Source: Clavaria fumosa (taxonomy: Eukaryota > Basidiomycota > Agaricomycetes > Agaricales > Clavariaceae). Taken from it: a DNA stretch of 64,000 nt. The stretch is from assembly GCA_951802425.1 (NCBI GenBank), contig OX637803.1:2976001-3040000 (forward strand), in the 5' to 3' direction. Below, piece after piece: positions 1-64,000 of the stretch. The notes below the pieces were generated by a model. The model was not told the origin of the DNA, searched no databases, and saw nothing but the letters and a program-made list of their open reading frames with translations. Numbering within the stretch: position 1 is the first letter of the stretch; each line of letters begins with the position of its first letter. The position numbers and the translations under genes are program-made.

Positions 1-660
1 TTGTTCCACTCCTCTTCCACCCTTCCCACAACTGTAACACTCCACCTGGTGCCCTTTCATACTCTCCAAGCCTCCACTTAAGGTGACTCCACAGATGCTC
101 AATGGGATTGAGGTCTGGAGATACAGTAGGCCATATGAGGGCCTTAAAATCATGATTCTTTAGCCAATCTTTGGGTTGGTGGCTCTCATGCTTGAGGTCC
201 CCATCATGTTGCAATATGATGTCTTCAGGGATCTTGTCACAGTATTAGAGGCTGACCTGAAGTTTGGCAGTGTAAAGGTGCTTATCCATCCTCCCATCAA
301 TCTTGCAGGCATATCCCACCCCCTCCAACATTGTACATCCCCATACCATCACAGAACCACCTCCCAATGTTCTTGTTCCCTCCACCAACCTGTCACCACC
401 CTATTTTCACCCCGCTTCTGCCTCACCCATTTCTTCCCATTGGATCCCAACCTATTGATCTTAGTCTCATCTGACCAGACAACCCTCTTCCAGTCCTCTA
501 CAGTCCAATCTTTTGTGCTATAGCAAAGTTCATCCTCTCCTTCCTAGTCTACTACTAAGTAAGGGCAATCTCTCCTCAGCTACAGCCTTTAGACCTACAG
601 TCCTTAGACACCTTCTAACAGTATGTGCAAAAATAGGCTGGTTAGTAATACTACTAAGGG
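1..660 (-). pseudogene. Tc1/mariner transposase remnant, minus copy
   Basis: Read on the minus strand, the conceptual translation passes through WSDETKI near 460 (first catalytic Asp of the DDE triad), QHDGD near 200 (second Asp, equivalent to the family's QxDNxPxH region) and SPDLNPIEHLW near 100 (third acidic residue). These are in the order and spacing of a Tc1 transposase. The frame is interrupted several times, so no full-length protein is possible. The copy runs off the left edge of the window, so its C-terminus and terminal repeat are not visible. Confidence 0.75.
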
Positions 661-707
661 TCCTGGCAATCTCAATAGTGTTTTCTGCCCTGCCAGAGCT
701 TATCAAG

Positions 708-957
708 CATATTGCAACATGATGGGGACCTCAAGCACCAGAGCTACCAACCCAAAGATTGGCTAAAGAATCATGATTTTAAGGCCCTCATATGGCCTAC
801 TGTATCTCCAGACCTCAATCCCATTGAGCATCTGTGGAGTCACCTTAAGTGGAGGCTTGGAGAGTATGAAAGGGCACCAGGTGGAGTGTTACAGTTGTGG
901 GAAGGGTGGAAGAGGAGTGGAACAAGATACCTGCTTCTATTTGTAGGGATTGATTAA
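708..957 (+). pseudogene. Tc1/mariner transposase C-terminal fragment, plus copy
   Basis: This fragment encodes QHDGD, then TVSPDLNPIEHLWSHLKW, the second and third catalytic motifs of a Tc1-type DDE transposase, and stops at 957. It lacks everything before the second Asp. It is the inverted partner of bases 1-218 and is followed by about 300 bp of noncoding element DNA up to the terminal repeat near 1259. It is a dead fragment. Confidence 0.75.
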
Positions 958-1309
958 AAGCATGCCTAGAAGGATTGGGGGTGTGCTGAAGGCAAAAAGA
1001 AGCCATATTGAACACTAATACTTGCACATTTGACTGATAAAATTGTCAGCAACAAAACTGTTTGAATGACATGACAAAGAAAATGATGTCATAACATTAC
1101 CAAAAATGGAAATAGTACTTGATAATATAAAGCAAAGTTGTAGCCAAGAGGCATGGCTATCCTCACAAATATCTTCAGAATTTTAGCCACTTTACCTGGA
1201 GCTTCATAAGTGAATCATTTCAAAAGTGCAAAACATTTGAACAGTTTTGTGAGTCACTGTACGAGGTTTGAAGTTCGAATATACTGTCACAGTCCTAACA
1301 AGGTCAGCG

Positions 1310-1970
1310 GCGAAGGGGTTGGCGGAGCGGAGCGGAGATATTCTATCGGAGTCCAGTCGGAGTCCGATATTGGAGAAACGGAGAAGTAAACAAGAGGAAG
1401 AGAGACTTATGGGACTGCGGCCTCAATGTATGTGTTGTGCCACCGCGTATATACGTGTCCCTATTTATCAAACAAGAACAATACCTAAGGGAGGATCAGA
1501 ACACAAGTCAAAACTCTGAAGTTGATCAGAGTCCGTCGGAGTTGGTCGGAGTTGGTTGGATGACGTGGAGAATGTCGAGGACGATGAGGACGAAAGCTCA
1601 GAGATGTTTTTAGGATCAAGAGACGTTAATATTCAAACTAAGGAGCAGGGAGATACAGGTGGAAACTTATACTGCAAGGACAGAGTATAGGAGTAATGTG
1701 AAACAATGTACATATCAAATTACTAGGAGAGTTTCACCACATGTGCCTGTGCAATTTTCATGGAACAAAGAAACAACAACAAAAGTGACTCCCATGGGTC
1801 AAGGGTATCCTCTCAATAGTAAACAGAATGAGGGGATGGAGGGAGAAGGTTCTAGAACAAAGTCCGAATGGTCCGAAGGTCGGTGGAGTAAAGTCCGATG
1901 AAGATGCGGAGCGCGTATGGAGTTACGGTGGAGCGGATCGGAGTTGGTGCGGAGCTCGGAGTCCAGGGCA
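1310..1970. repeat. Clusters of GGAGT/GGAGTCC motifs flanking a short AT-rich core
   Basis: Two clusters (about 1320-1385 with 1515-1560, and 1855-1965) are packed with CGGAGT, GGAGTCC and GTCCGA words on the same strand, separated by ordinary sequence. This resembles the subterminal repeats of hAT-type nonautonomous elements, where many copies of a short transposase-binding word lie near both ends. I could not find convincing terminal inverted repeats or a target-site duplication, so the element type is not established. Confidence 0.35.
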
Positions 1971-2034
1971 GGGATAGTGCTTATGCAAGTGGATGGGGTT
2001 GTAACAGCCATCACAGGCCCTGGATGCTGTAAAT

Positions 2035-2364
2035 AAAGTTCCAGGCCTTGGGCACTCAGGATTTCTTCAATCTCTTAACAGTCCTGTCCTCTTAGGCTGC
2101 TCTTCTGTGTACTTATGTACCTATAGAACTCTTATTCTATGAAACTTTTGTTAACATGGGGCCCGAATGGTGTCCCAGGTGGTCGCTCCACAACTCCTAA
2201 TGAGTTGCCTGTGCGCCCTTCTGACAATGGTCACAGAGCAAGGGCCCTGTCCACTGGACCAGGAAACTACAGAAAGACTATGTAGGGGCCTTTCCTTGCC
2301 CTGTACACTACACGATTCACTGGTACGTAGCTGTAAAACAAAGTTCCGGGCCTTGGGCACTCGG
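2035..2364. repeat. Short direct repeat about 300 bp apart
   Basis: The word AAGTTCC(A/G)GGCCTTGGG followed by CACTC occurs near 2036 and again near 2340 in the same orientation, each preceded by CTGTAAA. The stretch lies just beyond the 3' end of the minus-strand Gypsy element and may be part of its LTR or an unrelated repeat. No LTR boundary could be fixed. Confidence 0.35.
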
Positions 2365-2679
2365 TATCACTTGGGGAGGGTCACAGTTGACTTCCTCCTG
2401 GTCTGGTCACGTGTATCTACACACAGTAAAAATTTCGTGTGGTTCTGTTACACACCATGGGCAGGGTAAAGGAGAAGAGGATGATAGGGGCTGAGCTGTG
2501 ACAATGTGTCACAGTTTGAAATTAAGGGTCCAGGCTAGCCGGGTTAGGACACAGGGCTAGGGCGGACAGGCGGATCTTAGTATTATATCAGACTGGGTCT
2601 CACACAACTTAAGTGTAAGGTCATGACAACAATACTAAGATAAGGGGAAAAGAGTACAAAAAAGGAAAAGCGAAAGTAC

Positions 2680-4965
2680 TTATAGCAAACGCTTCGGCAC
2701 TTGCCGGTGTTCCCACGCTCGGACCCTCGGATCACGTGATGCGCCCAGGCCCAGGTCATGTGATCTTACATGATTACATAATCCGACCCAGCCACAGGTC
2801 ATGTGACCTTCCAACAACCCTCCCCAGTTTCTCCACAACTGCACTTTGGGATGGCTTACATAAGCGATCCTAACAGGCAATGACACAACAGGCCTCTTCG
2901 TGGCCTTAGTGGCTGATGACTTAGCCACTTTCTTTTGTTTTTGAGAGGGCCCCGCACCCTCTGTCTGGGATATTGTTAAACCCCCAATAGGTAGCCCTAG
3001 GGGGTTTCTAATGGTGGACATGCTTCCACCATCTTCCAAGGGTGCATCGCCCCTCTGTTCATCTCCTGTCTTCTCACTTAACCAAAGATGGCATGGGTGC
3101 GCCCTGCGCCCTATGCACTCTAGCAGTGCATATGTCCGGGGAGGTACAGGAGGCTTCTCCCGTTCACCCAGCGCTAGCTGGATATCATCGTCCAAGGGGG
3201 CATTCCCCTTTCGCACATACTCGTGTGCCCATGCGAGTACAAACTTGTCCCAGAGCTCCGTTTCCCCAATGGAGACTCCGGTGTCTACAAATGCCTCAAT
3301 CGTCTGCATGACGGTTGGCATTATCTTTGTGTTCCAGTGCCTGGAATGTCGTACAGGGAGGACTCTCCCTTTGATGGCCTGTGCGTACGCCCCCTTTGAC
3401 ACAAAGAGGGCTACAGCCATAGCTAGGAACAGGCGCTGCATTCGGGTCCGGGACGGTGCGCACACCATTATAGTGCACCAGATGGCCACCTTGCGTGCAA
3501 AAGACAGGGGTGAGTCCCCGTCTTTATCAATCCCAAGGACGGCCGCCCTGCCCATCCTTATGTCGGCAGCCCAGCAGCGCAGGTCTGACACTGCGCCTCT
3601 GTCGCCTTTTGGATTCATAGGGGGAATTTCCCCCTTCTCCCCTACAAAGGAGAGCCACAGCTCTTGGGGGAGCAATGGCTCCCTGGTCTCCACAAACTCC
3701 CTAATGGGAGGTGCAACCACTCTTGCTGCTGTCAGTGGCAATGTCTGGTATGATGGATAAGAGGGTGCTCCCCCTCCTGTGACTTCCAAGGGTCCTGCCC
3801 TCAGGGATGGGTCGCCCATCCCTCCGCTCTCTCGCAACATCTGCCCTTGCAGATGGCGTGCTACCCGGTCTGCCGATTTCTCGACGCCAGCAGGAACTCT
3901 CCAGTTCCTCAACAGCCAGTCCTCAACTGGTGTAGGCAGCTTTCCCACTGCTGCATTCTTCTGGGCCTCCTTAATGGCCCATCGCATCTTCATTATGGCA
4001 GTCATATCGTAACTGCTGTCAGGCGCTCCATGATGCGCCTGCTGGTTGAGGGCTATCACCTCCTCAACCATCTTCAACTCGACGACCCATGCGCCAGGTT
4101 TGACGGACATCCCCAAAGGCCAAGGATAGCCATTCGGGGCCCTGTCCGGGCAGGGAGCGTTAAAGGGATACCCCCTTGTCGGAGGCGCAAGCACCATCTC
4201 TGCAAATGTTCGTTTATGCCTCAGTGAGGCATCTGGGTTCTGCTGGTTAATACCAGCAGGTGGAAGAGGGGGATACCCCTCCTCAACATTCATGGGGACG
4301 TCCATGTCCCCCATAGGCGGCGCTATGTCCGCGTATGAGATGGCAGTGCGGGCCCTTTTAGGGTCCCACTCCAAGGGATCCCTTTCCGGTCCCTTCCCTT
4401 TCACCGCAGTTCGCACCGCAGCGAGCTCCTCATTGGCACTTGCCAACTTTTCAGTCAGGGAGAGAATCTTCTCCCTCACCTTTCTAAGGTTGGCCTCGAC
4501 CTTATCCAGGCTATCATAAGCTTTTTCAAGCTTTTGCCAGTGCCCGGTGCAAAGGGCATTGCCCTTCTCATACTCTTCATGCAAGTCATCCAACTTGCAC
4601 TGCATCATCCCAAGCTCCAGCTCGAGCTCACGCTTAGCGCTTTCCTGCGCTTCCTTAAGTGTTTGTTGAAATGCTTCGTCCGAGTGCAGCAGCGACTCAA
4701 AGATGTGGCGATGGAATCCGATACACTGAGTGCACCGGGATCTGTGGGTGATCGCATGGATCATGCAATCCTGGACCCAGGGGAGAGTTTCCTCCCCTTG
4801 TGACAACAACGGCTGGGACAACCCAGCCGTTCCGACGATGCTCATCGGCAGCGAGTTCCCTGGCACGAGGCCAGGGATGGCGGCGGTAGTGGTAGAGGCG
4901 GCGGCGGTCGCAGCGGCAGTGCAGGTAGCACAAGGAGATGGGGTTTCTCCCATCGGATCATCCAT
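2680..4965 (-). CDS. Intact 761-residue ORF downstream of Gypsy integrase/chromodomain, function unknown
   Basis: A single uninterrupted ORF starts at ATG 4965 and lies in the same orientation as the decayed pol genes, about 130 bp beyond the chromodomain. It is therefore positioned as a third gene of the retroelement. Visible features are an Ala/Thr-rich N-terminus, a CxxC-x3-HxH motif (CTQCIGFHRH) near residue 79, and a charged segment at about residues 90-190 rich in heptad-like Leu/Glu/Lys and probably coiled coil. A Pro-rich linker follows, then a moderately hydrophobic segment (about 500-560) and a basic C-terminus. I see no signal peptide and no clear membrane anchor, so it does not look like an envelope protein. 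I do not recognise the family. It could be a Gag-like or accessory protein, or a captured host gene. The intact frame contrasts with broken pol. Confidence 0.65.
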   Translation of the reverse strand: MDDPMGETPSPCATCTAAATAAASTTTAAIPGLVPGNSLPMSIVGTAGLSQPLLSQGEETLPWVQDCMIHAITHRSRCTQCIGFHRHIFESLLHSDEAFQQTLKEAQESAKRELELELGMMQCKLDDLHEEYEKGNALCTGHWQKLEKAYDSLDKVEANLRKVREKILSLTEKLASANEELAAVRTAVKGKGPERDPLEWDPKRARTAISYADIAPPMGDMDVPMNVEEGYPPLPPAGINQQNPDASLRHKRTFAEMVLAPPTRGYPFNAPCPDRAPNGYPWPLGMSVKPGAWVVELKMVEEVIALNQQAHHGAPDSSYDMTAIMKMRWAIKEAQKNAAVGKLPTPVEDWLLRNWRVPAGVEKSADRVARHLQGQMLRESGGMGDPSLRAGPLEVTGGGAPSYPSYQTLPLTAARVVAPPIREFVETREPLLPQELWLSFVGEKGEIPPMNPKGDRGAVSDLRCWAADIRMGRAAVLGIDKDGDSPLSFARKVAIWCTIMVCAPSRTRMQRLFLAMAVALFVSKGAYAQAIKGRVLPVRHSRHWNTKIMPTVMQTIEAFVDTGVSIGETELWDKFVLAWAHEYVRKGNAPLDDDIQLALGEREKPPVPPRTYALLECIGRRAHPCHLWLSEKTGDEQRGDAPLEDGGSMSTIRNPLGLPIGGLTISQTEGAGPSQKQKKVAKSSATKATKRPVVSLPVRIAYVSHPKVQLWRNWGGLLEGHMTCGWVGLCNHVRSHDLGLGASRDPRVRAWEHRQVPKRLL

Positions 4966-5095
4966 TGTAACAAATGGCTGATGAGGAAAAAGAGAAAAAG
5001 AGGGCGGGCCCTCTTAAGGTTTTGTACCTTATGGTGGAGCCACCACATGACTTAATCACTGTGGCTAATGACCCCGTGGTCTGGCTCAATCGCAT

Positions 5096-5377
5096 TTACT
5101 GCTCCGTGCAGGTGCTCCGTCTACGCTCTGCTTGAGGGCGCCTAGGTAGTGCCCTCCACGAGTCTACACCTTGTAGTTCAAGGTAGTGGTCTAGAGCTGC
5201 GAGCTCTTTGACTCCCATATATGGCTCCCAAGTCGTATCCCCGAGGTTCCATCGGACCTCGCATTCTAGGTGGCGTCCTGCCCACCTATGGCCAATAATG
5301 GCGTCTACTAGCCATTCCTCCTTCAGGTCCATGCCAAAGTCATAAAAGACTTTCACTTCCTGACACGGAAACAACAT
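5096..5377 (-). pseudogene. Gypsy polyprotein fragment: chromodomain
   Basis: The segment reads VDAIIGHRWAGRHLECEVRW then GDTTWEPY, the aromatic-rich pattern of a chromodomain (hydrophobic strand, W-x-G-x-x-x-x-TWEP). Chromodomains at the end of Gypsy integrases direct insertion toward particular chromatin marks. It is separated from the integrase remnant by a frameshift, and the element is not functional as it stands. Confidence 0.75.
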
Positions 5378-5442
5378 GTCGTTGTTCAGCTCATGTCACC
5401 GCAACCGGCTGACATGGAATGTCGGGTGGATCCTCCTCGACT

Positions 5443-5907
5443 TTAGCGAGTTGGGGAGCTCCAGCTCGTATGTCGACGATTCCGGTCTACACAACTGTAT
5501 TGGGTAAGGCCCAATAAACTTTGGCATGAGCTTTCTAGCTCGCTTTTAGGGAGATTCAAATTCTCCATTGAGAGGTAGACTAATTCTCCCTCTCTAAACG
5601 GGTGCTCTGCCCATCTACACTGGTTAGCGTAAAACATCTGGTGGATGCGACTTTCTATAATCGTGTTGTGCACCATTGCCAGGTTGAGCGCGGCTTTCTC
5701 CGCGAACATCCTTACACCTCTGGGCACCACCTGGAGGTCATCTGGCAACTCCGCCATCATCTGGGGCATGTACCCATAGGTGAACTCACATGGGGCAAAC
5801 CCCATTGATGCACTGATTGATGCATTAATGGCAAATTCGACCATTGGGATTTGCTCTGCCCAATCCGTCTGGTCCAGTTGGACCACAGATCGGAGGATCT
5901 GAGACAC
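5443..5907 (-). pseudogene. Gypsy integrase C-terminal fragment
   Basis: The translation includes DQTDWAEQIPMVEFAINAS, the region after the catalytic Glu in Ty3-type integrases, followed by the GFAPCEFTYGYMP segment and a basic linker. Upstream in the reading direction, a 24-bp tandem duplication (5938-5998) breaks the link with the integrase core. Confidence 0.75.
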
Positions 5908-5937
5908 GGATCAGATCGACTGTTCCATCGCTCCATC

Positions 5938-5998
5938 CATCTGCAGATGGAAAGCTGTGGACATCTGCAGATGGAAAGCTGTGGACATCTGCAGCTTG
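5938..5998. repeat. 24-bp tandem duplication inside integrase remnant
   Basis: The unit CATCTGCAGATGGAAAGCTG plus TGGA is present about two and a half times in a row. Insertion of these copies, with nearby frame changes, separates the integrase core (6010-7833) from its C-terminal part. Confidence 0.75.
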
Positions 5999-6009
5999 AC
6001 ACCGAGTAG

Positions 6010-7833
6010 TCAGTGTGTTTCCCGCCAGAAGGCTGACGTAAATCTCAGATCACAATCAGACACAATCGATCCTGGCAACCCATGTAGTCTCACTACATGG
6101 GTTAGGAAGAGCCAGGCTAGCTCTGCTGCCATTACCGAAATGGTAACTGGTACTAGGTGTACCAGAGAAGTGAGGTGGCAGATCACCACCCAGAGGTAGT
6201 CTGCCTCTTTTGACATAGGAAATGGACCTACGAAGTCCATTCCTATTGATTCCCAGGGCCGCCTGGGGATCAGAAGGGTGTGTAGAAGCCCTTGCAGCTT
6301 CTGCGGCGAAGTCTTGCTCGTCTGGCACATGCCGCACAATGTACAAAACATATCGATGTCTTTAGACACAGATGGCCACCAGTAGTACCAACAGACATAA
6401 TCCGCCGTTATCTGCGACCCCATGTGTCCTAGGACTGCATGGGCTTCCTGGATTATCGTTCCCGGGATGCTTTTCCCTTCATGAAGGGTACGGGGTACGC
6501 AGAGCACCTCATCTCCCTTTTTATTCTCGGAGAAGATCAGGTCCTCCCTGATCTTAAAACCAGTGTAGTTTTCCAGTTTTTCCACTATTATTTTGAACAG
6601 GCGATCCTGTTCATAGCCATCACAGATGCTTTGCAGCATCCTGCTATCTCCCCCTTCCATGCGGGGCCTTAAGGGCACGAGCGTCTCGTCCCTCACATCC
6701 CCGTCCGCTTGGGGCACAGGCAGCGGTTGCTCCTGCTCGGTCTCCTGGTCCGAGGCAGGTGCGCGTACTCGTAGTGCATGCACCTCCTCCAGGCGTCCGC
6801 GGGGCAACTTGTCCCCTTCAGGGTCAAGGCAAATGTCTGCCTTCACGTACTCGTGATCTGGATGAATCTCATCCGTCGCATCACTCATATGGTAACACGA
6901 AAGGCCATCCACAACCTTGTTGCTCTTGCCTTTAATGTAAGTGATGGAGTAGTCAAACCTCTCCATATGTTCCATCCACCTGGCCTGCCGGCCAGACAAG
7001 CGCGTTTGGTTCTTAAAGAACCCCAGCGCTTCGTGGTCTGTAACCACGTTGATTCGTCTACCAAGGAGTTTATCCTCCCATTTCTGTAGTGATTCAACAA
7101 TCGCTAAGGCCTCCCAGTCCCAAGTTTTATAACTAAACTGGGCTGGGCTAAACCTTTTAGACATAAACCCCACTGGACGGCAGGTTTCCCATGTCTTTCC
7201 CTGGCCATACATGGCCCCTACGCCTGACACCGATGTGTCGCACACGAGCCAGATTGGCTCCTGTACTGCCGCGTCTACTGGGCATAATATTGGCGTTTTA
7301 CACACCAATGCCTTAATCATCTCCATGCACTTGTCATGGAGTGGTCTCCAGTGAAATGTTTGCATTTCACTACACAGACTAGCCAAAGGGCCAGTGTAAG
7401 CAGACAGATTGGGCATGAACTGTCCAATGTACTGTACTAATCTGAGGAACCTCTGCACCTCGTTAACGCTTGTCAGTGTTTTCCAATTATGGATTTTATC
7501 CATTTTATCCACTGTGACATGGATTCCTCGGGCATCTATAATATGCCCTAAGCAATCTATGCTCTTCGTGTATAATGAGCACTTCTTCTTGCTCAAGAAA
7601 AGGCTCGCACCTTTGAGGGTCTCAAAGACCATTTTTAAGTGACGCTCATGGTCCTCCAAGGTCTTGGAGAAGACAAATACATCGTCTAAGTACACATGCA
7701 TGTACTTTCCCAACTGATGACGGAATATGTGCGTCATCAGGTGCTGGAAGGTAGCAGGGGCATTACAATCCCCTATCTGCATCACCTGTGAGAACATGGT
7801 GCCCAATACAGTCGCGAACACCGTCTTCCACAT
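6010..7833 (-). pseudogene. Gypsy pol fragment: RT palm, RNase H, integrase zinc and catalytic core
   Basis: In order, the 607-codon frame shows the reverse transcriptase active site YLDDVFVFS, the GHIIDARGI connection, and an RNase H domain with DTSVSGVGA, DWEALAIVES and VTDHEALGFF. A Ty3-type integrase zinc finger follows (HAVLGHMG...CTLCGMC), then core motifs MDFVGPFP and VSDCDLRFTS with two of the three catalytic acids. It is one open frame but is cut off from the N-terminal RT and from the integrase C-terminus by frameshifts. Confidence 0.9.
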
Positions 7834-7844
7834 GTCCTCAGGCT

Positions 7845-8333
7845 CTACGCGTCCAATAGGTCAATCTTTGACCTATATGCAGCTCTAGCCACGTCCTGTC
7901 TGATCTGATCCTGATCAGGCAATGGGGTAATATCCCATACTGTGTTCGCATTCCATTTCCGACAGTCTACGACTGCCTGTTGCAGCGGGTTCTGGCTGCT
8001 TTTTGGTATGCATAACATAGGGGCTGCTTGTGATGCCACTCCTGCTTCCCACCAACCATTAGTAATATAACGGTTCACTTTCTCAAGGAATTGTTCCTTG
8101 AATGCCTCAGCACACTGAGGCAGGTAATAATTATAGACTCGCTTTTCATCTATTAAGGGTATGTGGTGGTTCACCGCCCGAAACGGTGGCGGTCTGGGGG
8201 GAACCCCCCCAAAGAGCTCAGCGTACTGGTTAAACCAGTACTCATGCCTGCCTTCGAGGTAGGCATCGTCTATCTTTACAGAGGCATTAGCCTCTCCCCC
8301 CTTCCAGGGCTCACCTGCATCCCAGGGGCCCAA
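7845..8333 (-). pseudogene. Gypsy pol fragment: N-terminal reverse transcriptase
   Basis: This frame contains RAVNHHIPLIDEKRVYNYYL followed by a fingers region ending CIPKSSQNPLQQAVVDCRK and the DITPLPDQDQIRQDVARA segment before the KIDLLDA strand. These are typical motifs just before the YxDD palm. A frameshift near 7840 separates it from the rest of RT. Confidence 0.85.
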
Positions 8334-8468
8334 GTGTAGTCAGCTCTTTCGAGCTTCCTTCCTTGGCACATTCTTAGCCGATATATGGACATGTAACGCT
8401 TCTGTCTCCTCACTGGGCAACATCGCCTGAAGGGTTTTCCCCTTCCCTTCGCCAATCCAGATTGCACG

Positions 8469-9455
8469 TCAGTGCACATCCAGTATCACACAGCGGTCAT
8501 ACATGAATGCCATTCCAACTATGATGTCATAGTGGTCGATGTTCGCTATATCAAAATACTGGTCCTCCACCAGTATTCCTCCCAAATCTACTGCTATGCG
8601 GCATCCGCGTGTGATCGTCGATCGGCTGCTGATACAGCTGAGTTGGATAGGAACTGAGTTATCCAGTTGGAAGGTCGGTACCTTTGTCACCTGGGCAAAG
8701 TCTGGGCTCATCAGGTCCGGGGTACTTCCCAAATCGAAAAGCGTGTACGCTTTTACACCGTTCACGGTGATGTAGGCTGCGAGGCATTGCCTTGCCTCCT
8801 TTGTCACTACTGGGTGCGATCCTGTTCGCTCTTTCCAGATGTGCGCCCGAAACGGCCTGTCGTCAACATGGCCGATGCATACTTCTGTCGTGTAGAGGAC
8901 TTCATCCTCTCCCAACTCCCGGATTCCAGCGACCTGGTCGCTTTCCACCTCCTCCTCGAGCTCGTCCGAATCGTACTGGTCCCTGCGACCAGCGTAGTCA
9001 TCTTCCGTGACTTCCTCCGGTAGGGCTTCACCCTCTGGCTCCTCGCTTTCAACCGCAGGTGTTTCCTGCGGTTCCTCGGGCTCTGTCTCACCCGGATCCT
9101 CTTGTAAGGCATAGTTCCTTACATTTCCCCTAAAAGCCTCTGGCTTTCGCTGTGACTGAGGGCACACATTCGCATAGTGCCCTACTTTCCCGCACACATA
9201 GCATGTTAGAGGAGCTTTCTGCTCCTCTCCGCCTCGTACCCCAATCTTGGGCACCACTTTAGGCGGTTCTAGCCAGGGTTTGCTCCCTCTGGCTTGGGCG
9301 CGCTCATCCTGTGCTTGGTCAATCTGCAGGGGAACCGTGTCCCCTGGTCTGCGGTCTGTGTGCAGCCGATACGGCCACAATCTCACAAACCTCTGCCCCA
9401 CAGGTACTCTACCTGTGGGTGGGTTTACTCTGGGACCTGCTTGGCCATAACTCAT
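8469..9455 (-). pseudogene. Gypsy gag-pro fragment: zinc knuckle and aspartic protease
   Basis: A CCHC zinc knuckle (CYVCGKVGHYANVC) is followed by an acidic linker and a retropepsin-like domain. The flap region and the hydrophobic strand IIVGMAFM are recognisable, but the active-site triplet reads FDLGST where the family has D(S/T)G, so the protease is probably inactive. Gag N-terminal domains are absent: the open frame ends at the junction with AT-rich repeats at about 9443-9455. Confidence 0.8.
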
Positions 9456-10070
9456 TCATTTCTTCTTGAAATTGCACACAGTTTGTGGCATTCAATTCGT
9501 GGTAAAAAATACTTTAGAATGATATATAATATGTCCAGTATCTATGAGAGAAAAAATATCATGATTTCATGGTACGGAAATCTTAAAACTACTATATCTC
9601 ACCCATTTCTTCATGAAATCACAAGTAGTTTGTGATGTTGGATTAAACATCAAATTTTCTTTAGAATGATGTATAATATGCATCCTAACTCTGAGATAAA
9701 AAAATACCTTGGATTGGCAGTCAACGAAAAGTGTAGCACAGCCGCAGTGAGGTCACATTTTTTGTTTTAGCCATACCTCATTCATTTCTTCATCAAATCA
9801 CACACTGTTTATGGCATTCAATTCGGCGTGAAAGGCGCTTTAGAATGATGTATAATATGTCAGGTATCTCTTAGGTAAAAAATACCATGATTTCATGGTA
9901 CAAAAGTGTTAAAACTACTGTATCTCACTTATTTCTGCATGAAATTATAAGCAGTTTGTTATGTTGGAATTAACCAAAATCTGCTTCAGAATGATGTGTA
10001 TTATGCCTGCTAACTCTGAATTAAAAACTTCACTCTCAATGCTGCCACAAAAGAAATTTTGAGTGTAACA
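9444..10070. repeat. Diverged tandem repeat, ~326-bp dimer of ~150-180-bp subunits
   Basis: A block starting GCCATAACTCATTCATTTCT at 9444 recurs near 9770 (GCCATACCTCATTCATTTCT), about 326 bp apart. Within each block a second, related subunit begins TATCTCAC(C/T)(C/T)ATTTCT near 9594 and 9920. Each subunit contains TTTAGAATGATRTATAATATG, or a variant of it, at matching positions. This is a satellite-like array with an A-B-A-B structure. No coding potential is visible. Confidence 0.7.
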
Positions 10071-10099
10071 CAACATCCTGTTTTTTTGTGCCTCCACTA

Positions 10100-10620
10100 A
10101 ATAAGCTAAATTCCTGTAAATATTAATGTATATACTACTCATACATATCAACCTAATCTCAAAATTTGGTGAGAATCCATCAACTGGTTGCAGAGATATG
10201 GCCATAGAAGTGCCTGAGTGCGACTTTCCAGAATGTCGGAGTTTAAAATTGGCACAACGCGGATTTGCTCCCACGCCTGCAATTCATGTGATAAAATCTT
10301 GAAAATATTACTGTAGGGCCTGCTCATAGGTTCCTATCTATCTACCAAGTATCACATAATTCCATCTTGTGGTTGTGGAGCTATAACACTCAGCATTTCC
10401 TGAGTTTGAAAATAAAAATGCAGATTGGGTGCCATGAAATTTCAACTGCCCTCACTCCCACTGTACATTTGATAAAATCACAAAAATATTAGTATAAATC
10501 AATCTGATGATTGTCTATGTGCTGTCCAAATTTTATGGGATTCCATCCAGTGGCTGTTGAGATATGAGTGAAACATTTGTATCCCAAAAAGGCAGGACTT
10601 TGCCACACTGCACAGCATGA
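10100..10620. repeat. More diverged relatives of the same AT-rich satellite
   Basis: Three loosely similar blocks of about 180 bp share GATAAAATC-x-AAAATATTA, a later CCATC(A/T)(A/T)(C/G)TGG(T/C)TG and a GAGATATG word. They look like older tandem units continuing from 9444-10070. From 10620 to 11200 there is only AT-rich DNA with no gene that I can support. Confidence 0.45.
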
Positions 10621-10970
10621 AAGAAGAGAAAAGATGAATGGCAAAATGATTGTCTGTCTTTATTAAAATAAAATATTATTGCTGGAAGAACTAGTGGGAT
10701 TTAATGAAAACCCGGTATTTTTAAAAATGCTATCATGATAGGTTACCTTCATGAATATTTTCAAGATTTTTAGAATTAAATTGAAGTCTGAGAATTTTTT
10801 GCAACAATTTTTCATTTTACACATTGTTTCCTAAATTGTGAGTGAATGCAAACAGATATCAATGCAATTTTGAGATATATCATGTGTCTTATTGTATACT
10901 ACATTCCGTAATATTTTCAGATTTTTGGCTAAGAAACTGAAAAAGTTTTCTCTATAGGCACTCAAAAAGA

Positions 10971-11002
10971 TGAATCAATGAATCAATGAATCAATGAATG
11001 AT
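10971..11002. repeat. Microsatellite (AATCAATG)n
   Basis: Three to four exact copies of the octamer AATCAATG lie in tandem within AT-rich noncoding DNA. Confidence 0.85.
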
Positions 11003-11218
11003 GGGCCCTTTTCTGGGGTTGATAAGAATGATTCTTGATAAATCAAGAACTCATAATCTGGCACAAATTTGGTATTTTATTGGGGATTAATTTCCAAGTT
11101 TGACTTAACATTTTGTGCCAGTTTTAACTCCAAATTTGGATTCAGATTTAAATGTTTAAAGTTTAAGATGGCATTTAAATTGACATTTAGCCAGTTCTAA
11201 ATACAGAAACCCCTGATG

Positions 11219-11482
11219 TGTGATGAAGCATTCCAGTCCTGCATCCATCTCTCGCTGCATTACGGAGACCTTACCTGCGCCGCGAAGGAAGATATATGGA
11301 GGGCATTTCTCGACAAAGTGAGACACAAGCTGCACAATCTCACTCAGGATGAGTTGCGGGAGCTTTCGGCAAAGGACATGAATGGGTGGCAGATAAAAAA
11401 CGTAGTGAAATTAGCCGTCGCGCTAGCGGAGCAGGAGAACGAACCTCAGCGTTTCAAACATTTAGTCCGAACGAACAATTAA
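11219..11482 (+). pseudogene. AAA+ ATPase C-terminal fragment, 5'-truncated
   Basis: The frame reads DEAFQSCIHLSLHYGDLT, then a helical segment, then LSAKDMNGWQIKNVVKLAVA and a stop at 11482. This matches the end of an AAA+ core (sensor-2-side 'F-Q-S-R-I-H' region, here with Cys for Arg) plus the lid helices with the N-G-x-Q-I-K-N motif common in large fungal AAA ATPases of unknown role. Walker A and B would lie upstream, but upstream DNA is AT-rich repeat with no coding signal, so the gene is a truncated relic next to the transposon block. The remnant is not expected to be functional. Confidence 0.65.
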
Positions 11483-11967
11483 CACCATGAAGGACTGCGG
11501 TTTTCAGCAGACGACTGGATCAGTGTTGCCGAACGCAGTTTTTCAGCCTCTCAGTTACTTGCGATCTGGACTCGTTTCTATGGGCTTTATTCTCTATACG
11601 TTCTGGCGTTCGCAATAGTGCAATATCTTTGTTTCGGATACAAGCGTACTTTCGGACTTGTGTCACACGTTGAACCAGCTTCTAATGCGAGCCACGTTTT
11701 GCTTTGTCAAGTTCGTTGCTGAAGCGCAGACGCGCACTGCCCAGACACCTCATGTTCCCGTGCGCCGAGATGTTTCACCACTGTGTTGAAGGTACCAGCA
11801 TCAGTATCTCCCGCGTATATCAGTATTCGGCTTGTTTACACGGGAGAAAGGCTTATATTTCGGGTCAAATATTTGCGAGTTGTTTTACAAAGACCCACGA
11901 CAAAGATGGTATGTGAATAATAATTGAGACCACTGTACACTTGGCATTGAACGTCAAACTGGGAGTT
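11483..11967. other. Intergenic, no gene seen
   Basis: Unremarkable sequence between the AAA remnant and the 3' end of the minus-strand gasdermin-like gene. It probably contains that gene's 3' UTR. Confidence 0.5.
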
Positions 11968-13087
11968 TCAAACGAAAATCTGTTCAAGTCTTTGTAGGGA
12001 CAAGCTGAAAAATCAAGATCTCCGGAACGTACCGTGTCCTCGAACTCTTCCTCTTCCCCATCTTCATCAAGTGCATCCCATGGTTCCTGAGTATCTATCC
12101 ACCTAAACAAATAGAACGCATCAGTTCTTCAGCATAAGCACGTGCATCCTGTGGTGGACGTTTGGACAATGGATTGAAACCGCTCACAGATCGTCGCCCT
12201 CAGGTTCGGGAACAGGACTCTCACGGCGCAAGAGACCTCGTCTCCGAATTTTTTTGAGTGTGAATAATGGCGTGTAGCTGTATAGCCCTTCCTGATCACA
12301 GGCTTCTCGAAATAACCCGGTCGTATTTCGAGACCGCCAGGCCATTCCCGTTGCGCCGCTAGCATTGAAGGTTGAGACATCGGGCACAGGTACCGATCCC
12401 ACCAGCTCCACGTCAATGACCTCCTTGTCTGTAGAACATGTTGGTCAATCAGGAGAGTAGATAGACTGTCATGTGTGCAGAGACCCTCACTTCCGCTCGA
12501 TAGGTACAAAACGTAGGCAGGGCAAGATACCACTTCTGTGACGAGCGACTTGTTCTGTAAATCAGGGACATCGACCAATAGCTTTAGAAGCACATTTCGA
12601 AGGATATGTGAGGTGCGTGGTCGAGCCATAATCAGTAGAGCGCCGCGCTTGGCACCAAATTCCCATCGAGTGTTGATCGACGCTTCAGCAACTCCTGGAA
12701 TATTCCTATTGGCCAAATGGTAAGCAGACATCGAGTTCTAGACACGCTTGTGTGATTTGCTCACAGTTTGTGGTCGAGGGTAAGTTCGTGACGCTTTACA
12801 CTCGACGATGACACAATGAAACTATTTTCTGGGATTGTTTGATGTGGACGATGCGCCGACGTCAAGTTGGCAATGTCTGCATCATCATAGATGTTCCCGT
12901 CGCTCTCAAATCGGCCAGTTTGCTTGTCGACCGTACCGTAGTCTCCCACCTGTGAATTATAATGCGGAGTTCCACCAGACAGTCAACGGAATATGCTAAC
13001 CTTGATGGGGGTTGGAGGGTCCCAATTTGCCCACTTTGATGAGACGGCATGAATCAATTCAATGAATTTGCGAGAAGAATTTGTCAT
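11968..13087 (-). CDS. Gasdermin-like protein (putative pore-forming cell-death effector), six exons
   Basis: I join exons 13087-13001, 12949-12765, 12705-12491, 12428-12188, 12102-12033 and a short last exon ending near 11968. All junctions are GT..AG, in phase, with introns of 51-85 nt, giving about 269 residues. The start MTNSSRKF is chosen because it alone is in frame with IKVGDYG. Motifs are VGDYGTVDKQTGRF and GNIYDD (about 30-54), a beta-rich middle with KRGALLIM, and KSLVTEVVSCPAY (about 143-155), resembling the 'VxTEV' strand of gasdermin N domains. Then come VPVPDV, LFREACD and TLKKI, a basic stretch (RRRGLLRR, about 228-235), and a Pro/Glu/Asp-rich tail of about 35 residues. Size, strand pattern and short tail fit fungal gasdermins (RCD-1/HET-Q1 type), whose N domain forms membrane pores after proteolysis. 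It is divergently paired with a CHAT-protease gene. The gene model is strong; the family call is from memory of motifs. The C-terminal few residues are uncertain because of the last intron. Confidence 0.65.
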
Positions 13088-13325
13088 GATATGATGGGAA
13101 GTCTTGGGCTGAGAGGTTGCTCGCAGAGATGGGAGGAGAGTTTTTGTAATCGATGGACTAGAGAGATTGAAGTCATAGTACGTTGTTACGCGTCACGCTT
13201 TGCCTCGTGCATCCAGCGCCTCACCATTGACACTGCAAACATATTCCCCTCCTTTGCTTCTCCCATACGTTGCCGTTGCCGTTCCCGCACGCCACCAAGT
13301 CGCTCACCAAAATACCCCAATCAGC
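13088..13325. promoter_or_regulatory. Shared divergent promoter of gasdermin-like and TPR-CHAT genes
   Basis: Only 238 bp separate the minus-strand ATG at 13087 from the plus-strand ATG at 13326, so both genes must draw on this interval for initiation. It is C/T-rich toward the TPR-CHAT side (13230-13320). I see no clear TATA box. A shared interval suggests co-expression, but that is inference. Confidence 0.55.
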
Positions 13326-16300
13326 ATGGTGAGTCCAGGGACGTCTGAGAACATACAACTAGACTGACTGCTACTCGGTCAGGGCGGGATGGAGGATACC
13401 ATCGAGACAGCCTGTAAAGAGAAAGAGAAATTGGATAAAATGGTTATGTGCTACCGTCAAACACTCGCCCGTCTTCACGCGTGCAGTCCAAAACGTGCAG
13501 GGGCCCTTATTGACCTCGGTAATGCTATTCACGAACGCTTTGATCAGTTTGGCGAGATACAGGATCTGGAGGAGACAATCACATATTACCGTCAAGCACT
13601 CGCCCTTTGTCCTCTGTGGAATCCTAATCACACCACCGCTCTCAACAACCTCGCCACTGCCGTTTTTACACGCTTTAATCAGCTGGGCAAGATGGAGGAT
13701 CTAGAGGAGGCGATCACGTACCACCGTCAAGCCCTTGTCCTCCGTCCTCCTGGCCACCCCAATCACTCCAGCTCTCTCAACAACCTCGCTGCTGCCATTT
13801 CCAGACGCTTTGATCAGCTGGGCAAGATGGGGGATCTAGAGGAGGCGATCACGTACCACCGTCAAGCCCTTGTCCTCTTTTCTCCTGGCCACCTCAATCG
13901 CTCCAGCTCTCTCAACAACCTCGCCACCGCCATTTCCACACGCTTTGATCAACTGGGCAAAATGGAGGATCTAGAGGATGCGATCACGTACCACCGTCAA
14001 GCCCTTGTCCTCCGTCCTCCTGGCCACCCCAATCGCCCCAGCTCTCTCCTTAATCTCGCCAGGGCCGTTTCCACACGCTTTAATCAGCTGGGCAATATGC
14101 AGGATCTAGAGGAGGCGATCACGTACCACCGTCAAGCCCTTGTCCTCCTTCCTCCTGGCCACCCCAATCGCTCCGGCTTTCTCAACAGCCTCGCCAACGC
14201 CATTTCCACACGCTTTAATCAGCTGGGCCAGATGGAGGATCTAGAAGAGGCGATTACGTACCACCGTCAAGTCCTTGTCCTCCATCCTCCTGGCCACCCC
14301 AATCGCTCCGGCTCTCTCAACAGCCTCGCCAACGCCATTTTCACACACTTTGGTCAGCTGGGCAAGATGGAGGATCTAGACGAGGCAATCACGTACCACC
14401 GGGAAGCCCTTGTCCTCCATCCTCCTGGCCACCCCAATCGCTCCGGCTCTCTCAACAACCTCGCCAACGCCATTTCCACACGCTTTGATCAGCTGGGCAA
14501 TATGGAGGATCTAGAGGAGGCGATTACGTACCTCCGTCAAGCCCTTGTCCTCTGTCCTCCTGGCCACCTCAATCACTTAAGCTCTCTCAACAACCTTGCC
14601 AATGCTGTTACCACACGCTTTGATCAGCTGGGCAGGATGGAGGATCTAGAGGAGGCGATTACATACCACCGTCAAGCCCTTGTCCTCTTTCCTCCTGGCC
14701 ACCCCAATCGCTCCACCTCTCTCAACAACCTCGCCTCCGCTGTTTCCACACGCTTTAATCAGCTGGGCAATATGGAGGATCTAGAGCAGGCGATCACGTA
14801 CTTTCGTCAAGCCCTTGTCTTCCATCCTCCTGGTCACCCCGATCACTCTAGCTCTCTCCACAACCTCGCTGCTGCCATTTCCATACGCTTTAATCAGCTG
14901 GGCAAGATGGAGGATCTAGAGGAGGCGATCACGTACCACCGTCAAGCCCTTGTCCTCCGTCCTCCTGGCCAGCCCATTCGCTCCAGCTCACTCAACAACC
15001 TCGCCAATGCCGTTTTCACACGCTTTAATCAGCTGGGCAAGATGGAGGATCTAGAGGAGGCGATCACGTACCACCGTCAAGCCCTTGTCCTCTGTCCTCC
15101 TGGCCACCCCAATCACTCCAGCTCTCTCAACAACCTCGCTGCTGCCATTTCCAGACGCTTTGATCAGCTGGGCAAGATGGGGGATCTAGAGGAGGCGATC
15201 ACGTACCACCGTCAAGCCCTTGACCTCTGTCCTCCTGGCCACCCCAATCACTCCAGCTCTCTCAACAACCTCGCTGCTGCCATTTCCATACGCTTTAATC
15301 AGCTGGGCAAGATGGAGGATCTAGAGCAGGCGATCACGTACTTTCGTCAAGCCCTTGTCCTCTGTCCTCCTGGTCACCCCGATCACTCTAGCTCTCTCGA
15401 CAACCTCGCTGCTGCCATTTCCATACGCTTTGATCAGCTGGGCAAGATGGAGGATCTAGCGGAGGCGATCATGTACCACCGTCAAGCCCTTGTCCTCTGT
15501 CCTCCTGGCCACCCCAATCGCTCCAGCTCACTCAACAACCTCGCCAATGCCGTTTCCACACGCTTTGATCAGCTGGGCAAGATGGAGGATCTAGAGGAGG
15601 TGATCATGTACCACCGTCAAGCCCTTGTCCTCCGTCCTCCTGGCCACCCCAATCACTCTAGCTCTCTCAACAACCTCGCCAATGCCGTTTTCACACGCTT
15701 TAATCAGCTCGGCAAGATGGAGGATCTAGAGGAGGCGATCACATACCACCATCAAGCCCTTGTTCTCTTTCCTCCTGGCCACCCCAGTCGCTCCAGCTCT
15801 CTCAACAACCTCGCCAATGCCGTTTTCACACGCTTTAATCAGCTGGGCAAGATGGAGGATCTAGAGAAGGCGATCACGTACCACCGTCAAGCCCTTATCC
15901 TCCGTCCTCCTGGCCACCCCGATCGCTCCAGCTCTCTCCACAACCTCGCCACTGCCATTTCCAGACGCTTTGATCAGCTGGGCAGGATGGAGGATCTAGA
16001 GGAGGTGATCATGTACCACCGTCAAGCCCTTGTCCTCTGTCCTCCTGGCCACCCTGATCGCTCCGGCTCTCTCAACAACCTCGCCGCTGCCATTTCCGAA
16101 TGCTTTAATCAGCTGGGCAAGACGGAGGATCTAGAGGAGGCAATCACATACTACCGTCAAGCCCTTATCCTCCGTCCTCCTGGCCACCCTGGCCACTCTA
16201 GCTCTCTCAACAACCTCGCCAATGCCGTTTCCATACGCTTTAATCAGCTGGGCAAGATGGAGGATCTAGAGGAGGCGATCACGTACCACCGTCAAGCCCT

Positions 16301-18182
16301 TGTCCTCTTTCCTCCTGGCCACCCCAATCACTCCAGCTCTCTCAACAACCTCGCTGATGCCATTTCCACACGCTTCGATCAGCTGGGCAAGATGGAGGAT
16401 CTAGAGGAGGCAGTCAAGCATCTAACGGATGCTGAGGCTGTTTTGCCTGTAGCACATCCTGTTCACATCACTATTCGGAGAGCTCTTGCTCAGTGCACTC
16501 TCACCCTACACGATCGTATTTCCGGATCGGATGATCTCCTTTCCGTGTCGTTCAGTCTCTTTGAGAGGGCAGCTAGCCACTTGCCCGCCGGCTCAAATGC
16601 TCAGTTCTCCACCGCTCTGTTATGGGCATCTGCTGCGCGGCGTTACTGGCACGAGTCCACCATACGTGCCTACTCCAAGACGCTGAGCCTTCTCGACCGT
16701 TGTCTGATTGCAAGCCCCACTATAGACCTGCAGCAAAAATTCCTTGCTAATAATCGTGTGGTCCCCAAGTCACTTGCCTCGGATGCCGCTTCTGCTGCAA
16801 TTGAAGCGGGGAATCTGGAAGCGGCGGTCGAGTTGCTCGAACAGGGAAGGGCCATACTCTGGTCGAGGATGCAAGGCTATAGACATCGACTCGATCAGCT
16901 CCGCGAAGCCGATAAAGAGTTGGCTGACCGTCTTGATATGCTGAGTGGTCAACTTGAATGTCTTGCGATGTCATCCGAGCCTGAGTTGGTGTTGTCACCA
17001 ACAGGGCCCGAATCACGGGTTCTTTTCGAGGCAAAAATGCAAAGGCACCGCATACTTTCAGAAGAATGGGCTGAAGTACTGAGAAAGATTCGGAAGGTAG
17101 ACGGTTTTACAAACTTCTTACAAGCTGTGCCATTCGCTACCCTCCAAACCGCTGCAAACGAGGGCCCTGTTATCATTGTCAACATTAGCAAGTATCGATC
17201 TGACGCCATAATACTCCAGGATACCCGTCCTCCTATCCTTGTCCCTCTTCCTGATGCCCTGCCAAAGGAAATCGCCCGCCTTTCTTCGGAACTTACATAT
17301 GCCCAAACCTTGGATGAAATCAGTTCCCCGAAAAGAATTCATCCAATCTTGCGACGGCTATGGAATGTCGTCGTTGAGCCCGTGGCAGATTGGCTCGTTA
17401 CGTTAGGGGTGCAGGAGATGAGTCGAATCTGGTGGTGCCCTACCTCTGAGTTATGCACTCTACCCCTCCACGCTGCAGGTCCATACAGACGCAACGAAAA
17501 GAACCTTCCTGACATCTACGTATCATCTTATACACTTACTCTTTCTGCACTGATCCGGGCTAGATCTGGTGCAACGTGTGGGTCTGTCGTTCCCAAGCTA
17601 CTCGCAATTGGTCAACCCGGCCAAACTCTCCCAATGGTCGAGGAGGAGATTTCTCATATTCGGGAACTTGGAAGTTTTGTTTATGTCCTTAACGGGGCAG
17701 ATGCAAATCGAGACGCGGTGATCCATGATCTCCAACAACATTCCTGGGTTCATTTCGCTTGCCATGGCCACCTGGACAATCGAGACCATCAACCATTTCA
17801 TTCGTCATTTGAACTTCATGACAATAGCCGCCTCACTCTCCTCGACTTGATACAGGCTCGGTTACCAAATGCAGAGTTTGCATTTTTATCTGCTTGTCAT
17901 AGTGCGGCTGGAGACGGCAAAGGCACTCCTGACGAGGTTATTCATCTTGCAGCAGCTCTGCAGTTCTGTGGCTTTCGCAGTGTAGTTGGGACGTTGTGGG
18001 CCATGGAGGATATAGATGGACGAGATGTTGCGAAGGACTTCTACAGTTACATGTTCCGTGAACCTGGAAACATGGCGAATTTCAGGGACTCGGCAAAGGC
18101 TCTCAATCTGGCTACTCGGGCGATGAGGAGCAGACGTATAACAATAGACCGTTGGATTAAATTTGTTCATATTGGCGCATGA
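13326..18182 (+). CDS. TPR-CHAT protein, caspase-like protease domain with 22 homogeneous TPR units
   Basis: A continuous frame from ATG 13389 encodes 1597 residues. An ATG at 13326 followed by GTGAGT..CAG (intron 13329-13382) joins in frame as a one-codon first exon, so either start is possible. Residues about 12-1001 are 22 TPR-like units of exactly 45 residues, plus a degenerate 23rd. A helical linker follows (about 1050-1290), then a CHAT domain to the C-terminus. The CHAT domain has RIWWCPT...LPLHAAG, the catalytic His in HFACHGH (His1459, numbered from 13389) and the catalytic Cys in LSACHSA (Cys1503), then GFRSVVGTLWAM. CHAT domains are caspase/separase-fold cysteine proteases. TPR-CHAT proteins are frequent in Agaricomycetes; bacterial ones cleave gasdermins or CRISPR-linked substrates. 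There is no NB-ARC or signal peptide. The neighbour suggests it activates the gasdermin-like protein, which is inference. Confidence 0.9.
13422..16391 (+). repeat. 22 x 135-bp in-frame TPR-coding tandem array
   Basis: The anchor CTAGAGGAGGCGATCACG (or close variants) recurs exactly every 135 bp, for example at 13701, 13836, 13971 and 16401. The first unit (13422) and second unit (13557) are divergent but in the same register. A 23rd unit (16392-16526) is degenerate. Internal units are near identical at DNA level, yet a few codons vary strongly, above all codon 18 of the unit, which is always NNT: Cys 7, Arg 6, Phe 4, His 3, Leu 1 in units 2-22. Positions 11, 24-25, 35 and 39 also vary. Confidence 0.92.
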
Positions 18183-19503
18183 CGAGTTTATCTGCATTCT
18201 AACTACAATCAAAGTGAGTGGTCGACCATTCAATATTCAATTTCTCATAAGGATGATTCGCTGACTCTCTTACTTATCGTTGCCACTCATGAGAGGACCC
18301 GTTCTTTGGCAGTGAGAGTCTTTGAACGGTAGCAGATTCTGCATTGATCTGCAAACTAGGCAATTCTTTATGTTCTGCTTTTGTGTAAATACCTTTCGCC
18401 TCGCATCATTCGGCTGTTATGAGGAAAAAAGAGATGCGGTGGAAATGAAAACTATCTTAGGCCTCAAAAGACTACAAACCCCAACCCTAGCTGCTCATCT
18501 TGATCTCATCATCACCCAATATTCAGGCCACAGCCTAAGAACTAAGAACATTAGGGGTGTGACAAAGAAGGCTTAGCATGGAGCTCAAATGATAGTGTTC
18601 TTACAATATCCTCACTCCAGTGTCTGGCTGCTTCATGTAGTGCTGTCCATCCCTCATCAGCAACCCTGCACAATACTTTTGGCACTTCAAGGCTTGTGAG
18701 AACTCATGCAAGCTCATATGAGTGGAAAAGCTGAACAAGTCAGCAAGTACAATCAACACCCTCTTAACCCATACCCCTTAGTCATAGCTCCAGGCTATGG
18801 GTTATGAGGGAGTATGGCATTTGAGAATATTATGAAAAAGTATCCTAAAATTCAATTATTAACACACTAATAGTGAATTTCACTGCTCCAGCACCACTTC
18901 TGAGTCTGGAGGAAAATTGCTTGTGACCTGGTCACAGAATAAACTTGTGCTCATCTCAAACCAAGCTGAGATCTGCCTCATGTCCAATCTTCACAGTAAT
19001 GCCTGCCATTCCTCTCACTGCATGTCCTGATACCACATCTGCTCCCTATGCAGATCCAAGGAGCATGGAGTGTCTGCTGGAAAACGTGTCTGAGCATATG
19101 AGTCATATTGTCACACTGCTGCTCTTTGCTGGTTTCAACAAGCTCCTGGCAAGTTCGCTCTCCACTCTCATTCATCATATACACTGCAGTTTTCTGCTTG
19201 GCAACTTGCTGTGAAGGATGGTTTTAGGACATCTGTTGTCACTGTGAATTCAACCAAGTGGCTCGGACGACTACCATGATCAACGAGAAGTCATACAGCA
19301 AACAAAAAAATTATATAAGAGAGAAGGGCAAGGAACGGTGAAGCATTGGGAAGGCATCTATATGATGGACCGCAAAGGCAATGAAATGGAAAAGCAGGTG
19401 CATGCAGGCAAGGTGAGGGAGGTCCTCTTTGTGGTGGCAAGAGCAAAGCAACAGGGAGAAGAAAGAGAGGGAAAAGGTGTGACTTGGACGCGAATTACCG
19501 CCG
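18183..19503. other. Gene-poor interval after TPR-CHAT
   Basis: Apart from the ankyrin remnant at 18551-18720, I see no supported gene. A minus-strand open frame at 18978-19184 has Cys-rich, non-repetitive content but no family that I recognise, and no convincing splice context. Parts of 18750-18900 look repeat-derived. Confidence 0.45.
18551..18720 (-). pseudogene. Ankyrin-repeat remnant
   Basis: On the minus strand the frame reads LTSLEVPKVLCRVADEGWTA then LHEAARHWSEDIVRTL and terminates at a TAA at 18553-18551. The G-W-T-A-L-H-x-A-A core is an ankyrin helix-turn. Only about one unit is recognisable and no start or other repeats were found, so this is a relic of a larger ankyrin gene. Confidence 0.55.
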
Positions 19504-21961
19504 TCAAAGGCTTAACGGCGGCACGCCCGACATGGCACCGCCCACAAAAAAGCTCGTCCGCTGTACGGCGCCTAAGCTACGTGTCTTCATATTCGGATGG
19601 TGCTGGTGCACATGTAGCTGTTGCTGATGTTGCGACGGCGATGCATGGTTTGTGTGCTTCTGACGGTGTTGACGATGCGGAGGAACTACCGCACCCAAGT
19701 TCTTCCTCCTGAGCTTCTTCTCTCGCCGGCTCTCTCGCCTCGTTTTGGGTGACTCTTTCGTCGTCGGCATCGACTCACTAACACCTCCCTCCTCCGCCAC
19801 CACGACCACAGATGCACTCCCCGATTCCACGCTCGTCGGCGTTCGGTCACCGTCATGAGGCAGCAGCACAGGCGACTCCAAAAAGCGTCGCATCGCGCTC
19901 CGCTCATCATTTTTGGATAACATAGGCCTGGAGGATGGGATCGTCGATGTCACCACTTCGCTCTCCTCCGCACTCCGCCACCCGGTCGTCGACGCGCCGG
20001 CAAGCATCACATGCTCAAGCGGATATACATCCCGTCTTGATGTACCAGGCCACACAGCAACAACGCCAGTGGTGGAAGTAGCAGTCGAACAAGAAGCAGA
20101 GGCAGTGGCCGATGATGACGATGGCCCAGCAGCAGCGGCCGCGGCCGCAGCAATGTCACGCATCTGTCGGAACGCTCCTACCGGGATCACGTCCCACCGG
20201 TTCAAACCCTCCAACAAACGTTTCGTCATATCCCTCGTTGCCGCTACGCTGTTCTTGTTCTTTTTGGTCTCGTTACCAGGGTCCTTGCTGTTGTCGCCAC
20301 ATGTAGCAGTCTCGCTGAGTATTGCAATCTCCATTTCAGACGAAGGGTCTGAATCCTGGAAAAAAGAGGCCTCTAATACGTCGTCCAGTCCCATAGCGGA
20401 TGCCATTGCAGGTTCCACCTCTTCAAAATCAATAGGAGACATACACATCGAAATGTCGTCCCGCCCCGTAGTTTCGCGAGATGATGACTGACTCGACCCA
20501 CGTAAAGGCAGCGAAGAGGGCGGTCGTGAAAATGGGCGGCCACGGCTGCTCCACTTACGAAGGAAAAGGCAATGGATAAATGGTAAATCGAAAGAGAAGG
20601 AAGTGACGTACGCCGCTGAAGCTGCTCATGCGCGACCGCATCCTCCGCTTACATCGAGGGTACGGCGACGGTATCTCATTCGATGACCCATCAATAATCG
20701 CGCTGCGTTGACTGCCATGCTCACTCTCCCCCACGCGCTTAAACTCGCCCATCAACGGCACCCCGGTCTTGCTCTTCGCGGGACTCCGACCACCATAGTC
20801 AGCTTCCTCTTCCTCCGCTTCCACTGCGTTCTTGTCAGCGACTTTACCAACGCTGCTATTGCCCTCGCCACCACAGGAACAGATATCTCCACCCAGGAGC
20901 GCTCGCCCGTTTACCGGCGCCGAGTCCGCGCGACGGCGAGGGCGCTGTTGACGGTGATAACGATCGAGTCGGCGATGGTACGGACAATCCCGATGATGGT
21001 GGCGGCGCAGCCACGCCGGACGTGCATCGTTCTTCAAATTCGCATCAGGACCCAGGCCCATCGTCGAAAGCGGGTTGATCGCAGAGACGCTCGCAGGTAG
21101 CTTGACAAGACGCATCGCGCGCGGAGTGGGCAATCCATCCGGGCCGACAAGTTCCTCTTCCGTCGTCTCGCCCGCATCGTAGTCGCCGCCCGCCCCCTCA
21201 TCCTCATCGTCGCCCTCTTCGTCGTCATTATGCTCACAGTCCGCATCACATTCGGAGGGCGGGTGCATAACATGGTCTGCGTCGCTCTCCTGACTCATTA
21301 CCACAGATGCACTCGATGACGACTCAAACAACGCACGGCCAGCGTCCGCTTCAAATCCCATGTCCATGTCCAAGAACCCCCGGGTGGCTCTGAGCCCGCT
21401 CGTGAACATGAGCTGCCCGTCCCATCCTTGGGTGACTTCAAAATCAGTGTGGGCGTTGGCGCGCGCGGTAGGGGTACCTTCAGTACCCGAGGTCGCATGC
21501 CCATCTACCACCGTTGCTTTCCCGACATCAGTATCGGCGTCCTCATCCTCCTCGCTCGAGGACAAGTTTGCAAAGAAGAGGTCGGCGTCAAAACTCGACT
21601 CGTCGTCGGACCAACCATCTGTAGCGGCAGTGGGAGCCGTCGCCGTCGCCGAGTATGGCACACCAGGAACAGACCGACCGTCGGTATCCTCCACGCCATC
21701 GTCCCCGTCGTCATCTTCCTCTTCTCCCTCCTCATCTTCAGTCGCATAACCATCGTCCATCTCGACGCTTTTCTCTCGAGAGTGGATGATCCATTGAGTG
21801 TGTAGTGGGTGAAGGTGTTGTCGGTGGATGGGGTCATCGTCGCCCAGAGGCTCTCGCCGGACTCGCGTTTTGTCGCGGAGATGGACAGCGAACGTCGACC
21901 GGGGGAGGCAGGTGCACTCAAAGTCGCATGTGGGACAAATGACCATGTCTTCGCCGTCCAT
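19504..21961 (-). CDS. Acidic, low-complexity protein of unknown function, two exons
   Basis: Exon 1 (21961-20612) ends at GGC|GTACGT and exon 2 begins after GAGTCAG at 20487. The join is in frame and gives about 777 residues. The N-terminus has a CPTCDFECTC cluster, then long Asp/Glu-rich tracts (about 75-290) mixed with Ser/Thr. A conserved-looking segment, AMRLVKLPASVSAINPLSTM, lies near 300, with a His/Arg-rich patch after it. In exon 2 come LLEGLNRWDVIPVGAFRQMR, a poly-Ala run coded by GCN repeats, and a basic segment (RRESRREKKLRRK) that could be a nuclear signal. I do not recognise the family. Composition suggests a nuclear regulatory or scaffold protein, which is inference. It is divergent from the RING gene, with about 256 bp between the two ATGs. 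Confidence 0.7.
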
Positions 21962-22217
21962 GGTTGGTGCCGGGCTTCAGTGAAAAGTGAGTCGGGCCAA
22001 CAGCGAGTGCCAAAAATGAACTAAATCGATCTATCAGCGTATGTCAGCGCTTCGCGCCTTGGTTTTTACCTGAAATCTGCTCGACTGTTACCTTTTACCT
22101 TGCTTTAAGCAATGGTTTCCAATGCTGATATTATGTCAGCAATCCGCGTTGTTTGTTGATGTTTATCATTGAGTCCAGATCAGTCCCCCCTTGACAAACT
22201 CACTCAACCCATCATCG

Positions 22218-23526
22218 ATGTTCCAGCAACCCAAACCCAGCTCTGCGCGCTCCGACTCGTCTTTGACGCGCAGCAGTGAATCTCCTGCCATCTCAGATGA
22301 CTCGGCCTCCGCCCCGTCGACCAGCAGACAATTGCGTCCTCGCGCGTACGCCAGCTTTAACTTGGGCAGAGCGAACTCAGATGCCGGAGGTGACGCCGCG
22401 GACTCCATGAGCGTAGATGGCGATGTTACAAGCAGACGACGCGTTAGGCCGGTTAAGAGAAGGAGGTCGGGCAGCGGTGACTTGGCAGGTAAGGGCAAGG
22501 GTAAGGGCAAGGGCAAGGGCAAAGGGAGAGGCAAGGGCACGGGAAAGGGCACGGAGAAGCGAGCCCGGGTCGATGAGGACTCTGGCAGCGGTGATGCGGG
22601 CTCAGACGCGGACCATGCAAGATTCAGCACCCAACCTGCCACCCCAGATGTCTCTGGCCGTCGCACATCCCCTGCGACGCCGCCCGAGACGCCGACTCCC
22701 ATGTCAATCACCCCATCACAGTCGACCGCAACTTTGTTTGCGACGCCCCGTCCGGCGCGTACTGGCGGCCTCGCGCGTATGCTCCGCAGCGCAGATGCTC
22801 TTCATCCGGTCAGCGGGTCAATGGCAGCCCCCCCGCCTCTGCCTCAGCGGTCGCTCTCGCCCACGCAACGGAGACGTCGCCTGTCTGTGCAGGACTCGTC
22901 TGCCTCAGACTCAGAGCGCGAAATCGGCGTCATGAGCCAGTCAACGTTCCCTCCCACCCCACCTCCCCTCACGCAACCTTCCCAGCGAGCGCCGTCGCGA
23001 AAGGCCGGTTCCCGTCCGACGTCTCCACATTCGACCCGGTCGAACTCGCAACCTGCGCCGTCGGGACACTCGCCCCAGGCTTCGAATACATCACTTCCAC
23101 GCTCAAAGGCTCCACCCGCCACTGCCACTGCCCCATCCTCACAGGGCTCAGGTTCTGCCCCACAGTCTACCGGACGCACATCAGACAAAGCGTCAACTCG
23201 TCAAACTCCACTGCAACCCCTCTCGAGTTACTGCTGTCCTATATGCTTCTGCCCACCAGTAAATGCCACACTCACTCCGTGCGGCCACATTGCATGTGGT
23301 GCTTGTCTTTTCAAAGCTGTCAAAGCTGGTGTCGCTAGGGGCACTTTAACGGCGCCTGAAGGAGAAGAAGGGGATCCAAAGTAAGCTAGCTGTGTTTCCT
23401 TTACTATAACGCACGTACTAAAAGATAATTGTCAGATGTCCAGTCTGTCGAGCCACGATACCGGGCTGGGACGGCAGAGGAGGTGGCGTGATTGGGCTCA
23501 AAGCGAGGGCCGTGTTCAGTTTGTGA
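22218..23526 (+). CDS. RING-finger protein, probable E3 ubiquitin ligase
   Basis: Exon 1 runs from ATG 22218 (MFQQPKP) to 23380 and exon 2 is 23436-23526, giving 417 residues. The first 320 residues are Ser/Pro/Thr-rich and apparently disordered. They carry a basic Gly-Lys repeat near 90-115 and a KRRRSG-type nuclear signal. The C-terminal RING reads CCPICFCPPVNATLTPCGHI then ACGACLF, with the last Cys pair (CPVC) supplied by exon 2. This is the C3HC4 order, as in SLX8/RNF4-like ligases. Such proteins transfer ubiquitin with an E2. The RING at the extreme C-terminus and a basic disordered N-terminus would suit a nuclear ligase, but the substrate is unknown. Confidence 0.85.
22488..22560 (+). 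repeat. Imperfect (GGGCAA)n coding repeat, Gly-Lys tract
   Basis: About eleven tandem variants of AAGGGC/AAGGGT encode alternating Gly and Lys in the disordered N-terminal part of the RING protein. It is likely to be length-variable between strains. Confidence 0.8.
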
Positions 23527-23705
23527 GAGTGCTTCGTGCCTACGCAACAGCGAGGCAAAATCTCTAATCTTCTGGATCTCACTGTGCCCCATCTCGTTGA
23601 TGTTTCCATTGTACGGCATTTGGAACTCCACACATTGCGCAACTACGATTACCCCCACAAAATGAAAAATCTTGATACAGTTCTACAGCTTCCAATCTTT
23701 CATAC

Positions 23706-24799
23706 CTAAATTGCCAAGAAATCATCATCCTCCTCTAAGAGCATATCTAACAACTTGAAGAAGCTGGCAGCGGGAAATCCAACCACGTTGTGATAATCGC
23801 CTTCGATTCTGCTCGTGAGCAGGGCGCCGTTCCCCTGCAAAATGAAAAATCAGACTGACAGTCATAGACAGAAGAAAACGGAGATAAAGCTAACCCCTAC
23901 GTTGAACCCCCCCGCGCAGTCAAGCCCCTCGCCGCTATCGACGTACGCCTTGAGGAGGTGTGGCGGATTCTCAGAAAAGTGGACGAGAGAGCGCTCGTCT
24001 ATTCTCCTTGTGGATACGACAAAAAGGTTCGCGTGAGGCCGATGATGGACTGGCAGCACGAATTCGAGAACGTACTTCGTCTCATATCCAGGTGCGGTCA
24101 AGATTGGATACACTGAGAGGGCAAACCCATCATCAACGCGAGTCATTTATGAAAGCAATGAAAAAGAGAAGGAGAAGCTCCGAAATGAGGCCGTACCGAT
24201 ACAGACACCGGTGACTACCTCACACACGCCACCGTTGAGGTCAAGCAGCATGCGCATGTTGTCCTCGGCGTCCAAGGGCTTCTCGAGGAGTTCCGGGCGG
24301 TGTTCGGACGCGGAGAGCCCGGACACGTGCGTGAGGACTACGGTATCCGCGGCGATGACCAGGTCTGGGCCATCGTGAGGCTGTTCTCGCTGAGAAAGCA
24401 AGGGACAAAGTGCAGACGCAAGTTCGTGAATTAGGAAAAGAGAGGAGTAATATCAGACGTACGACAAGTCGCTCGTACACTTCCACTGCCTTGTGACTGG
24501 CAGTGGCGACTGGATACTCGTGCAAATCCTCATAGTCATGGAGTGTAAGATTCTCTGGAAACTCGGACGGCACAATTTCCGGTGCAAGACCCTTTGAGTG
24601 TTTTTTTATCGCGAGGCGAAACCCAGGATTAGCCGATGAAGCCCATCGCGCGATTTGGTGCAGTGCTCACGAAGGTGTTGAGGATGGCACGCCGCCGCGG
24701 GCTCTTGGACGCGAGAACGACGCGCTTGTCTCTCAGACGTTCGACAGCCGGTACGCGCAGCGCGTGAGACAGGATGACGGACCGCTTTCCGTCCGACAT
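23706..24799 (-). CDS. Maf/HAM1-like nucleotide pyrophosphatase, five exons
   Basis: The spliced product starts MSDGKRSV at 24799. It contains VVLASKSPRRRAILNT (the Maf substrate loop S-x-S-P-R-R), then GLAPEIVPSEFPENL, TASHKAVEVYERLV, PDLVIAADTVVLT (catalytic acidic D-T-V), ELLEKPLDAEDNMRML (E-K-P motif), EVVTGVCI, and DERSLVHF...GGFNGNGALLTSRIEG before a stop at 23706. All junctions are GT..AG and in phase. Maf proteins hydrolyse noncanonical or modified nucleoside triphosphates (dTTP/UTP or m7GTP/pseudo-UTP classes) and are about 200-230 residues, matching here. The segment between AADTVVLT and the E-K-P motif is slightly longer than in bacterial Maf. It is probably cytosolic. Confidence 0.9.
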
Positions 24800-25234
24800 G
24801 GCGCTATGTAAAACTACTTTTCTGATTGTTGGTCTCGACAACGGGCTAAAGCTGAGATCAAGTTGGGTGCGGTTGCGCCACAACGGCCAAAGGATTAGTT
24901 AGAGAAAGGGGCACTGTTCCCGACTGCCGACTGCCGAACCGTGGCACTGCAAAAAAATTCTACAGCGACGCTACCAATCGCCCGCGTTGTTAATTGTACG
25001 GCGGGTACAGGCTCCAGAACGGTGGAAATGATGGCCAGGAAGCGTTCCCGAGCAATCTAAAGATTTTCACGCCGCTTTCTTTACACGATGCGGCACCGTA
25101 ACAAAGCGTCCGAGTTCTGTGTGTAGTACAAATATACATTCATCACGACCTGGGGCTGGACAGAAGGAAAGCCATAGCAGAGAGAAGGGGGAACGATGTA
25201 TCGCTAGAAGAAATTCGAACAGTCCCTGCAGGAC
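24800..25234. other. Intergenic between two minus-strand genes
   Basis: No gene is visible. The interval should contain the promoter of the Maf gene and the 3' UTR of the next gene. No sharp core promoter motif was seen. Confidence 0.5.
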
Positions 25235-25921
25235 CTAACCAGATGGGATCACGATAGTGACAACGGGTTGCCAAATGCCGGTGTCCGGTTCATAAAACAT
25301 GCCTTTCAGACGCAAAGCGTTGATGTCGTAATTGAACCCGCGCCGCTGGAAGACGAGACGTCACGCATGAGAACGAATATTAAACATTCTGATCAAGGGC
25401 TAAAACCGACCTGAATAGCACGTTGGTGCTCGCGTGCCACAGCAGTGGCGATCTGCTGGCGCGTCTGATTCTTCACATTGATATCTGCGAAGCAGCTTTC
25501 AAGTTGACTAAACTACAACCCTCATAGAACAGAGAAGAAAAGAGAAAGACATGAGAAAGAAGTCACAAACGGGGTAATACTTCCATCCAATCGTGGAGAG
25601 GCTCACCCGTATTCGCACTCGGATAATTTCAAGGCCGGACGCCTCGAACGGCCTATCATTCGGGTCGAGCATACCACGGAAAAGCAGCAGCTCGCTCATC
25701 GCGGTGCCAGGGAGGCTCCCAGATTCAGCGTTAAACACGAGCTTCCATACACCATTCGGGATCGGATAATTAGGGTCGAGCAGACTTCGGTGTCGGTGGT
25801 TATAGTGCCACACGTCTGTGCGAGGGATCGTACTACTCCCGCCGCCGCCGGCACCACCGGTGCGGGGCACTGAAGAGGGGTCAGATATTGCACCTCTGCT
25901 TTGTGTACCACGAGACGTCAT
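25235..25921 (-). CDS. Conserved-looking small protein of unknown function
   Basis: Three exons join in frame. The first runs from MTSRGTQS (25921) through PNGVWKLVFNAESGSLPGTA, ELLLFRGMLDPNDRPFEASG and LEIIRVRIR. The second is FSQLESCFADINVKNQTRQQ then IATAVAREHQRAIQ. The last is RRGFNYDINALRLKGMFYEP then DTGIWQPVVTIVIPSG and a TAG at 25235. Introns follow GTGAGC and GTCGGT donors. The product is about 170 residues with a Gly/Ser/Pro-rich N-terminus and a compact, well-structured-looking C-terminal half. I do not recognise the family. The in-phase introns and non-repetitive sequence support a real gene. An ACT-ATG read-through from 25930 suggests that it might be the 3' part of a longer gene including 25930-26258. 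Confidence 0.6.
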
Positions 25922-25929
25922 AGTTGTCT

Positions 25930-26258
25930 AGAGTAGGAGGTGAATAATGGCTCGCAATCTCTCGTATGGATGCAGGGCTGACTGTACAAGGGCGACGGCC
26001 GTTTGGGTTGGAGGTGGAACCTTCGTGCGAAGCTCCGCCAACGAAAGTAGTACGGTCGCGATCGACCTCGTCGAACAGAACTCTGATGGGTGGAAGGACC
26101 GTTCCCTGTCGACACCAGATAGGGTCAGCGCAAAGGCGTATTGTGAACAAGGGGAAACAGCAAAAGCTCACGGAGCTCGAGGGGCGTGGCATTGCCATCG
26201 GAGCAGTACGACTCGCATCGTGGTACGAGCGAGAGTGGTCATTCGGAGTTTGAGACAT
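25930..26258 (-). CDS. Possible upstream exons or small gene, unknown
   Basis: From ATG 26258 the frame encodes MSQTPNDHSRSYHD, then MAMPRPSSS up to a GTGAGC donor. After an acceptor ending GTCGACAG it continues in phase as GTVLPPIRVLFDEVDRDRTT with FVGGASHEGS after it. The in-phase join argues for real coding. A CTCTAG acceptor just before 25930 would allow fusion with the downstream gene, but I could not find a convincing donor. Treat the boundary as unresolved; no family is recognised. Confidence 0.4.
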
Positions 26259-28299
26259 TCTGTAGCGTTGGTGTGTGTCTCCGGAGATGTCTGGCGATAG
26301 AGCCATCGCCTTTAAAAACCGTGGCGGAAACAAAGGCAACTCGGCAAGGTGGAAACGCTCAGACGCCGGTCGTGGCTTCGGATTGTAACTGCCAGGATGT
26401 GTCGGCATTGTTGCATTGGGAAAGAGCTGTGGTGTTCAAAACAAAACAGAGCTTCGTCCGTCTGCATATCTCACAGCCACAACCGAAGGTATAAAAGCCC
26501 GATAGGCTGATAGTTGGTGACCCGAATGTGCGTGAGACGTCCCCTTCGCAGCCGCAGCGATGATGATCCGGAAACTGTTCCTCACAGAAGGCCTCTTCTT
26601 GTGACCGGCGAAGTTCGAGGGGAAACATGCTTGTCCTCGGCTACACGCATGAGAGTTGATGTTGCATGAAGGCGAGAACAGGTGTGCGACTATGAGCTTA
26701 ATGTGTTCGAGGAGAATTGTCCGACTCGTACGCACAATCACCCTTCAAGTAGTACCATGGAATGAATGATCCACAAGCGATTTGTCGTCCCGATTTGGAG
26801 TCCGGCGGAAGCTAATGGCAAACAAAGTCAAAGAGGCGGTTTAAAGTCAGCTGATCCGTCGTCTCGTGGATCTCCCCCCGGGTTCTGGTTGTTGCCACAT
26901 TCCCGGGAGGGGGATTCACCACAACCGGCAACCGTTCAGGTATGTTGAAGCCTCGGACATTGATTTGTTGGTTTCTTATTTTTCTGGTCTTGCATGTTGA
27001 ATGAATTAGGCTCTCCGCAGGCACAATCATGTCAACGCCATGGTGTGCACCTATCGCAGTGTTATTCTAATCGCCTAATAGCGCGACTTTCGGACCGGTT
27101 CGACTCCTGGATTTCGGCAAAGGTGATCGTCTAAAACCATTCGATTGAATGCGGTCGCCAAGACCAGGGACCACGAGCTGCTTGGTATCGCCTTCGTGTT
27201 GGCTATAGATATCGCAGCACCCGGACACGTGGAAGGTCATGGTCGTCTTGGATGCGGTAAGAACGACTAGCGAGCTGGCGGCGCCTCATTCGCCTCGATA
27301 TGACGTCGTTCATCGGGGAGACAACACTCCATATTCATGATGAGCGCGGCTCCGGTTACTTGGCAACCCTGCACACTGTTCGCTGAGAAGGTGCAAGTGA
27401 CACCCGTGCGTCTCTGGATATGTGTTGGCCCTCCTTTTCCCCCAGCATCCGCTCGAACGGATCGTCGGATGTAAGATGGACGCTACGGTCGCGATTTTGC
27501 ATGTCGTTTCGATGCAGCAAGTGTCCCACGTTGCAGTGGTCTATCTATTCCTGTCCTCTTCTGACTTTCGTCTGTGTTTGCGGGAAAAGCATCCTGTGTT
27601 GCAGCTGAATAGGTAACATGCGCTGGGTACAATGTCACCCTATCTTCGAATTATTCTTGTGGTTCTTCGAAGCCTAACCAACAAAGGCAGTGATTCATTC
27701 TAGAGCATGCAGGTTAGCGGTCGTCAAGGAGAGACCTTTCCTTAGTTCAGCAAAACCAAAAGGGTTACTTACAATGTAGAACCACAGCAGCCCCCCCTGG
27801 GGTGACTATACCCAAGTCCAGAAGACTCGGCCATTCTAGAAAAATCATTTACCATCGCCCTATAGCGCAGTATTGTGCAGCGCTACCACAGCGAGTACAG
27901 CACGAACGCCGTCGTGCTGGAGAATTGAAGGAATCGCAATTCCCACATGTTGGGCCGTCACATTGTCACAGTATGTGACTATGTCACGTTCCCTCGATTC
28001 AGCAGTCACAAATGCCACTTTCACCAGCCAAAAGTACCACGTTTACATCTGAACACCAATGTACGTTGCTCGGGCTGCAGCAGATACTTCGTGAGTACTT
28101 TTTCGCGCCATTGCAGTAGCCAAGAGCGATCTCTTGCCAAAGCACGTGATGTTGTCAAGTCACGTGCATAACGCCTCGAGCTGATCACCGTTAGCGACAA
28201 CTCCAAAAACACTAGTGTTGGGTCTGCCAGCAGCCCCCAACACCACGCTCATCGCTGACGACGACAGCGACGAGCACGCTTTTGTCGTCGTCCTTAATT
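26259..28299. other. 2-kb gene-poor interval with an orphan TATA box
   Basis: Several short open frames exist but none carries a recognisable domain. A TATAAAAG at 26490-26497 on the plus strand is followed by a small frame from ATG 26766 and an intron-like stretch (GTATGT at about 26940 to TTAG near 27009) that would keep a roughly 80-codon frame open. I cannot support this as a gene. The remainder (27020-28290) shows nothing specific. Confidence 0.4.
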
Positions 28300-30617
28300 A
28301 TGGCCATCCCTGTGCCGTCTACCCCTCCCTCTCACAAACCCAACCCTCACCCGTACGCTATCAAGACCACCTCTACCGCCCTCCTGTCTCGTTCCAATTC
28401 CTCCTCTCACACTTCGCACCCCACCAGTCATTACTACGTTCCTCCTTCGCCAACTCCTGCAAGTCCTGCCAAACTCAAGCATGAGACACCAGGACACCGG
28501 TACAGCCGGTCGTTGAATAATGAATGGCCAACCCCGCTCCCAACACCCCCCAGGTCCGCAAGCTCGGACGAATCAGCGCACTCACATGCCCACGCGCTCG
28601 CCTCCTTTGATTTCCCCGTAACTCGTCTCAAGCGTTCGGATAGCATTCCCGTGCGCACCAGGACGTCGCCATCTGCTGCGCCGACCATTGAAGATCTGCC
28701 TTCCAATCCCAGACAATGGACCTCTGCTCATCTCTCTGCATACCTTGCCAACGCTCTTCGTGTGCGCTCCGGTTCTGGGTCTCTTACGCTGCCGGCCGAT
28801 ATCGCCGTGTTCTTGAGGCAGAACAGGATGACGGGGGAGACCTTCCTCAAGATCACGGAGGACGATCTCGAGGAGTTCGTTTCCCTTCAATTTTCTTCGA
28901 TCAACTAACCCATAAGACCATTTTTCTCTCCGCTAGATTGGGCATCAACCCCTTATGGCGCTTGGCCTTCCTTACAGCCTCGCGCAACCTTCGCCGGAAC
29001 ATTCTGCGCGGGCGCATCTGGAGTATCGATACGGACTCTCCTCCCGATTCGTCTTCTCCGTCTCCTTCACCATCTCCTTCCTCGTGCCATTCGCCAGCTC
29101 GTTCCTCGCGCCCGCGCGACTCTCTCACCCGCATGCTTGCTCATACCGGCGGGCGCGTGCGCAACGTGGTTGCATCGTTCGAAAAGAGCAGGGGAACTGG
29201 CCCCTACGAGAACAAAGTCGTGTCGCAGCAGCAGCAACCACAGGATGCTACGCGCAGGCGGAGCGTGAGCGCACAGCTCCCCACTAGCGTACGGACGCAC
29301 AGTCGGGGCCCAAGCGAGAGCCTGAGCGAAGGACACGCACCACTCGCCCTTGATCGCGATGAAGACGAGGATAGCTACAGTAGCGACGATAATGAGGACG
29401 AAAATTGCTATGCGCACGCGACATGTCGACCGGCGGCTCGCGCAGATGCGCAGGCCGCGCGTTTGCGCAACGGGGAACAAGAGCAGCAGGCCGTGATGTA
29501 CAGCGTCGTAGGCGAGGAACCTACGATAGAAGCGCTGCTAGTCTCCTCCTCACCGACCGATGGGCGTTTGTGGGGCGCACGCGCGTGGGAGCTGGATGCG
29601 GGCCCCAACGTGACCGTGAGGCATCTTTCGGAGCGGGACGACGAGCATGGGAGAGCGCGTCTCATGAACTCTCCTCCTGCATGGGGTGAGGCGGCCCAGC
29701 CATGTTTGGTTGTTGGGGGCTTGGTTGCGAGGTCCTCGAAGCGTGACGGTGGAGAAGTGGACGACGTCTTCGGGCTGGTCCGTGAACAACCGAATGCAAG
29801 GCAGCAGGGTGCTGCTGAGGGTGTTGAGGGTCCGCATGGTCTTGGCGAGCCAACGAGGAAGCGGGGAGGGGAAACGCTCGTTACTGCTTCTCTTTCCACG
29901 GACGCATCCGAGTCTCTGGCTGAGCTCCGCAACCTCGGGGTGACTGGCCATGAGAACGCATCGGTCGTTACCGCACCGGACGCTATTATGGCTTGCCCCA
30001 AAGATACCGCGGAAGAACTCGTCGCGGGTGCACTGGTTTCCTCACCAAGCCTATTCGGTGCTGCTCTGGCAGGAGACTCAGACGTTACGGAAGCGCACGC
30101 CCCCGTCTCAGGTCCCGCGATCTCTGAACGAGGGTCAGGGGAGAATATAAACGGAGACCTGTCCGAGTTTCGAGAAGGTCGTCTCGAGGCGGAACTGCGG
30201 GACTCCCGTGTACGTCTGGACGCGCTCGAGAAGCGGCTTGCGGCGCTAGGGAGGTTGTTGGCGATGACGATGGTGTCGCCAGATGCGAGAGAAGCTGGGG
30301 AAAGCCGTTGTGAGAGCCAGCGCGAGATCATGCCGGGAACAGTCCGATTGGGTCCCGACGATGATGGAGACGTGGGGGTGGGGTCGCCTTTTGTTGGCGT
30401 CAATTATGCCACTCGTGTTCTCTCTCTCTCCGTTGGGAAAGTTGTCGCTGCTTATGACCGCACGACCCAAGAGGAGAATTCTAGACGTGTTCCTTCCCCA
30501 GTGTACCCCGAGCGGCACTATGGATTTTCGACCTACGTCTTGCTTGTTGGCATTGGTATCTCTTCTGTTGTGCTGACAACTATCCTCCAGAAGGTCGCGA
30601 AACGGTTCAAGATCTGA
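28300..30617 (+). CDS. SAM-domain protein with C-terminal membrane anchor
   Basis: The start is the ATG at 28300 (MAIPVPSTPP). The first ~135 residues are Ser/Pro-rich. A sterile-alpha-motif-like domain follows, QWTSAHLSAYLANALRVRSG...TGETFLKITEDDLEE, and resumes after the intron as LGINPLWRLAFLTASR. A long acidic/Ser-rich region comes next, then a probable coiled coil (LEAELRDSRVRLDALEKRLA) and a single hydrophobic segment, TYVLLVGIGISSVVLTTIL, followed by KVAKRFKI at the C-terminus. This is a tail-anchor layout. The obvious acceptor at 28936 breaks the frame. Only the 38-nt intron 28879-28916 keeps it, so the splice or sequence needs checking. SAM domains mediate protein or RNA binding. The role is unknown. 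Confidence 0.75.
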
Positions 30618-30927
30618 ACTGCTCGTTTCTTGTCATCTTCCCCCTCTTATTCTTGGCAGCGGCCACTTCCATACCCCTCATTTTATCTATGTTAACCGTC
30701 GGTTTCTTGTCTGCTTGATCATTGACGACTAGTCACGACTCACGAATTGACCCACGAACTGACCAACCACTGACACAAACTTCCTATCTGCAACTTGTAA
30801 AATTTGTCGAATACAATGCAATACAATGCCAATCCCATCGTCGTGAAGCCACCGAGTAACTCCACCGACGCTAATGGCGCCTGCGACGCGTCAACGCGTC
30901 AGTCACATGACCCGCCCTCCGATTGGG

Positions 30928-30935
30928 TATAAAAA
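30928..30935 (+). promoter_or_regulatory. TATA box of RCC1 gene
   Basis: TATAAAAA lies 135 bp upstream of ATG 31063 but downstream of the earlier in-frame ATG at 30874. It therefore supports translation from 31063. Confidence 0.6.
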
Positions 30936-31062
30936 CACCAACGCCACACAGCCAGGTCAATCCCGTGTTTCCGCTACCCACATTGCTACTCGACGTCCCA
31001 ACAGCTGCTGCGTATATACTGCTCGTCGTTTGGACCATCTCTTGACAACAGACAAACTGACC

Positions 31063-33046
31063 ATGACACTAAAACCTGCATCCAAAGTGGCCTCCAAAGT
31101 GGCCTCGAAGCCAGCCTCCAAAGCCACCGCAGTCGCACCTGCTCCCTCTCCTAGGCCGGCGTCGCCGCCTCCCCCACTTGAACCACCCCAGTCGAAGCGG
31201 AACAGAGCGCTGAGCGACATAGACGAGACGGTGAACGCAAACCCTGCCGTGAAGCGCTCGCGGAGAACCAAAGTCGCCCCCACTACAACCACCACCATCG
31301 ACGCCGCTGAGATCGAGAACGCCGCCCCTGCCACGCGCACGCGCAAGCCGCGCTCCGCCGCGGCTCCCGCTGTGCGGCCCGCAGCTAAGGCTGCGACCAC
31401 CACGAGGAAGAAGCCCGCGTCGGCAGCACCTCAAGCGAAGGCCGCGAAGCCGAGGTCCGCGAGGGCGCCGCGGAGCGCTCCTGCGCCCGTCCCCGTTGTG
31501 GATGGCGCCGCACCAAAAAAAACGAAGGCGCGGCGAGAGCGCCTCCCTGCTATAGCGGAGGCCCCTGAGGCCGAGCCGGAGCAGAAGCCGTACTTCAACC
31601 CCCTCCCCAAGGTACCGGAGCATGTGCGTCCTGCCCCGTTGGTGTTCGTATGGGGTGCGGGCAACTTTGGGCAATTCGGCATGGGACAAACTTATGCCGA
31701 CGACTGGGACAATCCGCGCAGAAATAAGTTGATGGAGGAAAAGATGACGGAGGGTGTCTTTGGTGGCGAGGGTGCCGGCATTCAGGCCATTGCAGGTGGA
31801 GGCATGCACACACTCTTTCTCGACGAGGAGGGCAAAGTAAAGTTTTCCCTCGTTCTATTCTATTCGCAGCTCTAAACGTCAGTTTGTCTTCAGGTATGGT
31901 CATGTGGCGTTAACGACAACGCTGCCCTTGGCCGTGTGACGAAGTTGCCACCGGATGAATCTGGAAAATCCGTGGAGGATGAGAATTTGTTTATGGTTCC
32001 CCATCCCATCCAGACCCTCGTGGAGGAGAAATTCCGTGCCGTCAAGATTGAGGCGGGGGACAGTATCAGTGCCGCTCTCAGCGACAAGGGCGAGTTGAGA
32101 GTGTGGGGCTCGTTCCGAGTGAGTTCTGCCCTCCGCCCTTGTTAACTTTTTTCTCATTTCTCCCTTCGCAAAGGCTGCCGAAGGCGAACTCGGTTTCTAC
32201 GAAGGCACACGCAATCAATTCCGCCCCGTACCCATTCTGAACCTCAGCCGCAAGCCCGGAGATGTCGAGAAGGTTTCAGACGTCGCGGCAGGCCACAACC
32301 ATCTGCTCGCCATGACAACGCACGGTGTGCTCTACGCGTGGGGCACGGGCGAACAGGGCCAGCTCGCGCGCAAGATCACGCCACGTCACAAGATATCGGG
32401 GACCGTGCCTGCGAAAGTGACGTTGGGCAAGCGGGGCGCCCACAGGGTGACCGCGATCGGCGCAGGTGGAATGGCGTCCTTTGCGGTCGACGAGGATGGC
32501 GTGCTCTGGGGCTGGGGCCTTAACAACCTTGGGCAGACGGGCACAGGCAGCCTAGAGTCGGAGGTGCCTGTGCCGACAAAGGTGGTCGGGATGAGCGCGG
32601 AGGAGCTTGGTGGGGGTGCGCGCGTGGTCGCGATGACGGGCGGAGAACACCACTCGCTCTTCCTCACCTCGGACGGACGCGTGTTCTCGTGCGGGCGCGC
32701 GATTGAAGGGCAGATTGGGCTCCCGAAGGACGACGAGGTGTTCGAGAAGCGTAATGCGGACAAGGATCACTTGCGCGTGCCGGTTCACGTGCCATTCCCC
32801 GAGGACGCAGCAGTCGACCCAGTCGTGGCGATCTCGTGCGGAGTGCATAACAACGCCGCGGTGACCAAGAGTGGCGCCCTCCTGTGCTGGGGCGCGGGGA
32901 CGCAGGGAGAGCTCGGCGTTAAGGGTGAGAAAGAGGTTTGGGTGCCTACTGTCGTTGTGCGGAAGGAGGGTGGCAAGTGGAAGACTATGGCAGTTTCATG
33001 TGGCGGGCAACACTCTGTCGCGTTGCTCATGAAAAAGGAGGATTGA
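31063..33046 (+). CDS. RCC1: RCC1/Pim1-type Ran guanine nucleotide exchange factor
   Basis: Exons 31063-31836, 31894-32118 and 32174-33046 join in phase and give 623 residues. The first ~190 residues are an Ala/Pro/Lys-rich basic tail with KRSRRTK-type nuclear signals. The rest is a seven-bladed RCC1 propeller, with blades recognisable by VWGAGNFGQFGMG, GGGMHTLFL, VWSCGVNDNAALGR, YAWGTGEQGQL, WGWGLNNLGQTGTG, GGEHHSLFL, CWGAGTQGELG and GGQHSVALL. RCC1 sits on chromatin and loads Ran with GTP, driving nuclear transport and spindle assembly. The start is chosen because the TATA box at 30928 would not serve the upstream ATG at 30874. The 3' end faces the isochorismatase-like gene, with about 270 bp between them. 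Confidence 0.95.
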
Positions 33047-33320
33047 GGAAGTCAAGTCTGACTGTTTACTCTCTATATATTTTCTACAGTGCTTGGAACC
33101 AATTGATTTCGCACATTTTCGTTTCGAAGGTTTTTCCCTGGTGGGTGAGCAAACCAAAGAGATGACTGAATTTTATGCTCGCAATACATCCGACTGAATC
33201 CCATGACCAAAAGTAAAAAACGGAACGAGTTAGGCGTGCATCGTAAACATGGTAAACGGAACAACTTGAATTTGCCAACCGAAGAAGAGAGGTGATGGAT
33301 GTGTGGTGAACTGCAGCGCC

Positions 33321-34018
33321 CTAGGAATCCCGATCTCTGAATAAACCTGGAACATCTTTCATGTCGAACATGAACACGCCTGCTTCCTCCAGCTCGGCCT
33401 CGACTTCCGCCTCAATTCTATGAGCGGGTGTAATGGTTCCGCCGTTCCAAACCTCGACACGGTCGTACGTGGCGTGTGCACCCTGAGAGGGAAGGAGTAA
33501 ACTCGTTCTGTCCCATAGGCCAACCAGACGAAAAGAGACTTAACTCTAACCATGAGAACCTCATTCCTGCGACCGAGGGCGGCGCTGCACGTGGCGCGTA
33601 TACAAAAGTCGCTTTGCATGCCAACGACAACGATCTCTGCTTCTGGAGGAACAAGGTCGCCAAGCGGGGTGCCGGCAAAGGCGTTGTTCTTGTGCTTATC
33701 GATCACATGTTCGTGCGGGAACGGATCAAACACGAGCTGCCAGCCAGGGGCGTTGTGCTCGTCTGGGTCTCCCGGGTCACCATTGTTGCGGATGTGCACG
33801 ATGAGCGGCGGCGGGATTGCTGCGCGTGCCTCTAGCAGGATCCGCTCGATGTTGCGCCGCACGGTGCGGGAGGACGGCACTCCTTCTGGTGGATCGGCGA
33901 GCATGGTGACTTGAGCGGCGATGATCAGAAGCGCACGGTGCACAATAGGGTGACACCCATTGGGCTTGTTCAAAGACGACGACGATGAGGTGGAGGAGGG
34001 GGGGCAAGAGGAGGGCAT
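33321..34018 (-). CDS. Isochorismatase-fold hydrolase lacking the usual catalytic Asp
   Basis: Exons 34018-33551 and 33482-33321 give 209 residues. Family motifs are HRALLIIAAQ, LIVHIRNNGDPGDPDE, GWQLVFDPFPHE, VIDKHKNNAFAGTPL (catalytic Lys region) and IVVVGMQSDFCIRATC (nucleophilic Cys), then GAHATYDRVEVWNGGTITPA. The first strand, which in classical members reads (V/I)D-x-Q with the catalytic Asp, reads IAAQ here, so one member of the Asp-Lys-Cys triad is replaced by Ala. It could be a subfamily trait or loss of activity. The start is the first ATG in frame; the longer frame begins at a TTG. The substrate is unknown. Confidence 0.85.
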
Positions 34019-34208
34019 TGTCGGGCAGCAGGAGCAAATGTCCTCCTCCAAAATAAACTCCTCCAAAATAAATCATCGCCTTCGACGCGGGGCACGTGGC
34101 CACGATCTAGGGTTAGGATTAGGGGCTAATTATTAGCCATTTTCTCAGTGTTTCTGCACAGTTCGGGGAGGTTCGAAGGAGAGGATTTCGACCTCAGACT
34201 GTATGTGT

Positions 34209-34236
34209 GGGGAGGAGGAGGAGGAGGAGGAGGAGA
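34209..34236. repeat. (GGA)n microsatellite
   Basis: About nine tandem GGA/GAG triplets lie between the isochorismatase-like gene and the 3' end of the glutaredoxin gene. A short telomere-like AGGGTTAGGATTAGGGG lies nearby, around 34108. Confidence 0.8.
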
Positions 34237-34466
34237 ATAAAGCCTGAGAAGTATAAGAACGTCTGGACTCGGGGTCTGTTGGAGCGACCCTCGTGGTTAC
34301 TCCACCCGGCGTTAAAGTCTCAACGAATTGATTAACAAAGTGCACGCGAGGGTGGAGAACTGAGATCGCCACTGTTTAGTTTTCTAAGGATGAAAGGTGA
34401 AAAGGAGATAGATACTGTACAGAACAGCACTTCCGACTTCAATTTACACGCTGTGGACAAACCGTA

Positions 34467-35393
34467 TCACGCCAGCATTTCGGCCAGCTCGCCAGAGTCT
34501 ACCATTTCTTGCACGACATCCAATCCTCCCACGAATTCGCCTTTGACTATGAGCTGCGGATATGTTGGCCAATTATTCAGAGCCTTGAGTCCTATTTCTC
34601 ATGATGATTATAGCAGTCGAAAGATCAAGAAGATACAAGACGCACCCTCTCGAACGCGCCCGTCTGTCAGGATATCGAAGTGGTCAAAATCAACCGATTG
34701 CTTCCGGAGAAGCGCCACTATCCGCTTCGAGAATCCGCACCGCGGCGCGTCGGGGCTCCCCTTCATAAACAACACGATGGGGGAGCGCGTCGTGAGTCCC
34801 CTTATGCGCTGCTCTAGCTGTTCTTGTGACTCCTCTTCTGCCCCGTTTTGCTTCTGCTCCGGGGGCGCGGCGGGTGACTGCGACGTCTTGGACAGCGGCG
34901 CGATTGAGGACGCCGGCGGTGGTGCGCGGGTATGGGTCTCGACCGCTTGCGTCAGCGCCTCCGTGTTGGCTCCGATGATGCGTGCAAGGAGTATGTGGCC
35001 CTGGTTAAGGAAATGATCAGCAGTGACTAAGAGCTTTTGTTGAGTACTCACGCGGAGGACCAGGAAAGTCGGGGCTAAGTCGATATCAAATGACTCGGTG
35101 ATATAACTTTGTTGCTGGGCCTCCACCTGTCACAAAAATTCGATATATTTATTTTCCAAGAAATAGAATGAAAGTCGCGTTGAGGTACTAAAACAGGCTC
35201 GAGTGACTGTAAACTGCACCTGGAGGACCAACAACTGCGGGTACTTTTTGGCCAGCTCTACCACGACCTTATTCATTTGTATACATGGCTCCATTCCCTC
35301 GGCCCAGAAATTGATTAGCGAGACGCGCTGTATATCCTGGGAGAGCAGTTCATGGAACCGCTCAGGAGATTCTATATCGTACAAATTTTGCAT
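34467..35393 (-). CDS. GRX4: Monothiol glutaredoxin, Grx3/Grx4 type (Trx-Grx fusion)
   Basis: The protein starts MQNLYDIES at 35393. An N-terminal thioredoxin-like domain has [13 protein letters not shown], with only the second active-site Cys retained, then TFLVLR. A Pro/Ala/Glu linker of about 50 residues follows, then a glutaredoxin domain with [10 protein letters not shown]...[12 protein letters not shown] (monothiol CGFS site), [28 protein letters not shown] and a TGA at 34467. Introns are in phase. Grx3/4 proteins bind a bridging [2Fe-2S] cluster with glutathione and partner BolA, and they deliver iron and regulate iron-responsive factors in the cytosol and nucleus. Only 113 bp separate it from the 3' end of Ku70. 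Confidence 0.93.
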
Positions 35394-35506
35394 GGATAAA
35401 TTCTGTGATGGAGAGAGATGTTTGCCAGCGAGCGAAGTGGTACAGGGTGTGCGAGAACGGGCGTGTGTGCGTATTACGGAGCAGCACGTGATGCGTCAAT
35501 CTCCAA

Positions 35507-38483
35507 TCAGTGGCTGTCGAGCCAATCTGCCACTCGCTCAACCAGATCTCCCTTCCTCCCGGAGTAGGGCTGACTTTTGGATTTGAGAAATTCCTGCAAG
35601 GCATGGGAGCATCGACAACAGGTCTCTTCATCCTTACCGCTCGTAAACTCACCTTCAGCTGATCAACACGAAGCTGAGGGGGTGCGATCAACCAATAGTT
35701 CGTCGTTAGAGAATAGTCGTTGATTGTTACCTTGTCGAGTCTCCCAGCGTCATACTTGCTCCGTATCTCCGCCTCATCCAAGCTGACATCCTGAGGCTCA
35801 AATGAATTTTTTTGTGTCCGTAGGCAGCCAAGGGCATCAACATTACCGCTTTGCGTTTCGAGCCGGCCCCCGTGACGATCACTGTATTTGCTGACTCGTC
35901 CTGCGCAAGGATTTGTTTCCACTCTTTGATCAGTTTACCCGCACGCTGGTGGTGTACGTCGTCAGTACCTCAAATATCAGCTGTATAATAACGCGACGGC
36001 TTGCCTTGTGCATGATGTCCAATTTTGGCAATGTCAGGTCCTCAAACGTTTCGGGATCGTATTCTTCACGGAAGGCGCTCGCTTCCAACTGGGCATTGTG
36101 ATATGCCAGCGCTGCAAGAAAGTAGCGTATACATGCATCAGAAATCGCCTGCTTCCGAGAAGTGGGCGGGCTTCGCGGGACATACCAGGGTTGGGATATG
36201 AATCAGGAGGATAGCCCCCCGACTTCACACATAGTTTGGTCATCCACTTACGTGCCGCCTCCGTTACGCTATCGGGAGCTGCGATGAAGCGTCAGTCTCG
36301 GCGCAATCGCGGTTCAAACGAAGGCCAAGCCATGATACACCTCGCATGGCCCTTTCGACCGGGGCAGCTCTGATGTCGTCTGCAAACGGTAGTGGAATGA
36401 GATGGAACCCAGCGGGCTCATTCCACCCGCTTTCGTCTATTCTTTCAGCCTGTCGCCGAAGAACACTGAGCAAGACCTTTCAGAGATCAAAAAAAAGCAT
36501 CGCACTTGCGGAAGCAAGGCACAAAACGTGGGTGTGGCGTTGCGGCGGGTCACGGACAGCACAATGCCAATTTTGTGCTTGGCTATCATGGTCTTGAGGA
36601 GCGCGCTGAACGTGCGCTTGCTGCCTGAATAATTCTGCCCCGAACAGCGTCTGCACGTGCGCTGGCGATGAGAGACTAGTTCGATGGTTCACGTACCGTT
36701 TCATCTGGATATATGAATTGTGAGTGTTTGATGCTATCCTCGAAGCGCAACTCTGAACGGTCCTTGAAGCCGAGAAGTCTAATCACTGTGGGCCGGAGAT
36801 TATGTCTCCTATTCGAACGTGTACAAAAGAGTACACACTCGGTTTAAGACATAGGGTGCGGAAAGACCTGATGTCTTCCGCAGTGTAAAATGGCTAGGCG
36901 GGGCTAAGGGCAAGCACCTATGACATAAACGGCGAGAAGTGCTCACCCGCTGACCAGCCTGGACAACGCGAGCCCCGAAGCCAGCATTGGCCTCCGCTTC
37001 CTCTTCTCCTTCTGGCTTAAAGTCTGTGTTGAGGGACATACCGTACAAGACCTTCGACCTGTCGATTTCGGCTTCCCGGTCCTGTGGTCACGACAATTCA
37101 AAAATCTTCCAGGCATGAACGAACTGAAACCACAACAGACCTCGTCAACATAAATTGTTCGTACATTGGCGATCTCCATCCCTTCGCCAAGGTCTACGAA
37201 ATACTTGTATGCGCCCTTCTTCTGTTCCGTAACAAGCCCATACCTGCGTAGGTGTAGTCAGACGTTTTCTGCGAGTAAAAAAACAAAAATGTCGCACCCC
37301 TTTACACCGATCACAAATCCTTCGGCAAGCTCGAAAGGAAGGTTGAAGAGCGCCCTTTTGGGGATCTCATGGAATCGCATTTGTGCCAGTAGGTCGTCAA
37401 TGCGAGAGATTGATATCGACTCAGGGAGAATGGTCGAGTCGCTGCTGAGATCATCATCCTCCGACACGTTATTTGGCAGCAACACGGACTGTAGACATTT
37501 AGTATGAGCTGAGATTCGACACAATCCAAACGAACGCTGTAAAATTTTGTGACATCGAAAGGCTTGTCGGCCGTGCTGATGAAAAAAGGCTCGACAGCTA
37601 CGCCTGCTTGAGTCAAGTCCTGCGAGGCGCATCAAGACAAACAAGAAACAAGTTGATTGGCGAGTTTTACGATCAAAGTTGTCCGAGCGGACGTGACGAG
37701 CTGTTTGCTGGAGGAACCAGAATGAGGGTCGTCAGAATCTGTTATTAGAAAGACGCGTTTGGAAGCTGTTTTGGGAGCGCTGTATGAGGAGTTAGAGATC
37801 ATGGAATCTTGAACGAGAGGGCGCTGACCCATCACGTATGACCCAGTTGCAACTTGTGAACACGTCGCCCATTGCCAGAGTCTTGCCAGTAAGAGGGGGG
37901 AACGCTTCTCTTAACTTATTTGTGTCCTCCTTAAAATCTAAGGCGTAGCAAGTTCAGCTCAGCCCCTCTACAGGGCCTCGTCTCGACGGACCTTCCAAAA
38001 GTCGGATAATTTCTTGAATGGTAGGCGCGTTAATGGTGGCAATCGGCTGGTATAAGTATGTGTTCTTCTTTATTTCAGAGCCTTGACCTCTCGTTTCATT
38101 CATTTTTGCCTTGTCAAGGAACCATCAGCAAAACCGCGCATTTGTAAGGGGCACTTCTCACAGTGTTGAAAAGAAGGATGCCGACGGCGTCGTTGGGTCC
38201 GACAATGACCTTTCTCTTTTGAATCTGCATAGCAGCATCAAGTGCGGCGTATAAATGGCATGTTTTCACTTCGCCTTCGTAGCGAGGGTCATTGTACAAT
38301 TCGTGCATCGACGCCGAGCAGTCGATGCAGAATAGGATGACATCACGCTTCCCCTCAAAAAGCTGAGGCAGAACGTCATTTCGTTTTCACAGAGTTGGTT
38401 TTACGATATAACTCACCGAGGCATCTTGCAATTCCTCATCTTCCTCATCGTCAATCCGGTTCCAGTCGTCGTATGGAGGCATG
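35507..38483 (-). CDS. KU70: Ku70, DNA end-binding subunit of non-homologous end joining
   Basis: The gene starts MPPYDDWNRIDDEED at 38483 and is split by many short introns. Recognised blocks in order are DVILFCIDCSASMHELYNDP (vWA-like N domain), CHLYAALDAAMQIQKRKVIV then GPNDAVGILLFNT, a segment with DDPHSGSS, FELAEGFVIGVKGY then GLVTEQKKGAYKYFVD (start of the Ku core barrel), VYVDE-type repeats, LIRLLGFKDRSELRFEDS and KTMIAKHKIGIVLSVTRRNA. Further on come PAGFHLIPLPFADDIR, FEDLTLPKLDIMHK, and a C-terminal SAP domain (EFLKSKSQPYSGRKGDLVER then VADWLDSH). Ku70 dimerises with Ku80, encircles broken DNA ends and recruits the ligation machinery; it also acts at telomeres. Length and domain order match the family. 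Exact exon borders were not all traced. Confidence 0.94.
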
Positions 38484-38564
38484 ACTCAAAAGTGCGCGTA
38501 TGTTGTCACGTGCAGCCCCTTCGCGCTGTCACGCGACTTTTACACGCTCCCTCGCAGTGCAGCG
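38484..38564. promoter_or_regulatory. 81-bp divergent promoter between Ku70 and PTPA
   Basis: The two ATGs (38483 minus, 38565 plus) are only 81 bp apart, so both 5' UTRs and start sites must lie in this interval or overlap the opposite gene. There is no TATA box. The interval contains several ACGTG/CACGCGA-like words. Confidence 0.6.
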
Positions 38565-39767
38565 ATGGCACGACAGCTACTCGAATTACGGCAAGTGCCA
38601 CTGTCAGCCATTCCAAATTTAACACTACCAAACCCAAGAATAAAACGCGACTCCGATGTGCTGGCATGGCAGACTACCCGCAGTTACCGAGACTATGCTG
38701 TATTTCTCCGACGACTGAGCGAAGCCGTGGTGGGATGTGATCTGTCCTTGGATCCAACCGCCACAGCGAATGAGGTGAGACCTGCGTCTTTCACGTCCTG
38801 ACTTTGAGCTCAGGGGTTGTTTGCAGTCTATAGCGAGAACCCTAAAGTTGTTGCACACTCTCGAAGAATGGATACAAGAAATTCCGCCCTTACCGACCCC
38901 GCAACGCTTCGGAAATCTTGCCTTTCGCACATGGGGCAAAAGACTGGAAGAGGTATGCGCCGCGTTTCATGTCTTCTTTTATCAGGCAGATGACGAGATC
39001 AGCAAGCCGATGATCTATTAACATCAATGCTCCCCCCTGCCTTCGGCGTAGCCATTCCCTACCTTAAGCCCTATTTATTACTATCGTTCGGATCATTTAC
39101 CCGCATGGATTACGGAACAGGCCACGAGACTGTGTTTGTTCTATTCTTGCTTTGTCTGACACTGTTGCGCTTCTACGAACCTGTGCCAGAGGAAGAACGC
39201 CAGATTGTCCTCCGCATCTACACCCAGTACCTCAGACTGTGCTGGAAGCTACAAGATGTGTACAGATTGGAGCCTGCGGGGAGTCATGGCGTGTGGGGTT
39301 TGGATGACTACACATTCCTAAGCTACCTGTTTGGCAGCGCACAACTGCGAGGTCTGGTCCCTCCTTTTCGCTCCGTTCCAATGCTTGCTAAATAACTCAC
39401 CAAGATCGAAGCGATATTCCGGTCTCATCTGTCCTCGATCCTGACTTGCCCTCTACCAATTTATATTTTATGTCAATATCACGTATCCACCAGATGAAGA
39501 CTGGTCCCTTCCACGAGCACTCTTCCCAGCTCCACTCAATTGCCCTCGGCGTACCGAAGTGGAGCAAGGTTCATACAGGGCTGTTCAAGATGTATGAGGT
39601 GAGCCTGCGTGTTGCGAATCCTTCCAATACATGGTCTATTTACCGAATGCCAGGCGGAGGTGTTGGGGAAACGAGTGGTGGTGCAGCACATTCCTTTGGG
39701 TGGCTTGCTGGAGTGGGATACTTCCGAGCCCGACAAGCATTCTGATTCGACTCCGTCTAACAATTGA
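38565..39767 (+). CDS. PTPA, protein phosphatase 2A activator / prolyl isomerase
   Basis: Starting MARQLLELRQVPLSAIPNLT at 38565, the spliced protein contains DVLAWQTTRSYRDYAVFLRR, TPQRFGNLAFRTWGKRLEE, a segment PYLKPYLLLSFGSFTRMDYG then TGHETVFVLFLLCL (the conserved Y-G-T-G-H-E substrate region), DVYRLEPAGSHGVWGLDDYT, GSAQLRG, and SIALGVPKWSKVHTGLFKMY with HIPLGGLLEWD, ending at 39767. PTPA (yeast Rrd1/Rrd2) loads catalytic metals into PP2A and has prolyl isomerase activity. All motifs are present, so it is probably functional. It is head-to-head with Ku70. Confidence 0.95.
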
Positions 39768-39899
39768 GTCCATTCGATAACATATTCTGCCAATTGGAGC
39801 CCAGAATATTGATGAACCTCCATGAGTCATGGCAAAACTAATTTATTAGTATGGGCACACATGCAATATATACCACTGTTATGAGAAATAGGGGCTAGA

Positions 39900-40287
39900 A
39901 TTGAGTTGCTGTGATGTGGCTGTAACGCAGCCGGAGCGGTGAATACCAGTGCGACGAGAAGAAACCAACTGTGAGAAGAGGCAACGTACCTCGTGGTCCT
40001 CTTCCGGCGCTGTGGTGCGGTGCGGGAAGTCCGAGAACCGAATTGTCTCGGGACTGTAGCGGGTTGATTAGCGCTGGCCAAATGGGCAGTGGGCGTCACC
40101 TGGTGCAGTCAAATGGAGGCAACAGGAGCTTGCCTCGCGGCGTAGGGAGGCGCAGCGACGGATTACTGGTCACTGGAGCAGACCCTTCATATTCATCATG
40201 GGAATCCCCGGCGCTGAACGTTGAACGTGCTCCTCTCAGCCACCACCAGCGCAATGTTCCGAAAAGACTCCGTTCCAAAATTTTCAT
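39900..40287 (-). CDS. Possible small gene of unknown function
   Basis: From ATG 40287 a frame (MKILERSLFGTLRWWWL...) reaches a GTGACG donor near 40097. It could continue after CTACAG and again after a GTACGT..CACAG intron, giving a short protein with no recognised domain. The introns would be 46 nt and unusually short. Opposite-strand frames of similar length exist, so coding is only weakly supported. Confidence 0.25.
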
Positions 40288-40461
40288 GTCATTTCAAACT
40301 CCGGTAACGACATAACTGACCGTTGAAAATGACCCTCTGATTTATAGCCCTCTTCGTCGTCCAGTTTTGTGCGACGCTTGAGGCTCAAATCCTTCATCAT
40401 TATTGACCAAGCCAGGAACTCGGATCTCCGTCTGTTGACCCTTGAGTGAGTCATTTGTCTC

Positions 40462-40469
40462 TATATATA
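40462..40469 (+). promoter_or_regulatory. TATA-like element of ornithine decarboxylase gene
   Basis: TATATATA lies 125 bp upstream of the main ATG at 40587, which places transcription start near 40490-40500, before two short upstream ATGs. Confidence 0.5.
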
Positions 40470-40548
40470 TTAACAGTAACAGGAGACTGATCACACCCCC
40501 CCCCGCAAACTTGAAAGGTGGTCTTCCGTGCGAGGTTCGCGACTTCGC

Positions 40549-40606
40549 ATGTCGTTTGCATTCTACAACAGCAATGCCTAATCGTTATGCAGGCGATCCC
40601 CCTTGA
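40549..40606 (+). promoter_or_regulatory. Two overlapping upstream ORFs in ODC leader
   Basis: uORF1 runs from ATG 40549 to TAA at 40581 (ten codons). uORF2 runs from ATG 40574 to TGA at 40606 (ten codons) and overlaps both uORF1 and the main start ATG 40587. They would lower initiation at the ODC frame and could confer polyamine-dependent control. A possible intron (GTGGTC 40520 to AACAG 40570) would remove uORF1 but keep uORF2. Confidence 0.45.
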
Positions 40607-42242
40607 TAACCGGTATCCGCTCCACCTTTATCTAGACGGCGGGGGCACCATGTCCCAACCGGAAATACTGTCGACCCTCGCCGTCAATCATGGCCCGCCC
40701 GATGGTCCTAGTTTTCTTGACGCCCACGAGATCTTCGGACACTCATGCTTAGAGACAATAACATGGACGCAGACCGCCCAGATCACTGGGGCTCCTTCTG
40801 GACATCAAGTCGGACACCAGGTCTATCCAGCCGATAACGCCGAAGACTACATTTTCCCTTCCCTTCCCCCACTTGGTCGTGGACATCCGGATGTCCATCT
40901 TCGGAATGGCATTATGAAGAGCTCGACAGAAATTGCCCGCGATTCTGACGCCGAGAAGGCATTCTTTGTTGCCGATCTCAGCGTTGTATATAGACAGCAT
41001 CAAAGGTGGAAGCAATGGCTCCCGCAAATTCAGCCATTTTATGGTTCAGTGTATTCTCTGGTTAGATTGTAATAATACCGCTGATTGCGCATTAGCCGTC
41101 AAGTGCAACCCGGACCCTTATGTGGTTCGCCTCCTGGCCGCGTTAGGCACGGGGTTTGACTGTGCTTCAAGTCTAGAAATGAGGCAAATCCTCTTGCTGG
41201 GTGGAGTTCATCCATCAAGAATCATTTATGCAAATCCTTGCAAGCCTACCTCTCACATACGAAGCGCTGCAAAGTCTGGGGTCAATATGATGACCTTTGA
41301 CAATGCAGACGAACTTTATAAAGTCGCTCGGACTCATCCGCACGCCAAACTCGTCTTGCGCATCCTGACGGAAGACTCGAAGAGTCTGTGCCAATTCGGT
41401 ATCAAATTTGGGGCTTCTCTCCAGTTCGTTCCTGGACTTTTGTCGACGGCCAAAGGTCTCGGATTAGACGTGATTGGCGTCAGCTTCCACGTCGGTAGTG
41501 GATGCTATGATCCATCCCTTTATCGAGAGGCTATCATACGCGCCCGCCATGCCTTCCGGATGGGTAAGGCAGCTGGCTATGACTTCTCGCTGCTCGATGT
41601 CGGCGGCGGTTTTGAAGATGCGCTCTTTGAGAAGGCAGCCTGCATTTTGACTCGGGCTATCGATGAATTTTTCGCCGATCTACAGGGTATTACGATCATA
41701 GGGGAACCGGGAAGGTTCTACGTTTCGACGGCATTCAAACTGGCCACAAACATTATAGCTCGGCGAGCTCCGGCGATCGAAGCATCCCGAGTGGAGGAGG
41801 GTCACGAGGAAACCAAAACCATGTGTAGGTGCCCGTGCCTTGTTCTACGTTTGTCGATTTTGACTTGAGTGTAGACTACATCAGCGACGGAGTCTATGGA
41901 TCGTTCAACTGCATCTTATTCGACCATCAGGTCGTCCTACCTTACGTTCTCTCGTTGAACGGCTCTTTTCACGTGTGCTCCACAGAGCCATTGTCCCCTG
42001 CGAGTGTGTGGGGTCCCACTTGTGATTCCTTCGATTGCGTTTGTCCCTCAACAGAACTGCCTTCTGCCTTGCGAGTTGGGGACTGGCTCGGCTTCGACAA
42101 TATGGGGGCGTACACGGTGTGCGCGGCCAGTCAATTCAATGGGTTTGAACTGAGCCGGGTTGTGTACACAAGCGGAGGTGCTGGATCGAAGGAGGTTCGC
42201 GATGCACTCCACGCGTTTGCTTCAAAAGGATATGGTCTTTGA
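40587..42242 (+). CDS. SPE1: Ornithine decarboxylase (first step of polyamine synthesis)
   Basis: Three exons join in phase. The start is either ATG 40587 (MQAIPLDN) or 40650 (MSQPEIL). Residues include AVKCNPDPYVVRLLAALGTG (PLP-binding Lys, restored across the first intron at 41042-41093), FDCASSLEM, RIIYANPCKP, SFHVGSGCYD (His stacking on PLP), DVGGGFED, IIGEPGRFYV, then YYISDGVYGSFNCILFDH after the second intron, and VWGPTCDSFDC with the catalytic Cys, ending at 42242. ODC is a PLP-dependent homodimer that converts ornithine to putrescine in the cytosol. No active-site residue is missing. Two uORFs and a TATA box precede it. Confidence 0.95.
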
Positions 42243-43682
42243 CAGTTGCGGGAGAGTTTTATTTCTACGACGTAAAAAGCGATCCGGCTATCAATTTTTT
42301 ACATATCTCCGAGCTAGGTTAGAACGGGGCGCAAGGATCTTTTAGTTTCTTGTGGACCCGAAACGCTCGCTCACTCGTGTTTTGATAAATGTTGGTACCT
42401 CCCCCGGTTTCTTTTTAGCTCTCCTCTTCTTCTCTTTCGCTACCTCCCCGCTCTGTAGTACCTCTTCATCTTCTTCATATGAAGAGTGACTGCCGCATAA
42501 AATGTTCCCGGATCATTGCAGGGTCATCATACGCTTGCGCACGTCATGATGCAAAACCACTTAAGACAAATGCAGATAGCTGGGTTCGCACGTTCACGGT
42601 TCCGACAGGATAAGGGCGACGTGTACACGGGTGTGCGTAATAAGTTGTCTATTGGTCCGTCGAGGGGTAAAAAGGGGACAACAAAAAAGCAACCAGCTAG
42701 TCCTCGATCAGCCGTGGGGTTTACAAGCAGCCCTGCAAAGCCGGGTTGAGGTCACATGTTCTCGAAAATCAGGCACGATCGTTCCTTCCTTTTTTGGATG
42801 AACGCCGGAACATGCCGAAAGGAAGAAAACCAAAGGAAGAAAAAAAAGGGAAAACAAAAGAGTTGAGTTGGAAATGTGAAGAGATGGAAAAAAAAAAGGG
42901 GGGGGGGGGAAAAGGCTCTTTGTTGTTCGCTCACCAGTTCACCGCGTAATAATTGACTAACCGTGTATTGCAGTGGGAACTCGAACCTTGGGGCTACCGA
43001 TTGGAATGTTCCTTCAAAGGCCAAGGTGAGAAGGAATTCTGTTTGTACTGGGGCCACCTTTTTGTGATTCATGGAATGCGCGCAGGATTTCCTTTCCCAT
43101 AACCTACGTCTTTGACATGGCGGACCTATGACCAAAAAGCATGGGAAAAGTCTGCAGAAGGTTTAAATGCAGGTCAATTTCAAACAAATCCCCGTTGAAT
43201 GAGATGGGATCTAACCGCTGTTAACGCGTTGCTTCCACAACATTTTAGGTGGAGATCTTGGATCTACCCGAGGTCGAGGCTCGTCTATAATCTTTCGCTG
43301 ATTCCGGAACGACCTGTCGGGCTGTTTACGCATGGTGCCTTCAGATTGGGCTCATGCACAGTTCACGGGACAAAGACGCTCGGCCTTCCCCCATCCTATT
43401 GTCATTGGTATCAGTGACCCCTTCTGCGGTCGAACAGAGCCCTCCTCCGCCCATCCTTACCTCCAAGTCGAGCATTCTGGCGCCGAATCAAAGCGACTGG
43501 CATAGGTGGGGGCCGTCCATTCTCTATGAGGCTTTTTGCGGGCGCTTTTGACTCGATCCTCGCGCTCTATCAAGTGCGCAACTCCCTAGGTTTTTCCACA
43601 TGGCCAGTGGTGTGTTGCAGGTCGACCCGCATTTACAATTTCTCGTTTAACTTTCTCTGAGTCGCCTCTGTCACAGGACTCG
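42243..43682. other. 1.4-kb intergenic region with homopurine tracts
   Basis: No gene is supported. The interval is probably the long 5' region of the APSES factor. It contains purine-only stretches, notably AAAAAAAAAAGGGGGGGGGG around 42891-42910, which could be triplex- or slippage-prone, and a pyrimidine-rich segment around 42410-42480. Confidence 0.5.
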
Positions 43683-45641
43683 ATGCACCCCTCACCCTCC
43701 GCCCATGCACCGAAATTTTCTCCCTACGCGAGTCCGAATCACCAAGTCAGCAAAGGCCGCTACATTACCAGTAATGACCCGAGAGGCTACATGTCGGTGA
43801 CCGACTTCTTCGTTTTGGCGAAAAATTGCCTCACGATAAGCATTTAGACCCGTGTACGAATATCCTGTTAACGGCCATTGGATCATGATGGACGTCGACG
43901 ATGGTTATATCCTGTGGACTGGAATATGGAAAGGTGGGGATTGTTTTTGAACCTTGCCGCCTTCTCCTCAATGCATCATACATCTAACTTCTCAATCCAG
44001 CCCTCGGACATTCTAAAGGTACAATATCTGCTTTCTTTCTCAAGAGCAGACCTTATCTCACTCATCGAAAGCCGACGTCGTCAGAATGATCGATTCCCAA
44101 CCTGACCTTGCCCCGCTTATTCGCAGGGTTCGCGGTGGGTATCTCAAGATACAAGGCACTTGGATGCCTTTTGAGGTTGGGTTATCCTGTTGCGTTTTCG
44201 TGTTCCAGCACTGACCAATTCCGCCTCAGGTAGCACTGAAATTATCTCGAAGGTGAGTATGTGCCTGTCAGTCGTCTATCTCGTGGGCTCAGCCTCTGTT
44301 CTACACAGGGTGGCATGGAAAATTCGCAATGACCTTATTCCTTTATTTGGGTGATTCAGGATCATCATCGTAAGACCTGGGAGTTGCTTAGTTTTTTTAT
44401 GGTCTAGCCCGACGTTCCCAAGCACCTGTCTTTCGCCGGACCAGCCTGGCTACGGCCAATTGATCCCCGCCGCGAACGGCCGCCGCAGGAATCGGCGTTT
44501 GACGCAAGTCATGCCTTCGCACATGAGTGTGCAACAGCCTCCGCAAGCCAACTGGACGGTCGTCACCCCCGCTTCAGGGCTTGACGATTTTCACAAAACC
44601 CGGCGAAAATCGCTGCCTGACGATCGCCAGCCCTCAACATCAAGCCGTCCACTTGGTTCTCCCTCCGACACAAGCGAGCAGAGCTACCAGCGTTTTCCGC
44701 CATCAACACACCCATTTGGCGTGACCTTGACGCCTTCTTCCCCGAGTCCCAGTCCGTCGGTCAACCGCAGTCAGATCTCGCGATACAGTCCCTATCCTGA
44801 TCGCTCCACTCTTGGCCGTCGAAGTTCGACAGCGTCGCTGACCAGCCAGTTGCCAGCACTATCCCTGCAGGACCACGTCCCTGATTCGCGTGGACGCCTT
44901 GGGGACATCGTGCTCCCTCGCATCCAGTCATCTCCGCATGTTGAAACACAAGGGACGTCGGGCTTTACTTTGCCACCTATTTCTGCGATGGAGGACATGC
45001 GGGGTATTCGCTCCAACGATTCGGCAGCTGTGCTGCGTCGCTTACAGTTGGACGACTCTGACCGAGAACACATGAACAGCAGGAGCAGCAGCTTCTCGGG
45101 CAGCGCGTCACACTCGCATAGGTCAGGACATTATACTATTGTTCTGTTAGTTGTTCCAAGGTGTGCTGAATGACCACGTGCGGTTAGACTTTCATCGAGC
45201 AGCGGAGAGTCGTCGGGCTCGCACCTTCGATCCGTGGACGATCATGCCTCCGTGCGTGCACGAAAATTTGATTTATGAGCTTGAAAGTGCTGCTTGCCCT
45301 TACACACGCATCCACAGGACTTGGAGCGTGATACTACCCATCTTTCACAAAATGGTTACTCGAATCGTGGCCCGCCGCCTAGTTCTCCGCCTAGGCCATA
45401 TTATCCTGGCGCCGAAGGCTTGAGGCTCCACACGACGCCCACCATAAAAGACAACGCTCTCATGGGCTCGCGAAGTGATGCATCTGCAACTCCCCGCCCG
45501 GACACTTGGATGAATTCCCGGCAATACCATGGGCCTGATGAGACGCTACGGGAGCGGGGCATGCGAATTTCTGCATGTCGGGACTCCCAGGAACGCCGCG
45601 GCGGTGGCGAATCCCCCGTATATTCCTACCGCCGCTGGTAG
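43683..45641 (+). CDS. APSES/KilA-N-type DNA-binding transcription factor, about nine exons
   Basis: The spliced frame begins MHPSPSAHAPKFSPYASPNH and includes KGRYITSNDPRGYIPVYEYP, VNGHWIMMDVDDGYILWTGI, WKALGHSKADVVRMIDSQPD, APLIRRVRGGYLKIQGTWMP, FEVALKLSRRVAWKIRNDLI and PLFG...PSTCLSP. This is the APSES helix-turn-helix block found in fungal developmental regulators. Every junction I traced is GT..AG and in phase. The remainder is Ser/Pro-rich with RRRNRR and KTRRKSLP basic clusters (nuclear signals) and no ankyrin repeats, unlike Swi4/Mbp1 proteins. It ends at 45641. APSES proteins control morphogenesis or cell-cycle genes; the target is not predictable here. Confidence 0.85.
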
Positions 45642-46106
45642 GCGATACCTCCTTGTTCGCATCTCGTGCATTTCGTTTGACTGGATGGAGTGTTGGTCAA
45701 TGTTGATTTAATGGATATAAGTACATGTTTTGCTCTGTGACACGAGGATGACATCTTCTCTCTCCGACTCTGGAACGGATCTGGAATTGTACGGGAAATG
45801 CATGGATTTTCTGTGGCGCCTACACGGATTGCGGTCTTCTCTGACGCGTCAGAAATTTGACCTTGAGCAGTAGTTCGACTTTGTAGCTCATCGCAGTCTT
45901 TCTCTTTAGCGAATATATTTGGGTGTGTGTGGCTGTTTGCTCGACCACGATCGTACCGCGCCTTTGCAGCTGCGACGGTCTCTGTAACGGCGCTGCCTTT
46001 ACCTTCCGCCATCATTACTCAAATAGAGGAGATACCCCTTGTTCCTCTAAGGGAACTCCACTCGTACCCCCCTAAGGAACGCAGGGAAATTCTATCGACG
46101 ATATAT
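45642..46106. other. Intergenic between APSES factor and SPX transporter
   Basis: About 465 bp with no gene. It should hold the APSES 3' UTR and the SPX transporter promoter. ATATATATG overlaps the transporter start codon. Confidence 0.5.
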
Positions 46107-49100
46107 ATGAAATTCAGGTGTGTCAAGCCGCCCTTGAAATATTTCACGGGTGACACCGCGTAATATAGTTCTTCTCTCAAATTCAACGCTGTCTCGGATT
46201 GGTGGGATGAGTATATCGCGTACGTCTTCGCTTGCGTTGCGGTGACAACGTTCACTTCGACATTCGTCTAGCTACGACGCTCTCAAGCGACGCATTTACG
46301 AATTGGAAAAGCAGCACTACGGTCGAGAGCGTAGCAGCTATGATCTGGAAGCCCATGAACGGACGACTCTAGTGGGTAGCCTAGAAGGTTCCTCGCCGGA
46401 CTCTGTCTTTGTCTCGCTTCTGGACAAAGATCTGCACAAGATCTGCGCATTCTATGAATCGCAAGAGAAGGAAATATTTGCAGATTTTGAAGAATTGGAG
46501 GGCCTTATCAAAGCGCAAGAAGAGGCGGGTATTGTTGATACACCTAGTTACTTGGAGGATGAAGACGAGGACGAGGACGAAGACGAAGGCGATAGTTTGG
46601 ATGTCGCCGGCGGATCAAGAAGTAGAAGTGGAACTTGTCGACGCCGCGAGAAATCCACGTCCCTTAACCGACACCCCAGATTCACGGCAAGTGGGTCTAT
46701 GCCTTTGCTCTGCATTGGGAAAGCAACTCAGATGGGATGTGATAGGTAGCAGCTCTGCTCCGGCAGCTGAAGTCTCACCAGTTCGCCACCGCCATAGCAT
46801 ATCTTCGAGTGACGATAATGCTGACCTGGAAAATTCTAATACCACTTTTGATCATGGATTATTCGGATCTCCTCTGGGTACTGTCCGCTCATTGGCGGGC
46901 AGGCTTCACCTCAGAAGGGACAGTCATGCAGAATCCGTAGATATCTGGACTGCCAAGACTAGCTATGCTCGGGATACAAGATTACTTTTTAAACGGAAGA
47001 TCACCAATGTCTATACCTCGCTAACTTCTCTGAAGTCTTATGTCGATATCAACTATTCTGGGTTTCGCAAGATTCTCAAGAAGTATGATGATTCACCTCT
47101 ACCTATGTTCGCCCTGACTCTTCTCATCCAAGGTATGACAAAGTCATGTATAGCGAGGCGCGTACCCACATACTCTGTGATCAGGCCCACTTGACAAGAA
47201 TCTGCCTCGCAGCTTCAAGGTCGATATCTGCACGAAGTTGTGGAACCTGCTACTCCATTTACCCAGCAGACCAAAGCTAAACTCAACGCCGCCATCGATC
47301 ACATTACCGACCTCTATGCGAAGTGTGTTACCAAGGAAAACAAGTCCCTAGCGAAGCAACAACTCAGACTGCACCAACGAGAGAATATAGCTTGGGAGCG
47401 TGATACAGTTTGGCGTCAAATGATTGGACGGGAGAGACGAGGGGAGATCGATGGGGCAGTCAAAGCCATGAGTGTCATCGCAGGAGAAGAGGATATTGGG
47501 AAGATGACTCTGTCGACTCCTGTCGGGCGTTTCAGACTCTCACCCCGGAAGATATCGATAGTGATCGCTCTGGCTGTTTTTCTCATTTTCCTGCGTGTGC
47601 AGATCGTAGAAGGGACCGAAGCAAACAGATGTCTTGCTATCCTCGTATTCTGCACGATTTTATGGGCCACGGAGGTAATGTCACTTCATTTGTACTCTGC
47701 TCGTATTCATCGTCGTATACAGGCCATACCACTCTTCGTCACCTCCTTATTTGTTCCTTTGCTTCTGGTCTGCCTGCAGGTTATACGCTCTCCGGATGGG
47801 TCGGAACATCTGCCTACGCCGGCTGCGGCCAAGTGAGCATCCGACGATCAGTATCAACCCCTCTCACTAATTGACGGATCTTCTTCACAGGTTCGTGTTC
47901 TCAGTGATGTTTTCCCCAACCATTATGCTACTCATTGGTGGCTTCACCATTGCCTCAGCTTTGAGCAAAACCAATATCGACCGCCACCTAATTACTCGGG
48001 TTCTCAGCGTCGCTGGTTCGAAACCGAACAATGTTATCCTCGCTGTAATGGGCGTTTCCTGTTTCGCAAGTATGTGGATCAGGTACGAGCCTATATCTCC
48101 TCCACCTTTCGCTGTCCTCACGATAGCCAGTAATGTCGCCGCTCCAACGCTTTGCTTTACATTGATTCGAGTCAGCTGCGCTTCTAAATATTATTGCAAG
48201 TCGTATACTAATACTTAACACAGCCAATTTTGAGAACGCTGCCGCCCAAGGCTCCGTTTGGTCCTGCGATTATTGTGCGTAATTCGTTTACAAATTGAGG
48301 CGCCATCTCACATGTGCTCAAGCTTGCAATTGCACTTGCCGCGAATATCGGAGGCCAGAGCTCGCCGATCTCGTCTCCACAGAATTTGATCGCTCTCCAA
48401 GCGATGGATCCGCCTTTGGACTGGTCTAGGTGGTTTGCGGTCGCCCTACCGGTTTCTGCTATATCCGTAGTGCTTATTTGGCTTCTTCTTCTCGCGAGTT
48501 ACCGGCCGGGACATTCGCCCGATGGCGAAGGAGAGATTGAGATCAAAGCTATCCGTCCAATCAAAGAAGCGTTCACTTTGAAACAGTATTGGGTCTCGCT
48601 TGTGTGTTTGGTGACCATTGCGCTTTGGTGCATAGAACATCGGATCGAGGAGACCGTTGGGGATATGGGCGTTATCGCTATCATCCCGATTGTGGCTTTT
48701 TTCTCGACAGGTGTACTAAAGAAGGTCAGGGACTCAAGCTTCGGATATCTTCTTTCCACGCTCACTCACATTCGCAGGATGATTTTGAGCAGTTTGCGTG
48801 GACGATTGTCTTCCTTGCAATGGGTGGCATAGCGCTTGGCAAAGGGGTAATATCCAGTGGGCTGCTTGACGTCCTGGATATCGCAATTCGTGACCTGGTC
48901 ACTGGGCATTCTCTATATGCAGTGGTTCTTGTCCTTTCTGTTGTTGTGCTGGTAAACACTAGCCTCTCCATAACGGATCAAATACTGATGCAGGTTCGGC
49001 AGATCGTCTCGACCTTTATCAGTCACACAATAGCGAGCGTCTTGCTTGTTCCCATCGCAAAGGAGGTCGGCTCCAACTTGGCCGGTGATCACGCTAATCT

Positions 49101-49472
49101 CCTCATCTTCATCACTGGTCTTATTTGCTCCGCGGGGATGGGGATGCCTGTTTCTGGATTCCCTAATCAGACTGCGTACGTGTAACATTGCTTGGTCTCG
49201 CTATCCCATGTGACCGAAGATCGTCAGGGCGACTCAAGAGGATGAACTGGGCAACCTCTATTTGTCCAATGTTGACTTCTTAAAGAACGGCGTCCCTGCG
49301 AGTATAATCGCCGCCCTGGTGAGAACAATAGACATGCATTCCACGACATGCGGACTTAATCCTAAACAAGGTTGTTGTGACTGTGGGCTTCATCCTGATG
49401 AAGGTCATCGGGTACGAGAAGTCACCCATTGTGATCACCGCTGTCACTCACGTGTGGCTTTGTAGACTTTGA
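46107..49472 (+). CDS. SPX-domain phosphate permease (Pho87/Pho90/Pho91 type)
   Basis: The start MKFSSSLKFNAVSDWWDEYI AYDALKR is assembled from three short exons. The SPX domain ends with KRKITNVYTSLTSLKSYVDI and NYSGFRKILKKYD near residue 300. An acidic Asp/Glu repeat lies in its middle. The C-terminal part is a polytopic SLC13/DASS-like anion permease, with hydrophobic helices KISIVIALAVFLIFLRVQIV, CLAILVFCTILWATE, FSPTIMLLIGGFTIASAL, MGVSCFASMWIS, ANIGGQSSPISSPQN, FAWTIVFLAMGGIALGKGV, and AGMGMPVSGFPN (second ion-binding hairpin). It stops at 49470-49472. SPX senses inositol pyrophosphates and restrains low-affinity phosphate uptake or vacuolar export. Plasma-membrane versus vacuolar location cannot be told from sequence. 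Confidence 0.92.
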
Positions 49473-50245
49473 CACCGCTGACCACATTCTGCATCGGTGG
49501 AGCGACGCTGGGTCAAGGGTCGACTTTCCGTGAGAGTGAAGTATTAATTGATCCGGGGAGTCATAATTTTCCATACAGTAATGATGTCAAACAGTCGACT
49601 ACCACAAATTGTGTCGGCATTCTGCTAAGGTGACATTGCTATATTTATATTCAGTCGGTTTGGAGAGAAGGAAACGACGATGTGGTAGCGCCGTGTCCCT
49701 GGCGTCGGAGAAAAGGAATTCGAATATTGACATTGACTGGGAATAATTTCTCAACTCTTGACATGCACGTTTGCACGTTTTTGACTTGAGTCAAGAAAAG
49801 GACTTTCAATCGAGGAGCTGAGTTTCGGGATATCCCGCTACAGCCTCTCTCACCTAACCTTTCACTTATACTTATCCCTAGACTGTTGCAGCAATGTTGA
49901 AGCCCAAGTATTGCAGACCAAAATCAGGGCTTCGTGTAGTGGTTCTCGATGTTACGAACTTGGATTGGGCACTTAAAGCCCACACCCCATCAATGTCAAG
50001 AGAGCAGAAGCCATGGTAAGTTGGCGGTCTAGGTTGGTGGTCAAATGCTGGTTTTGATAGCAATATGATGGTAATATAATGCTCAATGATTCATTCATCT
50101 CACTGACCAGGACCAGGAAATTCTCAGTTTGCATTATTAGCATCATCATGTTTGTGACGCGTGACAACCCCATTTTAGGCAAATTCGCGTTACCAACGAT
50201 CAGTCGCGTCAACTCGCACGCTCGTGCGCCTCAAACTCAACGGCC
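49473..50245. other. Intergenic, no gene supported
   Basis: AT-rich in places. Short minus-strand frames at 49878-50212 have no recognisable domain. It contains the BRCT-gene promoter; ACGCGTGAC/ACGCGTC words occur at about 50156-50265, close to the ATG. Confidence 0.45.
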
Positions 50246-53200
50246 ATGAAGCGACGCGTCAATAAGTCGAGCAAGGTAAGAACGCTGTCCATAAACGATC
50301 AATTTCTATCTCATACGATGTTGGATAGGTCCCAAACGTTAAATTACGTCCGGCGCAACGCGGGGCAACGGCAACTGGGTCGCCCGTCGCGCCGCAGAGC
50401 AGCTATTTGGTCCAGGATACCCAGACCGATTTAGGTTCAACACTACAGGATCCATGTCCGCGGCCGTTTAGAGGCGTTGTACTCTGCACTACTGGGGATC
50501 TCGACAAGGTCCGAATCGCTTTATGACTCGTTCTGAAAGTGTCCTGTTTGACGGGACGTTCCTACACAGCCTACACTATTGAAACAGGCTCTCGAACTTG
50601 GTGCTACATCGACAAGTGCCTTCACTGATAGGGTAACTCACCTGGTTGCCGCCAGTCATGGAGGTGCCAAGTATGTGGTGGGTGCAGTTATCACGTTAAC
50701 GCGATGGTCTCGATCACATGTGCACCGCTGATAGTGCGCCCTCGAACGGGGCATCCCCATTATGCTACCCGATTGGATCACGGAGAGCTACAAAGTATGG
50801 TTGCGAGGAGATGATATTGATCTTGAGGCAGTAAGTGCAACGAGCTTCGCCTTGGTCTGTCGAGACAAACTGTCTCCTTCGGTTTCACAGTCTGTAGCTG
50901 CGCATCGTATTCCCATCTTCTCTGGCGTCACTTTGTGCCCCTCAGGCATCGATTGTATAAGGCGTCGCACCCTCATCAACAAGAAGGTTACAGCCCAGGG
51001 AGGTGCATACGTCAAGAACCTTGAACGCCCTGTCAAAGTCACGCACCTCCTGTGCTCCGGAGATGAAGAGACGGAGAAGATGCGATACGCGAAGAAGTTC
51101 AATAGGCAAGGTGAGGCCAAAATCTGGTTGGTTTGGGAGGAATGGTTTTGGGACTCGCTCGATTACGGAGGTCGGCTCGACGAGGTCAAATACTCGATCG
51201 ACGAACCGAGGCGACCGTTTATCAGTGCGTATCTCTCCTCCCTTCTTTCCTTTCTTTCCGGCGCGAATGACATATTACCAGCGGAGAACTCGCGAGTACC
51301 GCCTCTTTCCAGTGTGCTGGTCGAGCCGACTGCAGAACAACAATCTCCTCCCGAAATTCTTCCTGCCTCGGCAGGGACCTATCAGTCTTTCGCAGAAGAT
51401 GAGCAGCCGCAGCCAGAGGATGAACCCGCATCGATTAGAAAACGCGTCCCGGCTGAGACGCTACAGATGTGGCAGACGCTTCTCAAGCCACGGGGATACG
51501 AAATTAAAGACAGCGGGTTGGTCAGGGATCCATCGGGTACGGGGAGGGAGCTCGACTTAGATTTGAATTCTCCGTCGGGCGGTGCCAGTAGTGGAGTAGT
51601 GGGAGATGGAAGTGTGATTGGCGCTTTCCGACGTGCAAGCTCCTCCGCTCCTCAAGTCCACAAAGACCCCACCGTTCGCTCACGGCCTTTCCGGACTGCC
51701 TCTGCATCCGAAGCTCCACAGCGTGTTAATGTCCAAAACACACATTCCACCCCACAATCGCCACGTCCTTCAGCGCCGCGATCCTCAACTTTGTTTGCGG
51801 GAATGGTATTTCGCGCGTTGGGAGAAGCGAGAAGCGCCGCCGTGCGTGCTGGCATCGAGGGCTGTGGCGGCCGTATGGTGGGGGATGAAGAAATTGACGT
51901 TGAAGTCAATTTTATCATTGTTCGACTCGTCAGGTCATTATTCACTACACTTGTGACGCATACAGAGACGCTTACTCAGCGCTATCTTAATCCAGCGGTA
52001 GCAAGATTTACAGGGAAGAAAAAGAGGAATCGGAAAAGGTCAAGTATCGCACAGAATGCTGGTTGGAGCGTTGCCTCTTCTTAGAGCGTGTCTACTCTCC
52101 TGAAGAACATGTCTCTTTCGTTCCCCTGGCAATCGACACTCCCGTCCATGGTAGGTGTTCCTCGTGCCTTTCGCGCTTATACCTGAGTACAGAAATCCGC
52201 TGATCGCGACCTCAGGTGCTGAAGGGGTGAGTTTTTGTTGGTCGGGACTTGATCAATCCGAGATATGTTGGGTCAAGAGGCTCGCTCGGGCTTTAGGTAT
52301 GCTCTCTAGTCCTGACTCGTATAGACATTGCTGGTACGAAGGGGATCTTGTATTGTAGGTCTTTCGCTCGCGCAGACATTCACACCCCGATGCACACACC
52401 TCCTTTGCCCTTCACGGACAGGCGCAAAGTATGACAAGGCGTGCGAGTGGGGGGTTCCGGTTGTCGGGATGGAATGGATCCAGTTCATTGCCACTGAGGG
52501 ACGCATTCCCTCGTTTGGGGATGATGACCGACAAGAGACGGTGATTACGCAGTCTGCCAAGTCCAAAGGGAGGGCGAAGGCGAATGATTCTGGCGTCTCC
52601 GAGATGGTCGACGGTATGTGTTATATCGAGAGCTGGCGGCATGCTAATGTGTGTGGTCTAGACGAAAAAGGACAACAGGGAACCTGTGATGCGGGCGATG
52701 GCCAATCGCCCGTGGGGGATTCAATCAACGTCACTGCGCCACCCTCGAGTGGAGGGTTTAAACCAGAAGAAGCACACTACGAGCAGGGATCTTCGTCTTC
52801 CACGTCAACATCAACGTCAGACCAGGGGTCTGTGACGTTGCGCGACTTGCGCGAAATGGAACGCGAGATCACGTCAATGCGAGTACCCTCGTCTACGTCA
52901 CCTTCACCAATGAAGATTCCGCAGAACTCCTCGCCTCAACGGAATTGTTCACCTGTAAAAGTATCGGCGGAAGTGACTAAGGCGCTGCAGGACAGCATCA
53001 CGAGATTACTCGGGAAGAGGCCTCTGGAGCGGAGTCCCCCACGTCAACAACACCACAGGAACGGAAAACGAGTGAGACCTCAAGCTAATCCGAGGGTGAG
53101 TTCTTATTCCCTCCTCCCCATTCTTCTCCTATGTCTGGTACTTGCGCATTGACATGGCTCGCGACCTTCAGCCTGCACCACGACGCCAATCTCCCGATTT

Positions 53201-53498
53201 GAAGACCCCAACACCTCTCTCCAGCGCCATTCATGTGCGCGAGCCGCTCTCTCCCTGTATACAAACACTCGACCCGCTCGCTGAGCAGAGTGGGATCGAT
53301 ATCTTACCCGATGCGAGCGTCGTAGAAGAGTCTATTCGAGTGGTATACGAAGATCCGGTGCAACGGGAAGAGAGGCAGCGGCTCATGAGTCTCTTTGAGT
53401 CCCGTACACCTGCCGTCATACCAGTTGCGGAAATAGAGGCAGGGCAGAAAAGTCGTGCTGTACGAAAGAGACGAAGCACGAGGATTGCGGGCTTTTGA
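50246..53498 (+). CDS. Multi-BRCT protein, Dpb11/Rad4(Cut5)/TopBP1 homologue
   Basis: The first exon encodes MKRRVNKSSK; later exons join in phase. BRCT1: RPFRGVVLCTTGDLDK, QALELGATSTSAFTDRVTHL, IPIMLPDWITESYKVWLRGD. BRCT2: IPIFSGVTLCPSGIDCIRRR, TAQGGAYVKNL, VTHLLCSGDE, WLVWEEWFWDSLDYGGRLDE. Then come a disordered linker, BRCT3 with STLFAGMVFRALGE and GCGGRMVGDEE, and BRCT4 with FCWSGLD..EICWVKRLARA, CTHLLCPSRTGAKYDKACEW and GVPVVGMEWIQF. The long tail ends KRRSTRIAGF at 53498. These scaffolds bind phosphorylated Sld3/Rad9 and support replication initiation and checkpoint signalling in the nucleus. BRCT number and order match the fungal family. The exon between BRCT3 and BRCT4 was only roughly traced. 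Confidence 0.88.
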
Positions 53499-53808
53499 AT
53501 GGCGGGGATTGCGCACGAGATTTTGAGTCATCCATCTGGCCATATCTAGTGCCGCGGCGGCCGGTGATCAAGAGTGCTAGGTCATGACGAAATGCGTTCA
53601 CCCATCCATTGCACAGCAACTAACTCGCCGAGCCCGACGTCTGGTGATGGGCGTGGAGGTTCTGCTAGAAGGGCGACCTGGTGGAGTGACTGCTTACAAG
53701 GTTTGATAACTTTGGGGCGGTGGGCGGAGCAGAATATTTCTGCAGATAGTTCATACCATTACAGTAGGGGTTTTGGATAGTGGTGGCACGAAGAATATAC
53801 ACATTTAT
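53499..53808. other. Convergent 3' ends, no gene
   Basis: This 310-bp gap separates the BRCT gene (plus) and the Ubp14 gene (minus), which converge. It holds their 3' UTRs only. Confidence 0.6.
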
Positions 53809-56804
53809 TTACGTCACCTTCTCGAAGAAATACAAATAGGCCAACTTCTTTAATTCTTTTACACTCTCCGCATCCGCATTAACCACTTTCTCGTCGTTGA
53901 ATAACACCCACTGGTCGCCCAAATGGACGTGCGCAACATAGTGTCCCGAGTGCACTGACGGACCTTTGTGAGATATGAACGCTTTCAATCGATACCTCGC
54001 TGGGAGAGTGGAAGATCCTGGGACGGGAGCCTCTTCGCCCGTGTAGTCAGGATGACTGAAAAGCCATTCGACGGCTCGCTCCGCATGTCCATCCTGGGCG
54101 AAAATGCAGCATAAGACGAGGCACTTATATACTCAAGAGATTCTGGCAAACGCACGGTCTCATGCAATGCTTTCTTAACTTGGGCAGGGGTGAATCCCAA
54201 GTCAGTCAATAAAGCCACCTGTTCAGGTGAAGGATCGGACTTGAAATTCGTTCTCGTTATTGGGGCGTCAATGTCTGAGGAAATGCTATATTGATTATCA
54301 CAGATGTATGGAGAAGGACTTGACCCAAACCTGGGTCATCCATGTGAGCAAATAACCACTCCATGGCGGCTTCCGCGGTGCTGTTACCGGTCGCCAACAT
54401 TGCTTTCTCGCACCTGACGCGCGGAAAGCCCATTGCTTCGAGTTGACTCATTGCACCCTCATTAAATTGGACCGCGGTCGGGGCACTCTCTGAGTGAATG
54501 GTCAAACCTCGTAATCAATTTAGCAAACAATTGTACCTGGATCGTTCTCGGGCAGCTCAATTTCACCCGGTTGCAGCCCAGATCCGAGATACTGGTCCAA
54601 AAGAAGCTCGTTCGAACTGGGAAGGGCGACCGGTATATCTGTAGCACTTCGTCAGAGCAGAAACATGACAGGCATGCAGAAGACTGACCTAACTTAGAAG
54701 GCACCCAATTGACCAGTCGAAATTTTTTCGTGTGCACAACCAGAACGTCAGGGAACGTGGCAAATTTCATTTGTCTGCAATCGGACAGGATCAATATGCG
54801 GTATGCGGAAAGACAACCCTTGATCACCTACTTCGTAGCAATAACATCCTTTTCACAAGCAGGGCATCTATACTCAAGCGCTTCTGTTCTGGTGAGACCA
54901 TCAAAGCATTCTTCCAGCGTGACTTCTTCCCATTCCACCTGACCATCTTCTCTCTTCTCCAAAACTTTCTCGGGCACGTTCACGCTGACTACGTCCATAG
55001 AATCTGTCCTATACTTGACCCTTCGGCATTCTGCGCACTGCAGCCGCTGCTCCATGGCAAAGGCAAATGCGTTAGTCGCCTGTGCGTCCGGCTTCGAAAC
55101 CTGGGCGTGCCGACGGATAGTAGTAATCAGATAAGAAAAGAACTCCTCTGCATCCTGCTGCCGCATGGTGCAAAACTCGGTATGTCCTTTGCCAATGAGG
55201 GATTTGAAATTGCTAGGCTCAATGCCTTTTTGGTACTGAGGCGTGGAGGTAGATTGCGGAGGAATATCGGGAGCGGCAGCAAGGGAGTAGCGCCCAGAAA
55301 GTAGCCCGTCCGCCATCTTGTACATCTGGCAATCGAGACAAGAATCAGGCATCTCTGTGCATGTCAACCAGTGTTCTCGTTGCGCGTGCAGGGGTTGGTA
55401 TCTTTGTTGGAATGCAGGAAGGGCGAAGAGAGTCTGCATAACCGATGCCATGTAACAGCTATCCGAAGCATTGACGGTCAGCTACAGCGAAGTACAAATT
55501 GCCGGTGCATACCTGTTTCCGAGGTTCTTTAGTCCAGTCAAGCCTGGGCCGTACACAGGGATGAGTGCTTTGCCATCATCGCCGGTCAAAGAAAAGTCAA
55601 ACTTCATATTTTGATCGATTTGCTGTGGCAGGCCAGTTAGCTAACACCGTCCAGAAATAGAAATCAGACACCATACAAGTTCCGTCGTGGACTTTTCTGT
55701 CTTGCTCTGTTCTTGCACAACGATACCAAATGTCGACAGATGTGTCACGATATCAGGATCGACTTTGGGGTCATCGCAAGCATAACAATAGATATCTACA
55801 CATCGTTGGCGTCGCAAGGGTGGCTTCTCTTCGTAAGCGAAGCTCACCTGCGGTCCCTTCAGGTGAGATCGTCCCTAGCTTTACGCAAAACGGATGTTTC
55901 GAGTCTGAGAAGTGTTCTAGTGCATGCCCGTTTCCATCAAGACCGCCTGATTGCTGACGACCACAGCCAAGAGAGCCACAAGTCATGCAAAGCCATAGAT
56001 TTTCTTTGAGATCGCATTTGTGGCAGCAAGCCAAACCTGCACACCATGCTTAACAGTGAAAATGGCATGCCGAAGCCCGACACGAGAACTCGCCTGTGGG
56101 AAGAATTGGAGCTGAAGCAGTTTGCTGTAAGGTAAGAGTATGCTCGCAAGCAATGATCTCTTCTTCCCACGCTTTTACCTCAGATCGCCTTGCGGAGGAC
56201 ATGGAATGCATTACTTCGTTTACCAGCTCTCTGATCTGAAAGAAAGCTTCAAAGTCAAACCAGAGACACATGAGTACTCAGTTATGCAGGAGCACCTTCG
56301 GGTCCACCACTGCGTCTGGAATCTCCAACCCGCAAGCGGGGTCGCAATTCCAGCATTTGACGACGGTGGAGAATTCGTACTTTTCCTCTTCGTTCTGCTC
56401 TTGGATGGCCAGCTTGGTGATTTTGGTGGGAGGTTCTCCGTCTTCAACCTGCGTACTCCGCGTGAGCGATAGCAGAGCAGTGAAGAGTAACTACGGACTC
56501 GGTGCGGAGACTGTTTGGGTTTCCGTTTCACGTTGAGGGTGAAAGGATGCCCGGAACGATTTCCATGGGTAAATGCATGGCGTCTGGTGCTATCAAGACA
56601 CCCGCCGTTGAAGCAGCTAAGACAGACATCGATCCCAAGAGGTTGATCCTTTCGGATCATTGAACTTTCATGTCCAGACAGGCCAGGAAAAAAACCGACC
56701 TGGCTATCAAAACATTGTGTACATTCTTCTTGATGTACTGACTGCAAAATTTTAGGATGTTGCAAGCGTGCTATTTCGCTCAGATGAAGACACGTCGTGG
56801 TCAT
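53809..56804 (-). CDS. UBP14: Ubiquitin C-terminal hydrolase 14 / isopeptidase T
   Basis: From ATG 56804 (MTTTCLHLSEIARLQHP), domains in order are a variant zinc finger (CTQCF...CLSCFNGGC); the canonical ZnF-UBP (CHKCDLKENLWLCMTCGSLG CGRQQSGG, HALEHFSDSKHPFCVKLGT, IYCYACDD); and the USP catalytic core with GLKNLGNSCYMASVMQTLF (nucleophile Cys), QDAEEFFSYL, LQCAECRRVKYRTDSMD and YRCPACEKD. Two UBA domains are inserted in the core (MSQLEAMGFPRVRCEKAMLA, VALLTDLGFTPAQVKKALHE), and it ends with HSGHYVAHV (catalytic His), WVLFNDEKVV and a TAA at 53809. Ubp14 disassembles free polyubiquitin chains, recognising the free Gly-Gly end through ZnF-UBP. All catalytic motifs are present. It has more than ten short introns. 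Confidence 0.95.
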
Positions 56805-57862
56805 GGTAAGCGCGCAATGGCCTCAACCCGCTTGGGATCACGCGCGGTGGGTGAAGGTCGCAGTCGATCACGTGCGAAACGCAAATAACTTGCCGCTGTA
56901 CTGTCATCTTGCCGATGTTATTAAGAACCCGAGGGAAGATCCAATGGGATGGAGACTCAAAGGGATGTACAGTACAATATATCATACTGCATCACCGCAT
57001 ACTGTATCAGGTCTCATAATGTATCAGTTTTGACCTGGAACGGACTTGGGCCAGTGGGGATATCCATATTTTGTGGATAATGAATATTGTATCAGGCTGA
57101 TGGTCTGTTTATACAGTATGGAATTCAAATACTAGCCCTAGGTATATTTGAAATATGAGAAGTTTTCACTGGCTGAACCCCCAGCATGTCCAAACAGCTG
57201 ACAGAAGTGTAAACCACACCAGCCTGCTGCATATGCAAGTAAACCTGGTCCCAAAGGCCCCCAAGCCTGCGCACACATTATGTAATTATAATAATATGCA
57301 TTGTTCATGTTTGTATCAACTGGTTACATAAGCAAACACACTTTGATGTCTTGTGAAAATTTTCAATCGATGGAGCAAGGTTCCTGGAGGTGCCAGAATC
57401 AGCGACAACCACTAGTTACTACAGAAGGAGCTACAAACTATGAAGCAGGTGACATTGAGCAGTCTCTGGAGCAAATGCAACGGGGCTCAGGGTGTCACAC
57501 TGTAGCAGGGTCACAGTGTCACAAAATGTGATGCCACACCCTATTGTATACCATGGCATACCGTATCGCCCTAGGGCTTGGCCAAATCATATACGTTATG
57601 ATATATTGTACTGTATACAGTAAGGAGGAATGAATTGTATCTGCATGACTCTAGCAGCCATCTAAAAGTTGGGCAGATCTGGCAGGTGCTGATAATGAGG
57701 GGCTACCTTTTCAGCCCAAGTTGCTTTGGCACATTGAGTCCATGAGTGGTGCACAATTTGAGGCATGGCGAAAGGGGGCGACTCAGCGCTCGTCTTTTCG
57801 TGAGGCTGTGACGACACTAGGTGAGGTGCACTACTAGTAGGTTGAGTTGAGGTGATATCCCC
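56805..57862. other. Gene-poor DNA next to the foldback element
   Basis: No gene is supported. Many short ATAC/GTAT palindromes occur (for example around 56975-57010 and 57545-57620), suggesting decayed mobile DNA, but no boundaries could be set. Confidence 0.45.
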
Positions 57863-57869
57863 ACACGTC
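57863..57869. repeat. Target-site duplication, left copy (ACACGTC)
   Basis: Identical to 61898-61904 on the far side of the foldback element. Confidence 0.8.
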
Positions 57870-57994
57870 CACATAGTTCAGTCGGATATTGTAGTATATA
57901 ACTACATACCGGACGCTGTATATCCCCTGTATATAACACAGTACTGGATTCTGCCAGAGATATCCGTATCCTTAGTATAATACAAGTCTGCCAG

Positions 57995-58845
57995 AGGATA
58001 TCCCTCTCCAGTATGAGATGTGTCCAGCGGAGAGATATTAGGATATCCCTCTCCAGTATGAGACCCATCCAGCAGAGATATTAGGATATCCCCCTCCTGT
58101 AAGAGACCTGTCCAGCAGAGATATTGGGATATCCTTCTCCAGTATGAGACCTGTCCAGCAGAGAGATATTAGGATATCCTTCCCCAGTATGAGACCTGTC
58201 CAGTGGAGATATTAGGATATCCTTCTCCAGTATGAGACCTGTCCAGCAGAGATATTAGGATATCCGTCTCCTGTAAGAGACCTGTCCAGCGGAGATATTA
58301 GGATATCCTTCTCCAGTATGAGACCTGTCCAGCATAGGGATGCCACGGTCCGGTTAAGTCCGGTTCAGGGCCAATTTTTTCGAACCCCGAACCAGACTTT
58401 AGGTCCGGTTCAGGCCAAATTCCGAACCTTGAACCTGAGTTCGGTCCAAGTCCGGTTCATTGGACCGGACTTTTACCAAATAAGGTAATGGTTTGCCCAA
58501 ATTTGGGCTTCTGAACCTCAATTTTGGTTCGGTTCACCCACTTGGCTGAACCTGAACCTCATTTTCGGTTCGGTCCAGTCCAGTTCAGGTTCGAACCAAA
58601 GTTCAGAACCGAACCGTGGCATCCCTAGTCCAGCAGAGAGATATTAGGATATCCTTCCCCAGTATGAGACCTGTCCAGCGGAGATATTAGGATATCCTTC
58701 CCCAGTATGAGACCTGTCCAGCAGAGATATTAGGATATCCTTCTCCAGTATGAGACCTGTCCAGCAGAGATATTAGGATATCCTTCTCCTGTATGAGACC
58801 TCTCCAGTGGAGATAGTAGGATATCTATCCCCTGCACCTGGCATG
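57995..58845. repeat. Left minisatellite arm, ~44-bp units
   Basis: The unit is approximately TGTCCAGCAGAGATATTAGG followed by ATATCCTTCTCCAGTATGAG and ACC, with variants (TCTCCTGTAAGAGACC; GCGGAGA). About twelve units remain after removing the nested MITE at 58335-58627. The orientation is the reverse of the right arm. Confidence 0.85.
58335..58627. mobile_element. hAT-type MITE nested in the left arm
   Basis: Terminal inverted repeats TAGGGATGCCACGGT / ACCGTGGCATCCCTA flank 293 bp with no ORF. The flanking 8-bp direct repeats GTCCAGCA (58327-58334 and 58628-58635) are exact. TAGGG-like termini and an 8-bp duplication are hAT hallmarks. The interior carries many GGTTC/GAACC words in both orientations, fitting subterminal binding sites. 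It inserted after the minisatellite arm had formed. Confidence 0.88.
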
Positions 58846-60143
58846 GCTGCTTTTGGTAAGCCACTATGACTGTGGGAACTTTTTCACACAGCTTGCAAAA
58901 TATGACATATTATATATCAAAAAATCAGCAAAAATCAGGAGATTCTGGATCTGGACACCATACATTTGTATCCTTCTTAGTTCAATGTCAATTTGCAAAA
59001 TACACTGAATACATTTGTTTTTCCTCAATTCTTCAAGACTCTGGCTTAAAAATAGATAGCTAGAGGATCTACACACCACCTGTGGACATATGGGAAGGGT
59101 GTGGATTAGTTTAACAACCCACCCACCATCTCTGTCACCTCCCTGGAATCCATTACTAGGAATTAAGGTGTTATTGGCCTGGGAGCATGGCTATTTGTTA
59201 GATTGCAAATTCGAGCCATCAGACTATGCCTTATGACATCTAATACAACCATACAAAAGCCCATAATATTTGGTGCAGAACTACAGATTCCCCATGTCTA
59301 TTTTCCCAAATTTCTCAAAATCTCTCCCTAGACAGCCTCCTTTGTCAAATGACATATTCCTGTTGTCTAATAGCTGACAATGTATGCATAAATACATGTT
59401 CAAAGTTTGGTGAAGTTAGGTAAAGTTCTCAGGAAGTTAGCCCAGAATGTGTCTTTTACAAGACAGTCTAAAGTGAAGGCAACAACACAGGCAAGGGGAA
59501 GCAAGACCTTGACTGGCTTCCAAAAGACACATTCTGGGCTAACTTCCTGAGAACTTTACCTAACTTCACCAAACTTTGAACATGTATTTATGCATACATT
59601 GTCAGCTATTAGACAACAGGAATATGTCATTTGACAAAGGAGGCTGTCTAGGGAGAGATTTTGAGAAATTTGGGAAAATAGACATGGGGAATCTGTAGTT
59701 CTGCACCAAATATTATGGGCTTTTGTATGGTTGTATTAGATGTCATAAGGCATAGTCTGATGGCTCGAATTTGCAATCTAACAAATAGCCATGCTCCCAG
59801 GCCAATAACACCTTAATTCCTAGTAATGGATTCCAGGGAGGTGACAGAGATGGTGGGTGGGTTGTTAAACTAATCCACACCCTTCCCATATGTCCACAGG
59901 TGGTGTGTAGATCCTCTAGCTATCTATTTTTAAGCCAGAGTCTTGAAGAATTGAGGAAAAACAAATGTATTCAGTGTATTTTGCAAATTGACATTGAACT
60001 AAGAAGGATACAAATGTATGGTGTCCAGATCCAGAATCTCCTGATTTTTGCTGATTTTTTGATATATAATATGTCATATTTTGCAAGCTGTGTGAAAAAG
60101 TTCCCACAGTCATAGTGGCTTACCAAAAGCAGCCATGCCAGGT
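58836..60143. repeat. Inner near-perfect palindrome of the foldback element
   Basis: Positions x and 118979-x are complementary without indels from about 58836 to 59457 against 59522 to 60143; the two ~200-bp open frames at 58866-59063 and 59916-60113 are identical in mirror image. Arms are at least 620 bp, with a 64-bp spacer. The DNA could extrude a cruciform and any transcript would fold into a long hairpin. Confidence 0.9.
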
Positions 60144-60149
60144 GCAGGG

Positions 60150-61785
60150 GATAGATATCCTACTATCTCCACTGGAGAGGTCTCTTACTGGAGAAGGATA
60201 TCCTAATATCTCCGCTGGACAGGTCTCTTACAGGAGATGGATATCCTAATACCTCTGCTGGACAGGTCTCATACTGGGGAAGGATATCCTAATATCTCTC
60301 TGCTGGACAGGTCTCATACTGGAGAAGGATATCCTAATATCTCCGCTGGACAGGTCTCTTACAGGAGACAGATATTCTAATATCTCTGCTGGACAAGTCT
60401 CTTACAGGAGACAGATATCCTAATATCTCTGCTGGACAGGTCTCTTACAGGAGATGGATATCCTAATATCTCTGCTGGATAGGTCTCATACTGGGGAAGG
60501 ATATCCTAATATCTCTCCGCTGGACAGGTCTCATACTGGAGAAGGATATCCTAATATCTCCACTGGACAGGTCTCTTACAGGAGATGGATATCCTAATAT
60601 CTCTGCTGGACAGGTCTCATACTGGGGAAGGATATCCTAATATCTCTCTGCTGGACAGGTCTCATACTGGAGAAGGATATCCTAATATCTCCGCTGGACA
60701 GGTCTCTTACAGGAGACAGATATTCTAATATCTCTGCTGGACAAGTCTCTTACAGGAGACAGATATCCTAATATCTCTGCTGGACAGGTCTCTTACAGGA
60801 GATGGATATCCTAATATCTCTGCTGGATAGGTCTCATACTGGGGAAGGATATCCTAATATCTCTCCGCTGGACAGGTCTCATACTGGAGAAGGATATCCT
60901 AATATCTCCACTGGACAGGTCTCTTACAGGAGATGGATATCCTAATATCTCTGCTGGACAGGTCTCATACTGGGGAAGGATATCCTAATATCTCTCTGCT
61001 GGACAGGTCTCATACTGGAGAAGGATATCCTAATATCTCCGCTGGACAGGTCTCTTACAGGAGACAGATATTCTAATATCTCTGCTGGACAAGTCTCTTA
61101 CAGGAGACAGATATCCTAATATCTCTGCTGGACAGGTCTCTTACAGGAGATGGATATCCTAATATCTCTGCTGGACAGGTCTCATACTGGGGAAGGATAT
61201 CCTAATATCTCTCCGCTGGACAGGTCTCATACTGGAGAAGGATATCCTAATATCTCCGCTGGACAGGTCTCTTACAGGAGACGGATATCCTAATATCTCT
61301 GCTGGACAGGTCTCATACTGGAGATGGATATCCTAATATCTCTGCTGGACAGGTCTCTTACAGGAGGGGGATATCCTAATATCTCCGCTGGATGGGTCTC
61401 ATACTGGAGATGGATATCCTAATAACTCTCCACTGGACAGGTCTCTTACAGGAGACAGATATCCTAATATCTCTGCTGGATGGGTCTCATACAGGAGAGG
61501 GATATCCTAATATCTCTCCGCTGGACAGGTCTCTCACAGGAGATGGATATCCTAATATCTCCACTGGACCAGTCTCTTACAGGAGAGGGATATCCTAATA
61601 TCTCTCCGCTGGACAGGTCTCATACTGGAGAAGGATATCCCAATATCTCTGCTGGACAGGTCTCTTACAGGAGGGGGATATCCTAATTCCTCCGCTGGAT
61701 GGGTTTCATACTGGAGAGGGATATCCTAATATCTCTCCGCTGGACAGGTCTCATACTGGAGAGGGATATCCTCTGGTGGACTTGT
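60150..61785. repeat. Right minisatellite arm with 348-bp higher-order repeat
   Basis: About 37 units of approximately GGTCTCATACTGGAGAAGGA followed by TATCCTAATATCTCTGCTGG and ACA run in tandem. The rare variant GATATTCTAATATC occurs at 60371, 60719 and 61067, exactly 348 bp apart, marking a higher-order unit of eight monomers repeated about three times. The arm is roughly twice the length of the left one, so it expanded after the element formed. Confidence 0.88.
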
Positions 61786-61897
61786 ATTATACTAAGGATA
61801 CGGATATCTCCAGCGGAATCCAGTACCATGTTATATACAGGGGATATGCAGCGTCCGGTATGTAGTTATCTACTACAATATCTGACTGAACTATGTG

Positions 61898-61904
61898 ACA
61901 CGTC
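61898..61904. repeat. Target-site duplication, right copy (ACACGTC)
   Basis: Identical to 57863-57869. It sits immediately outside the perfect terminal CTGAACTATGTG. Confidence 0.8.
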
Positions 61905-62344
61905 GATAGTGCCAAAAAATGATGACAATGTGCCATCATGCCGAACGCTGATTGACAATTATCAGGCTCAGTGGATACCAGCAGACCCAAAAACGATGCC
62001 TGGGATTCAAAATGGTCTTCTATGCGAGCTGTACTTCTATAAGGTACCTTCCAACCATCTTCCGAGGGTCTTATACCGGTCCTCCTATCGCAGCACCAAT
62101 CGCATTTGTCGTCATCTTCGGCGTTGTTGATGGGAGTGTAGTGACCGGGTCGCTGGATGCCTCAGATCTGCACAACCACATGCCTAACATGCACTCCCAT
62201 CGTCTACCTCAGCCTTGCTGCCCTGCTGAACCATGTTGTCATTGCCCCGGCATTGCCCCGGCTCCCCCAGGCCATGTAGGTATTTTTATGTATTGAATCA
62301 CTCTTATCAGAAGTTATGGATGTTGTATGGATTGGTCTGATTAG
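61905..62344. other. Unassigned sequence right of the foldback element
   Basis: An open frame ends at 62130 and another at 62296, but neither shows a recognisable domain, and the first starts inside the minisatellite. No gene is supported. Confidence 0.4.
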
Positions 62345-62615
62345 GGGGGAGGAAATTGATATATGGAAACCTCTCATATCATCTACAATATATTGTTAGG
62401 TTCTGATATCTGATACATTGAAACTGCTCATATCATCTCCAATATATTGTTAGGTTCTGATATCTGATATATTGAAACCTCTCATATTATCTCCAATATA
62501 TTGTTAGGTTCTGATATCTGATATATTGAAACCTCTCATATTATCTCCAATATATTGCTAGGCTCTGATATTTGATATATTGAAACCTCTCATATCATCT
62601 CCAATATATTGTTAG
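62345..62615. repeat. 54-bp tandem repeat, about five copies
   Basis: The word CAATATATTG(T/C)TAGG recurs at 62386, 62440, 62494, 62548 and 62602, exactly 54 bp apart, within units containing CTGATATCTGATATATTGAA and CTCATATTATCTC. Confidence 0.9.
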
Positions 62616-62630
62616 GTTGACAATAGCTAT

Positions 62631-63848
62631 GCAATATATTACAATACATGTCCCTTTTCAGGCCTGCCCTGCACACTCAGCCAGTCAGCCAGAATAGGAA
62701 TGCCAGTCAAACAATGGCAAACAAAATATGCTAAAAATAAAAACAAAAACTCGAAATTGAGCAGCCCTGTGCTGGGTCCTTCAGGCACAGGTTACCAATC
62801 AGGCATAGCTGCTTTTGGTAAGCTGCTATGACTGTGGAAAACTTTTTTTGCACAGCTTGTAAAATATGACTTTTTATACAGCAAAAAATCAGCAAAAGTC
62901 AGGGGATTTGGAATTAGGGTGTTATTGGCCTGGGAGCATGGCTATTTGTTAGATTGCAAATTCGAGCCATCAGACTACACCTTATGACATCTAATACAAT
63001 CATACAAAAGCCCATAATATTTGGTGCAGAACTACAGATTCCCCATGTCTATTTTCCCAAATTTCTCAAAATCTCTCCCCAGACAGTCCCTTTGTCAAAT
63101 CACATATTCCTGTTGTCTGATAGCTGACAAGGTATGCATGAATACATGTTCAAAGTTTGGTGAATTTAGGCCAAGTTCTCAGGAAGATAGCCCAGAATGT
63201 GTCTTTTGGAGGACAGTCTAAAGTAAAGGCAACAACACAGGCAGGGATAAGCAACACCTTGACTGTCTTCAAAATCACACATTCTGAGCTATCTTCCTGA
63301 GAACTTGGCCTAACTTCACCAAACTTTGAACATGTATTCATGCATACCTTGTCAGCTATTAGACAACAGGAATATGTGATTTGACAAAGGGACTGTCTGG
63401 GGAGAGATTTTGAGAAATTTGGGAAAATAGACATGGGAAATCTGTAGTTCTGCACCAAATATTATGGGCTTTTGTATGGTTGTATTAGATGTCATAAGGC
63501 ATAGTCTGATGGCTCGAATTTGCAATCTAACAAATAGCCATGCTCCCAGGCCAATAACACCCTAATTCCAAATCCCCTGACTTTTGCTGATTTTTTGCTG
63601 TATAAAAAGTCATATTTTACAAGCTGTGCAAAAAAGTTTTCCACAGTCATAGCAGCTTACCAAAAGCAGCTATGCCTGATTGGTAACCTGTGCCTGAGGG
63701 ACCCCGCACAGGGCTGCTCAATTTCGAGTTTTTATTTTTTATTTTTAGCATATTTTGTTTGCCATTGTTTGACTGGCATTCCTATTCTGGCTGACTGGCT
63801 GAATGTGCAGGGCAGGCCTGAAAAGGGACATGTATTGTAATGTATTGC
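62631..63848. repeat. Second palindromic element, related to the foldback core
   Basis: Positions x and 126479-x are largely complementary from 62631 (GCAATATATTACAATACATG) to 63848, with the centre near 63240 and a spacer of about 65 bp. The inner ~430 bp of each arm resembles the inner arms of the element at 57870-61897 (shared TAGCTGCTTTTGGTAAGC-like start, ATTTGGTGCAGAACTACAG, TCTCAGGAAG). The outer ~180 bp is different. Arms differ at scattered positions, so this copy is older or not gene-converted. No clear target-site duplication was found. Confidence 0.82.
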
Positions 63849-63956
63849 ATGGCTGAGTGTGCCAATGTATGGAATGATTAGAGCAGTCAATGTATCATGC
63901 AATCAGCCAGTGAATCAGAGGTGCTCATGTATGGGACAATCAGAGCAGTCAATGTA

Positions 63957-64000
63957 TGTCAGACTTAGTCTCACGCTCACACAACTTAACGTAAGGTCAA
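63957..64000. repeat. LTR-like motif matching 2590-2625
   Basis: TCAGACTTAGTCTCACGCTC followed by ACACAACTTAACGTAAGGTC resembles TCAGACTGGGTCTCACACAA followed by CTTAAGTGTAAGGTC at 2590-2625 beside the Gypsy element. It may be the start of another copy that continues beyond the window. Confidence 0.45.

Follow-up and report, generated by a model that had tools for sequence, protein, structure and literature searches.

A candidate two-gene cell-death module in Clavaria fumosa pairing a TPR-CHAT protease with a small, acidic-tailed protein

In the 64,000-nucleotide stretch of the Clavaria fumosa genome analyzed here (the window; assembly GCA_951802425.1, contig OX637803.1, positions 2,976,001 to 3,040,000), a small spliced gene, termed the executor, stands head to head with a gene for a TPR-CHAT protease. 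The pair resembles a known fungal arrangement in which a protease frees a membrane-piercing protein and the cell is killed. We consider it fairly probable that the locus encodes a complete two-gene regulated cell-death module, running from sensing through cleavage to a probable gasdermin-type pore and the death of the hyphal compartment. This reading draws on the Arg and tail layout of the small protein, a paralog on C2 near C14 proteases, TPR copies that vary at their groove positions, and published precedent. It is weakened by the lack of detectable gasdermin similarity, by a further paralog on C12 with neither a protease found nearby nor the PW tail, and by the isolation of the pairing among the CHAT matches of the genome, at least nine in number, of which only the one in the window adjoins a member of the executor family. 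New here are that family, the sharply defined site at which cleavage is predicted, and a paralog linked to metacaspase-type genes.

The gene pair

The executor gene (11968..13087, minus strand) comprises six exons encoding 269 aa, according to a splice model guided by relatives. Exons at 13087-13001, 12949-12765, 12705-12491, 12428-12188, and 12102-12033, separated by GT..AG introns, are followed by a short last exon at 11979-11968. The resulting end, DTIFV, fits those of relatives (EDTYFD in P0001) better than does an alternative last exon from 12004, which yields 272 aa; the 272-aa version served as the query in sequence searches. Its best-matching relatives share 60% identity with it across 98% of its length, so the protein is more than a product of chance. 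It bears the motifs VGDYG, GNIYDD, and LVTEV, and its relatives, drawn from Agaricomycete genera of several orders, share one length and layout throughout alignment A1; none was found in the viral contigs searched. Neither the protein nor its family has a significant match in Pfam, NCBIfam, or the PDB. Against 96 members, Pfam returned 12 families with one member each (best E 0.049), PADLOC gave two single-member matches (PDC-M11B, 3e-4; REase_II, 9e-3), and phmmer of the small protein against the PDB matched a single entry, from a radial spoke protein, with E 0.16. Judged by these searches, the executor family is unrecognized by annotation.

The protease gene (13325..18182, plus strand), assigned from its ORF and Pfam matches, has a main ORF at 13389-18182 that encodes 1597 aa without an internal stop, probably preceded by a one-codon first exon, the ATG at 13325, and an intron. 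The start-to-start gap is 237 bp with this exon and 301 bp from 13389, placing the protease well within 10 kb of the executor, and the shared region between the start codons (13088..13324) is presumably a bidirectional promoter. The pair is thus real, as the earlier note had claimed: a six-exon, minus-strand, 269-aa gene diverging from an intact TPR-CHAT ORF.

Much of the large protein is an array of 21 TPR-like repeats with an exact 45-aa period (aa 57-1001; 13557..16391, plus strand), followed by a degenerate 22nd unit, and many Pfam TPR matches accompany it. Mean pairwise DNA identity, over 42 codons and all 22 units, is 0.84, and reaches 0.99 in the best pair. Positions 2, 5, 9, 12, and 13, which we take from canonical TPR numbering to line the groove, all fall among the 12 most variable of the 45 codons; the enrichment has P = 6.5e-4, a value to be read knowing that the rank-12 cut was chosen after seeing the ranks and that the repeats are not independent. 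Neither NB-ARC nor NACHT appears among the 25 of 38 Pfam matches listed. The C-terminal CHAT (caspase-fold) protease domain (aa 1319-1596; 17343..18176, plus strand) matches PF12770 with 120.6 bits, over the curated cut-off of 24. In an alignment of 121 CHAT ends, made up of the window protein and the best 120 of 2280 relatives, the catalytic His1459 (17763..17765, plus strand) is kept in 120 and Cys1503 (17895..17897, plus strand) in 119. The His/Cys dyad reported earlier is therefore intact, and proteolytic activity is predicted.

The Arg231 junction and the proposed mechanism

The predicted cleavage site, proposed from conservation among relatives, is Arg231 (codon placed by hand at 12223..12225, minus strand), at the border between a basic body and an acidic tail. 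Its column holds Arg in 88 of 96 relatives, and the next residue is Gly, Asp, or Glu in 90 of the 96. R231 sits within an otherwise variable, poorly conserved linker, where the charge switches: in the 272-aa model, net charge is +5 for the body and −16 for the tail. By these sequence features the junction looks like a processing site; separase/CHAT-type and metacaspase proteases both favor Arg at P1. The tail of 38–41 aa is encoded at 11968..12222 (minus strand), with two introns inside, and is marked by W244, P250-W251, and LDEDG, a motif kept in 90/96 relatives. When relatives are split 14 residues past the PL motif, the tail is negative in 87 of the 88 measurable among the 96. Measured from the final Arg-[DEGQN] pair that precedes the PW motif, located in 87 of 90 relatives, the tail has a median length of 40 residues and a range of 21–101. 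In HET-Q1 (278 aa), 40 residues are thought to be removed by HET-Q2, according to a review (PMC10989679). The family median equals this fragment length. The short charged tail of the earlier note thus proves to be of the right size, and gains a conserved candidate cleavage Arg. At 269–272 aa with 38–41 residues after R231, the protein also shows a feature expected of fungal gasdermins, about 240–280 aa with a short C-terminal segment, the removal of that segment being predicted here.

In the mechanism that we infer, the array of 21 closely similar TPR units would act as the sensor, and a ligand, whether a non-self or a danger signal, would settle in the TPR groove and activate the fused CHAT protease. 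The protease would then cut its neighbor's product after Arg231, removing the acidic tail whose Trp, Pro-Trp, and LDEDG elements would until then have held the basic body in check. Once free, this body, a probable gasdermin-type pore former, would oligomerize on acidic membrane lipids, and the resulting pore would kill the hyphal compartment. The +5 charge of the body is compatible, and no more than compatible, with membrane binding, oligomerization, and cytotoxicity. Allorecognition is only one possible role of the locus; according to a review, very few of the fungal gasdermins take part in it (PMC12881547). The conserved predicted cleavage residue makes the executor question testable by one point mutation.

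Possible gasdermin identity, paralogs, and rival readings

That the small protein is a gasdermin is plausible, yet unproven. Of the profile searches proposed as a check in the earlier note, that for the CHAT domain gave a match and that for a gasdermin did not. An exon-by-exon search of the genome with Pfam gasdermin PF04598 gave no match; profiles A1, A2, and A4 against the PDB at E ≤ 10 returned 0, 2, and 1 rows, all unrelated and none a solved gasdermin; alignment by hhalign to the N domains of four mammalian gasdermins reached 0.2–0.4%, all under 1%; and a custom profile aligner gave mammalian gasdermins scores that did not exceed those of reversed or shuffled controls. These tests are of low power, because accepted gasdermins miss each other too: in phmmer searches with human GSDMD, GSDME, and GSDMA, RCD-1 and the bacterial gasdermins were absent from the output, the presence of RCD-1 in the PDB copy being assumed. 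A literature text search found no paper connecting a GDYG motif with gasdermins. By eye, the succession of an N-terminal helix, VGDYG/GNIY strands, a VTEV strand, and a Gly-rich hairpin follows a gasdermin N-like order, for which the profile aligner offered no support.

Two paralogs, with hand-chosen splice sites, complete the family in this genome. The first, at C2:464091-464956 (tblastn with relatives down to 4e-19), lies 0.9, 4.0, and 4.6 kb from matches to C14, the caspase-family, metacaspase-type proteases; these are three of the at least six C14 matches in the genome. Of the three family members, two have a caspase-fold protease as neighbor, drawn from a distinct protease family in each case. 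The C12 paralog has no PW tail, and no CHAT, C14, or S8 protease was found near it; a search with it returned two metagenome relatives. None of the nine S8 matches in the genome is near a family member.

Could the small protein be a different kind of effector, with another membrane-active or an enzymatic fold, that CHAT cleavage frees from its acidic tail? We regard this as unlikely, if less so than the other alternatives. Nothing in any sequence or profile test resembled a gasdermin, the conserved Arg junction and tail are independent of fold, and TPR-CHAT proteases can cut other partners: Csx30 is the substrate of Csx29, and residues 1442-1551 of the large protein weakly match NCBIfam Csx29 (28.5 bits, far below the cut-off of 300). 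However, the length, tail length, and protease pairing closely copy published fungal gasdermins, and by eye the order of elements is reminiscent of gasdermin N domains, a likeness for which the statistical test gave nothing. Distinctly improbable, and compatible with the other readings, is a structural or regulatory role of the Arg and tail, such as binding another protein, in place of cleavage site and inhibitor. Part of the tail (W244, P250-W251, and LDEDG) equals the body in strength of conservation, which would suit a docking motif; against this, the Arg is prominent where the charge switches, amid a linker of little conservation, and the tail is as long as the HET-Q1 fragment.

The two genes might also be chance neighbors: the TPR-CHAT protein would then belong to a large set of expanded sensors that act on other substrates, and the role of the small gene in the cell would be unrelated. 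CHAT proteins are indeed abundant, with 2280 related proteins in the collection at E ≤ 0.001, a single adjoining case in this genome, and no such neighbor of the C12 paralog. Among 13 species counted in both protein lists (for CHAT, the best 120 of 2280), a possible shared contig occurs in one, Jaapia argillacea. Yet hand arithmetic, from 15 matches spread over 48.8 Mb and a distance of 5.5 kb around each of three genes, expects only ~0.01 chance adjacencies (the CHAT and C14 counts being lower bounds), against two of three members so placed; together with the divergent, closely spaced starts and the processing-like Arg junction, this makes coincidence very unlikely.

A cell-death module being the preferred reading, a wider and more tentative proposal, which we hold to be rather doubtful, is that Agaricomycetes possess their own ancient executor family under the interchangeable control of clan-CD, Arg-directed proteases, TPR-CHAT at one locus and metacaspase-type C14 at a paralogous one. 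If true, this would constitute a fungal metacaspase-to-gasdermin axis, a direct counterpart of animal caspase–gasdermin signaling, and metacaspases would have in this family a natural substrate for causing death, the cut being predicted to follow a single conserved Arg. The C2 paralog could point to the substrate through which fungal metacaspases bring about death. A narrow literature search found no published report of the metacaspase link.

Relation to known systems

Clave et al. reportedly described in 2022 a gasdermin/TPR-CHAT two-gene cluster in Podospora anserina. According to reviews, its TPR-bearing CHAT protease has been shown to activate the gasdermin, gasdermin-linked fungal proteases are often direct fusions to WD40, TPR, or ANK repeats with NLRs a small subset, and in fungi ~80% of gasdermin genes have a protease gene nearby (PMC12881547, PMC10989679). 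Because of these precedents, the earlier suggestion that a TPR-only sensor without NB-ARC makes a distinct architecture fails, and architectural novelty was rejected. The likeness is a small protein gene beside a TPR-bearing CHAT protease gene, with activation established there and predicted here (PMC12881547, PMC10989679, PMC10197012). The Clavaria locus differs in its Agaricomycete host, in having no gasdermin sequence link found, and in its 21 closely similar 45-aa repeats, the Podospora protease being compared through the reviews' description. The characterized fungal gasdermin systems HET-Q1 and RCD-1 are both from ascomycetes, whereas the executor family is Agaricomycete; somatic incompatibility in basidiomycetes is described as poorly understood (PMC8229728).

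Outside fungi, bacterial gasdermins (bGSDM) likewise have a short C-terminal inhibitory peptide, with packed Phe residues in the Bradyrhizobium example, and a neighboring protease gene; the executor, in contrast, is eukaryotic and spliced, has an Arg junction, and showed no sequence similarity to them. Csx29, the type III-E CRISPR TPR-CHAT protease, shares the TPR plus CHAT architecture, but the window has no CRISPR context and sensing is unrelated. P. anserina HET-Q1/HET-Q2 offers a similar executor of ~270–280 aa, from which a protease presumably removes the final 40 residues, against 38–41 after R231 here. HET-Q2, however, is an S8 serine protease with Phe238 as the likely P1, rather than a CHAT cysteine protease with a predicted P1 Arg, and het-Q1 and het-Q2 occupy a single locus as idiomorphs, while both genes stand side by side in the window. 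Neurospora crassa RCD-1, a pore-forming death protein of 244–257 aa, is similar in size but has no cleavage control or inhibitory domain, unlike the executor family, whose acidic tail is conserved and whose member in the window has a protease neighbor. The C12 paralog, by its layout, comes closer to RCD-1.

A divergent gene pair

The small gasdermin-like gene and the neighbouring TPR-CHAT protease gene form a real, well-preserved two-gene module in a genome of 48.8 Mb assembled in 17 contigs (the window is C10:2976001-3040000). The earlier note had placed the two genes head to head, and this arrangement is borne out: a six-exon gene for a 269-aa protein occupies 11968-13087 on the minus strand, and an intact, uninterrupted ORF of 1597 aa at 13389-18182 on the plus strand carries both TPR repeats and a CHAT domain (120.6 bits vs a Pfam cut-off of 24). 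Judged from the DNA, the true start of the large gene could be an ATG at 13325 combined with a possible GT..AG intron; depending on which start is used, the two divergent starts lie 237 or 301 bp apart. The family searches employed a 272-aa variant of the small protein that differs in the last exon only; relatives such as P0001 fit the 269-aa ending better.

Most likely, the small protein is a cell-death executor released by a protease, and the TPR-CHAT protein is its sensor. By analogy, the two would work like a fungal gasdermin pair, with the executor as a candidate gasdermin. The architecture itself is already known, because a Podospora anserina two-gene cluster and protease-linked fungal gasdermins have been published. 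About 63% of fungal gasdermins lie near S8 and about 19% near CHAT proteases, with gasdermins clearly more abundant in Ascomycota (PMC10197012); CHAT makes up about 17% of the linked proteases (PMC10989679), and one allele of the Aspergillus fumigatus heterokaryon incompatibility gene hetB encodes a CHAT protein (PMC11138114). Neither this Agaricomycete family nor a C14-linked member was met in the papers searched, in which the founding work is covered through reviews.

Retrotransposon pieces lie 2.5 kb from the pair on the minus strand (6010-9455), comprising a reverse transcriptase/RNase H/integrase ORF and a zinc-knuckle/aspartyl-protease ORF. Long ORFs of 633, 314 and 468 aa (28716-30617, plus; 19504-20448 and 20555-21961, minus) had no Pfam match at E<=0.01.

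The probable executor family and its predicted cleavage site

Pfam and NCBIfam gave nothing for the small protein at E<=1, and its sole PDB row was an unrelated radial spoke protein (E 0.16). A protein collection search returned 132 proteins at E<=10 out of 869 candidates, the best 120 all at E<=2.3e-34. Organism names accompany 66 of these 120, and all the genera, including Mycena, Lentinula, Suillus, Ramaria, Jaapia and Tulasnella, belong to the Agaricomycetes. The only precomputed Pfam domain among the 120 is PF01185 (hydrophobin) in P0056, probably a fused gene model. In an alignment of 96 listed relatives (A1), both the body (RKYIDLI..SSKWANWDPP..IKVGDYG.ID..TG.F..GNIY; RGALLVM; K.LVTE...CPAY.LYLS; YTPL) and the acidic tail (W.D...PW.PLDEDGEE) are conserved, the tail motif being present in 90 of the 96. 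One A1 member matches the PADLOC candidate PDC-M11B (3e-4), which may reflect acidic-tail composition. Among 30 IMG/VR pattern matches there was no relative.

The charge split is pronounced. In the 272-aa model the net charge is +5 up to Arg231 and -16 beyond it. With the boundary set 14 residues past the PL motif, as could be done in 88 of 96 relatives (8 rows dropped), the median charges are +4 for the body and -13 for the tail, and the tail is negative in 87 of 88. Near this switch, the Arg231 column stands out within a variable linker, with Arg in 88/96 rows of A1 and Gly, Asp or Glu following in 90/96; Arg also occupies 31 of 32 rows in the alignment containing both paralogues. An Arg-[DEGQN] pair lies no more than 35 residues before the PW motif in 87 of the 90 relatives having that motif, and the last such Arg is followed by a median of 40 residues (range 21-101). 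In Podospora HET-Q1, 40 residues are thought to be removed by HET-Q2 (PMC10989679). Given the conserved Arg at the charge switch and a tail of similar length, a protease cut after Arg231 is therefore predicted. The same source describes a Bradyrhizobium gasdermin whose short tail, containing two packed Phe, keeps it inactive (PMC10989679); W244 and W251 could correspond to these Phe.

Sequence comparison with gasdermins was negative throughout. Three family profiles were run against the PDB: A1 with 96 rows, A2 with 32 (among them the window protein and its two paralogues) and A4 with 9 divergent ones. At E<=10 they retrieved 0, 2 and 1 unrelated rows, respectively, and no gasdermin. With hhalign, the N domains of four mammalian gasdermins came out at 0.2-0.4%. 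In our own profile-profile alignment the real pair did not outscore controls made by reversal, rotation or block shuffling, and the Pfam gasdermin model, sought exon by exon, found nothing in this genome. Such sequence tests have low power: used as phmmer queries, human GSDMD, GSDMA and GSDME listed other mammalian gasdermins, and GSDME also the Trichoplax gasdermin (8jyv/8jyw), but none of them listed RCD-1 or the bacterial gasdermins. By eye, and without statistical support, the element order of the small protein resembles that of a gasdermin N domain.

The TPR-CHAT protease

Across 121 CHAT C-termini (the window protein plus the best 120 of 2280 relatives), His1459 is conserved in 120 and Cys1503 in 119. 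The TPR array consists of 21 clear units repeating exactly every 45 aa, plus one degenerate unit; over 42 codons, the 22 units have a mean pairwise DNA identity of 0.84 (best pair 0.99), a pattern typical of recently copied repeats. For 20 repeats (units 2-21), nonsynonymous and synonymous differences per site are 0.107 vs 0.122 overall, 0.285 vs 0.131 at the ten codons highest in nonsynonymous value (a selection that inflates the 0.285) and 0.053 vs 0.120 at the remainder. Consensus positions 2, 5, 9, 12 and 13 of helix A line the TPR groove, corresponding to codons 27, 30, 34, 37 and 38 here. Ranked by variability, all five come within the top 12 of the 45 codons (P=6.5e-4, the cut-off having been set post hoc); the other variable codons, 18, 24, 41, 36, 25, 45 and 11, lie outside this set. 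Such variation fits a recognition surface under diversifying selection, and is not proof of one.

Paralogues and protease linkage

Two further family members were found in the genome, at C2:464091-464956 (best E 2.4e-5) and C12:2274204-2274901 (best E 3.7e-4); tblastn with relatives went down to 4e-19 and 9e-20, respectively. Manual comparison of the window gene with its C12 paralogue shows that each has an intron immediately ahead of the (N/D)IPG motif, in identical phase. Three of the genome's six Peptidase_C14 matches, all above cut-off, lie near the C2 member (C2:459766-460098, 462896-463207 and 469510-469812, at 4.0, 0.9 and 4.6 kb). Nearby ORFs contain YAGHGS (one) and DSCHSGG (three), metacaspase-type His and Cys motifs, and Pfam recognised C14 in one of four ORFs submitted. 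Two CHAT matches lie on the same contig, at C2:395931 and C2:440483. About 75 kb (C2:391500-470000) thus unites these two with the three C14 matches and the executor-like gene, possibly as a defence-island-like cluster.

The C12 paralogue adjoins an ORF with a Vps39 domain and has no CHAT, C14 or S8 match nearby, nor a protease by Pfam in the 16 of 66 listed neighbouring ORFs scanned. The PW tail is missing from its protein; the layout may be protease-free and resemble that of RCD-1. No S8 match in the genome lies near any family member, and one of its at least nine CHAT matches adjoins one. Elsewhere, both protein types, executor-like and CHAT, occur in 13 species among the matches listed (for CHAT, the best 120 of 2280), and only in Jaapia argillacea do both come from contigs of the same size (1,898,765); with so small a share of the CHAT proteins covered, this count weighs little for or against linkage. 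Some 39 kb before the window, a CHAT match with an in-frame stop (C10:2936621-2937271) is possibly a decaying copy.
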